This document shows positions 1 through 51,801 of a stretch of DNA of 51,801 nt, one piece after another. The DNA is taken from NCBI GenBank assembly GCA_030037775.1, contig JASHQB010000237.1:1-51801 (forward strand), read 5' to 3'. The notes below the pieces were generated by a model. That model searched no databases. It had not been told where the DNA came from and saw only the letters and a program-made list of their open reading frames with translations. Source of the stretch: Candidatus Acidiferrales bacterium (GTDB lineage: Bacteria; Acidobacteriota; Terriglobia; Acidiferrales; UBA7541). A program made the position numbers and the translations under genes. Numbering within the stretch: the first letter of the stretch is position 1; each line of letters opens with the position of its first letter.

Positions 1-1764
1 CCGGAGGGGGCGAAAAATGAGCCGCCATTCCGCTGGGCCTGGAACTCACCTCTGGTCCTCTCGCCGCACGATCCGAACATTGTCTTCACCGCGGCGAACG
101 TAGTGTTCAAGTCGACCGATCGCGGTCAAACGTGGGCCACGATCAGCCCCGATCTGACCAGCAAAGCCGATCGCGACACACTCACGCTGATGGGTGTCTC
201 CGGCAAGGATATCAAGCTTTCCAAAGACGACGGTGTTTCTGCCTATCCAACGATCGTTGTGTTCGTCGAATCGCCGAAAAAAGCTGAGCTATACTACGCC
301 GGCTCCGACGATGGTCTCGTGCATCTCTCGCCCGACGGCGGAAAGACCTGGGAGAACTTGACTGGGAAGTTTCCCGGTTTGCCGGCAGGCGCGGCGGTGA
401 GCGCGCTCGTCCCCTCGGCATTCGACGAAGCCACCGCCTATGCGGCGTTCAACAATCATCGTGCCGACGACTTCACGCCCTACGTCTACTTCACCACCGA
501 TTACGGAAAGAAGTGGACGCGAATCACCTCGACTCTGCCCCCCAATCAAACCGTCGACTGCCTGACAGAAGACCCGAAGAATCCCGACGTGCTCTACCTC
601 GGAACCGAGTTCGGATTATTTGTGTCCTTGGACCGAGGGCGCGATTGGATACCCTTCCACAGCAACCTCCCGACCGTGCCCATCGACGAAATCACCATCC
701 AGCCGCGCGACGACGATATGCTGCTAGCGACGCACGGGCGCAGCATCTGGATCCTCGACGACATCACGCCGATCCAGCGCCTTGCCGAAGCCATCAAGAG
801 CTCTGCGTACCTGTTCGATATTCGGCCTGCTTCACAATTCAATCCTTCTGACGACCGCGCGAATTATCCCGGCGATCGCGTGTTCTGGGGACAGAATCCG
901 GAATTCGGCGCGGCCATTACATATTATTTGGACCAGCCGCCGAAGCAGATCGAACTCGCCGTCCGCGACGCGAGCGGTGCGATCGTGCGCCGCTTCTCGA
1001 ACGATGATTTAAAGAATTACAGCCATGTCGGCATCGATCGCGTTTACTGGGATCTCCGTCATCAGCCGCTCGAGCCGCCTCGCAACGACGCGGCCCGCGG
1101 GCCGAGTGGCGGCTTTGGTGGTGGGGGCCTTCAAGGCCCATTCGTCCTTCCGGGCGTATATCAAGTGACCCTTACCGTAAACGGGCATGACGTCGCGACG
1201 CACCCCGTGCAAGTCGGTGGCGATCCGCTGATTCCCATCAGCGAAGCCGATCGAAAGACCGCGCACGACACGGCCCTCTCCCTACATGAACTGCAGGGCA
1301 CGGCGAACTTGGCTGCTTCGGACTTGCGCGAGGTCGACGCGCAAATACGCAGCATTCAGCAGTTGCTGAAGCAAGCCAGCAACCCACCCTCTGCGCTCAA
1401 ATCCTCCGCCGATAATCTTCAAAAGCGCACCAGTGAACTGGCTAAGCAGCTTGGCATACGACTCGGCGGCCAACCTGACCAGGCCGGTCCTGGAGGGTTC
1501 CCATCCCCCGGAGAGCGGCCGCTGCTCAGGGAGATTGGCAGCTTGAAGAGCGAGATCATGGATTCAACATCTCTTCCGACCGAGATGCAGCTGCGTCAGG
1601 CTCGTGAAGCCCGAGAAGACCTATCTAAATTTGTTGGTGACCTGGATGACCTGATGGAAAATATTCTGCCCGCGTTCTACCAAACGCTCCTTGAGAATAA
1701 GGTCGCGCCGGCGCCTCTCAAGCCGATTCCCGCAGTCCCGATTTCGCCGCCAGGACAGATGTAA
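1..1764 (+). CDS. BNR/Asp-box repeat protein, sortilin-VPS10-like (C-terminal part)
   Basis: The frame is open from the first base of the window, so the gene begins upstream and only about 588 residues are seen. Four Asp-box type repeats (S/T-x-D-x-G-x-x-W) are visible: STDRGQTW, SPDGGKTW, TTDYGKKW and SLDRGRDW. They are followed by the ATHGRSIWILDD segment usual where the beta-propeller ends in this family. A Gly/Pro-rich stretch and a helical, charged C-terminal region of about 200 residues (likely coiled coil) complete the protein. Acidobacteria have many such proteins, often annotated as glycosyl hydrolase or VPS10-like and usually around 1000 residues. No catalytic residues can be assigned, so 'glycosyl hydrolase' would be an over-call. 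It is probably exported, but the N-terminus is outside the window. Confidence 0.85.
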   Translation, partial: PEGAKNEPPFRWAWNSPLVLSPHDPNIVFTAANVVFKSTDRGQTWATISPDLTSKADRDTLTLMGVSGKDIKLSKDDGVSAYPTIVVFVESPKKAELYYAGSDDGLVHLSPDGGKTWENLTGKFPGLPAGAAVSALVPSAFDEATAYAAFNNHRADDFTPYVYFTTDYGKKWTRITSTLPPNQTVDCLTEDPKNPDVLYLGTEFGLFVSLDRGRDWIPFHSNLPTVPIDEITIQPRDDDMLLATHGRSIWILDDITPIQRLAEAIKSSAYLFDIRPASQFNPSDDRANYPGDRVFWGQNPEFGAAITYYLDQPPKQIELAVRDASGAIVRRFSNDDLKNYSHVGIDRVYWDLRHQPLEPPRNDAARGPSGGFGGGGLQGPFVLPGVYQVTLTVNGHDVATHPVQVGGDPLIPISEADRKTAHDTALSLHELQGTANLAASDLREVDAQIRSIQQLLKQASNPPSALKSSADNLQKRTSELAKQLGIRLGGQPDQAGPGGFPSPGERPLLREIGSLKSEIMDSTSLPTEMQLRQAREAREDLSKFVGDLDDLMENILPAFYQTLLENKVAPAPLKPIPAVPISPPGQM

Positions 1765-1800
1765 GGAGCGCGACAGTGAGCGGAGTTGCTACTGAAATGT

Positions 1801-3291
1801 TCATCTCCCGGCGTCGGCGCGGTACTTGTACAGGATCAGCGAGGGAAATTCCCGAAAGCGCCGAAAGTGTGGGTCTGAGTCGAGCCAGTTCAGGCGCGGA
1901 TCTGCAATCAGGTCGCTCTCCTTGTAGGCGATCAGAATTCCGTCACCAGGCAGACGGTCGAGCGCGTCGTACAAAGCAGGACCGCTCTCCGGCAGACGAT
2001 GGACCTGCAAATTCGTGTAGTAGGCGAACACTGGATAATTGAAATTTGAATACAGCACAGTGGTGGGCGGGACGTTGTGAGTCAAGAAATCCGAAACCTG
2101 CATTTCCTCTGAAACTCCGTCATAAACGAAGGGCAATCCGAAGCGCTCGCGCAGGGGCAGAAACGTGTAGGCGAGTGCTCCAACGAGGAAGACGGTTCCA
2201 GCAACTCGAACGCCTTTTTGGCGGCCCTTCGTCAGCAAGCTCAGTCCAATACCGGCTAGCAGAAACAACGGCGGTGCCACGGGAATGACGTAGCGCGGCT
2301 CTTTATGATGCAATGCACTGAAAAAGAGAAGCAGGATCCCCGCCCAGAGCCACAGGAAGCCTTCGAATGTGCGTGACGGTCTTTCTACTGTGGGCTCGGC
2401 CTCGGTTGCGCAATGGTCTCCGTCTTTCTGCTTCCAGTTCTCCCAAGCCCATCCGCAGATCCACAACGCCAGCCCAGCGAGTGTGATCCAGCAAAAAATG
2501 TTGCCAAGATTCTTCAAATAAAAGACGGGCGATTCTCCTGGGCCTCGGACGTTGCCCCAGCCGTTGCGGAGAGTTCTGAAAAAGCCGCCGTAACGGAAGC
2601 GTGACCAGCACAAGTACGGGCCAATGCCCGCAGCGAATCCAGCGCCGCACACCGCGACGGCTCTCCACCGCCGGTCCGCAGCAAGGACGAGAAGCGAAAG
2701 CACGGCGACACTCGGCAATGAAGCAAAGCGCATCAGCACGGCCAGAGCGAAGACGAACCCAGCACATGCAAATCGAAGGTCGGTCTGCTTGCGGAGGGCG
2801 CGGAGAAGAAGCCAGAACGACAGCACGAGCAACGTGAGGGCGGGGCTATCGGACAGCAAACTGTTGCCGGTGTCGGCGCTCACGAACCCGGTTGGAAAGA
2901 CGCCCACGAAGAACGGCGAGAAGGCAAGTAGCAGCGACGCGATGGCGGCGGGGATCCGCCCTGCAATCATGCGGCCGCTAACGTACAGAAACGCCGGAGC
3001 GAGCGCGTTCAGCAAGGCAGTGGCAATGCTGGCGGCATACAGTTGGTGCCACAGCAAAAATACCGCGGCAAAGATGACCGAGAGCAAGGGAGGCCGGCTG
3101 TCCAGTTCGGAATAGTTGGCTTTGCCGCAGCAAATGACCTGAGCGTTCTGGAGGTAAACAGCCTCATCCCAGAAGTGCATTTTCGACAGCCCCCAGAGAC
3201 GCAATACGAATGCTGCCGCTATCAGCAAAAAAACAAATATGGATTCCAGGACGATCTCTCGGCGATGGGAATCACCCGAAATCACTCGCAA
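1801..3291 (-). CDS. GT39/ArnT-like membrane glycosyltransferase
   Basis: The 496-residue polytopic membrane protein has a first membrane segment at about residues 15-33, followed by the periplasmic motif FWDEAVYL. The acidic pair after the first helix is the hallmark of the PMT/ArnT (GT39, PMT_2) family, which transfers sugars from polyprenyl-phosphate donors to lipids or proteins on the outer face of the membrane. About ten further hydrophobic segments follow, and the C-terminal soluble part (from about residue 390) resembles the periplasmic domain of these enzymes. The open frame begins with a TTG; a GTG two codons later is an alternative start. It converges with the BNR gene to its left, 36 bp apart. 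Donor and acceptor cannot be told from sequence. Confidence 0.8.
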   Translation of the reverse strand: MRVISGDSHRREIVLESIFVFLLIAAAFVLRLWGLSKMHFWDEAVYLQNAQVICCGKANYSELDSRPPLLSVIFAAVFLLWHQLYAASIATALLNALAPAFLYVSGRMIAGRIPAAIASLLLAFSPFFVGVFPTGFVSADTGNSLLSDSPALTLLVLSFWLLLRALRKQTDLRFACAGFVFALAVLMRFASLPSVAVLSLLVLAADRRWRAVAVCGAGFAAGIGPYLCWSRFRYGGFFRTLRNGWGNVRGPGESPVFYLKNLGNIFCWITLAGLALWICGWAWENWKQKDGDHCATEAEPTVERPSRTFEGFLWLWAGILLLFFSALHHKEPRYVIPVAPPLFLLAGIGLSLLTKGRQKGVRVAGTVFLVGALAYTFLPLRERFGLPFVYDGVSEEMQVSDFLTHNVPPTTVLYSNFNYPVFAYYTNLQVHRLPESGPALYDALDRLPGDGILIAYKESDLIADPRLNWLDSDPHFRRFREFPSLILYKYRADAGR

Positions 3292-3592
3292 TCCTCGAAG
3301 ATCGACGTGTAAGACCTGTTGGACCAGAGTCGATAGGGTTGATTCTGGTTCTCACCCATCGGATGTCTACCTCCGGAACGCTTCCTTAGGTGAGGACCCT
3401 TTACTCTACTATGGTTCCTCATACGAGAATGTAAAAGACCATTGGGCGCGGGCAGGGGAAATGAGCGAAAGCTACGAACAGGGGCCAAGAGCGAGGCAAG
3501 GGGAGATTCCCCACCCTTGGCGACTTCTTGCGAAGGATGGGGAATGCGTTGCCAAACGACACCTCAAAGACAGCATGGCGAAGACGACCTGG
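3292..3592. other. Intergenic stretch, nothing recognised
   Basis: These roughly 300 bases separate the 5' end of the glycosyltransferase from the 3' end of the phosphatase; both genes are on the minus strand. Open frames crossing it have no recognisable domain and run into the antisense of the flanking genes. The promoter of the glycosyltransferase should lie in its left part, but no convincing boxes were seen. Confidence 0.5.
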
Positions 3593-4999
3593 TTACCACC
3601 TGTTGAACGAACCGTGGCAGACGCCCACGCCGGTGTCGCTGAAAGCAGGCGAAGCAGGCGCACCTGATAGAGGAGCTTCCAGCGCCGACTGGAAATTCCA
3701 GGCGTAGCCGTCCGGATTGAGCGTCAGGGCCATCACACCCCAGTAGAAGCCGGTTCCGGTTTCGAGATTCAATGCGTTGAAGTTGGTGCGACCGTCGGGA
3801 TCCTCCATGTTTGTTTCGGATGCGCCGCTGGTCACCGTGGCCGTGACGAGTGTATCGAGTGTCTCGCCGCCGGTGCCGACGATGAATTCGCGGATGCCGT
3901 TCTTTGGATCGTAATTCCCGGAGGCGTCAAGCGGGCGGTACCGGGCATAGAGGTGGTCGTGTCCGTTCAGCACCAAGTCGGCATGATACTGGTAGAGTAG
4001 CTGCCAAAAAGCCTGAGCGGTAATGCCCTCTTCGGTGATGCCGTTGGCGGCGCTGAACGTGGGCTGGTGCCAGTAGGCGAGGGTGCACGCGGAATGATTG
4101 GCGGCGAGATCGTTTTTGAGCCAAGCGAGTTCGGCGGCAAACCAGGAGCCTGTGTCCGAACAGCCGCCCGGCTGCGTCTCGCACTCGATATTGAGCGAAA
4201 TAAGGTGCCAGGAGCCGAGATTGTAGGAATACCAGCCATCTGCGACGCCGACTTGGCCCCCCGGTGGTGATGTGGTTCCGACTCCACCCGACTGTTCGAA
4301 GTGCCCCGCCTGTCCGTCAGACCGCGGTATCGGCTGGGGGTTGGGAGTGGTAGCGCCCGGATAGCCGCAGCCGGTCATCGATGACGGGCACGGGTCGGCG
4401 AGCGTAGTGGTGATCGGGCTGCCCACGCTAGCCCCTGAGGTATTGACCTGGAAACCGTTGAAGTAGGAGAAGTAGCCGTAGCCGGCAACGCCGGTCTCGC
4501 TATGCTCGTCATAAAACTCGTGATTGCCGGGCGCTGGCCGCGTGATGAATTTGAAGGCGCCATACGTCAAGTCGTACGAGCCCTCAAAGTCCGAATATTG
4601 GCCTACCTGGTACTGCAGATCACCGAGGAGCGCGACGAGGTCAGGCTTCATGTTCTCAATCTGATTCGCAGTGGCTTCCTGAGATTGCCACAGCGAGGTG
4701 CTGGTGTAGGGAGCCTTGGGGTTGCTGCAGAGCTCATCCTTGGCCTCACCTGGCGGCTCCACGATCGCACCGTTCTCCACTTCGCCTGGCTGGCAGGCGA
4801 CGTCGCCAACCACTGCCAGCACGGGCGAGCGTCCCGTCTTTGCGTAAGGCCAGGTATTGTCGTTGGAATTCGAAGTGCCGTGGAAGTTTTGACCCTGTGA
4901 GTTTTGACTCTGTGCCTGTGCACCAGCTGCGAGTGCCAACGCCGAGGCGACCGCTCCCATGAGCGCTGCCGCTCGGAATCTTCCTCCGATCATCTTCAT
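3593..4999 (-). CDS. Secreted calcineurin-like metallophosphatase
   Basis: The protein has 468 residues and a clear signal peptide ending at AQA (about residue 29). The metallophosphoesterase motifs appear in order: GDVA (65-68), GDLQ (126-129), GNHEF (158-162), the YWHQP histidine (311) and GHDHLYAR (346-353). These supply the dinuclear metal ligands of the purple-acid-phosphatase/calcineurin fold. Four cysteines in the 200-280 region may form disulfides, consistent with an exported enzyme. A GGGAGGA ribosome site lies 5 nt before the ATG. Upstream, at 5054-5089, is a 36-bp motif shared with the multicopper oxidase upstream region. Substrate is unknown; phosphate-ester hydrolysis outside the cytoplasm is inferred. 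Confidence 0.87.
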   Translation of the reverse strand: MKMIGGRFRAAALMGAVASALALAAGAQAQSQNSQGQNFHGTSNSNDNTWPYAKTGRSPVLAVVGDVACQPGEVENGAIVEPPGEAKDELCSNPKAPYTSTSLWQSQEATANQIENMKPDLVALLGDLQYQVGQYSDFEGSYDLTYGAFKFITRPAPGNHEFYDEHSETGVAGYGYFSYFNGFQVNTSGASVGSPITTTLADPCPSSMTGCGYPGATTPNPQPIPRSDGQAGHFEQSGGVGTTSPPGGQVGVADGWYSYNLGSWHLISLNIECETQPGGCSDTGSWFAAELAWLKNDLAANHSACTLAYWHQPTFSAANGITEEGITAQAFWQLLYQYHADLVLNGHDHLYARYRPLDASGNYDPKNGIREFIVGTGGETLDTLVTATVTSGASETNMEDPDGRTNFNALNLETGTGFYWGVMALTLNPDGYAWNFQSALEAPLSGAPASPAFSDTGVGVCHGSFNRW

Positions 5000-5053
5000 G
5001 CAGTTCCTCCCATTCGTACTCGAGGTTGGATATTTGCTAAAGGGCTTGATTTA

Positions 5054-5089
5054 TTCCTTCAGTATTTCGGATATATGTCGAATGCGTGA
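5054..5089 (-). promoter_or_regulatory. Shared upstream motif, phosphatase copy
   Basis: This 36-bp segment matches the one at 6817-6852 in 26 positions without gaps. Its most conserved core reads (minus strand) GACATAT-N2-CCGAAA, with CATT just upstream. It lies 55-90 bp upstream of the phosphatase start. It could be an operator or an unusual promoter; no typical -35/-10 pair was recognised inside it. Confidence 0.55.
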
Positions 5090-5230
5090 AAAAAATGTGA
5101 CACGGATTATTGCGGAGGCCGTTCAAACCATCAGCAAAACAGAATGTCTTTGAGCCTACCGAGCACACGGATACACAACTCGTGGCTTCTCTGAATAGCT
5201 GGATCACCAATTTGTACGGAGTGCGGGTGC

Positions 5231-6709
5231 TCAGGCGTAGCGGAATAGCGCCATAAACCCATAGTCCATGTGCTGCTGGATATGGCAGTGAAACAGCGTG
5301 AGGCCCGGCTGGTCGGCGACCAGATCAACCGCTGCGCGTCCAAACGCGGGCACGATCACCGTATCTTTCTTGATGCCGGCAGTTGGCTTGCCGTTGAGCT
5401 CGACAAGTTCGAACAGGTGCCGGTGCATGTGCAGCGGGTGAGAATCATCGCTGCGATTGTGAAACACCAGCCGATAGCGCCTTCCCTGCCGTAACGCGAA
5501 TTCCCGTTCATGCGGATATTCCTTGCCGTTCACGAGCCAGTGATTGATCCCGTGCGGTCCGCCCGGTACTTTTTCAAAGACCATGTCAATGGTCTGATCT
5601 GGCAGGGGATGCACAGCGGGCTTGCCAAAGATGGTGTAGTCCCAGCGCGCGTTCGCAGGCGGAAGCCATTGCGGGCGTGGTTGTACCTGATTGGCATACT
5701 CCACCACGATGCCCATGCCGGATTGCCGCGCGGCATCCCGCAGCTCTCCTAATATCCAAACTCCCGGAAGATTCATCTCCACGATCGCATCCACGCGCTC
5801 ACCTGGGGCGATCTCAATCAGGTCGACCCGCTGAGGTGTGGGCACGGAATTACCGTCGAGAGCGATCACCTGAAAGTGGTGGCCGAACAGACCTATGCGA
5901 TGAATTTGCGAAGCGCTGGCGTTGAGCAGGTGCATCAGGATGCGCTGACCAAACCGCACGCGGAGGGGATCCCCGGCGCCGAGCATCTTGTCGTTGATAG
6001 AATAAAGAGGAGCGCCGACCTCGAGTCCGTTCGGACGCGGGTCTGGAGTGGCGGGTTTCTCAGGCATCGGATCGTTGGGATCCGCCGGCCCCTCGTCTTG
6101 GTCCATCGTGGTTAGAAAGTATTCCCATTCACGCAGCGCGAGAAAGACTTCCTGGTCGTAGAGCCCCGGGTCATTCGCGGAATCGATCATGAGAAAACCG
6201 AATTGGCCGGTGTAGGAGCCCCGATGTAGATCCATCATGGCTGCGGTGTGCGAGTGGTACCATCGCGAACCTGCCGGCCTGGCCACGAATTGATAGCGCC
6301 GCCGGCCGTGGGGCGGGACCGGCGGCGTGCCTTCTTCTTCCGCCCCATCCACATTCGACGGAACTAACAGGCCGTGCCAATGCACGTATTCCGGAACGTC
6401 CGTGTCGTTCAGAACTTCCACCATAACGCGCTGGCCCTCGCGCACCCGCATGAGCGGACCGGGGACTTTATTGCTGTAGCCGATCGTGCTGATGACAACC
6501 TGGGGGCTCAGCTCGACCGTCGTCGGTGCGATTCGCAGAGTGAAATCCGCCGCGCGCCCGGTGGCCCTAGGTTCCAACGTCGACATGAGATGCGGCGGCG
6601 ACTCCGGAACCTGGACCGCTAGAGACGGCGCGAGCGCGGGCCGTAGCTTGCCTGCGCCTGCCGCGATCACGGTAGCGCATCCAAGCCGCACAAACTCCCT
6701 CCGGTTCAT
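5231..6709 (-). CDS. Tat-exported multicopper oxidase (laccase-like)
   Basis: The 492-residue protein starts with a twin-arginine signal (NRREFV, hydrophobic stretch, cleavage near residue 27). All four copper motifs of a three-domain multicopper oxidase are present: HWHG (110-113), HSH (152-154), HPLHMHRH (424-431) and HCHIQQH (474-480). They supply the type 1 and trinuclear type 2/3 copper sites that couple substrate oxidation to reduction of O2 to water. The residue five after the last type 1 histidine is Phe485, not the usual bacterial Met; this is the axial position. The protein is periplasmic by prediction. It lies 231 bp upstream of the phosphatase on the same strand, with which it shares an upstream motif. 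The natural substrate (metal or phenol) cannot be read from sequence. Confidence 0.93.
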   Translation of the reverse strand: MNRREFVRLGCATVIAAGAGKLRPALAPSLAVQVPESPPHLMSTLEPRATGRAADFTLRIAPTTVELSPQVVISTIGYSNKVPGPLMRVREGQRVMVEVLNDTDVPEYVHWHGLLVPSNVDGAEEEGTPPVPPHGRRRYQFVARPAGSRWYHSHTAAMMDLHRGSYTGQFGFLMIDSANDPGLYDQEVFLALREWEYFLTTMDQDEGPADPNDPMPEKPATPDPRPNGLEVGAPLYSINDKMLGAGDPLRVRFGQRILMHLLNASASQIHRIGLFGHHFQVIALDGNSVPTPQRVDLIEIAPGERVDAIVEMNLPGVWILGELRDAARQSGMGIVVEYANQVQPRPQWLPPANARWDYTIFGKPAVHPLPDQTIDMVFEKVPGGPHGINHWLVNGKEYPHEREFALRQGRRYRLVFHNRSDDSHPLHMHRHLFELVELNGKPTAGIKKDTVIVPAFGRAAVDLVADQPGLTLFHCHIQQHMDYGFMALFRYA

Positions 6710-6816
6710 GCGATTCTCATCCCGACTGCAAACGTCAGCTTTGAAACGAATGCCTCAATGAGCGATGTCGATATAGAAGGCCCTCCCGTGAATCCTGGAC
6801 AAAACGACGCATAGTA

Positions 6817-6852
6817 CTTCTTGAATGTTTCGGCCATATGTCTAATGGATGA
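6817..6852 (-). promoter_or_regulatory. Shared upstream motif, multicopper oxidase copy
   Basis: This 36-bp segment lies 108-143 bp upstream of the oxidase ATG and matches 5054-5089 at 26 of 36 positions. The identical blocks are TTTCGG and ATATGTC on the plus strand, separated by 2-3 bases. Co-regulation of the oxidase and the phosphatase through it is an inference. Confidence 0.55.
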
Positions 6853-7368
6853 CAACCGTGTGATTGGTAGTCGAAAGCACATGAATGCAAGAACATGCCT
6901 CGTTGCTGCTTCCACGGACAACATTACGAAGATGCTGCTCTAGTGGCATTAGCATACTCACAGAGGGATTCCATCCAAATTCCTGTCTTAATTTGGCGCG
7001 AAGACTGGGAAGAAGTAATTCCCAACTGCGCAGAGATTCAAACATGGGCTTGGAAGAAGTGCCTTCGAGGGATCGGATTACGAGGTCGTGTTTACTGTTA
7101 GGCTTGCGCGCAAGATTCGCGAGTTGCTCGACACTCGTCAGCCGACCAGACGCTGAATCATGCTGCATCCTCCGCAGTCGCGTGCCGAAAGTTAGCCACA
7201 AGCACAAGTCTGACTTCGGGCGCCTCGAGGCAAGCCTAACGACTTCTTATCTCGTTGAGGGGCCGCTAACGAACGGGCTGCCCTTTTCAAAAAGAACGCA
7301 GACGCCCGCCCACCTCACGCGTGATGCCGATGCGTACAGCTTTGCCAATGTGCCCAGTCTCTCGTCGG
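6853..7368. other. Intergenic stretch, no supported gene
   Basis: A 121-codon open frame on the minus strand and a 182-codon frame on the plus strand overlap here. Neither shows a domain, a convincing ribosome site or protein-like composition, and the plus-strand frame runs into the repeat at 7369. It is treated as non-coding, or as decayed sequence at the left edge of the accessory region. Confidence 0.45.
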
Positions 7369-7510
7369 ACAGTGTTTTGACGAAGAAAACCGGATTTTTG
7401 AGACGAATCGACCGGGGAACAATCGGGGAATGAGCAGGTCATGAGATTCCTCGATAACTAAGGTAGTGGCGGGAAAGGCGCTTTCATCGAAGCGGTCGCG
7501 GATCCTCCGC
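7369..7510 (+). repeat. Partial copy (R-C) of the tRNA-Ser-linked dispersed repeat
   Basis: It matches the right half of the repeats at 24931-25218 and 29609-29885: a GTGTTTTG-CGAAGAAAAC block, a CGGGGAA-rich middle and the end block GATAACTAAGGT (7453-7464). The match to the 25.1-kb copy continues to about 7510. The left half, with the tRNA 3'-end sequence, is missing. Confidence 0.7.
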
Positions 7511-7846
7511 AGCTTCACGTGCATTAAGGGGGCAAGAAGAGGCCTTAAACCAAGCAAGAAAAATAACTTCCGGTTTGCCGACCAATCGCCGGCGTTGCAG
7601 CTGTCGAGCTTCAGGAAGTTCGTTTTGGCCGACTTGGCCTTTCCATCGGCGGGCACAGCCGAATGCCTGCCCCTTCACCGCTAGTCAGAAACCTTCGGGC
7701 GAGTTCCTGGACGGAAAATAAACCATTAAACAACAGCCCCGCGGTTGATGTACCCTCAACCCGTCGTTGGAACGGCAGAAGTTTCCGCTCGCGCCGTGCA
7801 TGTTCCCGCTGTCCTGGAACTAAGAATGGAGTAGGCGAATCTAAAG
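7511..7846. other. Leader region of the sigma-54 activator
   Basis: No gene is recognised. The segment at 7563-7590 resembles 29999-30028 (ACTTCC-GTTTGCCGAC), suggesting that the sequence around the dispersed repeats is shared beyond the main unit. The promoter of the activator gene should be here; none was convincingly identified. Confidence 0.4.
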
Positions 7847-10024
7847 GTGAAGACGGTAACGATGGATCGAACGGTACAGTCTCCCCCACATGGCCTATCA
7901 CGCGGCGGACCCAGGAAGGATGGGTTGGGTCTCTTTTCGGTCGAGTCTGTGCTCAAGCTGCAGAAGCTGATTTTTGCCGGCTCTCCTCTATCCGAAGTTC
8001 TAACCCACATTGTCCAATTGGTTGAATCGAAAGCTGAAGGAATGTTTTGCACGATCTGGCTGCCAGGTGAAGAGGGAAACTATCTCTATTGCGCTGCAGC
8101 ACCGACTCTTCCTGGATTTAGCGAGCACATGGGACAAACGAAAATCTGCCCGAAAGGCGCATCCTGCGGCACCGCCGTTTACCGCAGAGAGCCGGTATAT
8201 GTGACCGACATTCTTACAGAGCCCAGTTGGGATGACTATCGCCACCTGATGGTACCTTACGGGATTCGCTCTGTGTGGTCGCGGCCTCTGTTCTCGAGTG
8301 AAGGCACGGTTCTCGGTACCTTCGCCATGCTCTATCGTGAAGCGCGCAGTCCGGACGCTAAGGACTTGCAGCTGATTGAAAATGCCAGCCACGTCACCGG
8401 CATTGCGATTGAGCGCCATCTCAAGGAACAGGCCTTGCAGCGCGAGCGCGATCGGCTGCGGTTGCTTCTGGAGATTACCAACAGCGCCACCTCCAAGCTG
8501 GATTTTCGCGGACTCGTTGAGGTGCTTTCGAAGGGTCTGCTGAGTGTCACGCGATCCGATTTTTGTGCCTTGCTCCTACCGGACGACGATAGCGAGCAAT
8601 TGAGACTCACAATTCTTTACAACCCGGAGCCGCGAGGTGCGCTCTGCGACGGAGAAACCATACCAGTCCGCGGTGCGCCCTGTGGTAAGGCCTTCCGGAC
8701 CGGCAAGACTCAGTACTTTAATAGCCTCGAAGAGGTACGGGATGATCCCGAAAGTTACGGCAGTGAGGTGGGCCGACGTTTCATTGAACGGACCATGGCG
8801 GAGGGTTTGATGTCGGGATGCGATCTCCCGCTTATCGGGCGAAACGGCGTGGTCGGAGTACTGGCCGCGATAAAGCGGTCCGAGAACGCTTTTTCCAAAG
8901 ACGATATTCGTTTTCTTGAACAGGTTGCCGGCCAAGTGGCCATCGCTGTTGAGAACGCATTGGACTATGAGACGGCGATCAAAGACAGAGACCACGAGAC
9001 GAAACAAAGACGCTATCTCGAGGAGGAAGTTCATGCCGAGTTTGGTGAAATCGTCGGAGAGAGCTCGGCGTTGAAAACCGCTTTGAGCCTAGCGTCTGTC
9101 GTGGCACCGACGGATTCGAGCGTGCTGATCCAAGGGGAGACGGGAACGGGCAAAGAGCTCGTTGCGCGTGCGATACACAAACTAAGCACTCGCAGCCAAA
9201 AACCATTCGTGAAACTGAATTGCGCCGCGATACCTCTGGGACTTCTTGAAAGTGAGCTGTTCGGTCACGAAAAAGGAGCGTTTACTGGTGCCATCGCTCA
9301 AAAAACGGGGCGCTTCGAGCTCGCCGACAAAGGCACGCTTTTTCTTGACGAGGTTGGCGACATCCCTCTCGAACTTCAGGCAAAGCTGCTGCGCGTTTTG
9401 CAGGAGCAGGAATTCGAGAGGCTCGGCAGTAACCGCACCCACAAAGTGGACGTCCGGCTGATCGCAGCCACGCATCGTGATCTGCCAGCGATGGTGAAGC
9501 AAGGGAAATTTCGCGAGGATCTTTACTATCGTTTGAAAGTATTTCCGATTCAAGTTCCGACCTTGCGGCAGCGCAACGACGACATTCCGCGATTAGTGGA
9601 ACATTTCACAGCGCTCTTCACTCGACGTATGAACAAACGAATTGACGCGATCCCTCCCGAGACGATGCGCGCGTTGGTACGATACGAGTGGCCGGGAAAC
9701 ATCCGTGAGTTGCAAAACTTCATTGAACGCGCGGTGATTCTCTCCCCAGGATCGATATTGCACGCTCCAACCTCCGAGCTCGAATCGTTGCCGAGTTCCA
9801 AGAAGACCGATGTCATGATGAACGGTCTCGCAGAAGTGGAGCGGGATCACATCCTTCGTGCACTGGAAGCGAGCAACTGGGTGATCGGCGGGCCGACGGG
9901 CGCCGCCGAGCGCTTGGGCATGAAGCGAACATCGCTGCTCTACAGGATGAAGAAGCTTCGCATCAGCCGGCCCGCTTTGGCCCCACAGCAACGGAGCGTC
10001 GCTGCGGGGGCTGGCGACGACTGA
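7847..10024 (+). CDS. Sigma-54-dependent activator, GAF-GAF-AAA+-HTH (FhlA-like)
   Basis: The protein has about 725 residues with the GTG start at 7847; ATG 7862 is an alternative that shortens it by five residues. Two GAF sensor domains (about 40-185 and 205-370) precede an AAA+ domain. The AAA+ domain has Walker A GETGTGKE (about 429), the sigma-54 contact loop GAFTGA (about 475) and Walker B TLFLDEV. A Fis-type helix-turn-helix is at about 680-715. The GAFTGA loop shows that it should open RNA polymerase-sigma-54 complexes. There is no receiver domain, so the signal is probably a small ligand or redox cue bound by the GAF domains. Two sigma-54 promoters with paired upstream sites begin directly downstream (10082-10862) and are its likely targets. 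Confidence 0.95.
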   Translation: MKTVTMDRTVQSPPHGLSRGGPRKDGLGLFSVESVLKLQKLIFAGSPLSEVLTHIVQLVESKAEGMFCTIWLPGEEGNYLYCAAAPTLPGFSEHMGQTKICPKGASCGTAVYRREPVYVTDILTEPSWDDYRHLMVPYGIRSVWSRPLFSSEGTVLGTFAMLYREARSPDAKDLQLIENASHVTGIAIERHLKEQALQRERDRLRLLLEITNSATSKLDFRGLVEVLSKGLLSVTRSDFCALLLPDDDSEQLRLTILYNPEPRGALCDGETIPVRGAPCGKAFRTGKTQYFNSLEEVRDDPESYGSEVGRRFIERTMAEGLMSGCDLPLIGRNGVVGVLAAIKRSENAFSKDDIRFLEQVAGQVAIAVENALDYETAIKDRDHETKQRRYLEEEVHAEFGEIVGESSALKTALSLASVVAPTDSSVLIQGETGTGKELVARAIHKLSTRSQKPFVKLNCAAIPLGLLESELFGHEKGAFTGAIAQKTGRFELADKGTLFLDEVGDIPLELQAKLLRVLQEQEFERLGSNRTHKVDVRLIAATHRDLPAMVKQGKFREDLYYRLKVFPIQVPTLRQRNDDIPRLVEHFTALFTRRMNKRIDAIPPETMRALVRYEWPGNIRELQNFIERAVILSPGSILHAPTSELESLPSSKKTDVMMNGLAEVERDHILRALEASNWVIGGPTGAAERLGMKRTSLLYRMKKLRISRPALAPQQRSVAAGAGDD

Positions 10025-10081
10025 CTTCTTCACCTCGGCGTTGTCTGTCCGCGCATCGGGAGGTTTCCTGCGACGGGACCT

Positions 10082-10121
10082 CGTCAGTGGCGGATCTCCG
10101 TCGCAAGTCCGTCAGGCGCGG
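10082..10121 (+). promoter_or_regulatory. Upstream activator site 1 (UAS1)
   Basis: This 40-bp site is identical at 32 positions to UAS2 (10718-10757). It begins with CGTCAGTGGCGGA, close to a palindrome built on TCCGTCA/TGACGGA, and holds two further TCCGTC units. It ends 92 bp before the GG of promoter P1, a usual enhancer distance for sigma-54 activators. That the activator at 7847-10024 binds it is inferred. Confidence 0.7.
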
Positions 10122-10210
10122 CAAATCTCGGTTACCATCCGTACCTGTATATCTTCAGCCAGCAGAGTAGTTTAGATCCGCTCCAACCGTTTGATTCGAA
10201 CGTTGCCTAC

Positions 10211-10226
10211 TTGGCACCTCGCTTGC
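10211..10226 (+). promoter_or_regulatory. Sigma-54 promoter P1 (-24/-12)
   Basis: The sequence TTGGCACCTCGCTTGC has the invariant GG and GC dinucleotides ten bases apart and matches the TGGCAC-N5-TTGC consensus. Transcription would start near 10238 and run into a possible 39-codon frame and the DUF2934 gene. Confidence 0.8.
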
Positions 10227-10252
10227 CCTCACCACAACCAGGAAAGGCACCA

Positions 10253-10372
10253 ATGTCAATCTTCGCGTGCTCAGCGACATTTCAACTGCCAAACCTGGAC
10301 GGATCCCAGCGAATAGTGCCCCGCACTCTTGCGCGAATTCATGGAAGGGTTCTCCAGCCACCATGGACCTAA
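10253..10372 (+). CDS. Possible 39-residue small protein after P1
   Basis: An ATG at 10253 is preceded by AGGAAAGG at good spacing and opens a 39-codon frame (start MSIFACSATF, end LQPPWT). It lies between promoter P1 and the DUF2934 gene. No family is recognised. It may be a real small protein or leader peptide, or chance. Confidence 0.3.
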   Translation: MSIFACSATFQLPNLDGSQRIVPRTLARIHGRVLQPPWT

Positions 10373-10393
10373 AAAGGTACACGAGGGGGAAGA

Positions 10394-10588
10394 ATGCCGG
10401 AACATCAGAGCAAAGCCGTCAGCCACGAGGAAGTAGAAAAGAGGGCGTACGAGCTTTATCTCCAACGAGGCGCGGAACACGGACACCACGAGGAGGACTG
10501 GCTGCTGGCGGAAGCTCAGCTATTAGAAGAACGCATTCGCAACCGCGCGGTTCCTGCGTCTCAGAAGGGCAGGGACGCGCCACGGTGA
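10394..10588 (+). CDS. DUF2934 small protein
   Basis: The 64-residue soluble protein carries the DUF2934 signature: EKRAYELYLQRG at about 14-25 followed by GHHEEDWLLAEAQLLEE at about 29-45. Such proteins are common in acidobacteria and proteobacteria; their function is not established. A GGGGGAAG ribosome site lies just before the ATG. The gene is downstream of sigma-54 promoter P1 with a leader of about 155 nt. It is likely part of the regulon of the neighbouring activator. Confidence 0.85.
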   Translation: MPEHQSKAVSHEEVEKRAYELYLQRGAEHGHHEEDWLLAEAQLLEERIRNRAVPASQKGRDAPR

Positions 10589-10717
10589 CGAGGGTGAGTT
10601 TTCTTGCGCGTCAAATTCTTCGCGGCACGCGCGGCCGCTTTTGTCGCGGCTGGCCTTTCTCGAATCCCGCCCGGCATCACCGATTCTGGTGTTGCGACGA
10701 CAGGCGCGACCAAAATC

Positions 10718-10757
10718 CGTCAGTGGCGGAAATCCGTCAGAGATTCGTCAGGCGTGG
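10718..10757 (+). promoter_or_regulatory. Upstream activator site 2 (UAS2)
   Basis: Second copy of the 40-bp site, 32/40 identical to UAS1. With the base before it, it contains TCCGTCAGTGGCGGA, a near-perfect inverted repeat, then TCCGTCAG and TTCGTCAG. It ends 92 bp before the GG of promoter P2, the same spacing as UAS1 to P1. Confidence 0.7.
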
Positions 10758-10846
10758 TTCGAGATTTGTCGGGATCCCCTCCTCGCAATCTACTGCGCCG
10801 CAACCATTTGCAATGGATGACACCTCTTCGAGTGAACTTTGTCTTT

Positions 10847-10862
10847 TTGGCATGTCATCTGC
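10847..10862 (+). promoter_or_regulatory. Sigma-54 promoter P2 (-24/-12)
   Basis: TTGGCATGTCATCTGC has GG and GC exactly ten bases apart and a good -24 box; the -12 box is CTGC. The start site would be near 10874, giving a leader of about 48 nt before the first DM13 gene at 10922. It lies exactly 636 bp after P1. Confidence 0.75.
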
Positions 10863-10921
10863 GTTAAAGACCAGCGCCTCTAGGCGTTCAGGAGAAGGTA
10901 AGAACTAAAGGAGACAACTCA

Positions 10922-11377
10922 ATGCTTCCTAAGATGAAGGTGGTATTGGCATTTGCGATGCTGGCGCTCGCGTTCGGATTGCAACCCCCGGCGACGGCAC
11001 AGGATGGCACGACGAACGATAACCAAGCCAAGACTCTGGAGACCGGAACTTTCCACGGCAAAGTCCACCAGACTTCAGGCCGTGCCACCATTTATCGAGA
11101 GGCGAACGGGAAGCTGGTTCTTCGTCTCACGGATTTCAAGACCTCCAACGGTCCCGATGTCCATGTGATTCTGATCGCAGCGAAGGACGCCGACGATGAT
11201 GCTAACTTCCTGAAAAGCAAGACCGAACGAGTGGAACTGGGAAAACTCAAGGGGAATGAAGGTGACCAGAACTATAAGATCCCGGCTGGTACGGACCTCA
11301 CCAAATTCCAAACGGTTTCGATCTACTGCGAACGCTTTAATGCAAATTTCGGTACAGCACCTCTGCAAAAGTTCTGA
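10922..11377 (+). CDS. Secreted DM13-domain protein
   Basis: The 151-residue protein has a signal peptide ending near ATAQ (about residue 27) and a single DM13 domain (about 40-151). The DM13 hallmarks are GKVHQTSGRATIY, LRLTDFKTSNGPDVHV, ELGKLKGNEGDQNYKIP and the conserved cysteine in IYCERF. In the DM13 literature this nearly invariant Cys is proposed to act in electron transfer, as a thiol or by holding a cofactor; that role is not proven. It is the only Cys in the protein. A strong AAAGGAGA ribosome site precedes the ATG. It is the first gene after promoter P2 and is followed 68 bp later by a second DM13 gene. Confidence 0.9.
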   Translation: MLPKMKVVLAFAMLALAFGLQPPATAQDGTTNDNQAKTLETGTFHGKVHQTSGRATIYREANGKLVLRLTDFKTSNGPDVHVILIAAKDADDDANFLKSKTERVELGKLKGNEGDQNYKIPAGTDLTKFQTVSIYCERFNANFGTAPLQKF

Positions 11378-11445
11378 CTCTGCCATCGCAGGTCGAATCG
11401 GGCAGCCTGCAACTGCCCGATTCAGGTCTCGAAGAGGAGCAAACC

Positions 11446-11955
11446 ATGACTGGCAGCATACGTTCGTGGCTTTCACGCAAGAAGTGGATCCTCACAGGCA
11501 TAGGAGTGCCCGTCCTTGTGGTTGCCTGGTGGGAGTTTCGTCCAGAAAAGCTCTGGGTCAACGTGAAAGTCAATGAGCCCGCGCCGTTCGCCTCGAGCAC
11601 TGATCTTCAACCTGTTTACACGGGACTGCTGGCCGGTAGAGCGCATCCGACGAGCGGGCGCGCTTCCGTTTATCAAACGCCAGACGGCAAGCGTGACCTT
11701 AGGCTGACTGATTTCATGACCTCCAACGGTCCAGACGTCCATGTGGTGCTTGCTCAAAGCGCCGACGAGAGTCTGAACCAAGACGTTGTGAAGGGCAAAC
11801 TGAATAGTGTCGAACTGGGTCCGTTGAAAGCAAACCAAGGGGACCAAAACTACGATCTCCCTGATTCGGCAGACCTGAGCAAGTACGACGCAGTGGTCAT
11901 TTATTGCGAGCGATTTCATGCTGTATTCGGCGTAGCGAAGCTCGAAAAGTTCTAA
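11446..11955 (+). CDS. Membrane-anchored DM13-domain protein
   Basis: The 169-residue protein has an uncleaved N-terminal membrane anchor (about residues 16-34, WILTGIGVPVLVVAWW) and a DM13 domain facing outward. The domain repeats the motifs of the preceding gene: HPTSGRASVY, LRLTDFMTSNGPDVHV, ELGPLKANQGDQNYDLP and IYCERF with the only Cys. The two are clear paralogs, one soluble and one anchored, which suggests a partner pair or a shuttle plus a membrane acceptor. The gap to the next gene is 46 bp, consistent with one transcript from P2. Confidence 0.9.
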   Translation: MTGSIRSWLSRKKWILTGIGVPVLVVAWWEFRPEKLWVNVKVNEPAPFASSTDLQPVYTGLLAGRAHPTSGRASVYQTPDGKRDLRLTDFMTSNGPDVHVVLAQSADESLNQDVVKGKLNSVELGPLKANQGDQNYDLPDSADLSKYDAVVIYCERFHAVFGVAKLEKF

Positions 11956-12001
11956 GCGGTTCGTCACTTACGCTAAAGACACAGAAGTGAGGAGAAACTT
12001 T

Positions 12002-12952
12002 GTGCGTGAAGCGAGGTCACAAACAGCAACAAAACGCGCAGCGCCAAGCCAGGACGTTGGTCGATTCAGCGTGCCTATTACAACCATTCATAAGGTGGAA
12101 GCCGACGGTGTACAGGTGTTTTACCGCGCAGCGGGCGAAGCGAACGCGCCTGTAATTCTCTTGCTTCACGGATTCCCAACCTCGTCTTTCATGTTCCGCG
12201 AACTCATTCCACGCCTCGCCAGTGACTACCGTGTGATCGCGCCGGACCTTCCCGGTTTCGGATTCACCGAGGTCCCGCACGAACGAAAATACGTGTACTC
12301 CTTTAACCAATTGGCGCTCACGATCGAGGCATTCACGCGGGCGGTCAAGGTCGACCACTACGCAATCTATGTGTTCGATTACGGGGCACCGACAGGCTTT
12401 CGTCTGGCGATGGTGCACCCCGAACGGGTAACCGCGATTGTTTCGCAAAACGGGAACGCTTATGAAGAAGGGCTTGGTGATGCTTGGGATCCAATCCGAA
12501 AATACTGGGCGGCACCCACAGCGGAGAATAGAGACATCCTCCACAAAAGCATTTTGACAGACGGCGGAACGCGCTGGCAGTACACCCACGGCGTAGCGAA
12601 TCCAGAGAGTATCCCTCCCGAGTCGTACACGCTTGACGCGGCTCTCCTCGAACGCCCGGGGAACAAAGAGATTCAGCTCGATTTGTTCTTGGATTATGCC
12701 TCGAACGTAAAGCTCTATCCGAAATTCCAGGAGTACTTGCGCAAGTCGCAACCGCCTTTGCTGGCGATCTGGGGCAAGAACGATCCTTTCTTCATTCCCG
12801 CAGGAGCCGAAGCGTATCGGAAGGATATACCTGACGCCGAGGTGCAGTTCCTCGAGACCGGCCACTTTGCGCTGGAAACTCACGTAACGTACATCGCTGC
12901 CGCGATCCGTGATTTTCTGGGCCGCAAGCTTCCCACACACGCGAGCGCGTGA
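12002..12952 (+). CDS. Alpha/beta hydrolase, haloalkane dehalogenase/epoxide hydrolase type
   Basis: The 316-residue protein is read from GTG 12002, which sits 7 nt after AGGAG. The oxyanion-loop motif HGFPTSS is at about 53-59. The nucleophile elbow reads YVFDYGAP, so the nucleophile is Asp, as in haloalkane dehalogenases and epoxide hydrolases, not Ser as in esterases. The acid is likely in WGKNDPFF and the base is the His of ETGHFALETH. It is cytoplasmic by prediction, although the first 25 residues are extra. It lies in the plus-strand run after P2. The substrate is unknown. Confidence 0.88.
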   Translation: MREARSQTATKRAAPSQDVGRFSVPITTIHKVEADGVQVFYRAAGEANAPVILLLHGFPTSSFMFRELIPRLASDYRVIAPDLPGFGFTEVPHERKYVYSFNQLALTIEAFTRAVKVDHYAIYVFDYGAPTGFRLAMVHPERVTAIVSQNGNAYEEGLGDAWDPIRKYWAAPTAENRDILHKSILTDGGTRWQYTHGVANPESIPPESYTLDAALLERPGNKEIQLDLFLDYASNVKLYPKFQEYLRKSQPPLLAIWGKNDPFFIPAGAEAYRKDIPDAEVQFLETGHFALETHVTYIAAAIRDFLGRKLPTHASA

Positions 12953-13015
12953 ACATGAAGTAGAGAGAAAACGATGGAAGGAACGCCTCTGAAGGTGCAA
13001 CGGTAAATCCTATCC

Positions 13016-14338
13016 ATGGAAAGCCCCCGGCCAATGCGAATCCTCATCCTTGGCGGTGGTTTTGCGGGGCTTACGGTTGCTATGGAGTTGGAGAGGCGTC
13101 TCGGTCGGGATCCGTCCGTCGAGATCACCCTCGTAAATCGGGAGAACTTCTTCCTGTTCACTCCGATGTTACACGAAGTGGCGGCCAGCGACTTGGATCT
13201 CACGACAATAGTGAACCCGGTTCGGAAGCTGTTGCGACGCGTCCAATTCTTCGCTGGGGAGGTTGACCGGATCGATCTCGAACAAGGAAATGTCCGTGTC
13301 GCTCACGGTTTTGATCATCATCCGCACACGCTTGACTTCGATTTCCTCGTTTTAGGTTTGGGCAGCGTCACAAATCTTTATGGCATTCCAGGCCTGCAGG
13401 AGCATGCGCTTACGATGAAGAGCTTGAGCGATGCGATGCGGCTACGAAACCATTTGATCGCCCACCTGGAAGAAGCCGACAGCGAGTGCTGCAAGGTGAA
13501 AGGACCACTTGTGACGTTTGTCGTTGCTGGCGGGGGATTTGCCGGGGTTGAGACGGTGGCGGCAATCAACGATTTTGTTCGGAGTGCTCTGCGCTCCTAC
13601 CCGAACCTGACCGAAGACATGTTGCGGGTCGCCCTGGTCCATTCCGGCCCGGTCATCCTGCCCGAATTGAAGGCACAGTTGGGCGCATACGCAGAACGAA
13701 AGCTAAGGCGGCGCAAACTGGAGATCCGCTTGAACACAAAGGTCGAAAGCTTTTCTGGCACCATCGTGCAACTTAGTGACGGAACAGAAATTCACACCAA
13801 CACTCTCGTTTGGACCGCGGGTGCCTTTCCCAATCCTCTGCTCGAGTCCATACCATGTGAAAAAGAACGCGGTCGTTTGCTTGTAACGGAGTTTCTCGAG
13901 GTCCAAGGCCGACCGGGCATCTGGGCGCTAGGGGATTGCGCTGCGATACCAGACCGGCGGAAGGGTGGATTCCACCCGCCAACGGCACAACATGCGCTTC
14001 GCGAGGCCAAAGTGGTGGCTCACAACATTGTCGCGAGCTTACGGGCGAAAAAGACCAAGCGGTTTGCCTTCTCCACGATCGGTCAGCTTGCGGCGATTGG
14101 CCGACGGACCGGCGTCGCCAACATTTGGGGGATCAATTTCTCGGGGTTTGTCGCATGGTGGCTGTGGCGAACGATCTACCTCAGCAAACTTCCGAGGTTT
14201 GAAAAAAAGCTGCGCGTTGCCTTCGATTGGACGCTGGACCTCATTTTTTCAAAGGACCTGGTCCAGTTCCTCGACATCAAGGCGCCGATGATCTCGCGGC
14301 CAGAAGTGGACTCCAGCAGTCCGAACCTTCCGTTATGA
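13016..14338 (+). CDS. Type II NADH dehydrogenase (NDH-2)
   Basis: The 440-residue FAD protein has two Rossmann motifs. The N-terminal one, ILGGGFAGLTVA (about 10-21), binds FAD; VVAGGGFAGVETVA (about 163-176) binds NADH. ALGDCAAIP (about 305) is the usual flavin-contacting segment. The C-terminal part, with WWLWRTIYLSKLP, fits the amphipathic membrane-association region of NDH-2. These enzymes pass electrons from NADH to quinone without pumping protons. The start may instead be ATG 13034, giving MRILILGGG. It is downstream of the two DM13 genes, suggesting a shared role in an electron-transfer process; this is inference. Confidence 0.9.
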   Translation: MESPRPMRILILGGGFAGLTVAMELERRLGRDPSVEITLVNRENFFLFTPMLHEVAASDLDLTTIVNPVRKLLRRVQFFAGEVDRIDLEQGNVRVAHGFDHHPHTLDFDFLVLGLGSVTNLYGIPGLQEHALTMKSLSDAMRLRNHLIAHLEEADSECCKVKGPLVTFVVAGGGFAGVETVAAINDFVRSALRSYPNLTEDMLRVALVHSGPVILPELKAQLGAYAERKLRRRKLEIRLNTKVESFSGTIVQLSDGTEIHTNTLVWTAGAFPNPLLESIPCEKERGRLLVTEFLEVQGRPGIWALGDCAAIPDRRKGGFHPPTAQHALREAKVVAHNIVASLRAKKTKRFAFSTIGQLAAIGRRTGVANIWGINFSGFVAWWLWRTIYLSKLPRFEKKLRVAFDWTLDLIFSKDLVQFLDIKAPMISRPEVDSSSPNLPL

Positions 14339-14505
14339 AGGACTTCATCGAAATGAGTGGCATCACGCCCGCTAGCCGCAGAAGGCGTGGCTCCGGACTG
14401 AGTTCTGTTGCTCCGAACTCGGCGATCGCTTCGGTGAGAGGTAGATAGGGGTGCTTGTTGCGTGCACGTTTTTCTATCAAGAGTTGACTCAAGGAGGAGA
14501 GAAAC

Positions 14506-15345
14506 ATGGAGCGTCGCAACTTTCTCGGGGCGCTTGCAGCAGCATCTCTGGGCGTCGTACTCGATAGCACTTTCAGTGAATCTGCGAGAGCGCGAGACAC
14601 CGCGCATGCGTCGACGGCAAGCTCACTTAGGCACGTGGCCAAAACGAGCGAATTTCCTCAGAACTCCACGATAATTTTGGTGCATGGAGCGTGGGCGGAC
14701 GGCTATTGCTGGAGCAACATCATACTCCCTTTAGAGCAGCGCGGCCTCAAAGTGATCTGCGCGCCGATCCCGCTCACGTCCTTAAGCAATGACACGGCCG
14801 CTTTGACTTGGGCGCTAGAACGGACGAGCGGGCCCGTAGTCCTCGTAGGGCACGCTTATTCAGGCGCCGTGATCGCTGCTGTGCGGGACGATCGAGTCAA
14901 CTCTCTGGTCTATATCGCAGCACTCGCGCCCGATGAGGGCGAGACTGTAGCGAAGGTGTTCTATCGTGACACACCGAGTCTGGAACAGCCCAAGATGGTT
15001 CCGGATTCGCATGGCTTGGTATGGATGCCGGACGATGCGTTTCGGAGAGCGCTTGCCCACAAGGCATCGCTCGATCAAGCGAGAATTGCCACTGCTGTGC
15101 AACGGCCAATTGCGGTTCAGTGCATTCAAGAGCCCGCGCCAACACCGCTATGGAAATCAAAACCGTCGTGGTTTTTGATCGCAGAAGAAGACCGGATGAT
15201 CAATCCGAAAACTCAACATTTCATGGCGGCTCGCATGGGCGCAACAGTTCGGTCGCATCGTGTGGACCATACCCCGATGTATTCGGAGCCGGGAGTGGTG
15301 GTCGAGGTGATTTTGGAAGCAGCACGAAAGACCCTTTCGCAATAG
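14506..15345 (+). CDS. Exported alpha/beta hydrolase, GHAYS subfamily
   Basis: The 279-residue protein has an N-terminal MERRNFLG signal (twin-arginine-like, signal to about residue 28). It has the alpha/beta hydrolase motifs LVHGAWADGYCW and VLVGHAYSGAV. The nucleophile elbow, normally GHSxGG, reads GHAYSG, so the expected Ser is Ala and a Ser sits two residues later. The catalytic His is present in RVDHTPMYSEP. It is closely related to the hydrolase at 23925, which keeps GHSYGG. The GAGGAGAG ribosome site is good. A weak GG-N10-GC element (14359-14372) lies in the 167-bp gap before it. It may be non-catalytic or belong to a subfamily with altered chemistry. Confidence 0.82.
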   Translation: MERRNFLGALAAASLGVVLDSTFSESARARDTAHASTASSLRHVAKTSEFPQNSTIILVHGAWADGYCWSNIILPLEQRGLKVICAPIPLTSLSNDTAALTWALERTSGPVVLVGHAYSGAVIAAVRDDRVNSLVYIAALAPDEGETVAKVFYRDTPSLEQPKMVPDSHGLVWMPDDAFRRALAHKASLDQARIATAVQRPIAVQCIQEPAPTPLWKSKPSWFLIAEEDRMINPKTQHFMAARMGATVRSHRVDHTPMYSEPGVVVEVILEAARKTLSQ

Positions 15346-15443
15346 TTTGATCGTTGCAAGAGCCGTTGCGAAGGCCCGTCGACTACGCAAGGCATTTTCG
15401 CGAGATTAGGCCAGCGGGCTATCTAGTTAGAAGAGGTCGTCAC

Positions 15444-16217
15444 ATGGGAATCAAATCTGTTGCCATCGTAACCGGTGCCAGTCATGGTATAGGAAAGGCC
15501 ACCGCAATTCGTCTTGCCCGCGACTTTTCAGCACTTGTACTTGTTGCTCGGGACGCGGACAATCTGGAAAAAACGGCAAACGAAGTTAGGCCTCTAGGTG
15601 CCGAAGCGATGGTTCGCGCGCTCGATCTTCGTGATCCAGAAGCCGCGGGAACCGTCATCGCAGACACGATCGAACACTTTGGCAGGATCGACGCCTTGCT
15701 GAATATCGCGGGGGCAGTGCCCCAAATTGATCTGTTCGAGATGACGGACGCGCAGTGGGACGACGGCCTGGCCCTGAAGTTCCACGGGGCGCGTCGACTG
15801 ACGATATCGGCTTGGGAAGCTCTGAAGGCTTCGCAGGGTTCCGTCGTATTGATCTCTGGAAGCGCTGCGCTCGATCCGAAGCCCGGATTTGCGGCAGTTG
15901 CGGCGATTAACGCGGCCATAATTGCGCTCGCGAAAGCATTCGCAGAGCAGGGAATCAAAGATGGGATTCAGGTCAACAGCGTGGTCCCTGGGCCTGTGAT
16001 GACTGGACGCCGCCAGTCTTTCTTCGAAAAGTGGGCGCCTGCACACAATCTCACCGTCGAAGATGCAATTAAAAAGTTCCCGGAGGAAGTAGGAATTAGT
16101 CGTTACGGAAAACCCGAAGAGATCGCCGGTTTGCTGGCTTATCTCGTCTCCCCTATGGCGAAGTGGATGACGGGGGCTTCGGTCCGGATGGACGGCGGTG
16201 AGATCAAAACCATCTAG
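15444..16217 (+). CDS. Short-chain dehydrogenase/reductase (atypical)
   Basis: The 257-residue protein reads from ATG 15444. The NAD(P)-binding motif TGASHGIG (about 12-19), NIAGAVPQ in place of NNAG, and the C-terminal SVRMDGGEIKTI mark the SDR family. The catalytic Ser is present (LISGS), but the usual YxxxK is replaced by VAAIN within GFAAVAAINAAI, so Tyr and Lys are absent. Either it belongs to a divergent subfamily or it no longer catalyses standard SDR chemistry. It is the last plus-strand gene of the run that begins at P2, 98 bp after the hydrolase. Confidence 0.85.
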   Translation: MGIKSVAIVTGASHGIGKATAIRLARDFSALVLVARDADNLEKTANEVRPLGAEAMVRALDLRDPEAAGTVIADTIEHFGRIDALLNIAGAVPQIDLFEMTDAQWDDGLALKFHGARRLTISAWEALKASQGSVVLISGSAALDPKPGFAAVAAINAAIIALAKAFAEQGIKDGIQVNSVVPGPVMTGRRQSFFEKWAPAHNLTVEDAIKKFPEEVGISRYGKPEEIAGLLAYLVSPMAKWMTGASVRMDGGEIKTI

Positions 16218-16415
16218 GAACTTCTGCTGGCTTGCGTCACACAGAGCCGGACCGAGCGCTTATAGGTTCGCCCACCGCCTCTTCGCCGCCTTCACTCTTG
16301 CCTCCGCCGACGGGATTCGCTTCTGCTTAGGGGCTGTCAGGGACGCTGTGGATAAGTGGGAAGCAAAAACCGAGGCGCTCGTGTTGGGACACTTTGAAAT
16401 TCACCGTACTTCACC

Positions 16416-17360
16416 CTAACGTTCTCCGGACGCTGTCGTGGATCTCGGATGCTCTTCCTCCACCGGGAGAACATGATCTCGGGCTTCCATTTCCAGAATG
16501 ACGGCGGAAAAATCTTCTTCTTTCGCTTGTTCCAACCTGTTTGCGTTGACTTCAAAGGCCGCCCGGGCCGCCGGCATTTCTGCTCCCACTGCGGCTGCAA
16601 GACCAAGGATCAGGCCCAAATCTTTGTTCATCAGCCGAACCGGGAATTGCGGACTGAAGTCTCCGTTCGCGACTCTGGAGAGTTTTCCCGCGTGGGCAGG
16701 AGCGATAACCGCGGTTTGAGCGAGAACAGCAAGCAACCGCCCGCGTTCAAGACCCGCCTTTTCACCAAGCGCGACTGCTTCTGCTATTGCCTGCATTCCG
16801 ACTCCCAGCAGTGTGTTTACGACAAGCTTCATGGTCGCGCCCGAGCCATTGGGGCCAAGATAAAAGTAGCTTCGCGCGATGGCACGGAAGATCGGCGCCG
16901 AAGCCTCGAAGAGTCCCTGAGGGCCACCGCCAAAGAGGACCAGAGAACCGGTCTCCGCGGCCGGAGTGCTGCCAGAAATGGTTACGTCCAAGACCGGGAT
17001 GGAGCGAGCTGAAGCGTGCTGAGACACTTGCCGTGCGGTCCCTGGCGACACGGTGCTCATTTCGATGATGAGTGAGTCCGGACGGATATTCGCGAGAGTT
17101 CCCTGCGCACCGAGGTGCACGTCGAGAACAGCCTGATCGTTCGCCAGACATGACAGTATTACATCGCAGCTGGCGGCGAGGGCGGCAATATCCTTGGCCA
17201 CAATACCGCCGTAAGGAGTTAGCTTTTCGGCGTTCGAGGTGTGCCTGTCAAAGACGGCTACGGAGAACCCGGCTTGCAGTAAACGTTGCGCGATCGGCCG
17301 CCCCATATAACCGATTCCGATGAATCCCAGTTTGGCGCTTCCTGGTAGGATTGGCTTCAT
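16416..17360 (-). CDS. 3-hydroxyisobutyrate dehydrogenase-like NAD(P)-dependent oxidoreductase
   Basis: The 314-residue protein has the N-terminal Rossmann motif GFIGIGYMGRPIAQRL (about 12-27) of the beta-hydroxyacid dehydrogenase family. The conserved substrate segment is DVTISGSTPAAETG, where the family has D-A-P-V-S-G-G. The catalytic Lys is in GSGATMKLVVN. Substrates in this family are small beta-hydroxyacids or succinic semialdehyde-type aldehydes; the exact one is unknown. A CCTCC complement (AGGAGG) precedes the ATG. It is convergent with the SDR gene and is not part of the sigma-54 run. Confidence 0.88.
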   Translation of the reverse strand: MKPILPGSAKLGFIGIGYMGRPIAQRLLQAGFSVAVFDRHTSNAEKLTPYGGIVAKDIAALAASCDVILSCLANDQAVLDVHLGAQGTLANIRPDSLIIEMSTVSPGTARQVSQHASARSIPVLDVTISGSTPAAETGSLVLFGGGPQGLFEASAPIFRAIARSYFYLGPNGSGATMKLVVNTLLGVGMQAIAEAVALGEKAGLERGRLLAVLAQTAVIAPAHAGKLSRVANGDFSPQFPVRLMNKDLGLILGLAAAVGAEMPAARAAFEVNANRLEQAKEEDFSAVILEMEARDHVLPVEEEHPRSTTASGER

Positions 17361-17868
17361 GACTGACCTCCTTCTGAAGATTTCGGACCCATAGATTTCG
17401 GCGGAAAACTGCTGTCGAGTGCGAGAGATGGTTACTTAAGAAAATTCAAGCGCATCAAGATCGGCCGCGAGTCTCATCAGTTTGGGCGGGCGCGATCTGG
17501 ACCTAAAGCGTCAACGAGCTGACGGCGTCCGGCATTTTATGACTTTTGCTCCGCAATCTCGACTAATATTCCCCTTCGACAAGCGAAGCCGTTCGGAATC
17601 GCGCGTGTGGGTCCACTGCTGTCTGTGCCAGTGTTCGTCACCGAGCAGGCAGTCAAAATTGATCGAGGACAGCAACCAAGACGTCCGGTTTCTGGATGCG
17701 GCTTCAGATCCCGGTGTTCCCTATCCGAAATGGATGGTCCTTCAGTTGGACACCGCGGAAGATCCGCGTCCGAAGGTCCTGCACCCAGAGCGTTACGCCG
17801 ACGGCGGCATTTGGAAAGATCTCCGCAAGGGGCCAGTGACCGGTTGAATCAGCCTGGTTTGGGGAGGC
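17361..17868. other. Intergenic stretch with a possible protein fragment
   Basis: A plus-strand frame ending at 17847 has a protein-like tail (PYPKWMVLQLDTAEDPRP, then HPERYADGGIWKDLRKG), while its upstream part looks non-coding. It may be the degraded 3' end of a lost gene; no family was recognised. The rest holds the upstream region of the dehydrogenase. Confidence 0.35.
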
Positions 17869-18447
17869 GTGCCCCTTGCGTCTCTTATTTTGTTTCAAAT
17901 TCCGTACATGCTGTTCGTTAATCCTCACCCAAATCGTTTGGGCGCATGGGGGGACGCGTTGAACACGTCGGCGTTGTCAGGAATTGCTTTTATCGTTGCG
18001 GGATCTTTCGCGGAAGACAACACAAATGTAGGAAGCAAATCGTGGTTGACGCAGCTGCTGGAAAGGCTCATTCCTTTTGGTAGGATTTTTCTGTGCATCA
18101 CGGTGGTCGCATTCCGTACCTGCCACTTACTTTACACAAAAAGTATCGCAACCCTGGTGCCTGACTGGATTCCATGGCATGTCTTCTGGACATATTTCGC
18201 CGGAGTATGCCTTATCGGTTCAGGCACGGCGATCATTCTGAGGATTAGACTGAAACTGATGGGCACTCTTTTGGGAACGATGATTTTTCTCTGGGTCATC
18301 AGTCTCCACATTCCGCGTGCGATCGCCGATCCGCATTCAGGCAAGGGAAATGAGATAGAGAGTGCAGCGCGTGCGCTGGCGGAAAGCGGGGCCGCTTTTC
18401 TTGTCGCCTCTGCGGCGCGAGGCCGCCGGTATCGGCAGTGGTCGTGA
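17869..18447 (+). CDS. DoxX-like integral membrane protein
   Basis: The 192-residue protein has about four hydrophobic segments. The segment GRIFLCITVVAFRTCHLLYT followed by LVPDWIPWHVFWTYFAGVCL is typical of the DoxX-like proteins common in acidobacteria. The start is uncertain: GTG 17869 lacks a ribosome site and the frame is open back to 17848, so the N-terminus may have been lost. The function of this family is not settled. Confidence 0.65.
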   Translation: MPLASLILFQIPYMLFVNPHPNRLGAWGDALNTSALSGIAFIVAGSFAEDNTNVGSKSWLTQLLERLIPFGRIFLCITVVAFRTCHLLYTKSIATLVPDWIPWHVFWTYFAGVCLIGSGTAIILRIRLKLMGTLLGTMIFLWVISLHIPRAIADPHSGKGNEIESAARALAESGAAFLVASAARGRRYRQWS

Positions 18448-18530
18448 ACTTGAGACCACCGTGTTCGCACTCCGGTTCCGCAATCGTGCCGATTGAATAT
18501 TCTCCCCGTCAGGTTGTTTCCCCGTTCGTT

Positions 18531-19997
18531 TCAACGCTGATACACGCGTTCGGCTACCAGCGTCGGCGCGGTGGCCGTGTTAAACAGCAGGCCTCCGACT
18601 GAGACCGTATCGCCGCCGGCGAGCGCACTCACCCCTGGTAGATTCACGAAATTCGTGCCGGTCACCGTTTCAACGTCAATTTCGCTAATCGAAGGCGTGG
18701 CGCCCGTGAATAAAGGAGGCAGCTGATCCAGCATGAAGTTGGGCGGGTTGACTGTCTCGATCATCGCCGTCAGTTCGGACGCCTCCAGTTGGAGGTTGCT
18801 GGCGGTCAAGGCGATCTGGATTGATGGCGGAGTGCCGCTGGGTTTGATGGACGAGATCACCGGTTGAACCGCCAAGCTCTGGCCGACGATGACGTCATTC
18901 ACGCTGGCGAAACTCAAAGTGGGGCCAGTGGTGGGAAGCGTTATGCCGTCGGCGTTGATGCTGAACGTCGTCGTGTTTGAAAGCTGAACCGTGAGTGGTA
19001 GCCCATATGCCATTTTGCCTTGGGCCAGATCCCCTTGTGGGTCGTCTTGAAAATCGATGAGAACGAGTTGAGCCTGGTTCTGCGCCGCGCTAACGCCGAT
19101 GACAACACCCTCCAGAACTGGCTGGAATTGCGGTGCGAACAGCTCAACTTCGGCAGCTTGCAGGGTGCCGCCGGACATGTCGCTCACCTTGACACTAACA
19201 ACTTCTCCTTTCATAAGGCACGAAAAATTATCCGCGGTACAGACGCTGCCAAATTGATATTGCGTGCTGGGGTTGGTGGAAATGGTAAGGGAGGAATTCC
19301 CAAAACCTGTTTGCAACGTAAAGGTAGAGTCTTGGGTGTTCACCCCAGTGATTCGTCCCGTGACATGGAACTGCTCCAGCGCTCCGCTCGGCAGTGGCGG
19401 GAGTTCATTCAAGCTGATCGTGGGTGAGACGGATAGGTCGCCTTGCACGGAAGCATTGACATCAAAATGCAACAGAAACGCCACGGCGGATGTGCCGGAA
19501 AGCGTGATCGGTAATGGTGCTACATCATCCGTCAACGTCGCTTGATTTAGCGTAGGCGTGACTGTGCAGACTTGTCCGGGCAGACAATTCACGCCGTCGA
19601 CCGTGTATTCCATGTTGCTTTGATTGAAGATTGTCATCTGCGGGTTGGCGAAAGAAACTGTAAGGCTCGTGTAGGTTCCGGTGGGGACATTGAGATTTGC
19701 GAGCAAGGCGGACTCGCTTTGCAGGTGGATAAGCTCGACCGTCGTGGGCGCCGGTAGCATCGATACAGGCTGCTGGCTGTTCGAACTCGGCTGCAGGGAC
19801 GCAGCCGTCAACTCGATCTGAAACCGCAGAATGGCAATGCCCAGAGGAGGGGTGTCGCTGATGCTGAAACTCGCCGACACTGCTTGGCTTGTAATGCCAG
19901 TGGTGGTTGAGCTTGTGCGAGTATCGCAACTTGAAAGCATTGTGACGAGCATGACGATAGCCGTTGCCAGGGAAAAAATCGAAAGAGCATGCTTCAT
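18531..19997 (-). CDS. DUF4382/DUF5666-type lipoprotein
   Basis: The 488-residue protein reads from the ATG at 19997, preceded by GGAGGA. The signal peptide ends in a lipobox (TMLSSC), so it is an outer- or inner-membrane lipoprotein. The N-terminal half (about 45-260) has the beta-sandwich pattern of DUF4382 (NVPTGTYTSLTVSFANPQMT). The second half repeats DUF5666-like segments (FHVTGRITGVNTQDSTFTLQ). It is a clear paralog of the lipoprotein at 46352. It is convergent with the DoxX-like gene. Its role is unknown. Confidence 0.8.
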   Translation of the reverse strand: MKHALSIFSLATAIVMLVTMLSSCDTRTSSTTTGITSQAVSASFSISDTPPLGIAILRFQIELTAASLQPSSNSQQPVSMLPAPTTVELIHLQSESALLANLNVPTGTYTSLTVSFANPQMTIFNQSNMEYTVDGVNCLPGQVCTVTPTLNQATLTDDVAPLPITLSGTSAVAFLLHFDVNASVQGDLSVSPTISLNELPPLPSGALEQFHVTGRITGVNTQDSTFTLQTGFGNSSLTISTNPSTQYQFGSVCTADNFSCLMKGEVVSVKVSDMSGGTLQAAEVELFAPQFQPVLEGVVIGVSAAQNQAQLVLIDFQDDPQGDLAQGKMAYGLPLTVQLSNTTTFSINADGITLPTTGPTLSFASVNDVIVGQSLAVQPVISSIKPSGTPPSIQIALTASNLQLEASELTAMIETVNPPNFMLDQLPPLFTGATPSISEIDVETVTGTNFVNLPGVSALAGGDTVSVGGLLFNTATAPTLVAERVYQR

Positions 19998-20152
19998 AAT
20001 GTCCTCCACAGCCAGGGCATAGAAGTGACCTTGGCCTAGACATGCCGCAAACGCCAGTTTTGGCTGGGTGGGGGACGAGAAGAACAGTGATGCATCGACC
20101 ATCGGAAAAGGTTGTCCGGCGTGTGTGGAGAACAATCTGCGACAATGAACGC

Positions 20153-20251
20153 ATGTGCAACCGCTACCGCTTGACGGCCGCCCTACGCTATCTCGTTCTA
20201 GGCCTCGATCATCTTTGCTGGATTTCGCCCGCAAGGAGGGCTGTGCCATGA
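20153..20251 (+). pseudogene. Possible truncated SRAP/YedK (SOS-associated peptidase) 5' end
   Basis: The frame begins MCNRYRLTA, the usual N-terminus of SRAP/HMCES proteins, in which Cys2 forms the DNA-protein crosslink at abasic sites. After residue 9 the similarity stops and the frame ends after 32 codons. No ribosome site is clear. It may be a remnant left by a deletion or recombination; with only nine matching residues it may also be chance. Confidence 0.35.
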
Positions 20252-20281
20252 AAAGCACTTCTCATTTCGTTTGCCGTTGGT

Positions 20282-20509
20282 TTGTTCGTGGGCGTTTTGT
20301 ACGGAGTTATCCGCGTAAAAAGCCCAGCTCCGCCGATTGTGGCCCTTCTCGGCCTATTCGGAATGGTGCTCGGGGAACAAATGGGCGGCTGGATTCTCGC
20401 AAAAAAGGTCAACCTCACACACGCGGCTTCGGTCTGCCTGGTGAGCAAGCACTGGGATCAACGCCCCAGTGCACAAGCCGTCGTGCAACCGCAGCGTCAT
20501 GTCGACTGA
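20282..20509 (+). CDS. XapX/DUF1427 small membrane protein, start disrupted
   Basis: The frame from 20252 (KALLISFAVGLFVGVLYG, then RVKSPAPPIVALLGLFGM and LGEQMGG) is a typical XapX domain with two membrane segments. The natural ATG at 20248, which follows a good AAGGAGGG ribosome site, is one base out of frame because the A-run has four A's where three would join them. The TTG at 20282 is the first in-frame start, but it cuts the first helix. So it is either a frameshift or a sequencing error. The C-terminal 30 residues are not typical of the family. Function of XapX proteins is not established. Confidence 0.65.
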   Translation: MFVGVLYGVIRVKSPAPPIVALLGLFGMVLGEQMGGWILAKKVNLTHAASVCLVSKHWDQRPSAQAVVQPQRHVD

Positions 20510-20583
20510 GCAGGTATTGAATTGAGAGCAGCGGTTTCCGCAACTGACGCCACGTTACGCGTTACAAGGAGAGGAGTATTACT

Positions 20584-21504
20584 ATGAGGAGAAATCGGGC
20601 ATTTGTGGGCATCTTCTTCGTGATCGCTGTCCTTTCTGTGAGCAGCGGTCCGTGGAGGCAACAGGTTGCCGCGCAAGCGATGGCGGCTACGCCGAGCGTC
20701 GCGGTTGGGCCGCAGTACTCCACAACCCACGTCTATGTTGAACCGGATCAGTTTGACCGATTTGTCGCAAGTCTCATTGCAACATTCGGAGGTACAACAA
20801 CGAAACAGGGTGTGTTCGACGTAACTCCGACGCCGAGCAGCACAATGTCTCAGCTTGTACTCACTCCTGTCGGCACTCTTTCGGTGTTCGGCTTTAAGAC
20901 TCCGATACCGTATCCGTTTGGTTCCGAGCGGACCGGCTATTTAGTAAAGGACATGAACGCTGGGATTCGGGCCGCTCACGCCAGCGGCGCCGACGTGATC
21001 GTTACGCCCTTCAACGATCCCGTAGGAAAAGATGCGGTCATTCAATGGCCCGGGGGCGTCGACTGTCAGATTTATTGGCATACGACTTCACCGTCGTATC
21101 CAGCGCTTCAGACGATCCCAGAAAATCGGGTCTATGTTTCTCTAGACCGCGTGGACGCCTTCGTTCGCAGCTATGTTTCCTTTTCGCATGGACGCGTAAT
21201 TTCTGATGATCGTCACGCACCTGGAATCGAAATCGGTCGCCCAGCGGAGAACTACCGACGAATTCGCATCCAATCGACGTTCGGAAAGGCGGCAGTATTC
21301 GTCACAGATGGCCATTTGCCCTATCCCTATGGGCACGAAATCACCGGCTATGAGGTCCCTAACCTGGATGAAACCCTCGCGAAGGCCAAAACGGCCGGCG
21401 CGACAATCTTGGTTGGCCCTTATGAAGCCGCGGATCGCCGTTCGGCCCTAGTCCAATTTCCCGGCGGCTATATCGCCGAGATTCACTCGCCAATGAAAAA
21501 GTAG
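20584..21504 (+). CDS. Secreted VOC-family (glyoxalase-like) protein
   Basis: The 306-residue protein has a signal peptide (cleavage near residue 30-35, VAAQA) and two VOC modules of about 125 residues each: HVYVEPDQFDRFVASL ... GVDCQIYWH and RVYVSLDRVDAFVRSY ... GGYIAEIHSP. The repeated module fold is that of glyoxalase/bleomycin-resistance/dioxygenase proteins, which often bind a metal; here His and Glu near the ends of the modules are candidate ligands. Export is unusual for the family. It sits 32 bp before the porin gene, so the two may be cotranscribed. The ribosome site is AAGGAGAGG. Confidence 0.83.
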   Translation: MRRNRAFVGIFFVIAVLSVSSGPWRQQVAAQAMAATPSVAVGPQYSTTHVYVEPDQFDRFVASLIATFGGTTTKQGVFDVTPTPSSTMSQLVLTPVGTLSVFGFKTPIPYPFGSERTGYLVKDMNAGIRAAHASGADVIVTPFNDPVGKDAVIQWPGGVDCQIYWHTTSPSYPALQTIPENRVYVSLDRVDAFVRSYVSFSHGRVISDDRHAPGIEIGRPAENYRRIRIQSTFGKAAVFVTDGHLPYPYGHEITGYEVPNLDETLAKAKTAGATILVGPYEAADRRSALVQFPGGYIAEIHSPMKK

Positions 21505-21536
21505 GCCATGCAGTAGAATGCTGCTGGGAGATCTGA

Positions 21537-22976
21537 ATGGGTGGGCTCAGCAAACATGTCACACGACTCCTTGCCGTCTCGGCACTGACTCTATTAATCG
21601 GCATACCGGCGATGCACGCACAGGAAGCCAGCGCTAGCGATCCGGCACCGCCAGACCGCGATATCCTATTGCTGAGGGAGGACGAGAATTGGAGTTTCCT
21701 CCGGGACCGGAGCCTTCGCCAGGACTTTTGGGACCGGGTCAAATTCATACCATTTAGCAGCAACGAGAATTGGTACATGACGATCAGCGGCGAAGCTCGC
21801 GAAGTCTGGGAGCAGATCGGGAACGATAATTGGGGACAAGCTCCGTTTTGGAACGCCTACCTCAACGAAAGATACATGCTGGGTTTCGATATTCATTACG
21901 GAAAGCACGTTCGCACGTTTGTCGAGCTCAAGAGTGGCTTGAACTCGTTCCGGATTGGTGGTCCCCGGCCAATCGACGAGAAGAAGCTGGATTTTCAGGC
22001 GGCGTTCTTGCAAATCGGCACCTCCTCGGCCCAGAATTCGATCCAGTTCCTGGTGGGTAGGCAAGAGCTGGAGTATGGATCCGGCCGTTTGATCGACGTG
22101 CGTGAAGGCCCGAACGTCCGACTGAGCTTTGACGGATTCAGGATCAAGGCAAAAGTCGATGAGTGGAATATAGACGCATTCGCCATGCGGCCTGACGAAG
22201 ACAACCCCGGATTCTTCGACAACGAACCCAATCCGCAAGTCGCGTTCTGGGGCGTGTACTCGACCAAGCCACTGTCAAAGAAGACCCTCTTGGATCTCTA
22301 TTATCTGGGCCTGGATCGCACGAAAGCTACATTCGAAAGAGGCACAGCAACCGAGCTGCGACATAGCGTGGGCGGAAGGTTATCCCGTCCTATCGCCACG
22401 GAAACTCCCGCATGGGATTTCGATTACGAGGCCCTTTGGCAGTTTGGAAGCTTTGGCTCGGTTGGCATTCGAGCGTGGACGGCTGCCTCAGAGACCGGCT
22501 ACCGTTTTCCTACTGCCCCATTGAAGCCGCGCCTAAGCGTGAAGGCAGATATCTCTAGCGGCGACAACCCACAGAGCAATACTTTAGGAACATTCAATCC
22601 TTTATTTCCTAAGGGCAATTACTTCGGAGTGCTAGCGACGACAGGCCCTGGTCCGATCAATTTCATCGACCTTCATCCTCATCTCGAAGTTGCCATTCCG
22701 CATAACGTGTCCCTATCCACCGATTGGATTTTTCAGTGGCGGGAGAGCCTGGAGGACGGCGTCTACGCTGTCCCGGGATTCCTAATCACCGCCGCAAATG
22801 GCAGTCGCGCACGATACATCGGAAACAGACCCGGCATGGAATTACGCTGGCAGGCGGACCGGCACTTATGGTTTCAAGCAGACTACGGCATTTTTTTTGC
22901 TGGACCATTTCTCAAGCAGGCAGGACCAGGGCGCAACCTAAATTATTGGGCGTTATGGGCTGGATACAAGTTCTGA
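21537..22976 (+). CDS. Alginate-export-type outer membrane porin
   Basis: The 479-residue protein has a signal peptide (cleavage near AMHAQ, residue 29) and the pattern of an outer-membrane beta-barrel, ending in WALWAGYKF with the C-terminal aromatic. ENWSFLRDRSLRQDFWDRVKFIP, ISGEAREVWE and VGRQELEYGSGRLIDVREGPNVR (each in its expected order) mark the alginate_exp family. These proteins form anion-selective channels; outside Pseudomonas many are of unknown substrate. It follows the VOC gene by 32 bp. Confidence 0.87.
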   Translation: MGGLSKHVTRLLAVSALTLLIGIPAMHAQEASASDPAPPDRDILLLREDENWSFLRDRSLRQDFWDRVKFIPFSSNENWYMTISGEAREVWEQIGNDNWGQAPFWNAYLNERYMLGFDIHYGKHVRTFVELKSGLNSFRIGGPRPIDEKKLDFQAAFLQIGTSSAQNSIQFLVGRQELEYGSGRLIDVREGPNVRLSFDGFRIKAKVDEWNIDAFAMRPDEDNPGFFDNEPNPQVAFWGVYSTKPLSKKTLLDLYYLGLDRTKATFERGTATELRHSVGGRLSRPIATETPAWDFDYEALWQFGSFGSVGIRAWTAASETGYRFPTAPLKPRLSVKADISSGDNPQSNTLGTFNPLFPKGNYFGVLATTGPGPINFIDLHPHLEVAIPHNVSLSTDWIFQWRESLEDGVYAVPGFLITAANGSRARYIGNRPGMELRWQADRHLWFQADYGIFFAGPFLKQAGPGRNLNYWALWAGYKF

Positions 22977-23099
22977 GCGCGTGTGTAGCAACCGGGTCAA
23001 GGAATAGGGAAATAGGGAGGCAATCGAAATGGACGAATTCGACGGCAAGAACAACGACCAGACTAAGGCGAAATTGGCTTATGAACCTTCGGAGCGGAG

Positions 23100-23498
23100 G
23101 GGTTGTTCCCTCGCGTCGATACCTTGGCGCCCGCAGTCGGCAATATGCACGGAATGCTGAAAACTATGGTCGCTGGAAGCGCGAAAAAGCGTTTGGATAT
23201 CGAGCGAATCCGCGCCATCAAGCTAATGGCGCCCGTCTTCATGACACTGCACGGGGCTTCGGGAACCGACGATGATGACCTTCGCAAGGCCATCGCAGCT
23301 GGGATTACAGTGGTACACATCAACACAGAAGTTCGGCTCGCTTGGCGACGTGGATTGGATATCGCGCTTACAAGACAACCGACCGAAATCGTTCCATACA
23401 GGCTTCTTCCCGAGGTCGTGGATTCCGTCAAACAAGTCGTCGCCGCCAGACTGGAGCTTTTCAGCAGCCCCCAACGAGCGCGTTCCGCCTTACACTGA
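23100..23498 (+). pseudogene. Truncated class II fructose-bisphosphate aldolase
   Basis: The frame keeps only the C-terminal third of a class II aldolase: VDTLAPAVGNMHGM, TLHGASGTDDDDLRKAIAAG and VVHINTEVRLAWR, the regions that bind Zn and the substrate phosphate. The N-terminal two thirds, including the catalytic Asp and the HxD metal ligands, are absent; what lies upstream is the end of the porin and a short unrelated frame from ATG 23030. The Gly in LHGgSG is Ala. A full protein would be about 300-350 residues. It is a decayed copy, not functional. Confidence 0.8.
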
Positions 23499-23924
23499 CG
23501 CGCGACAAAACAATAGCCGCCTTCCGTTTGTGGAGAAAGAAAACACCCGGACAGGCTAACGTCTCCTCCACTACCGAGCGGACGAAAGAATCCCGCCTGA
23601 ATAGCGTGGGTCTGCCAAGCCGGAACTGGGTCGCGGTCATTTTACGAAAACCTAGTGAGATGTCTGGGCGACGCCGGCAATGGCACCAGCTAGGGCCCCG
23701 AAATCTCGATTTCGAATCGCGCGGATAGGGGCCCAGGAGCCATCCCTCGAAGCGGTTCCGAATAATAATTCTAGCGTTGGGGTTTTCTGGTGTTGTGTTG
23801 ACAACCTCGCTAGGCCTCATTAGACTCCGATGTGTCCGAGCCAGATGTTCACGCCCCGTTGCATTCTTCGAAAGTGAGCCCCGCCGATGTATGTCGCGCC
23901 ATCGAAAAAAGGAGGTATCGAGCA
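23499..23924. other. Intergenic stretch, nothing recognised
   Basis: The sequence between the aldolase remnant and the next hydrolase shows no domain in any frame; the frames that cross it change composition abruptly and look like decayed DNA. The last 20 bases hold the AAAAGGAGG ribosome site of the following gene. Confidence 0.4.
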
Positions 23925-24617
23925 ATGAAGAATATCGTTCTCGTCCACGGTGGTTTTGTGGATGGCGCCGGCTGGGAGGGCGTCTACAAGATCTTGAAGC
24001 AAGACGGCTACAGCGTCAGCGTCGTCCAGAATCCGACAATATCCCTGGAGGACGATGTAGCAGTTACGAAACGAACTCTTGCGACGCAGGATGGACCTAC
24101 GGTTCTCGTTGGCCACTCCTACGGGGGAGCGGTAATCACTGAAGCCGGAAACCATCCAAAAGTTTCCGCCCTTGTATACATCGCTGCCTTCGCTCCAGAC
24201 CAGGGCGAGTCCGTGGGATCGCTTATCAAGGACCCACCGCGCGGCGCCCCGGTACCGCCGATACTGCCTTCCGTTGAGGGCTATCTACTGCTGGACAAGA
24301 CCAAGTTCCCTGCGTCATTCGCTGCCGATGTGAACCCGGACAAAGCCGCGTTCATGGCCGATTCTCAAGTTCCGTGGGGCATGGGGGCAATTAGCGGCAC
24401 GATCAGCGAACCCGCGTGGAGGATCAAGCCGAGCTGGTACTTGGTCACCACAGAGGACAAGATGATTCCACCCGACGCTCAGCGTGCTATGTCCAAGCGC
24501 GCGGGTGCTACGGTCGTTGAGGTCAAGGGAAGTCACGCCATCTACGTATCACAGCCAAAGGCGGTCGCAGATCTTATTGAACAGGCTGCGACGAAAACGA
24601 AGAGCGCCACCGCTTAG
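23925..24617 (+). CDS. Alpha/beta hydrolase (EstC-like, GHSYGG)
   Basis: The 230-residue cytoplasmic protein reads from ATG 23925, with an AAAAGGAGG ribosome site. It has an oxyanion-loop motif LVHGGFVDGAGW at the N-terminus, nucleophile elbow VLVGHSYGGAV (Ser about 66), and base in KGSHAIYVSQP. The acid is likely the Asp of TTEDKMIPP. It is a paralog of the exported hydrolase at 14506 without a signal peptide and with the Ser kept. Family members are esterases or C-C hydrolases of varied substrate; none can be assigned. It stands alone after the aldolase remnant. Confidence 0.87.
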   Translation: MKNIVLVHGGFVDGAGWEGVYKILKQDGYSVSVVQNPTISLEDDVAVTKRTLATQDGPTVLVGHSYGGAVITEAGNHPKVSALVYIAAFAPDQGESVGSLIKDPPRGAPVPPILPSVEGYLLLDKTKFPASFAADVNPDKAAFMADSQVPWGMGAISGTISEPAWRIKPSWYLVTTEDKMIPPDAQRAMSKRAGATVVEVKGSHAIYVSQPKAVADLIEQAATKTKSATA

Positions 24618-24930
24618 AAAGTTTGCTTTTAGAATGCGCCGAATCGACGCAAGCGGCAAAGCACAGAGTCAAATCCATTGCTTAAAGTGGTAGATGTGTC
24701 AAAGCATCGCTCACCCTGTCATCCGTGCGTGGTAAGAATCGAAAGCAGTCTGATTGCAACTAAGATCGCTTCGATTCTTGGGGATCGCGACGGAAGGGTT
24801 TGGGTCGAAGCAGCGATTTCGAGTTCTCATTCGAGCTTCGTTTACCGCAACGCGTACCACAAAGTATAAAAGCGAGTACCTTCCGGAAATGCGTTCAGGT
24901 TTTGGAAGGCTCTTACGAAGGCATTCCCTA
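24618..24930. other. Intergenic stretch before repeat R-A
   Basis: No gene or RNA is recognised in these 313 bases. Short frames on both strands lack any domain. Confidence 0.4.
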
Positions 24931-25218
24931 AGAGCTTTCTCTCGCAATTAAGGGAACACAGAGAAAACTTATGACTGACTGGCGGAGAATGCAGTCGCGC
25001 GCGAACTTTTTCTCCTGCTCAATTCCCTGCTAACAAGGAAAAATACAGGGAATTTGCCCATTTGGATCGAAGCCCTTCGGAGTTAACCGGTTGCCGGAGA
25101 GCGTTTTGGCGAAGAAAACCGGTTTCTTGAGACCAATCGGAACAGGGAATGAAATTCCCTGATAACTAAGGTTGTGACGGGAAGTGCACTTTTTATCCCT
25201 GGGCCGTCGCAGATCCGC
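24931..25218 (+). repeat. Dispersed repeat copy R-A (left flank of TonB gene)
   Basis: The unit runs from the hairpin-like GAGAAAAC block through TGACTGACTGGCGGAG (24972-24987; TGGCGGAG is the complement of the tRNA-Ser 3' end). It then holds an inverted repeat AATTCCCTG/CAGGGAATT (25021-25029 and 25046-25054) and ends in ATTCCCTGATAACTAAGGT (25154-25172). It is about 85 percent alike to R-B over some 220 bp by eye and in the same orientation. It lies just downstream of the TonB receptor stop codon. Confidence 0.8.
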
Positions 25219-25286
25219 TACGGGACAACGCTGGAGGGGCGCCCTTTCGGGTTGTCCGTGCTGCGAGCCGTGCTTTTCATCGCCTC

Positions 25287-28200
25287 TCAGAAAGAAAAAC
25301 GCAGGGCGAACTGCATGAACCGCGGCTGCGTCATGGTGGCCGTGTATCGCCCGAACTGGCTGGGAATCTCGCTGAGCGTCGGCTCGGCGCTTTGCACGTC
25401 GTAGCGCACCGAGTTGGTCAGATTGAACGTCTGCCAGCTGAATTCCAGTTTACGAGCCTCGCCCAGGGAGAAATCCTTGGCCAGACCGGTGTCGATGTCG
25501 AACATCCCGTCACCGATAATTTCGTCTCGAGTGCCCGATTCGCCAGGCCAACTGTGGCGGAACGCAGCCTCAGCGGCGGTGGGATTCGCGAAAATGTCTG
25601 GACCGATGGGCTGGTCATTCACGTAGGCGTTGCTGGGGTTGGACGCTTCAGGGAGTTGCCCGTTAACGATGGGCATGGCGAGACCCTCGATATTCCAGTT
25701 GGTGGGCCAGAAGCCGCCGTTGTCTATCGACGTGGGGAATCCGGTAGTCCAGCGAAATAGCCCGGAGAACTGCCAGCCACCGATCAATGCATTCAGCCAG
25801 GAATGGGCATTTCCGGCCAGCATCTGACCTTTACCAAACGGCAGGCGATAAACCCAGTTGGCATTGATTTGATCGAAGGCATTAAAGCTCGACAGGCCGC
25901 GCAGAGTCAGCGGGGCCCAAGTGTTGATGACGATGCCGCCGCCGTTGTCGTCGCTCCCGGTGCCGCCGCTGCCTTCCCACGCGCCGATGCGGCCGGCGTC
26001 CGAAACCTCGTCGAGGGACTTCGAGAACGTGTAATTGAACTGGCTGATGAGGTTATCACTCCAACGAACGTTGTAAGTCGCTTGCAGGGCGTTGTAGTCA
26101 GAAGTGCCGATATTCCTCCAAGCCGTGAGGGAGCTGAACTGGTTGTGGAAGAATGTGTATGGCCCGAACTTGCTGTTGGGGACGGAGTATCCCGAAACTG
26201 AATTGGGCGTGTCTAGAATAAACAGATTGAACGTCTCGTCGTGCTCCTGGCAGGACCAAAAATCATAAATGGCCTGCGTGGCGGTGAGTGTGCCGGGATC
26301 ATCGTCTCCTATGCAGTTGAGCCCTTGCCCATCCAAATAGCTTTGCGTAACAGTGCTCCACGCTGGGAAGATATCCTGCCAGAAGGGAATGGCCTGAACC
26401 TGAGAAGTAGGCAGACCTTGTGCAACTTCCTTCGACAGCATTGTCGCCGCCGTGAAGTAGTCCATGCCGCTGGCCGGGTCCCTCAGATCGGTTGGCATGG
26501 CCTCATCCACCTGCATAGGCAAGCGGCGGCCGACCGTTCCGACGTAGGCAATTTGTAAGGAAGAGCTATGGCCGAATTCGCGCGTGAGAGTCAAATTGAA
26601 CTCGTTAGCGTAAGGAGTTTTGAGCGACGAGTCTAACCCCCAGTTGATGGCGAAGTTCGAGTCGCTGGGAATCACGGGAAAGCCGCCCGCTGGCGCGGTT
26701 TCCAGTATGCACCCGGCCGCTCCGAGGGAGGGGCAGGGTGGTGGCAGACAGGTAGGACAAGTGAAACGTGGTAGAGCTTGCACCGTGTTGCCGCTGGCCC
26801 CCGCAGCGTTACCGATGTCGCTGGTCAGTCCGAACGAGCCGTTCTGATCGTAAGTGTTGACAATCGGCATCCCGAAATGATCGTAGACGATGCTGTATCC
26901 GCCGCGAATCGAAAACTGGTTTTTACGACCCAAGATCTTCGACACCCATCCCTCGCCGGTCTCCGGCGCCCAAGCCACCGCCAAGCGCGGCGAAAAGTCG
27001 TGGTAATCCCAGTTCCAGAAACCTGGACCGTGATTCGCCGGCCCGCCCAAAAAGAACCCGAGTTCACCGGCATCAATGGCCGGCATCCCTTGGCTGGCAA
27101 GCTGAGCGGATTTTTCCATCCAATCGCCCAGGTATTGACCCGAACAGGCATTCGTTGAGGTCAAGATGCAGGGAATCACCTCCGCGCCGTTGGTTTCGTA
27201 AGGCGGGGCCTCGAGCACATAGCGTAGCCCATAGGTGAGTGTCAGGTTGGGCGTCATCCGCCAAGCGTCCTGGCCGTAAAACTCGTAATCGTTCAGCGCA
27301 TAGTCGCGCCGAACGGGGGCGCCCTGCGCAAGAGCAGTGCCCGCGGGGGTGTAGTTGTAATAACCGTCTCCTTCGGCCAGGATGCCGTACAAAAGCATCG
27401 TCGCGGGGTCGTAGCCGCTGCAGCCGAAGTTGTAGTTCACGGCCGGGAAGCCATTATTCGCAGGGTTGAGAGGCGCGTCCGCTGAGTCTGAGGTACAAAC
27501 GATGCCCGTCGTGTTCAAATACGCCAGATTCATCGATGCATCCGAAAAGGATTTGGCATAGCTCACGCGGTTATCGCGAATGATGAACAGGTTGGTGCCG
27601 AAACTCATCGCATGGTTGCCGTGTATCCAGTTCAGGTTCTCGTTTAGCTCGTTGACGGGAACGACATAGGCTGTAGATCGGGTGGTCGGAGTCAGTTGGC
27701 TCACGCCGGACAAGTTCACCGCAGGCAGGAGCGATGCGCCGGCATTCGTATCAGCTTGACGTATCAAATCCCAGTGGAACGTGTTCACCTTCGACGATGA
27801 AAGCACCGAGGTCAGCCCAACAATCGAGGCCTTGCTGCCGTCGAGCAGGGTGGTCTGTGCTATTTGACCGGGAAATTCCTGTGCCCCGGGCACCTTGTTG
27901 TTCTGCATCTGCCCGCGCCAGAAGATGCTCTCCGAGCCGCTTCGGGTGATTTGGTAGTCGAGCCGGGTGATGAATGTGTCGTATCGCGAATCCGCGTTAG
28001 AAGAAAAGCGGTACCCTTCGATGTTCAGGCCGTCGCCCACGCTGGTGTCGTTCGGATTCGGATATTGCTGCAGCAGTTTTAAGATCGCTGGATCTGCTCC
28101 TATGTGATTCGGGTCCATCGCTTGCAGCTGACCCTGGGCCTGGGAGAGCGCGAAATTGCCGACTGCCACGGGGTAGCTCGTCCCGCTATTCCCCAGCGCC

Positions 28201-29324
28201 ATTCCGCCGGGACACTGGGTGCTATCGGCACACTGGTATTCGATGATGCCATCTTTTAGACTCACAGTAGGTACAAACCGCAGCTCGCTCTGGCCCTGGG
28301 CGTCCCGCTGGCCTTCGTAGTTAGTAAAAAAGAACAATCGATTGTGCAAGATGGGGCCGCCGATTGTCCCACCGAAAAAATTCTGCAGGAGCTCGGGCGG
28401 CGTGTTCGGTTGTCCGCTGGCCCCCTCCGACCCCTTCAGGAACGGATCGTTGGCGCTGAAGATGGTATTGCGGTTGTATTCGTATAGGGAACCATGGAAG
28501 TGGTTCGTACCGGACTTGGTGACCATCATCTCTTGGGAGCCGCTGGAATAACCCGAGGTCGCGTTGGCATTGGCCGTCGTCACGCGGTATTCCTCGACCG
28601 AGTCGATAGGGACGTTCAGCACGCCGGTAAAGGCGAAACCGTTATTTACGTCATTGATGTCGGCACCGTCGAGGGTGATGTTATTTTGGTCGCTGCGGAG
28701 GCCGTTTGACGCGCCGCTGCGCGTATCGGTGATCGAAGTGTTCAGTTGGCTGCCCAAGTAGACAACGCCGGCTTGCAGGCTGAGCAGGTTAGCGACATCC
28801 CGACCGGCAATCGGAAGTTGCGACAATTGTTGCTGGTCGATCACGTTGCCTAGGGATGCATCGGTGCGGTTGACCAGGGGTACCGTGTTGCCCTTGACGA
28901 TGACCTCCGAGGTCACGTTCGCGAGACCCAAAGTCACGTTGAGTGTCGAAGGGGTGCTGACCAGCAGAGTGACGTGTTGCGCCACATAGTTGGAGAATCC
29001 TGCAGCGGTCGCCTGCAGGGCGTAGTCGCCCGGTGGCACCGCCAAAAATTCGTAAAGCCCTTGGGCATTACTGGGCGTCGTGCGTACGGCACCGGTGGCG
29101 TTGTTGGTCAGCGTAATCGTCGCATTGGGCACGGCGGCACCCGACGGGTCGACTATCCTGCCGTTCAACGAGCTGGCTGTTTGCGCACGCGCTCCCGATG
29201 CCAGGTAAGTGAGCACAAGCATTCCGGCCACTGCCCATCGGCACCACCTGGCGAGCCCTATTCTTCCCAATTGCGTGTCTCGAGGCTGACATCCCGCTCG
29301 ACTGGCCATTTCGCGATCGTGCAT
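25287..29324 (-). CDS. Oar-like TonB-dependent receptor with carboxypeptidase-regulatory domain
   Basis: The 1345-residue protein is preceded by an AAGGAGGT ribosome site. A signal segment ends near SGARAQ (about residue 48). Residues about 50-135 form a carboxypeptidase-regulatory/CNA-B-like beta domain (LNGRIVDPSGAAVPNATIT). A plug domain follows (about 150-260), then a long 22-strand-type barrel ending in FMQFALRFSF with the terminal aromatic. This architecture is the large Oar-type receptor family that is expanded in acidobacteria; ligands are usually unknown, with plant polysaccharide fragments or peptides as candidates. No ExbB/ExbD/TonB is nearby. Direct copies of a 250-bp repeat flank the gene on both sides. 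Confidence 0.92.
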   Translation of the reverse strand: MHDREMASRAGCQPRDTQLGRIGLARWCRWAVAGMLVLTYLASGARAQTASSLNGRIVDPSGAAVPNATITLTNNATGAVRTTPSNAQGLYEFLAVPPGDYALQATAAGFSNYVAQHVTLLVSTPSTLNVTLGLANVTSEVIVKGNTVPLVNRTDASLGNVIDQQQLSQLPIAGRDVANLLSLQAGVVYLGSQLNTSITDTRSGASNGLRSDQNNITLDGADINDVNNGFAFTGVLNVPIDSVEEYRVTTANANATSGYSSGSQEMMVTKSGTNHFHGSLYEYNRNTIFSANDPFLKGSEGASGQPNTPPELLQNFFGGTIGGPILHNRLFFFTNYEGQRDAQGQSELRFVPTVSLKDGIIEYQCADSTQCPGGMALGNSGTSYPVAVGNFALSQAQGQLQAMDPNHIGADPAILKLLQQYPNPNDTSVGDGLNIEGYRFSSNADSRYDTFITRLDYQITRSGSESIFWRGQMQNNKVPGAQEFPGQIAQTTLLDGSKASIVGLTSVLSSSKVNTFHWDLIRQADTNAGASLLPAVNLSGVSQLTPTTRSTAYVVPVNELNENLNWIHGNHAMSFGTNLFIIRDNRVSYAKSFSDASMNLAYLNTTGIVCTSDSADAPLNPANNGFPAVNYNFGCSGYDPATMLLYGILAEGDGYYNYTPAGTALAQGAPVRRDYALNDYEFYGQDAWRMTPNLTLTYGLRYVLEAPPYETNGAEVIPCILTSTNACSGQYLGDWMEKSAQLASQGMPAIDAGELGFFLGGPANHGPGFWNWDYHDFSPRLAVAWAPETGEGWVSKILGRKNQFSIRGGYSIVYDHFGMPIVNTYDQNGSFGLTSDIGNAAGASGNTVQALPRFTCPTCLPPPCPSLGAAGCILETAPAGGFPVIPSDSNFAINWGLDSSLKTPYANEFNLTLTREFGHSSSLQIAYVGTVGRRLPMQVDEAMPTDLRDPASGMDYFTAATMLSKEVAQGLPTSQVQAIPFWQDIFPAWSTVTQSYLDGQGLNCIGDDDPGTLTATQAIYDFWSCQEHDETFNLFILDTPNSVSGYSVPNSKFGPYTFFHNQFSSLTAWRNIGTSDYNALQATYNVRWSDNLISQFNYTFSKSLDEVSDAGRIGAWEGSGGTGSDDNGGGIVINTWAPLTLRGLSSFNAFDQINANWVYRLPFGKGQMLAGNAHSWLNALIGGWQFSGLFRWTTGFPTSIDNGGFWPTNWNIEGLAMPIVNGQLPEASNPSNAYVNDQPIGPDIFANPTAAEAAFRHSWPGESGTRDEIIGDGMFDIDTGLAKDFSLGEARKLEFSWQTFNLTNSVRYDVQSAEPTLSEIPSQFGRYTATMTQPRFMQFALRFSF

Positions 29325-29608
29325 CGGTTAACCTCCTTGTCAAATGAGGCGGAAGGTCAGCACCCCAATGCCTCTCGTGCCACCCGTTGGCCCCGGTGCA
29401 CACGTCGCCATGACTTCGCCCTGGGCAACAGCGGCCGGTTCTGCCTGATACGGTCCGAACCGAACTGCTAGACCATCTCCACAGTTGTCCTCTGCTGTTA
29501 TTGCTTGGAGCGCCAATACTCCCTAACTTCCGCGCTGTCAAGAGCTTTTTGTTTTGTTTACTTTCCGTCGCAGGCCGCACTCGTCCATCGTTCGAGCGCG
29601 GGTGCATT
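29325..29608. other. Upstream region of the TonB receptor
   Basis: The first 20 bases hold the ribosome site. No clear -35/-10 or operator was recognised, and no gene is present before repeat R-B. Confidence 0.4.
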
Positions 29609-29885
29609 GAGAGGTTTCTCCCGAAATTAGGGGAACACGGAGAAAACCTAAGACTGACTGGCGGAGGATGCAGTCGCGCGCGAACTTTTCTCCAGGCCAC
29701 AAATTCCCTGCTAACAGGGAAAAATACAGGGAATTTGCCCATTTGGATCGCAGTCCTTCGGAGTTAACTGCTCGCCAGAGAGTGTTTTGGCGAAGAAAAC
29801 TCGGCATTTCAGACGAATTGGAACAGGGAACGATCAGGGAATGAACAGAGAATGATATTCCCTGATAACTAAGGTCGTGGCGTCT
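29609..29885 (+). repeat. Dispersed repeat copy R-B (right flank of TonB gene)
   Basis: Its first 57 bases (29611-29667) match the tRNA-Ser 3' flank at 35631-35687 in 53 positions, including GCGGAGG of the tRNA itself. The rest matches R-A. It holds a perfect 10-bp inverted repeat AAATTCCCTG/CAGGGAATTT (29701-29710 and 29727-29736), three CAGGGAA/CAGAGAA units (29824-29852) and the end block ATTCCCTGATAACTAAGGT (29857-29875). Confidence 0.85.
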
Positions 29886-29984
29886 TGCTGCACCCAAAGT
29901 AAGTGGACAACCATTCCTCAAAACAAGCTCCCGTAACGTACGGGACTTGTGGATATTTCTGGCGATTATTCCGAGTGACGGGCT

Positions 29985-30013
29985 AACAGGAAGTAACCGA
30001 ATCACTTCCTGTT
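29985..30013. repeat. Perfect 10-bp inverted repeat before the kinase gene
   Basis: AACAGGAAGT and ACTTCCTGTT pair over ten bases with a nine-base loop. It resembles the AACAGGGAA palindromes of the nearby repeat. There is no T-run, so a terminator is unlikely; an operator or repeat remnant is possible. It ends 70 bp before the kinase ATG. Confidence 0.55.
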
Positions 30014-30083
30014 TGCCGACAACTCGTCCAGAGGATAAGGCCTCGTTGACTTGCCTTGGCCTCGAACCTACTATGATCGCACT

Positions 30084-32942
30084 ATGGCCGGTTCACCCTC
30101 AATCGTCGGCCAAACCATCTCGCACTATCGCATTCTCGAAAAACTGGGTGGCGGCGGGATGGGTGTCGTTTACAAGGCCGAGGACACCAAGCTCCGCCGC
30201 TTCGTCGCCTTGAAGTTCCTTCCTGACGGCTTCACGCCAGACTCGCAAGCTCTCAGCCGCTTCAATCGCGAGGCCCAGGCCGCTTCCGCCCTGAACCATC
30301 CCAACATTTGCACCGTCCACGAAATCGGTGAACACAACGGGCAGCCTTTCATCGCCATGGAGTTTCTCGAAGGGCAGACGCTACGGCATCGTATTTCCGG
30401 CAAGCCACTGCCGCCTGAGGATTTGCTGAAGTGGCCGATTGAGATTGCCGACGGCCTCGATGCCGCCCACGCCAAGGGTATCGTCCACCGCGACATCAAG
30501 CCTGCCAACATTTTCATCACCGAACGCGGCCACGCGAAGATTCTCGATTTTGGTCTTGCGAAACTGACACCAGCGGGCGGTGCCGTGAATCTCTCGGCCA
30601 TGCCCACCACCGCCGAGCTGGACCAGCTCACCTTGCCCGGCGCGGCCATGGGCACCATCACGCACAAGTCCCCGGAACAGGTGCGCGGCGAAGAGCTCGA
30701 TGCGCGCACCGATTTGTTTTCCTTTGGCGTGGTGCTCTACGAGATGGCCACTGGGGTTCTGCCCTTCCGCGGGGAGACCTCCGCGATGATTGCCGAAGCG
30801 ATTCTGAATCGCACGCCGGTTGCGCCCGTGCGCCTGAATCCCGATATTCCGCCCAAGCTCGAAGAAATCATCACCAAGGCGCTGGAAAAAGACCGCGCGT
30901 TGCGCTATCAGAGCGCCGCCGACATTCGCACCGATTTGCAGCGCCTGAAGCGCGATTCAGATTCACGTTCAAGGTCTGTCGCGGCAGTCGATGACGGAAC
31001 GAAGCCCGCCGCGAAATCCCGTCGCTTTCGCTGGATGGCCCTCGCTGGCGCAACGGTGCTGCTCGTCTCACTGGCCATGGCCGGCTGGTTGTTCTTCTCC
31101 CGCAAGACTCATGCGCTGACCGAAAAAGACACCGTGGTGCTGGCCGATTTTGCGAATACCACGGGCGATGCGGCCTTCGACGAGACGCTCAGGCAAGCCC
31201 TGGCCGTGCAGCTTGGCGAGTCCCCTTTCCTGAATATTCTCTCCGACACGCGCGTGCAGGACACGCTGCGCCTGATGGGGCGTCCCCCCAATGCTCGCGT
31301 GGATGCGGAAACCGCGCGGGAGATTTGCCAGCGCACGGAGAGCGCCGCCGTTTTGTCCGGCTCGATTGCCAGTCTGGGCAGCGAGTATGTGCTCGGCTTG
31401 AGCGCGGTCAATTGCCGCACCGGCGATGCCTTGGACCAGGAACAGGCGCAGGCGGCCGGGAAGGAACGCGTGCTGCCGGCGATGGATCAGATAGCGGCAA
31501 AGCTGCGCGAGCGGCTCGGCGAATCGCTCAGCTCCATCCAAAAATTCGACACGCCGGTCGAGCAAGCCACCACCTCCTCGCTCGAAGCGCTGCAAGCCTA
31601 TAGCCTCGGGCTGAAGGCGAGAAACAATGGCGACGACGAGCAAGCAGTGACGTTCTTTCGCCATGCCGTGGAACTGGACTCCAATTTTGCCATGGCTTAC
31701 GGCGCCCTTGGGACCGCGTATGGCAATCTTGGAGACGAGGAGCACGGCGCAGAAAACGCGCAGAAAGCGTATGACCTCCGAAAGCGCGCCAGCGAACGTG
31801 AACGATTTCACATCACCGCCTATTACTACCCCCTCGTGAGTGGAGACTTCGAGAAGATGAGGGAGACCTGCGAGGAGTGGGCTTTGGCCTATCCGCGGGA
31901 CTCGATGGCCCACGGGCTACTCGGAACTGCGCTGCTCTCTCTGGGGCGTTATGACACAGCCGAAGAACAAACCAGCGAGGCTCTCCGCTTGGACCCCGAC
32001 AATACGCGTATTTACGGCGATTTGACGTTCGAGCTGCGCTCTCTTGGACGGCTGGACGACGCCGAGGCCGTGCTTCAACGGGAACGCCAGCGCAGGGCGG
32101 ATTGGCCCGAATACCACTTCCATCTATATATGTTCGCGTTTCTCCGGGGCGATGCCGCCGGCATGCAGAAGCAGTTGGACTGGTATGCCGAAAAACCAGA
32201 CGAGGCAGATTCAATGCTGGGCACGCGGGCTGAGGTAGAAGCTTTTTCGGGCCACCTCGATACCGCCAGAGAATTGATACGGCTCGCGGCGCAACAGGCC
32301 CAACACGCCGGTGACCGGGAGGGCGAGGCTTTTCTGCAAATTCAGGAAGCCCAGTGGGAGCTCGAGTTCGGCAATACCGAGCGCGCACGGCAGCAAGCTG
32401 CGGCAGCCTTGCCCGAGACCTCCTCTCGGGGCACGCAGCTTTTTGCCGCCTTAATCTTAGCGAGCGCCGGCGACGCTGCCCGTGCACAGGCGGTGGCAAG
32501 CAGAGCGAGCAAGCGCTTCCCGCAGGATACGCTGGTCAATGGGTTCTGGCTGCCCGCGATCGGTGCGGCGATTGAACTCCAGCGCAACAACGCCGCGCGC
32601 GCCATCGACCTGCTGCAAGCCGCCGTTCCCTACGAGCTGGCCGATTCGGATACGTCCGCTCCTCTCTACCCCGCTTACCTGCGGGGAGAGGCGTATCTGC
32701 GCTTGCATCAGGGCGCCCAAGCCGTTGCGGAGTTCCAGAAGTTCATCGACCACCGCTGTCTGGTGGCGGCGCGGCCTATGGGCCCACTGGCTCACGTTCA
32801 GCTGGGCCGCGCCTATGTGTTGCAGGGCGACACCGGCAAAGCAAAGGCCGCCTATCAGGATTTACTCACGCTATGGAAAGACGCCGACCCCGGCATTCCG
32901 ATCCTCAACGAAGCCAAGTCCGAGTACGCGAAGTTGCGATAG
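30084..32942 (+). CDS. Ser/Thr protein kinase with membrane segment and TPR sensor domain
   Basis: The 952-residue protein is read from ATG 30084. It has a complete Hanks-type kinase domain: glycine loop [10 protein letters not shown] (about 20), VALKFL lysine (about 46), HRDIKPAN (about 134), DFGLA (about 154) and SPEQ of the activation-segment end. A single membrane helix follows at about 316-339 ([20 protein letters not shown]). The extracytoplasmic part begins with a domain seen in acidobacterial kinases ([20 protein letters not shown]) and then TPR-like helix pairs to the end. It should phosphorylate cytoplasmic proteins in response to an external or envelope signal. It is monocistronic; the next gene is 250 bp away. 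Confidence 0.93.
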
Positions 32943-33118
32943 CGCGATCCCTCCCTCGAAGTCCCGTTCTCGGGAGCCGAGCGAGTTGATTCCGCCCCAG
33001 TCACGGGCAAACTGGAAGTTGACGGAATTGTTTCCGGATAGCCGGCCACTCACCCGCAATTTTCTTTCTTCCCACTTCCGCCTTTATTCCCACCTGGTAA
33101 AAGCCGTCAAGGGAACAA

Positions 33119-33134
33119 CGTGTACCACGTGTAC
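33119..33134 (+). promoter_or_regulatory. Direct-repeat operator candidate for PadR
   Basis: Two CGTGTAC heptamers are separated by CA, and together they contain a near-palindrome GTACCACGTGTAC. They lie directly upstream of a TTGACA -35 box at 33136-33141. Position and symmetry suit autoregulation by the PadR protein encoded at 33196. Confidence 0.5.
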
Positions 33135-33135
33135 C

Positions 33136-33164
33136 TTGACATCCCAAGACTTCTAGGGTTAGTT
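33136..33164 (+). promoter_or_regulatory. Sigma-70-type promoter of padR
   Basis: A perfect TTGACA (33136-33141) is followed after 17 bp by TTAGTT (33159-33164), a weak -10 box. The start site would be near 33171, about 25 nt before the ATG. Confidence 0.5.
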
Positions 33165-33195
33165 TCTTAAGCCTGAGTTGTCTAGGGGTGCTGGA

Positions 33196-33528
33196 ATGGC
33201 GAAGAACGATCTTCAGGGAAGTCTGGACCTGTTGGTACTGAAAACCCTCTCGCAGCTGGGGGAGCTGCACGGTTACGGAATCGTCCTGCACATCCAGCGG
33301 GCGTCGGACGAGCTATTGTCGGTCGAGGAAGGTTCGCTCTATCCCGCGTTGCACCGCATGGAACAAAGCGGATGGATTCGCTCGCAGTGGAAGATGACGG
33401 ACACGAATCGCAAAGCGAAATACTACCGAATGACGGCTGCGGGCCAGAAGGAATTGCGCAAGGCCGAAGAGAGTTTCGAACAGGTGGTCAAAGGCGTGCG
33501 TGCGGTGTTGCGGCACGCGCAGGGGTGA
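33196..33528 (+). CDS. PadR-family transcriptional regulator
   Basis: The 110-residue protein is an acidobacterial PadR: QGSLDLLVLKTLSQLGELHGYGI, then EEGSLYPALHRMEQSGWI (recognition helix and wing of the winged helix), then KYYRMTAAGQKEL and a C-terminal dimer helix. Such repressors usually sit in front of an ADOP-type ABC permease gene and control it. That gene follows here by 3 bp, but only its first 49 codons remain. The start ATG 33196 fits the family N-terminus MAKNDLQG. Confidence 0.93.
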   Translation: MAKNDLQGSLDLLVLKTLSQLGELHGYGIVLHIQRASDELLSVEEGSLYPALHRMEQSGWIRSQWKMTDTNRKAKYYRMTAAGQKELRKAEESFEQVVKGVRAVLRHAQG

Positions 33529-33531
33529 GCC

Positions 33532-33681
33532 ATGTCCATTTTTCGCCGAATCGCGAATTTATTTCACCGTTCGAAGCTGGACCAGGAGGTCGAGGCCGAA
33601 CTCCGCTCGCACATCGAAATGCGCACGGCGGACAACTTGGCGGCTTCGGCCCAAATACTGCAATTGAGTTTACCCCGATAG
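33532..33681 (+). pseudogene. Truncated ADOP (MacB-like) ABC permease, N-terminus only
   Basis: The frame starts MSIFRRIANLFHRSKLDQEV and continues EAELRSHIEMRTADNLAA, which is the standard N-terminus of acidobacterial duplicated orphan permeases of about 800-900 residues. After about residue 42 the sequence stops matching and a TAG follows at codon 50. The permease domain and FtsX-like helices are missing. The break at about 33655 marks a recombination or deletion point. It starts 3 bp after the PadR stop, the usual pairing. Confidence 0.85.
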
Positions 33682-33696
33682 AGAAATGCTCATTCG

Positions 33697-34173
33697 ATGA
33701 GCCCGGTGGACTTCATTTTGGAATCGATGATAGATTCGCTTCGGAGGCATGTGAATGAACCTTCAGTGCTTAACTTTAAGCTGGGAAACGGCTGCGTGAA
33801 TCTACGTCTCACATTGTTGCTACTCACGATGCTTGCGTTCACGGCAAAATTGTCCGCGCCGATAAAATGCGATCCGCTGCCAGTGCTCCAGGTCGACGAG
33901 AGGGCTATCCACGGAAGTGCATCGATAGACGGAAAGCCTCTGGCATTTGCCGATGTCCGGCTCTATTCGGCGCACAAATTGGTTCGTCATACCACCACTG
34001 ACGCGCAGGGTGGCTTTCTGCTCGAAAATCCTCCTCTCGGTCGCTACCGCCTTCGGTTCAAGGGTTTGGGTACGTTTGATATTGAAGTAATCCCGCCGCA
34101 CTCGATGCAGGAGGGATACTACAGCTTCTCTCGGTATCACGGCTGTCTTGATTGGGGTTTTAGCTCAGACTGA
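33697..34173 (+). CDS. Carboxypeptidase-regulatory-like (CNA-B-like) exported protein
   Basis: The frame encodes up to 158 residues. A hydrophobic segment (LRLTLLLLTMLAFTAKL, about 37-53) looks like a signal peptide. A beta-sandwich domain follows (ERAIHGSASIDGKPLAFADVRL, then TTTDAQGGFLLENPPLGRYRL), the pattern of carboxypeptidase-regulatory domains. ATG 33697, ATG 33727 and GTG 33751 (with GGAGG nearby) are possible starts; the last would put the signal near the N-terminus. It lies between two broken genes, so it may itself be a rearranged piece. Function unknown. Confidence 0.55.
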   Translation: MSPVDFILESMIDSLRRHVNEPSVLNFKLGNGCVNLRLTLLLLTMLAFTAKLSAPIKCDPLPVLQVDERAIHGSASIDGKPLAFADVRLYSAHKLVRHTTTDAQGGFLLENPPLGRYRLRFKGLGTFDIEVIPPHSMQEGYYSFSRYHGCLDWGFSSD

Positions 34174-34232
34174 ACGTTCAACGCGCTGGGGAGGAGGGTG
34201 CCCCCCCCCCGACAGAAAAACAAGTGCGATAA

Positions 34233-35417
34233 GAAGTTTGGATTTCATTCTTGAGCGTGGCTAGAAATAACCTGTACGTCAGGGCTTTGGACACATTCAT
34301 GATTGGGGCGACTTTCAAGAGGACGAAAGACGCCGACCAGAATTGCGCTTTCCTCTGCCATGTGAGTACGCGCACCGCCGATCATAAGCACATAGTTGAT
34401 CTTCTGCGGAAATACAAAACGGACTTGGCCGTCGATGTAAAGGCGAAGAAGGCGGCGGTCGTGGACAGGCTTAGGGCGGCGTACGATGACCTAGCCGCGA
34501 CTCACCCAGAGTTGAAGGACACGGAGTTTGAGGACCTTGTGACAGCCATCGGTTTCTTCTCGCCGGGAATAACCGTCAAGCTGGTCAACGGTCAGACTGA
34601 TGAGGATGTCGCCGTCAAATCTCCTTATAACCTCTTCGTTGGCGGAAACAAGCTCGGTCGTGGAGTAACGATAAGGAATCTACTCGTCAGCTATTACGGA
34701 CGCCACCCTAAAAGACCCCAGGCCGACACTGTCCTCCAGCACGCCCGCATGTATGGTTACCGCCGACAGGACATCGGGCTATTGAGGCTTTTTCTTCCGC
34801 CGCAACTTCACACTGTCTTCAGGGCAATCAATAAGATGGAGCGTGGGCTCCGGGACCTCATTGCCAGGAAACCTGATGAAGAATTCCGTGGAGTCTATGT
34901 GGAGAGCGGATTGAGTCCCACGAGGAAGAACATCTTGGCCCCCGGTTCGATCGGAGTGTACTCCGGCGGCAGCAACTACAACCCAGCACAGATTTTGCGG
35001 GACGAAACTACAACGAGTTCGACCGAGAAGATAAGCAAGAAGCTCGAACAAGTGCCAAACAAGGGTTACGCGGAAATGTCTATTGAGGATATGCAAGCGC
35101 TCATCCGATTGACGATGCCAGATGAAAAGCAATCCGAGCGTGTATGGAATCCGATAGCAGTTGCAGAATCGCTGGCGCAATTCGCGAAACTCTCAGGACA
35201 TAAAACCGGATGTGTCTGGGTAGATCGTGATCGTGAGCTTGACGCCATACGCCGTGAGACGGCAGGTGTCTTGGCAGGCGGCGAATTTGCGAACGTTCCC
35301 GCGGACAAGATTGCGCTGTACATGCTTCGAACAAAAGCCAAGGGGCAGAAGAATGCCGCGTGGTGGCCTCAGATCAGGTTTCCGGACGGACAATATGCGT
35401 TCGCATTTTCTGTATAA
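34233..35417 (+). pseudogene. Z1-domain protein remnant (C-terminal part)
   Basis: About 390 codons encode the Z1 domain: FVGGNKLGRGVTIRNLLVSY, then ADTVLQHARMYGYR and LRLFLPPQLHTVF. This is the helicase-C-like domain found in proteins of about 900 residues that lie in restriction and defence-type islands. The N-terminal helicase half with its Walker motifs is missing; the frame is closed upstream by a TAA at 34230, and the first possible start is TTG 34251 without a ribosome site. A ten-C run at 34201-34210 lies at the break. It is next to tRNA-Ser and probably is what is left of a defence gene. Confidence 0.85.
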
Positions 35418-35629
35418 CGTAGGGAGCAGGCGGAGGAGGGCCAATCCTCTGATGGCTGGCAAAGGCTTTTAGTTGAATTTCTCTCAATTCGGCTTCATGC
35501 GCATCCCGTGAAAGTGCACCTCGCGATTAGTCTGGGAGAATACTGCGGCTATTCTATGCCCCTTCTCGGACTCAAGCCGGGGAGAGAGCAAGCACATATG
35601 GCGAATTCGCGGCAGTTGGGCCGCAAATC

Positions 35630-35678
35630 AGAGGTTTCTCCAGAAATTAGGGGAACACGGAGAAAACCCATGACTGTC
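35630..35678. repeat. Repeat R-D: 3' flank of tRNA-Ser, source-like copy
   Basis: It matches the left part of R-B in 53 of 57 positions when the last bases of the tRNA (35679-35687) are included. GGTTTCTCC (35633-35641) and GGAGAAAACC (35659-35668) form a stem with one bulge, which may serve as 3' processing or termination hairpin of the tRNA transcript (minus strand). No T-run follows. Confidence 0.75.
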
Positions 35679-35769
35679 TGGCGGAGGGGGTGGGATTCGA
35701 ACCCACGAGACCCTTTTGAGGCCTAACGGTTTTCAAGACCGCCGGTTTCAACCACTCACCCACCCCTCC
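35679..35769 (-). tRNA. tRNA-Ser (UGA anticodon), CCA encoded
   Basis: The 91-nt gene folds as a class II tRNA: acceptor GGAGGGG pairs with CCCCTCC, discriminator G, then encoded CCA. The anticodon loop CTTGAAA gives UGA (complement 35733-35735), and a long variable arm and the GTTCGAATC T-loop are present. A TACAAT -10 box lies just upstream (complement 35778-35783). Its 3' end (TGGCGGAG on the plus strand) recurs within the repeats at 24.98 and 29.66 kb. Confidence 0.96.
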
Positions 35770-35979
35770 ACAGGATGATTGTAGCGCAGTTACTGGATTC
35801 TCATCGCGCCCGGCCTTGCCCAAGTGGCTCTATAAACGTTCCATTGCGCACGACCATAGCCAACTCCTTCTGCGTTCCGTTCTCTGCCCGTCCGGAGAAT
35901 ACGGAACGGCGTCGGAGGCACAAAACACAAATGTCGCCTGGAACGTGACGTTATTTGTGCAAATCGGGCTCGAAGCGCC

Positions 35980-36354
35980 TCAACTTGCTGAGGACTTGCG
36001 CGAAGAAGGGTGTTGGCGACGCGGAGGAGCATCCGGTTCGGAAAACTCCAGGCCCCAGAAGTGCGGAGCCGGAGACAGAAACTCCAGACCTACGCGCTGG
36101 CCTCTATCAGAAACATCTCCCAGATAAACGACGCGGCACTCCTGCTCTTCATCGGTCACGGGATTGATGATCTGCACCTGCCCGCCGAGTTCCACAGTTT
36201 CATTCAGATAGATGAGGCCGCCCTGCGCATTTACCACGATCGTCTGGCAAGACTCGCGGAATTTGTGGCCCTCGGGGTCGAGGCCGCGCACTTGCACGCT
36301 GATACGCCGAAACATGCGAGAACTGCGGCGTTTCTCGTCATTCGTTGAAGCCAT
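35980..36354 (-). CDS. PilZ-domain protein
   Basis: The 124-residue protein opens with RRSSRMFRRISVQVRG, a basic start with the arginine pairs typical of a PilZ domain, and continues with NAQGGLIYL, where the family has D/N-x-S-x-x-G, and RVGLEFLSPAPHFWGLEF at the end of the barrel. PilZ domains bind cyclic di-GMP; the RxxxR motif seems present (RRSSR/RMFRR), but the second motif is degenerate (NAQGG), so binding is uncertain. The gene is monocistronic, divergent from the M20 peptidase and convergent with the tRNA-Ser side. Confidence 0.78.
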   Translation of the reverse strand: MASTNDEKRRSSRMFRRISVQVRGLDPEGHKFRESCQTIVVNAQGGLIYLNETVELGGQVQIINPVTDEEQECRVVYLGDVSDRGQRVGLEFLSPAPHFWGLEFSEPDAPPRRQHPSSRKSSAS

Positions 36355-36524
36355 CGCTTAGTTATCGTGCATCAACAGCGCATGCGAGTCAACTGAATCA
36401 AACGTTGCTTTCCGCTTGCTGCAACTGATTGGGACTCGTACAATGCCTTTTCTTTATCCCGGTCATGTTTTGTTTTCGCGATTCATCTGGCGGGCTGCGC
36501 TTAGGAGAGGACGGTCTGTGAAGA

Positions 36525-37889
36525 ATGGATTTTCTCGAATACATCGAGAGTCATCGCGACGCCAATCTGAACGAGCTCAAGGAATTCCTGCGTATTCCGA
36601 GCATCAGCACGAAGACCGAACACAGAGCGGACATCGCGCGCACCGCGCGGTGGGTGGCGGACCGGTTGCGGGAGGCTGGCTTCGCAAATGCGGAGGTCGT
36701 CCCTACCAAACTGCATCCGTTGGTTCTGGCCGATTCTCTCGAAGCCCCAGGCGCACCGACGATTCTCTTCTACGGGCATTACGACGTGCAGCCGGCGGAT
36801 CCCCTGGAATTCTGGACTTCGCCCGCGTTTGAACCCGCGGTGCGCGACGGAAAACTTTATGGCCGCGGTACGGCCGACGACAAGGGCCAGGTCCACATCC
36901 ATCTAAAGGCGTTAGAGGCCCTGAGGAAATCGCAGGGCAAGCTACCGATCAACATAAAGGTGATTATCGAAGGAGAAGAAGAAGTCGGAAGCGTCAGCCT
37001 GTGGGATTTCGTCGCGCGAAACAAGGAAAGACTGAAGGCTGACGCGCTCGTCGTTTCCGACACGTCCATGCTGGCGCCAGGGGTACCCTCGGTTACCTAC
37101 GGTCTGCGCGGCCTTAACTATTATCAGGTCGAGGTGAAAGGTCCTGCGCAGGACCTTCACTCCGGTACTTTTGGCGGGGCGGTACCTAATCCGATCACTA
37201 TCTTGGCCGAAGCCATCGCCAAGTTACACGACAAGAATTTCCGCGTGACGGTGCCGGGCTTTTACGATGCCGTTGTCGCCCTATCGGCAAAGGAGCGAAA
37301 AGCGCTACGGTCCCTGCCCTGGAAGGAGTCGGATTTTCGCAAAATGGTGGGCGCTCCAGGGTTGTGCGGTGAAAAAGGCTTTAGCACGGTGGAGCGCATC
37401 TGGTGTCGGCCGACGCTGGAACTGAATGGAATCTGGGGCGGCTATAGCGGCGAGGGCTCAAAGACGGTCATCCCATCCAAAGCGTTCGCGAAGATCTCGA
37501 CCCGGCTTGTGCCCAATCAGAATCCGGCAAAAATTGCGAAGCAAGTGGAGCGGCACATCCGAAAGCTCCTGCCGAAAACCGTCCATTGCAAGTTCGAGGT
37601 TCTCAGCACAGGCAAGCCGTGGGTCGCGCCCTTCACGCATCCCATTTTCCGAAACGCCATCCAGGCCCTCCAGAAGGGATTTGGGAAAAAGGCTGTTTTC
37701 ATCCGGGAGGGCGGGTCGATCCCGTTCGTCACGCAAATGCACGATACCTTCAAAGTGCCTTGCGTGCTCATCGGCTTCGGACTGCCGGACGAAAACGCCC
37801 ACGCTCCCGACGAACACATTCTGCTGGAGAATTATTTCAGCGGGATCAAGTCCATCGCAATTTTCTATTCCGATTTGGCACAGATTTGA
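36525..37889 (+). CDS. M20-family metallopeptidase (dipeptidase/CPG70-like)
   Basis: The 454-residue cytoplasmic protein has all M20 motifs: LFYGHYDVQPAD (about 82-93, first zinc His and catalytic Asp), GRGTADDKGQ (about 113-122, bridging Asp), EGEEEVGS (about 148-155, catalytic and ligand Glu), and a C-terminal zinc His in ENAHAPDEHI. The middle dimerisation domain is of normal size. Members cleave dipeptides or C-terminal residues with two zinc ions. The ribosome site TAGGAGAGG lies 14 nt before the ATG. Confidence 0.93.
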   Translation: MDFLEYIESHRDANLNELKEFLRIPSISTKTEHRADIARTARWVADRLREAGFANAEVVPTKLHPLVLADSLEAPGAPTILFYGHYDVQPADPLEFWTSPAFEPAVRDGKLYGRGTADDKGQVHIHLKALEALRKSQGKLPINIKVIIEGEEEVGSVSLWDFVARNKERLKADALVVSDTSMLAPGVPSVTYGLRGLNYYQVEVKGPAQDLHSGTFGGAVPNPITILAEAIAKLHDKNFRVTVPGFYDAVVALSAKERKALRSLPWKESDFRKMVGAPGLCGEKGFSTVERIWCRPTLELNGIWGGYSGEGSKTVIPSKAFAKISTRLVPNQNPAKIAKQVERHIRKLLPKTVHCKFEVLSTGKPWVAPFTHPIFRNAIQALQKGFGKKAVFIREGGSIPFVTQMHDTFKVPCVLIGFGLPDENAHAPDEHILLENYFSGIKSIAIFYSDLAQI

Positions 37890-38058
37890 AAACCGAAGCC
37901 CGGACGCTAGACTCCGGCCACGGCATCTAAAAACCTTGATTTTTCGCGTATTTTTCATCATTTTCCCTTGCGTTGGCCCCTTTGTACGGCTATAGTGCCC
38001 CCGGCCTCCCAGCAGGGAGTAGTGCAAAATTCGCTTGAAAAGAGGAGAAAGCAATACG

Positions 38059-38361
38059 ATGGCAACCCCGATGAGCAAGTCCAAGATTATCGCCTATCTC
38101 GCCGAGAAGGTGAGTACCAAGGACAAGCCGGTGTCAAAGAAGCAAACCGCGACGTTTTTCGATGAACTGTTCAACCTCGCCGTGAAGGAATGCAGGGGCG
38201 TGGGCAAATTTGTAATCCCAGGCATCGGACGTGCCGTGAAGGCGCACCGCAAGGCGCGCATGGGGCGCAACCCGGCGACCGGAGAGGCGATCAAGATTAA
38301 GGCCAAGACCGTGGTTCGCCTTCGCGCCGCCAAAGCTTTCAAAGACGCAGCTCTCAAGTAG
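38059..38361 (+). CDS. HU-family DNA-binding protein
   Basis: The 100-residue basic protein matches the HU/IHF fold: SKSKIIAYLAEK, the FFDELFNLAVKE helix, GIGRAVKAHRKARMGRNPATGE (DNA-binding arm with the RNPxTG tip) and a C-terminal VVRLRAAKAFKDA. It compacts DNA and bends it. ATG 38059 follows AGAGGAG. A long GC-rich stem (ACCCCGGCG ... CGCTGGGGT, 38391-38437) lies 30 nt after the stop and may act as a terminator or stabiliser, though without a T-run. Confidence 0.93.
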   Translation: MATPMSKSKIIAYLAEKVSTKDKPVSKKQTATFFDELFNLAVKECRGVGKFVIPGIGRAVKAHRKARMGRNPATGEAIKIKAKTVVRLRAAKAFKDAALK

Positions 38362-38541
38362 GCCTCGGAACCCTTGAGTTTCGCGACGACACCCCGGCGG
38401 CCCTTGGCCCGAGCCGCCAAGTATGGGCGCTGGGGTGCTCGCTCTGCTATCCCCCGATGTTTGATTCCGTGGATGAGTGGTTTGTTCCTCTCGTTCTCAG
38501 CCACTTGTCATCCGTCCTACCGTCAGCTTTAATGTAATTCG

Positions 38542-39903
38542 ATGACTCCATTCTTCGCCCGCGAGAACTCCGCCCTCCTGACGGATTTGTATGAGTTGAC
38601 TATGGCCGCGGGCTATTTCCAAAACGGCTTCCAGGCTCGCGCTACTTTCGAACTGTTTGTTCGCCAGCTTCCTCCAGGACGCAATTACTTGGTGGCGGCC
38701 GGGCTTGAACCGGCGCTCGATTTCCTGGAAGGTGTGCGCTTTGCGCCTGACGAGATTGACTACCTACGCCGCGACCTTTTGTTCCGCCACGTTCGTGGCG
38801 AGTTCTTTGACTATTTGGCGCAGTTCCGTTTCACGGGAGAAGTTTGGGCGGTTCCGGAAGGGTCAGTTGTTTTTGCCAACGAGCCGATTCTGCGCGTGAC
38901 GGCCCCGATCATCGAGGCTCAGCTTGCCGAAACACGCCTTCTTTCCGCCGTGAATTTTCAAACCATGGTTGCCAGCCGGGCCGCGCGAATGGTCACTGCC
39001 GCGACAGGCAAACCCGTGGTGGAGTTTGGTGCTCGCCGCGCCCATGGCGCCGAAGCGGGAATCTTTGCCACGCGTGCCGCTTGGATTTCAGGCTGCGCAG
39101 GTACTTCCAATGTCATTGCCGCCAGGATGTTCGGCATACCCGCATATGGTACGCAGGCGCATTCTTGGATCATGGCTTATGAAGATGAAGCGCAGGCATT
39201 TGCGCGCTTCCTCGATGTTTTTCCGGAACAAGCCACCCTGCTTTTGGACACCTACAACGTTCGCGCGGCGCTTCGGAAAATTATTGCCGCAGGCCGCAAG
39301 CCAGCAGGCGTGCGGCTCGACAGTGGCGACATCGCGGCGGACAGCCGCTGGGTGCGCGCACAACTCGATCGCGCCGGATGGCAGGACGTCCAGATTTTTG
39401 CCTCCGGCGACCTCGACGAGAAGAGGATTTCCACACTCGTGCGCCGCGGCGCCAAAATCGATGCGTTTGGGGTCGGAAGCGCGCTGGTCGCGCCGACCGA
39501 CGCGCGAAATCTCAGCATGATCTACAAACTGGTCGAGCTTGAACATGCCGGAAAAACTCGCGAAGCAGTGAAGCTGAGCGAAGCCAAAGCGACCTTCCCG
39601 GGGCGGAAACAGGTGTTTCGTTTTGCCGACTCACAAGGGAAATGGAAAAGGGATTTGATTGCACTGGATAGCGAAATCCATAAGGACGCGGAAGTCCTAT
39701 TAGTTCCGGTGATGCGAGCGGGCAGGCGAGTTGCCCCGGCTGAACCCTTGAACTCTGCGCGGCAGCGCTGCGCAGAATCGCTGCAGCGACTTCCGTCGCG
39801 GCTGCTTTCGACGGGCCTAGCAAGTCCATACCCCGTGCAACATAGCAAGCCGCTGAGGAAGCTCCTCCAGCAAGTTCGCCGCCGCATTCGTCAACGCACG
39901 TGA
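38542..39903 (+). CDS. pncB: Nicotinate phosphoribosyltransferase
   Basis: The 453-residue protein begins with the family's LLTDLYELTMAAGYFQNG and carries FELFVRQLPPGRNYLV, EFGARRAHG (around the catalytic region), GTQAHSWIMAYEDE and VRLDSGDIAADSRWVR. It makes nicotinate mononucleotide from nicotinate and PRPP in the Preiss-Handler NAD salvage route. The C-terminal segment (LNSARQRCAESLQRLP ... YPVQHSKPL) is normal for this clade. The nicotinamidase gene is 125 bp downstream, so the pair turns nicotinamide into NaMN. Confidence 0.95.
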   Translation: MTPFFARENSALLTDLYELTMAAGYFQNGFQARATFELFVRQLPPGRNYLVAAGLEPALDFLEGVRFAPDEIDYLRRDLLFRHVRGEFFDYLAQFRFTGEVWAVPEGSVVFANEPILRVTAPIIEAQLAETRLLSAVNFQTMVASRAARMVTAATGKPVVEFGARRAHGAEAGIFATRAAWISGCAGTSNVIAARMFGIPAYGTQAHSWIMAYEDEAQAFARFLDVFPEQATLLLDTYNVRAALRKIIAAGRKPAGVRLDSGDIAADSRWVRAQLDRAGWQDVQIFASGDLDEKRISTLVRRGAKIDAFGVGSALVAPTDARNLSMIYKLVELEHAGKTREAVKLSEAKATFPGRKQVFRFADSQGKWKRDLIALDSEIHKDAEVLLVPVMRAGRRVAPAEPLNSARQRCAESLQRLPSRLLSTGLASPYPVQHSKPLRKLLQQVRRRIRQRT

Positions 39904-39926
39904 GTTATTTCCCCGCCGCGCCAACC

Positions 39927-39975
39927 CGCTACTAGGTAGTGTTTCAGTTTGAAACTGAAGCACTACCCGCTACTA
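39927..39975. repeat. 33-bp palindrome flanked by 8-bp direct repeats
   Basis: A palindrome at 39935-39967 (GGTAGTGTTTCAGTTT pairing with AAACTGAAGCACTACC, one mismatch) is flanked exactly by CGCTACTA at 39927-39934 and 39968-39975. It lies between pncB and pncA. It may be a REP-like or mini-element insertion with target duplication, or a hairpin acting between the two cistrons. Confidence 0.75.
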
Positions 39976-40028
39976 TGCAAGTTCGCTTGTCGGCGCCCAA
40001 AGGGCTAAAATATAGGCAAACTACGTTT

Positions 40029-40673
40029 ATGGCGGCAGCGGAGCTCAATTCGCGCGTGGTGCTTTGGGAGGTGGACACGCAGGCGGACTTCCTACTGCCT
40101 GGAGGCAAGTTGTACGTGCCCGGCGCGGAGAAGCGAATTCCTAACATGCGCCGGCTGGTCGACGCGGCTCGCGCCGGGAAAGCCGTCTTGATTTCGAGTA
40201 CGGATCAGCACGCACCAGACGACCGTGAGTTTCAGCGCTTCCCGCCGCATTGCGTGCGCGGTACGCCCGGTGCCGAAATCGTTCCGGGGCTGAAAGCCGA
40301 AGAATCCGTACACGTCGAAAACGGAGGCTCGGCCAGCGTTCCAGCGAACATTTCCTCCGGCCAGCAAGTGGTTATCGAAAAGCAGACGCTCAACGTTTTC
40401 GATAATCCGGCAACCGACAAATTGCTCGCTCAAATCTCGGCAGAAGGCGAATTCATCGTATTCGGCGTGGTCACGGAGTTTTGCGTACGCCTTGCAGTCA
40501 GGGGCCTGCTCGACCGTGGACGGCGCGTGGCGCTGGTGACAGATGCCATCGAGGCGCTCGACCCGACGGAAGGCAAAAAAGCTCTGGATGAACTCGCGGG
40601 CCGCGGCGCACGGCTCATCACAACCAGGGAGGCGCTTGCCTTGATCGAGCGCTCCTCCGGGCGCGCCGCTTAG
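40029..40673 (+). CDS. pncA: Nicotinamidase
   Basis: The 214-residue isochorismatase-fold protein has the catalytic triad: Asp16 (VDTQADFLLPGG), Lys about 117 (VIEKQTLNVFDN) and Cys155 (VVTEFCVRLAVRG). The metal site is the Asp and two His of STDQHAPDD ... FPPHC. It hydrolyses nicotinamide to nicotinate, feeding pncB upstream. The start ATG 40029 gives the usual N-terminus; a longer frame upstream lies across the palindrome. Its TAG overlaps the last 4 bases of the convergent cytochrome c gene. Confidence 0.93.
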   Translation: MAAAELNSRVVLWEVDTQADFLLPGGKLYVPGAEKRIPNMRRLVDAARAGKAVLISSTDQHAPDDREFQRFPPHCVRGTPGAEIVPGLKAEESVHVENGGSASVPANISSGQQVVIEKQTLNVFDNPATDKLLAQISAEGEFIVFGVVTEFCVRLAVRGLLDRGRRVALVTDAIEALDPTEGKKALDELAGRGARLITTREALALIERSSGRAA

Positions 40674-41029
40674 AATGTCTTCACGTATGCGATCAGGTCA
40701 CGGATCTGTTTCTCGCTCAGCGAATCGCGAAAGCCCGGCATGTCCTTTCCGCCCCGTTCAATCACGCGCCGCAAATGCCCATCGTCGGCCACCATCCCAT
40801 TCTTGAACTTCGCGCGCTTCATCAAACCGGCGAGCCCCGGACCGATTTTCTTCTCGCTGCTCGTGCTGAAGTGGCACACCTCGCATTTCCGTTCGTAAAC
40901 CACCTTGCCGTCGGCTAAATCCGCCGTGGAGGTTATCGACGCTCGCGCTACGTGCGGCTCGTCTGCGCGGCGCACAGCCATCGACGCCAATAGGGCAAGC
41001 GCCAGACACAAAACCTTCGTCGTCCTCAT
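40670..41029 (-). CDS. Monoheme class I cytochrome c
   Basis: The 119-residue protein has a signal peptide (about 1-22) and one heme motif CEVCH (about 49-53), with the axial Met in GGKDMPGFRD and the C-terminal helix IRDLIAYVKTF. It is a small periplasmic electron carrier of unknown partners. It is divergent from the TPR gene at 41091 and convergent with pncA. Confidence 0.92.
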   Translation of the reverse strand: MRTTKVLCLALALLASMAVRRADEPHVARASITSTADLADGKVVYERKCEVCHFSTSSEKKIGPGLAGLMKRAKFKNGMVADDGHLRRVIERGGKDMPGFRDSLSEKQIRDLIAYVKTF

Positions 41030-41090
41030 CGCACCCTCAACTCCGCAGAGTTTGACTCCCGCTGACCGCTATGTTACGAAGCAATTGCCG

Positions 41091-41573
41091 ATGGCTCCTG
41101 ACAAAGTCATGCGCGCCTGGGAACTGTTCGAAGAGGCGTATCGTGCGCAAATGGACGGCGACTACGATCACGCCGCGGAACTCTATCAGAAATCGCTCGC
41201 AATTCACCCCACCGCCGAGGCGCACACCTTCCTCGGATGGACGTTACACTTTCAGGGAAAGATCGAGGAGGCAATCGAAGAATGCAAGCGCGCCATCGAA
41301 GTGGACCCGGATTTTGGCAATCCCTACAACGACATCGGCGCGTATTTGATCTCGCTCGGCCGGCTTGACGAGGCCAAATCGTGGCTGGAACGCGCCATCG
41401 AGGCGCAGCGCTACGAGCCCCGCCATTTTCCGCACTACAACCTCGGCCGCATTTACGTGGCCAAGGGCATGCTGGCGCGCGCACGACAGGAATTTCAGGC
41501 CGCCTTGCGCATCGAGCCCGGATACGTCCTCGCCCGTCAAGCTCTCGAGCACCTCCGCCGCATGGTCAATTGA
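41091..41573 (+). CDS. TPR-repeat protein
   Basis: The 160-residue soluble protein is built from about three to four TPR units: AQMDGDYDHAAELYQKSLAI, FLGWTLHFQGKIEEAIEE, DIGAYLISLGRLDEAKSWL and IYVAKGMLARARQEFQAAL. Such arrays are protein-protein interaction scaffolds; the partner is unknown. ATG 41091 is the start that fits the first helix. The end overlaps the convergent transporter gene by 8 bp. Confidence 0.85.
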   Translation: MAPDKVMRAWELFEEAYRAQMDGDYDHAAELYQKSLAIHPTAEAHTFLGWTLHFQGKIEEAIEECKRAIEVDPDFGNPYNDIGAYLISLGRLDEAKSWLERAIEAQRYEPRHFPHYNLGRIYVAKGMLARARQEFQAALRIEPGYVLARQALEHLRRMVN

Positions 41574-42831
41574 CGTCAGAAGGCTTGAGCGTCTTGTCGT
41601 AAATCCACAAACACAGCGCGGTCAGCGAGCCAATTCCCGTCATCGCCCACCAAGCACGCTCTGGATGGTGCACGACCTCGCCGAAATGGTGCAGAAAGCT
41701 GCCCATAACCGGACCGCCTACCAGCGAGCCCACGCCAATAGGCACAAAAGCGAAGCCCATGTATGTGCCCTGCTGCCCCGGAGGGGCAAGGTTCGAGACG
41801 TATTCGTAGTATCGAGGCGAAAGCGTCATTTCGCCCAGAGCAACAACAAACACCGTGACGACGGCCCCGCCAATCGTCGGATGGAACGCCAAGATGAGCC
41901 AAGCAAGTGCGCTGATCACCGTTCCAATCGTAATCGCGCGGAACGGGCGTATCTTCTGCGTCAGATAGCTGACCAGAATCTGCAGACAGATCACCGACAA
42001 CCCATCCATCGTGATGATCAGCTCCACGTCCGCGTGAGGATTGATGTATCCGGTCACAAACAACGACAGGCCGATATAAACCTGCCAATAAACCACCCAA
42101 TAGCCGGAGAAAATAAGCAGAAACAGCATGAAACGGGGATTCGAAATAACTGTCCCCAAATTTCTCGCCGTCTGCGCAAGTGAAGTGATCTGCACTTCAC
42201 CGGGCTTTCGTGGCTCCTTGAAAAAAAGCAGGACAGCAAAAAACATCACGAATACGCACAGGGCGGAAATACGGAAAACGCTCTGCACGCCGATATAACG
42301 GTGCGCCAGTGATGCCACAAAAGGCCCTGCCGCTCCGCCGACGTTCACCAGCGTGTAGTAAATCGAGTAGCCGATGGAGCGCACGTTCTCTTTGGAGGTT
42401 CGCGCCGTCGTGCCCACCACTGCCGGCTTGACCATTGAAATTCCCAGCGCGGGCAGCATCAGAATCACCAGCACAATCCAGAAAAGCGGCACTGCGTTGC
42501 GCACTGGCCCCATCCAAGACGAGCCGATTGAGCCCAGCAGAAAGTACGAACATGTGAGAATCAGATATGCCGTGGAAAGCGCGCGTCGGAATCCAAGCCT
42601 GTCTGCTACCGCGCCGCCGACTATAGCCAGGAACCAAACCAATCCTCCAAAAATCCCCGAAAGGCTTGCCGTTTGCTCTGTGGGAAAGCCCAAGCTGGAG
42701 TGCAGGTAATTCGCAAGCGAGGCAAAGGCCCCATAGTAGGCAAGGCGCTCAAAAAGCTCCGTGACATTCGCGACCCAGAAAGCCGGCTCGAAGCCTTCGC
42801 GAATTTCTTTGATCCGCTCGTTGAAGGCCAA
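41566..42831 (-). CDS. Major facilitator, POT/PTR2-like peptide transporter
   Basis: The 421-residue protein has about twelve membrane segments. The N-terminal FWVANVTELFERLAYYG matches the first helix of the proton-dependent oligopeptide transporter (POT) family, where the ExxER motif couples protons; here it reads ELFER. The later PTR2 signatures are less strong, so a related MFS group is possible. It probably imports small peptides with protons. The gene ends inside the last codons of the TPR gene. Neighbouring M20 dipeptidase fits peptide use, though they are not an operon. Confidence 0.85.
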   Translation of the reverse strand: MAFNERIKEIREGFEPAFWVANVTELFERLAYYGAFASLANYLHSSLGFPTEQTASLSGIFGGLVWFLAIVGGAVADRLGFRRALSTAYLILTCSYFLLGSIGSSWMGPVRNAVPLFWIVLVILMLPALGISMVKPAVVGTTARTSKENVRSIGYSIYYTLVNVGGAAGPFVASLAHRYIGVQSVFRISALCVFVMFFAVLLFFKEPRKPGEVQITSLAQTARNLGTVISNPRFMLFLLIFSGYWVVYWQVYIGLSLFVTGYINPHADVELIITMDGLSVICLQILVSYLTQKIRPFRAITIGTVISALAWLILAFHPTIGGAVVTVFVVALGEMTLSPRYYEYVSNLAPPGQQGTYMGFAFVPIGVGSLVGGPVMGSFLHHFGEVVHHPERAWWAMTGIGSLTALCLWIYDKTLKPSDVN

Positions 42832-42912
42832 AGTGACGCCCTCCGCCGACCACGACTTACGGCAACCGCGCGTGATTGTAACGAAAGTTGCCCAAATCTC
42901 ACCGTTCTTTTA

Positions 42913-43149
42913 TCAGCGCAGTACCCATACGCTTATCAAGCCTGCTAACAACAGGCAGCCGTGAATCCAACGGGGATAGCTTCGCTCTTGCGCAGAGATC
43001 GAGCTTCGTGGAAAGCAGAGCCGCCAAGCGCCAGAAACGGCAAGCAACGCAAATAGCGTCCAAAAGTACCAGCCGCGCCACATAAAACTGGGGACGGAGA
43101 GCAAAATGAGGAGGCCTCCAATCATCCGCACGAAAGCTGGCTTGGTCAT
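42913..43149 (-). CDS. Small two- to three-helix membrane protein
   Basis: The 78-residue protein has hydrophobic segments at about 9-22 (MIGGLLILLSVPSF), 25-40 (YFWTLFALLAVSGAW) and 62-76 (HGCLLLAGLISVWV). No family is recognised. Its ATG overlaps the stop of the 31-codon frame upstream (ATGA), a sign of translational coupling and of real coding. Confidence 0.55.
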   Translation of the reverse strand: MTKPAFVRMIGGLLILLSVPSFMWRGWYFWTLFALLAVSGAWRLCFPRSSISAQERSYPRWIHGCLLLAGLISVWVLR

Positions 43150-43241
43150 CCAGTGCGTTGTGCGAGGGGGGAAAAAATGTGGTACAGAGCCGATAGCAGA
43201 AGAAAGGTGGCAACGATGTTGACGTAGATCGTCTCTGCCAT
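43146..43241 (-). CDS. 31-residue membrane mini-protein
   Basis: The frame starts MAETIYVNIVATFLLLSALY and ends HIFSPLAQRTG. It is one hydrophobic helix followed by a short polar tail. Its TGA overlaps the ATG of the 78-residue membrane protein. The two may be a coupled pair or one gene split by a frameshift. No family recognised. Confidence 0.45.
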   Translation of the reverse strand: MAETIYVNIVATFLLLSALYHIFSPLAQRTG

Positions 43242-43382
43242 GCCGCACAGTATATGCGGAAACTGACTCGCCAGCTCGTGGCTTCGTTCCCAGCAATACG
43301 CAGCGTGTGCTAGAATCGCTGATTTGGCGAATCCAATTCACTCCGCTGGCAGTGGCTCCCGTCGCCGAAGGCGAACTCGATT

Positions 43383-44426
43383 ATGAAAGCGCTGCGCAAG
43401 ATGCGTCCGGAACAGGGCGCACAACTCGAATCCGTTTCTGTCCCCACGTTTGGCCCGCCTGATGTTCTGGTCCGCGTTCGCTCGGCTTCGATCTGCGGCA
43501 CGGACCTGCACATTTATCACTGGGACAAATGGTCGGCCTCGCGCATTCGCCCCCCGATGACCTTTGGCCACGAATTCTGCGGCACCGTGGAAAAAGTCGG
43601 CGCAGAAGTGGAATCGCTCAAGCCCGGCGATTTCGTCAGCGCGGAAATGCATGTGAATTGCGGCCATTGTCGCGCCTGCCGCGCGGGCCAGCCCCATCTC
43701 TGCCGCTTGGTCAAAATCATCGGCATCGACGCGGATGGCTGCTTCGCCGAATTTGTGCGCATTCCGGCGCGCAACATCTGGAAAATCGATCCCGCGATTC
43801 CTGAGCACTACGCGGCCATTCTCGACCCATTGGGTAATGCGGTTCATACCGTCCTCGCCGGCGAAATCGCGGGCCAGACCGTCGCCGTCACCGGCTGTGG
43901 GCCGATTGGCCTCATGTCTATCGCGGTCGCGCGCGCCTGCGGCTGCTCGACGATTTTTGCCACGGAACTGAACCCGCACCGGCGCGCCCTAGCCAAGCAG
44001 ATGGGCGCCGACGAGGTTTTCGACCCGCACACGAACGACCCGGTCGCAAGCGTGTTGGAAGCCACGGACCAGGACGGAGTGGACGTCCTCCTGGAAATGA
44101 GCGGCAACTCCGCCGGAATTCGCCAGGGCTTCCAGATGCTGCGCCAGGGCGGCCGCGCTTCGCTGCTGGGAATTCCCAGCGAGCCAGTAAGGCTCGACCT
44201 GGTGAGCGACGTAATCTTCAAAGGTGCACTCGTCCAGGGAATTTACGGCCGCAAGATGTTTGAGACATGGGAACAGATGACTTCGCTGCTCAAAGCCGGT
44301 CGCCTCAATCTTGAGCCTCTCTTCAGCGAGCGCCTCCCGCTCGACCGCTTCGCCGAAGCATTCAAACTTCTTGAAACCGGCCAGGCCGGCAAGATCCTTT
44401 TCTACCCAAACGGCGTCAGGAAGTAG
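43383..44426 (+). CDS. tdh: L-threonine 3-dehydrogenase
   Basis: The 347-residue medium-chain zinc dehydrogenase has the catalytic zinc ligands Cys38 (SICGTDLHIYHWD) and FGHEF. The structural zinc cysteines are in NCGHCRACRAGQPHLC, and the NAD site is VTGCGPIGLMSIA. The start MKALRKMRPEQG and the IYHWD segment are typical of Tdh. It oxidises threonine to 2-amino-3-ketobutyrate. The partner ligase gene kbl follows 137 bp later. An overlapping minus-strand frame is a shadow. Confidence 0.95.
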   Translation: MKALRKMRPEQGAQLESVSVPTFGPPDVLVRVRSASICGTDLHIYHWDKWSASRIRPPMTFGHEFCGTVEKVGAEVESLKPGDFVSAEMHVNCGHCRACRAGQPHLCRLVKIIGIDADGCFAEFVRIPARNIWKIDPAIPEHYAAILDPLGNAVHTVLAGEIAGQTVAVTGCGPIGLMSIAVARACGCSTIFATELNPHRRALAKQMGADEVFDPHTNDPVASVLEATDQDGVDVLLEMSGNSAGIRQGFQMLRQGGRASLLGIPSEPVRLDLVSDVIFKGALVQGIYGRKMFETWEQMTSLLKAGRLNLEPLFSERLPLDRFAEAFKLLETGQAGKILFYPNGVRK

Positions 44427-44513
44427 CATAACGCCCGTTTCTCGCTGCTAGCCTTCCTCAATCATCCTTTTCAAATAGTTCGGAGCGTGGTTCCTTCGGC
44501 CCGCTCCGTGTCC

Positions 44514-44519
44514 TATAAT
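44514..44519 (+). promoter_or_regulatory. TATAAT -10 box before kbl
   Basis: A perfect TATAAT lies 45 nt before the kbl ATG, right after a GGAGCG/CGCTCC hairpin (44482-44507). The -35 (TTCCTT region) is weak. The hairpin may end the tdh message or attenuate, with the box giving kbl its own start. Confidence 0.4.
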
Positions 44520-44563
44520 GTTGGGTTGCGCTGCTCAGTTCTCTTATCCTCTCAGGAGGAATT

Positions 44564-45778
44564 ATGGCCACACCTTCGCCCATCATGTCCACGCGGCCTC
44601 AGACGCAGTATCTGCACGACGCGATGGAAGACCTGAAAACCCAGCATCTCCATTTTCGTTTGCGCATTCTGGAAGGCGAGCAGAAGCCCATCGCCACAGT
44701 GGACGGCAAAGAAGTCATCAATCTCAGCTCGAACAATTATCTTGGCCTCACCACCCACCCCAAGCTCCGCCGCGCGGCCATCGACGCCATTCGCAAATAC
44801 GGAGTCGGCTCTGGCGCCGTCCGCAGCATCGTCGGCACCATGAAAATTCATATGGAGCTCGAAGAGCAGATCGCGCGCTTCAAAGGAACGGAAGCCTGTG
44901 TCGTTTTTCAGTCCGGGTTCACCGCCAATTCCGGCACCGTTTCCGCCATCCTTGGCAAGGAAGACTTGATTATCTCCGATGAATTGAATCATGCGTCGAT
45001 CATCGACGGCTGCCGGCTTTCCAAGGCCACCATCAAGGTTTTCAAGCACAAGGATCTCGGCGACTGCGAACGCATTCTTCTCGAAACGAAAGAATGGACC
45101 GGCCACAAGCTGCTCATTACCGACGGCGTGTTTTCGATGGAAGGAGACATCGCCCCGCTCCCGCAATTGTGCGACCTGGCCGAAAAATACAATTGCATCA
45201 TGATGGTCGACGACGCGCATTCCTCCGGCGTGCTCGGACGAAATGGCCGTGGAACCGTCGATCATCTGGGATGCCACGGCCGCGTCGATATTCAAGTGGG
45301 CACCCTCAGTAAGGCTATCGGCTCCATCGGAGGCTACGTCTGCGGTTCGCGCGACCTCATCGATTTCCTCTATCACCGCGGCCGCCCATTCCTGTTTTCC
45401 ACCTCCCATCCTCCTTCGGTCACTGCGACGTGCCAGGCGGCTTTCGAATTGCTCGATTCCGAAGCGGGCGAAAAACTGATCAAGCGGCTGTGGAGCAACA
45501 CCAAATTCTTCAAGCGCCGCCTGAAGCGGCTGGGATTCGACACCGGCAAGAGCGAAACTCCGATCACTCCGATTATGGTCGGTGAAGCGGCGAAAGCATT
45601 TGAGTTTTCGCGCCAGCTTTTTGATGAAGGGCTGCTGGCGCTGGCCATTGGCTATCCGACCGTTCCCGAAGGAAAAGCTCGTCTACGGACCATCGTGACG
45701 GCGACGCATAAGCGCGCTGATCTCGAGCGCGCAATCGAGATTTTCGAGCGAGTGGGGAAGAAACTGGAAGTAATTTAG
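44564..45778 (+). CDS. kbl: 2-amino-3-ketobutyrate CoA ligase (glycine C-acetyltransferase)
   Basis: The 404-residue alpha-oxoamine synthase has the PLP lysine in QVGTLSKAIGSIGG, the Asp of VDDAHSSGVLGRNGRG, and the substrate segment SSNNYLGLTTHPKL. It splits 2-amino-3-ketobutyrate with CoA to glycine and acetyl-CoA. It is the second step after tdh, so the pair degrades threonine to glycine. The ribosome site is CAGGAGGA. Confidence 0.94.
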   Translation: MATPSPIMSTRPQTQYLHDAMEDLKTQHLHFRLRILEGEQKPIATVDGKEVINLSSNNYLGLTTHPKLRRAAIDAIRKYGVGSGAVRSIVGTMKIHMELEEQIARFKGTEACVVFQSGFTANSGTVSAILGKEDLIISDELNHASIIDGCRLSKATIKVFKHKDLGDCERILLETKEWTGHKLLITDGVFSMEGDIAPLPQLCDLAEKYNCIMMVDDAHSSGVLGRNGRGTVDHLGCHGRVDIQVGTLSKAIGSIGGYVCGSRDLIDFLYHRGRPFLFSTSHPPSVTATCQAAFELLDSEAGEKLIKRLWSNTKFFKRRLKRLGFDTGKSETPITPIMVGEAAKAFEFSRQLFDEGLLALAIGYPTVPEGKARLRTIVTATHKRADLERAIEIFERVGKKLEVI

Positions 45779-45898
45779 CGCGCACTTGCGCCGTGCATCC
45801 TGCGGGGGGCCCCGGGCCGTTTTACTCTGCGCGTGGATTGTGTCATGATGAGTTTCTCGGCTCGCCCGCTTCCGATTCACAGAATCATAAGGACCGTC

Positions 45899-46099
45899 AT
45901 GGATCCCGCAAAGAAGCAAAACTTCGGTGAGCGATCAGCGACCGCGTCCCGTCCGGCCAAGGGAAAGCCCGAAGAACAAAGCAAGCAGGAGGCGAATGAC
46001 TCGGTCGACGAAGCCTCGCGCGAGTCGTTTCCCGCGAGCGATGCACCCGCGTGGTCAGTTCCCCCAAAGCGCCGGAAACGCCATCAGGAACGTAGATAA
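45899..46099 (+). CDS. Small conserved acidic/basic protein with DEASRESFPASDAPAW motif
   Basis: The 66-residue soluble protein (ATG 45899) is largely disordered: a Lys/Gln/Glu-rich first half, then DSVDEASRESFPASDAPAW and a basic tail PPKRRKRHQERR. The DEAxxESFPASDxPAW motif recurs in small bacterial proteins of unknown function. No ribosome site stands out, so an earlier start at 45833 is possible. Confidence 0.6.
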   Translation: MDPAKKQNFGERSATASRPAKGKPEEQSKQEANDSVDEASRESFPASDAPAWSVPPKRRKRHQERR

Positions 46100-46351
46100 G
46101 GTCTTCGTTTAGTGGAAAATACGTCTCCCGCTACCGGCGCGCGTCGATTTCTCCGTTACGCCCTCGCGCGACCTCCGCGAATCCGTGGAGTGCGAGTTTC
46201 TTACGCGCGTCCGCCACTGCAACCCACTGTTAACTCTTTATCTATGCATACGCGCAGATAGTACTTTCAAGTCCACATAAATAAGCCAAAATGAGTACTA
46301 GAACTCCCTGCCTTGAGGGGTTTACTCGGCAGCGAGAAACGGGGTAAGTCC

Positions 46352-47875
46352 ATGAGTGAAAGACGACGTCTGCGTAGCCTTGCGACGGCCATTGCAATTC
46401 TTTTTTCCCTGGCCGGTTGCAGCAGTGTTTCCTTTACACAGTCAACTGGCGGCAGCGGCACCGGCACCAGCCCCTTGATTCTGACGCTTCACGATGCAGC
46501 TCCTAACCCTCCGGCCGGCGTGACCGTCACTTCATTCGAGGTCACCATTACCGGCGCGGTTCTTGAGCCCGGCGATATCTCTATTCTCTCGACTCCCGAG
46601 ACCATCGAGCTCACGCAACTGCAGACCAATTCAGTTTTCCTGAGCACCACCCAAGTTCCCGCGGGAACCTACACCGGCCTCACCATCACCTATTCGAATC
46701 CCCAATTCACCATCATCAACAACAGCGGAGCAGCCGTAACCACGCCGACGGGACAATGCGCTGCCGGCGCATCTTGTCCGGTCACCAATCCGACCGTCAC
46801 CACGCTGACGGAAACATTGTCCAGCACGTCTACGGCGCCGTTTCCGTCGCTGACCACTACTACGGCAAATCAAACCTTGCTCGAGTTCGACGTCAATTTG
46901 AACGACGTGGTTCAGTCCGACCTTTCCCTTGATTTCAGCCAGTCGGGAGCGGTCACCATCAATCAAACTACCAACGGCACCGGGCAACTGAGCACCATCG
47001 ACACCCTGAACGTAGCCGGCGAGGTCACCTCGGTCGATGCCAGCGCCGACACATTCATCATTACGCCGACGCAAGGGCAAGCCATCACCGTTACCACCAG
47101 CAGCACCGGGACCGCTCCGACGGTTTTTGAATTTGCGCGCGCCAATTGCACAGCCAATAACTTTACGTGCATCGCCACCGGCCAAATCGTGGATGTGGCC
47201 CTCGACCTCCAAAGTGACGGCATGACGTTCGACGCCGCGGAAGTGGATTTTGACGACGCCGCCAATACGCAGCAGGTTAGCGGCACCATCGTCGGCCAGG
47301 CCGGGACTCCACCTACGAGCGTCCTAATCGTGGTGCACAATACGATCCCTGCGGTCACCAGCCTTCCTCCGGGCTCTGGGGTTATCGTCACCATCGGTAG
47401 CGGAGCCTCATACGTCATCAACAGTGGGTCGTTTATTTTACCCACTGGCTTGAGCTTTGCCTCCACCTCGGATGTCATCATCGGCCAGGAAGTGGAAGCT
47501 CGCGTGGCATCCACGAGCAGTATCTCGAATGGCGCTTTCACCACCGATCGTCTCGCGCTGGAGCAAACGCAACTCCAAGCCACCGTGAGTCAGATCGATT
47601 CGCAAGTCCAGCCGTATCCGTACTTCGTTCTGAGTCCATTGCCGGCGCTGCTCAGTGCGGCTCCCGTGAATGCAGTCACACAACTTGAAGTCGTAGACAC
47701 CAGCTCAAATCAGCCCGCCGGAACCGTATATCAAGAGTTTTCAACAGACAGTATCAGCGGTCTTACGGTTGGCCAGTCTCTCACTGCCGGCGGGTTCTTG
47801 TTCAATACAACTGCCTCAGTGGGCTCGCCATCGATCATTGCCACCATTGTCCGCGGAGAAGTACCGGGGACGTAG
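46352..47875 (+). CDS. DUF4382/DUF5666-type lipoprotein, paralog
   Basis: The 507-residue protein has a lipobox LAGCSS (Cys about 22), so it is a lipoprotein. It has the same order as the one at 18531: a DUF4382-like beta-sandwich with TQVPAGTYTGLTITYSNPQFT, then DUF5666-like repeats (NVAGEVTSVDASADTFIITP) and the same ending (VTQLEVVDTSS ... GGFLFNTTAS). The two share diagnostic blocks in the same order. A pair of AGTACT hexamers (46260-46265 and 46294-46299) lies upstream and may be operator sites. A strong terminator follows. Confidence 0.82.
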   Translation: MSERRRLRSLATAIAILFSLAGCSSVSFTQSTGGSGTGTSPLILTLHDAAPNPPAGVTVTSFEVTITGAVLEPGDISILSTPETIELTQLQTNSVFLSTTQVPAGTYTGLTITYSNPQFTIINNSGAAVTTPTGQCAAGASCPVTNPTVTTLTETLSSTSTAPFPSLTTTTANQTLLEFDVNLNDVVQSDLSLDFSQSGAVTINQTTNGTGQLSTIDTLNVAGEVTSVDASADTFIITPTQGQAITVTTSSTGTAPTVFEFARANCTANNFTCIATGQIVDVALDLQSDGMTFDAAEVDFDDAANTQQVSGTIVGQAGTPPTSVLIVVHNTIPAVTSLPPGSGVIVTIGSGASYVINSGSFILPTGLSFASTSDVIIGQEVEARVASTSSISNGAFTTDRLALEQTQLQATVSQIDSQVQPYPYFVLSPLPALLSAAPVNAVTQLEVVDTSSNQPAGTVYQEFSTDSISGLTVGQSLTAGGFLFNTTASVGSPSIIATIVRGEVPGT

Positions 47876-47896
47876 GAATCGACTACCAGAAAAAAC

Positions 47897-47931
47897 AAAA
47901 GGCCGGGACAAACTTCCCGGCCTTTTTCTTT
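47897..47931. terminator. Bidirectional rho-independent terminator
   Basis: GGCCGGGA and TCCCGGCC form a perfect 8-bp stem with a 6-nt loop (47901-47922), followed by T5CTTTT on the plus strand and preceded by an A-rich run for the minus strand. It separates the convergent lipoprotein and anti-sigma genes. Confidence 0.92.
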
Positions 47932-47959
47932 TGCAAAAGAAGTGCGCGAGAGTCGAGTC

Positions 47960-49591
47960 TTACGCTGCCACCGGCGAAGCCACAACCGCCGTGCGCCGCA
48001 AATGCCCATAGACGGCCATGGCGATAGCTCCTAAGCCCCACCATAGCACGATGACGTGTACGAAAAATCCGACGTGATAAGGCACCATTTCAAGCCCATG
48101 CACAATGGCCAAACCCAAAGCCAGACGCCCCACCAGCGCACCCGTTCCCACCGCCGGCCCCAGTAAAATTTCTCCGAGCCAGCTGGCAACAAATATCTGC
48201 GCCGCATAGACGGCCACAAGCCATGTGAGAACCGTGGGAATGGCAATGCCGATCCCGACGACGGTGATGCAAACAAGCGCCGCCACAATCGGCGTTGCAA
48301 CAAAGAGAAGCACGCCAAATCCCAGCGACGGCAGCACGTTCTTGCTCGCGCGCAGCGCATCTCCGAAGAACCTTGGCATAAGAAGCAGCAGGACGAGCCC
48401 GAACAGGAATGCTGCGCCCCAAAACTCTGCCCGATGCCAATAAAACTTCCAGTTCGAGTAATCCGGTCCCTCTTTGCGATGTGTGAACGCCACCGGGCTT
48501 GCCAATTTTGCCGCAGGATCAACCTCGGCCTCATGGCGTCCGGTGTACGCAACTGCCCCTCGGATGTTCGCATCCGGACCGATGTGCAGGTCATCGGCCC
48601 TCACTCGAATCCCGTCGCCAACCGCTCCATCGATCGTTGCATCGCCTAATGCCGCCGTAATATCGCGCCCAATGTTTCCGGAAATGATGGCGTCGTCGCC
48701 GGCCAGCGTCAAACTCCCCCCGATCCTGCCCTTTGACCCCATCTCGAAGTCCTGGCATGCTGCCAGCACGTTTTTCTCGACGCTTCCGTTGATGGATTCT
48801 GTCTGCGCGTACTCGCGAATGTTCCCATCCACTTGCCCGTTGATTCGTACTTCACGCGCCATCGCAATGACGTCTCCGGTGACGTGCCCGTCCACCTCCA
48901 CCTCATTGCTCCACACGAACAAATCGCCATTCACGGTGCCTTCGATGCGCGTGAAATTTGCGAACACGAACAGGTCCGTATGGATCGTCTGCCCTGCCGG
49001 CAGCGTATAGCTCAGGTGGCTTCCATGAACCACCTCACCGGCGTATGCCGCAGGCGTCATGAACAGCAAGGCGAGGAGCAACGCAACCGGGCCAAAGATC
49101 GTTAGCATCATCCCCACCGCCGCGCTGCGCCCCCAGATCCGTCGCAGCAGGACCAAAGCGAGAATGCCAAACACCACTGCTGCGAAGAAACTGAAGAGGC
49201 TGAGCACACTGGACCATCCTTTCCAGAATGCGCCGCTGAAAACAAGCATTGTCATCAGATTGCCTCCGCTAAATCCCGCCTGGTTGAGCTGATGCTCGAA
49301 AGGTTCAACGACTCCGTTCCACAGGGTAAGCACCCCCGCGATGGCCATGGCCAAAGCAGTCGCCCAGCCCCAGCGGACATTCGCGTGCCTCGCCGGCGCC
49401 ATGAACCGCGCTGGTACCGGGTCTTTTTCCTGCAAACTCTGCTCGAGCCACAGCGTTTCCTTTTTCAGCGATTCCAGCAGCACCCGGCATTCGCCGCACT
49501 CCGTCGTGTGCGCCAGGAGTTCGGAGGCTTGCGCGCGCTCCAGTTGGCCGTCGAGATACAGAAACGCGGTCATCTCGTCGAAGTGATTCAT
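47960..49591 (-). CDS. Anti-sigma factor fused to bactofilin-like polymer domain and membrane segments
   Basis: The 543-residue protein has a zinc-binding anti-sigma start (AHTTECGEC, the HxxxCxxC motif, about 27-35), membrane helices at about 75-95 and 140-185, then a beta-helix of short repeats like bactofilins/polymer-forming cytoskeletal proteins (EGTVNGDLFVWSNEVEVDG, then GDVIAMAREVRINGQVDGNI, about 215-345), and at least four more membrane helices. Its ATG overlaps the stop of the ECF sigma gene (4 bp). It is probably a membrane-bound regulator that holds the sigma factor and senses the envelope. The fusion is the unusual part. Confidence 0.8.
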   Translation of the reverse strand: MNHFDEMTAFLYLDGQLERAQASELLAHTTECGECRVLLESLKKETLWLEQSLQEKDPVPARFMAPARHANVRWGWATALAMAIAGVLTLWNGVVEPFEHQLNQAGFSGGNLMTMLVFSGAFWKGWSSVLSLFSFFAAVVFGILALVLLRRIWGRSAAVGMMLTIFGPVALLLALLFMTPAAYAGEVVHGSHLSYTLPAGQTIHTDLFVFANFTRIEGTVNGDLFVWSNEVEVDGHVTGDVIAMAREVRINGQVDGNIREYAQTESINGSVEKNVLAACQDFEMGSKGRIGGSLTLAGDDAIISGNIGRDITAALGDATIDGAVGDGIRVRADDLHIGPDANIRGAVAYTGRHEAEVDPAAKLASPVAFTHRKEGPDYSNWKFYWHRAEFWGAAFLFGLVLLLLMPRFFGDALRASKNVLPSLGFGVLLFVATPIVAALVCITVVGIGIAIPTVLTWLVAVYAAQIFVASWLGEILLGPAVGTGALVGRLALGLAIVHGLEMVPYHVGFFVHVIVLWWGLGAIAMAVYGHLRRTAVVASPVAA

Positions 49592-50205
49592 GCGTTGCTC
49601 CCAGCCGCCGAGCGCCGCAGGCCCTCGGCTCCTTGCTCAATCGCCCGGCGCAGTTGATGGCGCGCGCGCAGCAGCAGCACGCCCACAAATGCTCGGCGGA
49701 CGCCGAGCGTCTCGGCGATTTCGTCGTAACTCATGTCCGAATAATATCGCAGCGTCAGCGCCAGGCGCGTCCGGCTCGGCAATTGCTCCAGGGCCTTGCG
49801 GACATCTTCGCGTGACTTCTGCGCGATCAACTGCTCCAGTTGTCCGGGGTCGGGATGTTCCAGAGGCATTGTCTCGATGTCGCCGGTCTCCAAATCCTGG
49901 CGCACGCGTCGGCGGCGCAGCAAATCCCAGCAATGATTTGCGGCCACGCGATAGAGCCATGCGTTAAAGGGCCGCGACGCATCGTATTGGTCGAGCCTAC
50001 TGCGCACCTTCAGGAAAACCTCCGAAGTTGCGTCCTCCGCGTCTTCTCGCGAAGGCATCGCGCGGCGGCAGAAGCGGAAAACTCCCGGCGCGAATTGCGT
50101 ATAGATTTCCGCCCAGGCGTCGTGGCTGCCATCGCGCGCCTGGGCGACCAAGTCCGCCAGGCCTACGCGATTCTCGTCCGGCTTTGGGCTCCCCGCCGTC
50201 GTCAT
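49588..50205 (-). CDS. ECF RNA polymerase sigma factor
   Basis: The 205-residue protein has region 2 (YTQFAPGVFRFCRRAM ... EDATSEVFLKVRSRL, then FNAWLYRVAANHCWD) and region 4 (LEQLPSRTRLALTLRYYSDM, then YDEIAETLGVRRAFV). It directs polymerase to a stress or envelope regulon. It is coupled by a 4-bp overlap to the anti-sigma/bactofilin fusion. A TGTAAC/CGTAGA promoter (50211-50239) lies immediately upstream and suggests autoregulation. No ribosome site is visible before the ATG. Confidence 0.94.
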   Translation of the reverse strand: MTTAGSPKPDENRVGLADLVAQARDGSHDAWAEIYTQFAPGVFRFCRRAMPSREDAEDATSEVFLKVRSRLDQYDASRPFNAWLYRVAANHCWDLLRRRRVRQDLETGDIETMPLEHPDPGQLEQLIAQKSREDVRKALEQLPSRTRLALTLRYYSDMSYDEIAETLGVRRAFVGVLLLRARHQLRRAIEQGAEGLRRSAAGSNA

Positions 50206-50210
50206 ATTGT

Positions 50211-50239
50211 TCTACGCACCGTAATGGCAGTAAGTTACA
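50211..50239 (-). promoter_or_regulatory. ECF-type promoter of the sigma operon
   Basis: On the minus strand TGTAAC (50239-50234) is followed after 17 bp by CGTAGA (50216-50211), the -35 AAC type and -10 CGT type pattern of ECF promoters. It lies only 5 bp before the ATG, so the transcript would be leaderless or nearly so. Confidence 0.5.
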
Positions 50240-50335
50240 CCAAGGATGGCTCATTTGGCTCGCACGCCCTCGCCGCTCGGCAGCGGCACAAGCCGCCAAG
50301 GCGGTTATGCCCTCTCTTAGCAGCCCTGGCGCGCC

Positions 50336-50989
50336 TCAGCGCGACTTTTCGAGCGCCAGGGCGACGCCGAAGCCCACAAGCACCGTTCCAGTGACGTGAT
50401 CGATCGTTTTGGCCATGCGCGGACGCCGCAGCCATTGGGAAAAGACGCTGGTCGCGGAGATCAGCAGGATGAACCACAGTATGCCTTCCACGGCGTGGAT
50501 GGAAGCAAGCAGGAGGCTGAACGAAGTGACGCCCACGCCGGCAGGAATGAATTGTGGCAGAAAGGTCACGTAGAAAACGCCCACTTTGGGATTCAAAATA
50601 TTGGTCAGAAACCCGCGTGCAAACCAGCGCGACGCGCTGACGTTCGAACTTTCTGCTTTTGGGCCCTCGGACCCTCGAGCAGGTGCGTCAACGATCGCAG
50701 CGGACCTGCGAAAAAATATTTTTGCACCGAGGTAAATCAGATAGCAGGCCCCGGCGATGCGCAGCACGTTATAGGCGAAGCGCGAAACTGCCAGCAGCGC
50801 ACCGAGGCCCACGGAAACCGCCAAGGCCCAGACAAGCAGTCCGCAGCAGATCCCAACGGCAGCGAGCGTAGCGCGACGCGGGCCTTCAACCGCGGCGGTG
50901 CGCAGGACCAGCGCCGTATCCAGGCCCGGAGTAATGGTAAGAAGCGCCGCAGCAATCGAAAACGCGAACAGCGCGTGCCCTACGGTCAT
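50336..50989 (-). CDS. LysE/RhtB-family amino-acid exporter
   Basis: The 217-residue protein reads from the ATG at 50989. It has six hydrophobic segments and the family's N-terminal AALLTITPGLDTALVLR, LRIAGACYLIYLGAKIF, and ARGFLTNILNPKVGVFYVTFLPQF. LysE-type proteins export amino acids or their derivatives by proton antiport. Its substrate is unknown. It is monocistronic. Confidence 0.9.
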   Translation of the reverse strand: MTVGHALFAFSIAAALLTITPGLDTALVLRTAAVEGPRRATLAAVGICCGLLVWALAVSVGLGALLAVSRFAYNVLRIAGACYLIYLGAKIFFRRSAAIVDAPARGSEGPKAESSNVSASRWFARGFLTNILNPKVGVFYVTFLPQFIPAGVGVTSFSLLLASIHAVEGILWFILLISATSVFSQWLRRPRMAKTIDHVTGTVLVGFGVALALEKSR

Positions 50990-51082
50990 AGCCAGCCGCC
51001 TCCCGAACAAGCAACTCTACCATCTGATGCCCAGGGAAACGCGAAGACGCAGTGGGAAAATGCATCGCGACGCGGAAACATT

Positions 51083-51331
51083 TTATTCTTTGGGCTTCAG
51101 CTTCAGGCGAGACTTGTTCTCTTCCAGAAATTCACGCAACCCGTCGGCGGCGTCCAACAAACGAATCCACTGCTCATAGTAAAGAGTCACCGGAAAGCGG
51201 CCCAGCCCGTAAACGCTCACGCCCCCCTTTTCGCCCACGCGAAATTCCAGCGTCCCCTTTTTTCGTGACCCGCCCTGCTTCTCCAGCTCAGCTATGCGCG
51301 CCAACAACTCTTCCCTGCTTGGTTCCGTCAT
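51083..51331 (-). CDS. Small conserved protein, unknown function
   Basis: The 82-residue soluble protein has an N-terminal coiled-coil (REELLARIAELEKQ), then a short beta region (LEFRVGEKGGVSVYGLGRFPVTLYYEQW) and a helix (LLDAADGLREFLEENKSRL). The YGLGRFPVTLY and EQWxRLL pattern is known from uncharacterised small bacterial proteins. It is divergent from polA. Confidence 0.7.
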   Translation of the reverse strand: MTEPSREELLARIAELEKQGGSRKKGTLEFRVGEKGGVSVYGLGRFPVTLYYEQWIRLLDAADGLREFLEENKSRLKLKPKE

Positions 51332-51428
51332 CGCTTCACTCCTTGCATTTATTATTTCTTCGGATTCTCCAAAGTCACTGCCGTGCGCCCGGCAAGCAGT
51401 CCTTTCTCTTGTTATACTGAGGGTCTTG

Positions 51429-51444
51429 CCCTGAACTGTCAGGG
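51429..51444 (+). promoter_or_regulatory. Hairpin over the polA ribosome site
   Basis: CCCTGA-ACTG-TCAGGG forms a perfect 6-bp stem with a 4-nt loop. The only Shine-Dalgarno candidate (AGGG, 51441-51444) is in its 3' arm, 6 nt before the ATG, so the stem could hide it. A TATACT box (51413-51418) is the likely -10 upstream. Confidence 0.4.
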
Positions 51445-51450
51445 TAATCT

Positions 51451-51801
51451 ATGACTCCCTCATCCCGCAAAAAACTTTTTCTTGTCGACGCCATGGGCTA
51501 CATCTTCCGCGCCTACCACGCTCCCATGGACCGCCTGCAAACCCGCGACGGCACGCCCACCAAAGTCCCCTATCTCTTTGCCACCATGATGCGCCGCTTG
51601 CTGGAAAGCAAAACGCTCAAGCCCGACTACCTCGCCATCGTTTACGACGTCCTTGCGCCCACCTTTCGCGACAAACTCTTCGCACAGTACAAAGCGCAGC
51701 GCCCGCCCATGCCGGACGACCTCGCCGTGCAGCTCCCCTTCGTGCGGCGCTATTGCGAAGCCATGCGCTTCCCCATCGTCGAGCTGGCCGGCTATGAGGC
51801 C
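51451..51801 (+). CDS. polA: DNA polymerase I, N-terminal 5'-3' exonuclease part
   Basis: The 117 codons seen run off the right end. KLFLVDAMGYIFRAYHAP, then FATMMRRLLESKTLKPDYLAIVYDV and FRDKLFAQYKAQRPPMPDDL are the start of the PolA 5' nuclease domain, with the conserved VDAMGYIFRAYH and the KAxRPPMPDD motifs. The full enzyme fills gaps and removes primers. It is divergent from the small unknown gene. Confidence 0.95.
   Translation, partial: MTPSSRKKLFLVDAMGYIFRAYHAPMDRLQTRDGTPTKVPYLFATMMRRLLESKTLKPDYLAIVYDVLAPTFRDKLFAQYKAQRPPMPDDLAVQLPFVRRYCEAMRFPIVELAGYEA

Follow-up and report, generated by a model that had tools for sequence, protein, structure and literature searches.

The locus considered here raises the question of whether two predicted sigma-54 promoters, each preceded by a similar putative activator site at exactly the same distance, belong to a control system run by the activator gene next to them, and what their equal spacing means. 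The window, the whole stretch of DNA that was analysed, is 51,801 nucleotides long. Judged from sequence comparison, its core of activator, activator sites (UAS) and promoters is very probably a real and conserved control system, which probably serves a stress response. The elements of this core are:

7847-10024, + strand: sigma-54 activator (bEBP) with the Pfam domains GAF1, GAF2, Sigma54_activat (AAA+, with GAFTGA) and a Fis-type HTH_8
10082-10121, + strand: UAS1, putative activator site; inverted repeat TGGCGGA-TC-TCCGTCG with flanking CGTCAG direct half-sites
10211-10226, + strand: P1, -24/-12 promoter by sequence motif, TTGGCACCTCGCTTGC
10718-10757, + strand: UAS2, putative activator site; TGGCGGA-AA-TCCGTCA with flanking direct half-sites; module profile (see below) E 2.4e-24
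10847-10862, + strand: P2, -24/-12 promoter by sequence motif, TTGGCATGTCATCTGC

Two predicted promoters and the adjoining activator

UAS1 and UAS2 are identical at 32 of 40 bases, in agreement with the coordinates and letters of the initial annotation; after 300 dinucleotide shuffles of the region 10025-10921, its 40-mers matched each other at 27 bases at best (mean 23). The TCCGTCA-type inverted and direct repeats described there were also recovered and could be sharpened to a consensus, CGTCAgTGnCGGAnaTCCGTCAcannTTcGTCAG, which consists of the inverted repeat TGnCGGA-N2-TCCGTCA and flanking direct half-sites. The 92 bp given for the distance from the end of the 40-bp UAS to the GG is correct at both promoters when counted to the first G. 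The 636-bp offset between the two sets is right as a figure, but carries no further information, because equal UAS-promoter spacing forces it. Both P1 and P2 contain the GG-N10-GC of a -24/-12 element, in which GG and TGC are invariant in an alignment of the relatives. The motif alone proves no promoter, since the perfect matches to TTGGCAY-N5-YTGC in the whole 4.19-Mb genome (seven, P1 and P2 among them) are not above those to the reversed control pattern (ten). A scan of the same genome for further UAS found two copies only, UAS1 and UAS2, and rpoN is encoded in this genome (G000:C272, E 6.5e-60).

The activator gene ends at 10024, 57 bp upstream of UAS1 as first annotated, and its product has the Sigma54_activat domain, GAFTGA and C-terminal HTH of a bEBP. 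FhlA is the closest NCBIfam model, at 511 bits against a cut-off of 830, and the NorR model was matched with 360 bits against a cut-off of 476; these curated scores rule out an FhlA or NorR equivalog. By its predicted domains the activator is FhlA-like in architecture: the FhlA-type activators, known from E. coli formate hydrogenlyase, likewise combine two GAF domains, an AAA+ domain with GAFTGA and a Fis HTH. Unlike FhlA, the protein scores below the cut-off, no hydrogenase or formate genes were seen behind its sites, and the letters of the UAS differ from FhlA-like motifs, which have been summarised as TGT/ACA inverted repeats (PMC6615313). NorR, which responds to nitric oxide, is also a GAF-gated bEBP acting with sigma-54 on a neighbouring promoter, whereas the present activator has an extra GAF domain and three GAF1 cysteines, and no flavorubredoxin target was seen. 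A search of open-access literature found nothing on point concerning acidobacterial enhancer-binding proteins. Upstream of the activator lies a multicopper oxidase gene (5231-6709, - strand), before which no module was found.

Conservation of the module and of its spacing

Of 299 genomes examined from the class, 16 carry an activator ortholog with 67-80% identity, namely the window's genome and 15 relatives; more distant paralogs have about 45-57% identity. A sequence-only profile of the 151-bp module, which comprises UAS and -24/-12 element, was scanned over the same 299 genomes. All 25 strong matches lie in 15 of the 16 genomes that carry an ortholog, and none was found in the 283 class genomes that carry none (Fisher p = 2e-24). 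The comparison which the initial annotation had named beforehand as able to refute its reading, namely the search for conserved sites beside activator orthologs, thus revealed conservation (15/16 against 0/283), and this co-occurrence of site and activator across genomes is what marks a regulon of a single activator. Modules outside the training set were recovered in G186, G194, G120 and G250 (E 4e-19 to 3e-10). The sixteenth genome (G255) has a UAS-only match (E 3e-4), with a promoter about 54 bp closer. Directly downstream of almost every ortholog for which downstream DNA was available there is one UAS and one -24/-12 promoter; in the exception (L005, in G194) the module lies on a different contig from the activator, before an abh1-abh2-SDR operon. 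Of the self-contained regulon next to its activator that had been annotated, the link between module and activator stands, but the regulon is not always local, as some modules are on other contigs.

Among 396 genomes of the phylum that were drawn separately, no strong module was found beyond the window's own genome, and a weak match in G066 came besides; a search of the same draw with the N-terminal half of the activator returned only the window's own ortholog and one partial match (G467). The weak module in G066 (L123, G066:C33:231233-231376) has an intact palindrome and a GG offset of 98, and precedes a class II aldolase, as is also seen at L083. Despite this module, G066 yielded no close activator ortholog, which counts against strict co-occurrence; L123 is an orphan or is served by a different activator. 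Weak matches in G230 and G241 look like chance or remnants and were set aside. The one in G241 (L124, G241:C127), a partial UAS match beside a transposase-like reading frame, is possibly a module remnant.

For the comparison of spacing, the offset was taken between the final base of the 34-bp UAS core and the first G of GG; the 92 bp above is the same distance measured from the 40-bp UAS end. This offset is 95-98 bp in 25 of the 27 modules with a recognisable TGG[CT], and 86 and 102 bp in the remaining two; L084, the module with 102 bp, can also be read five bases closer. In at least 19 modules the spacing is kept while their spacers are mutually diverged (<45% identity; all-pair median 30%) and their UAS are about 68% identical. 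Because these spacers can no longer be aligned, the geometry appears to be selected and not merely inherited. The modules also precede different genes, occur in either orientation relative to the activator and in some genomes lie on contigs other than the activator's, which makes passive descent of one block hard to uphold. The equal distance applies to the module family as a whole and is not peculiar to the P1/P2 pair. This fixed geometry is unusual beside the sigma-54 regulons of Clostridiales, where comparative genomics also found activator-specific UAS, mostly beside the activator, with UAS-promoter distances mostly scattered over 100-250 bp (PMC6615313).

The pair in the window could instead be an old local promoter duplication in which equal spacing was inherited, as the similarity of UAS1 and UAS2 and their identical spacing might suggest. 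The spacers of P1 and P2 are only 38% identical, near the all-pair median, and each has its closest counterparts in other genomes: that of P2 among abh1-operon promoters of relatives (up to 59%) and that of P1 in an EgtB promoter (L079, 49%). For these reasons P1 and P2 belong, on sequence grounds, to separate lineages within one promoter family and did not arise by recent tandem copying. Together with the same spacing behind unalignable spacers, varied genes and both strands, this comparison largely refutes a local duplication, which we consider very improbable. The exact phasing had been annotated as a sign of either function or an ancient promoter duplication; function is favoured by the spacing held in 19 diverged modules, whereas the duplication is contradicted by the spacers. 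Nor do we give any real credence to the UAS pair being an artefact of a dispersed repeat family without regulatory role. The same 34-40 bp does occur twice here and in several copies in some relatives, but with two copies in the genome, a promoter always at the fixed distance, one co-occurring activator and unrelated flanks this reading is refuted.

A third conserved element between UAS and promoter

Alignment of the spacers revealed a third conserved element, CAGAAnnAYTTR, midway between the UAS and the -24/-12 element, which the initial annotation had overlooked. In the window it is present at both promoters:

10166-10174, + strand: middle element of P1, AGTAGTTTA (AR-N4-TTR), with its TT 41 bp ahead of the P1 GG; possible bend site of the IHF/HU type
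10802-10810, + strand: middle element of P2, AACCATTTG (AR-N4-TTR), with its TT 41 bp ahead of the P2 GG

Within AR-N4-TTR, the TT and the following R are present in all modules (27/27 each), the A six bases before in 22/27 and the R five bases before in 26/27, and in 25 of the 27 modules GG follows the TT at 39-42 bp. The score for the element was reached by 22 of the 27 modules, whereas 2000 shuffles gave 1.7 modules on average and 7 at most. Two natural exceptions to the geometry are at hand. In L083_7039 the distance from the middle element to GG is 11 bp shorter, about one turn, and in G255 (L082) the middle element is absent and a CGGCAC-N6-TGC promoter is nearer by about 54 bp, or some five turns.

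The E. coli IHF consensus is WATCARNNNNTTR, and at RpoN promoters IHF commonly sits between enhancer and promoter (PMC7962754). AR-N4-TTR corresponds to the core of this consensus, while its WATC half is not conserved in the modules. Three genes of the HU/IHF family (PF00216) are present in the window's genome. One of them (38071-38349, E 3e-18) lies in the window and encodes a candidate binder of the middle element. Upstream of other -24/-12 motifs in the 299 genomes the middle element was not in excess (about 12 non-module matches against 13 of the reversed pattern), and the idea of a general sigma-54 companion was dropped. A UAS-free -24/-12 promoter in the window's genome (L133, G000:C210:17911-17926, - strand) has AGAATGACTTA, with TT 43 bp before GG and so near its place in the modules, and precedes a response-regulator-like gene.

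From the sequence of its core we put the chance that the middle element is bound by a bending protein of the IHF/HU type at about even. The lack of excess at other -24/-12 motifs means that the element may instead belong to a dedicated regulator, and the missing WATC half points in the same direction. On this reading a second, dedicated regulator would occupy the element, or the activator would make a second contact there, with the spacing set by protein-protein contact between two regulators. This is quite possible, if short of an even chance, since AR-N4-TTR fits the IHF core, the interval between enhancer and promoter is the usual place of IHF (PMC7962754), the UAS-free promoter of the same genome carries the element at 43 bp, and no second regulator gene stood out as a constant neighbour on an unsystematic look.

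With a bending protein at the middle element, the layout would by analogy work like an IHF-assisted sigma-54 promoter such as TOL Pu of the XylR system, where the orientation of the bend matters (PMC3900584). Pu has the same order of UAS, bend site (putative in the modules) and -24/-12 element. Unlike this single studied promoter, the modules repeat one geometry at least 19 times in diverged form, with another activator class and another UAS. Their offsets of 95-98 bp set them apart from the scattered distances in Clostridiales.

Target genes, and a proposed signal and mechanism

The genes behind the two promoters of the window are:

10394-10588, + strand: DUF2934 small protein (Pfam PF11154, E 7e-12), first recognisable gene after P1
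10922-11377, + strand: DM13 protein a (Pfam DM13), first gene after P2
11446-11955, + strand: DM13 protein b (Pfam DM13)
11987-12952, + strand: alpha/beta hydrolase abh1; haloalkane dehalogenase-like matches below cut-off; commonest gene behind the modules of relatives
13016-14338, + strand: NDH-2-like FAD oxidoreductase, by domain search
14506-15345, + strand: alpha/beta hydrolase abh2, kept behind abh1 in relatives
15354-16217, + strand: SDR oxidoreductase, kept behind abh2 in many relatives

The commonest target set across genomes is abh1-abh2-SDR, often with DM13. Other targets include EgtB (ergothioneine synthase), above its NCBIfam curated cut-off, a MerA/RclA-like flavoprotein reductase and an RclC-like DUF417 protein, neither of which reaches its equivalog cut-off, a class II ketose-bisphosphate aldolase, an aquaporin, DUF7482 and a lactonase-like propeller. 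Within about 10 kb around the activator there are five modules in G290 (L083) and three in G263 (L087), followed by genes for EgtB, aldolase, aquaporin, and RclC-like and RclA/MerA-like proteins. The target gene set suggests defence against oxidants or electrophiles. RclA- and RclC-like targets, again below equivalog cut-offs, link some relatives to the reactive-chlorine regulon RclR/rclABC of E. coli; RclR belongs to another regulator class and acts on another promoter type than the present sigma-54 system.

Cys68, Cys82 and Cys107 of GAF1 are invariant in 17/17 orthologs, and none of these positions has a cysteine in 14 paralogs; the invariance weighs less because GAF1 is strongly conserved overall. 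In the predicted GAF1 structure, a confident model (pLDDT 91, pTM 0.87), the cysteines occupy two neighbouring strands and the beginning of the helix after next. A fold search matched, among others, free methionine-R-sulfoxide reductases and GAF domains that bind ligands, and Cys107 lies within a CGTA-type motif that is also seen in other GAF domains. Catalytic identity with free-methionine-sulfoxide reductase is not claimed, because presumably only the CGTA cysteine corresponds.

Gene content in other genomes and the conserved cysteines make us tentatively favour an oxidant or electrophile, sensed by the GAF1 cysteines, as the inducing signal, at somewhat less than an even chance. The regulon might alternatively answer a metabolic inducer in the fashion of XylR, such as an aromatic, epoxide or halogenated substrate of the hydrolases and SDR. 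The predominance of abh1-abh2-SDR among the targets and the binding of small ligands by GAF domains, which the fold search also returned, are consistent with this, while the EgtB, RclA/MerA-like and RclC-like targets point to oxidant stress and the three invariant GAF1 cysteines also speak against it; we regard a metabolic inducer as possible but rather doubtful.

For the redox reading we propose a thiol/redox-responsive stress regulon in which activation passes through a rigid bent loop. UAS1 and UAS2 would be bound by the activator whose gene adjoins them upstream, with an oxidant or electrophile acting via the GAF1 cysteines as the probable inducer. The midway site, of which an IHF/HU-type bender would be the likeliest occupant, would impose a fixed bend, so that the bound activator would contact the sigma-54 polymerase waiting at P1 or P2, 92 bp from UAS end to GG, and open the promoter. 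P1 would drive the DUF2934 small gene, and P2 would drive DM13a-DM13b-abh1 and probably also the downstream NDH-2, abh2 and SDR genes. We propose that the near-invariant spacing of all three parts results from the fixed bend at the middle site. A rigid bend fits with the sole clear departure that retains an intact middle element (L083_7039) being one helical turn.

More broadly, and with doubt outweighing confidence, the family may represent an undescribed class of thiol-gated FhlA-like activators of Acidobacteria, which would control oxidant and electrophile defence (EgtB, RclA/RclC-like proteins, hydrolases, SDR, DM13) from a three-part promoter fixed to about 2 bp. Activator sites of sigma-54 promoters were named enhancers because their distance is flexible, and changes in distance are usually held to be tolerated; a geometry fixed to about 2 bp would, if true, run contrary to this view. 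A natural family of modules with diverged sequence and fixed geometry, including the exceptions of about -11 bp and of about -54 bp with the middle element lost, makes it possible to test cleanly when selection acts on loop geometry. In a phylum that has been little studied, a putative binding site, a likely regulon and a candidate cysteine sensor become open to testing.
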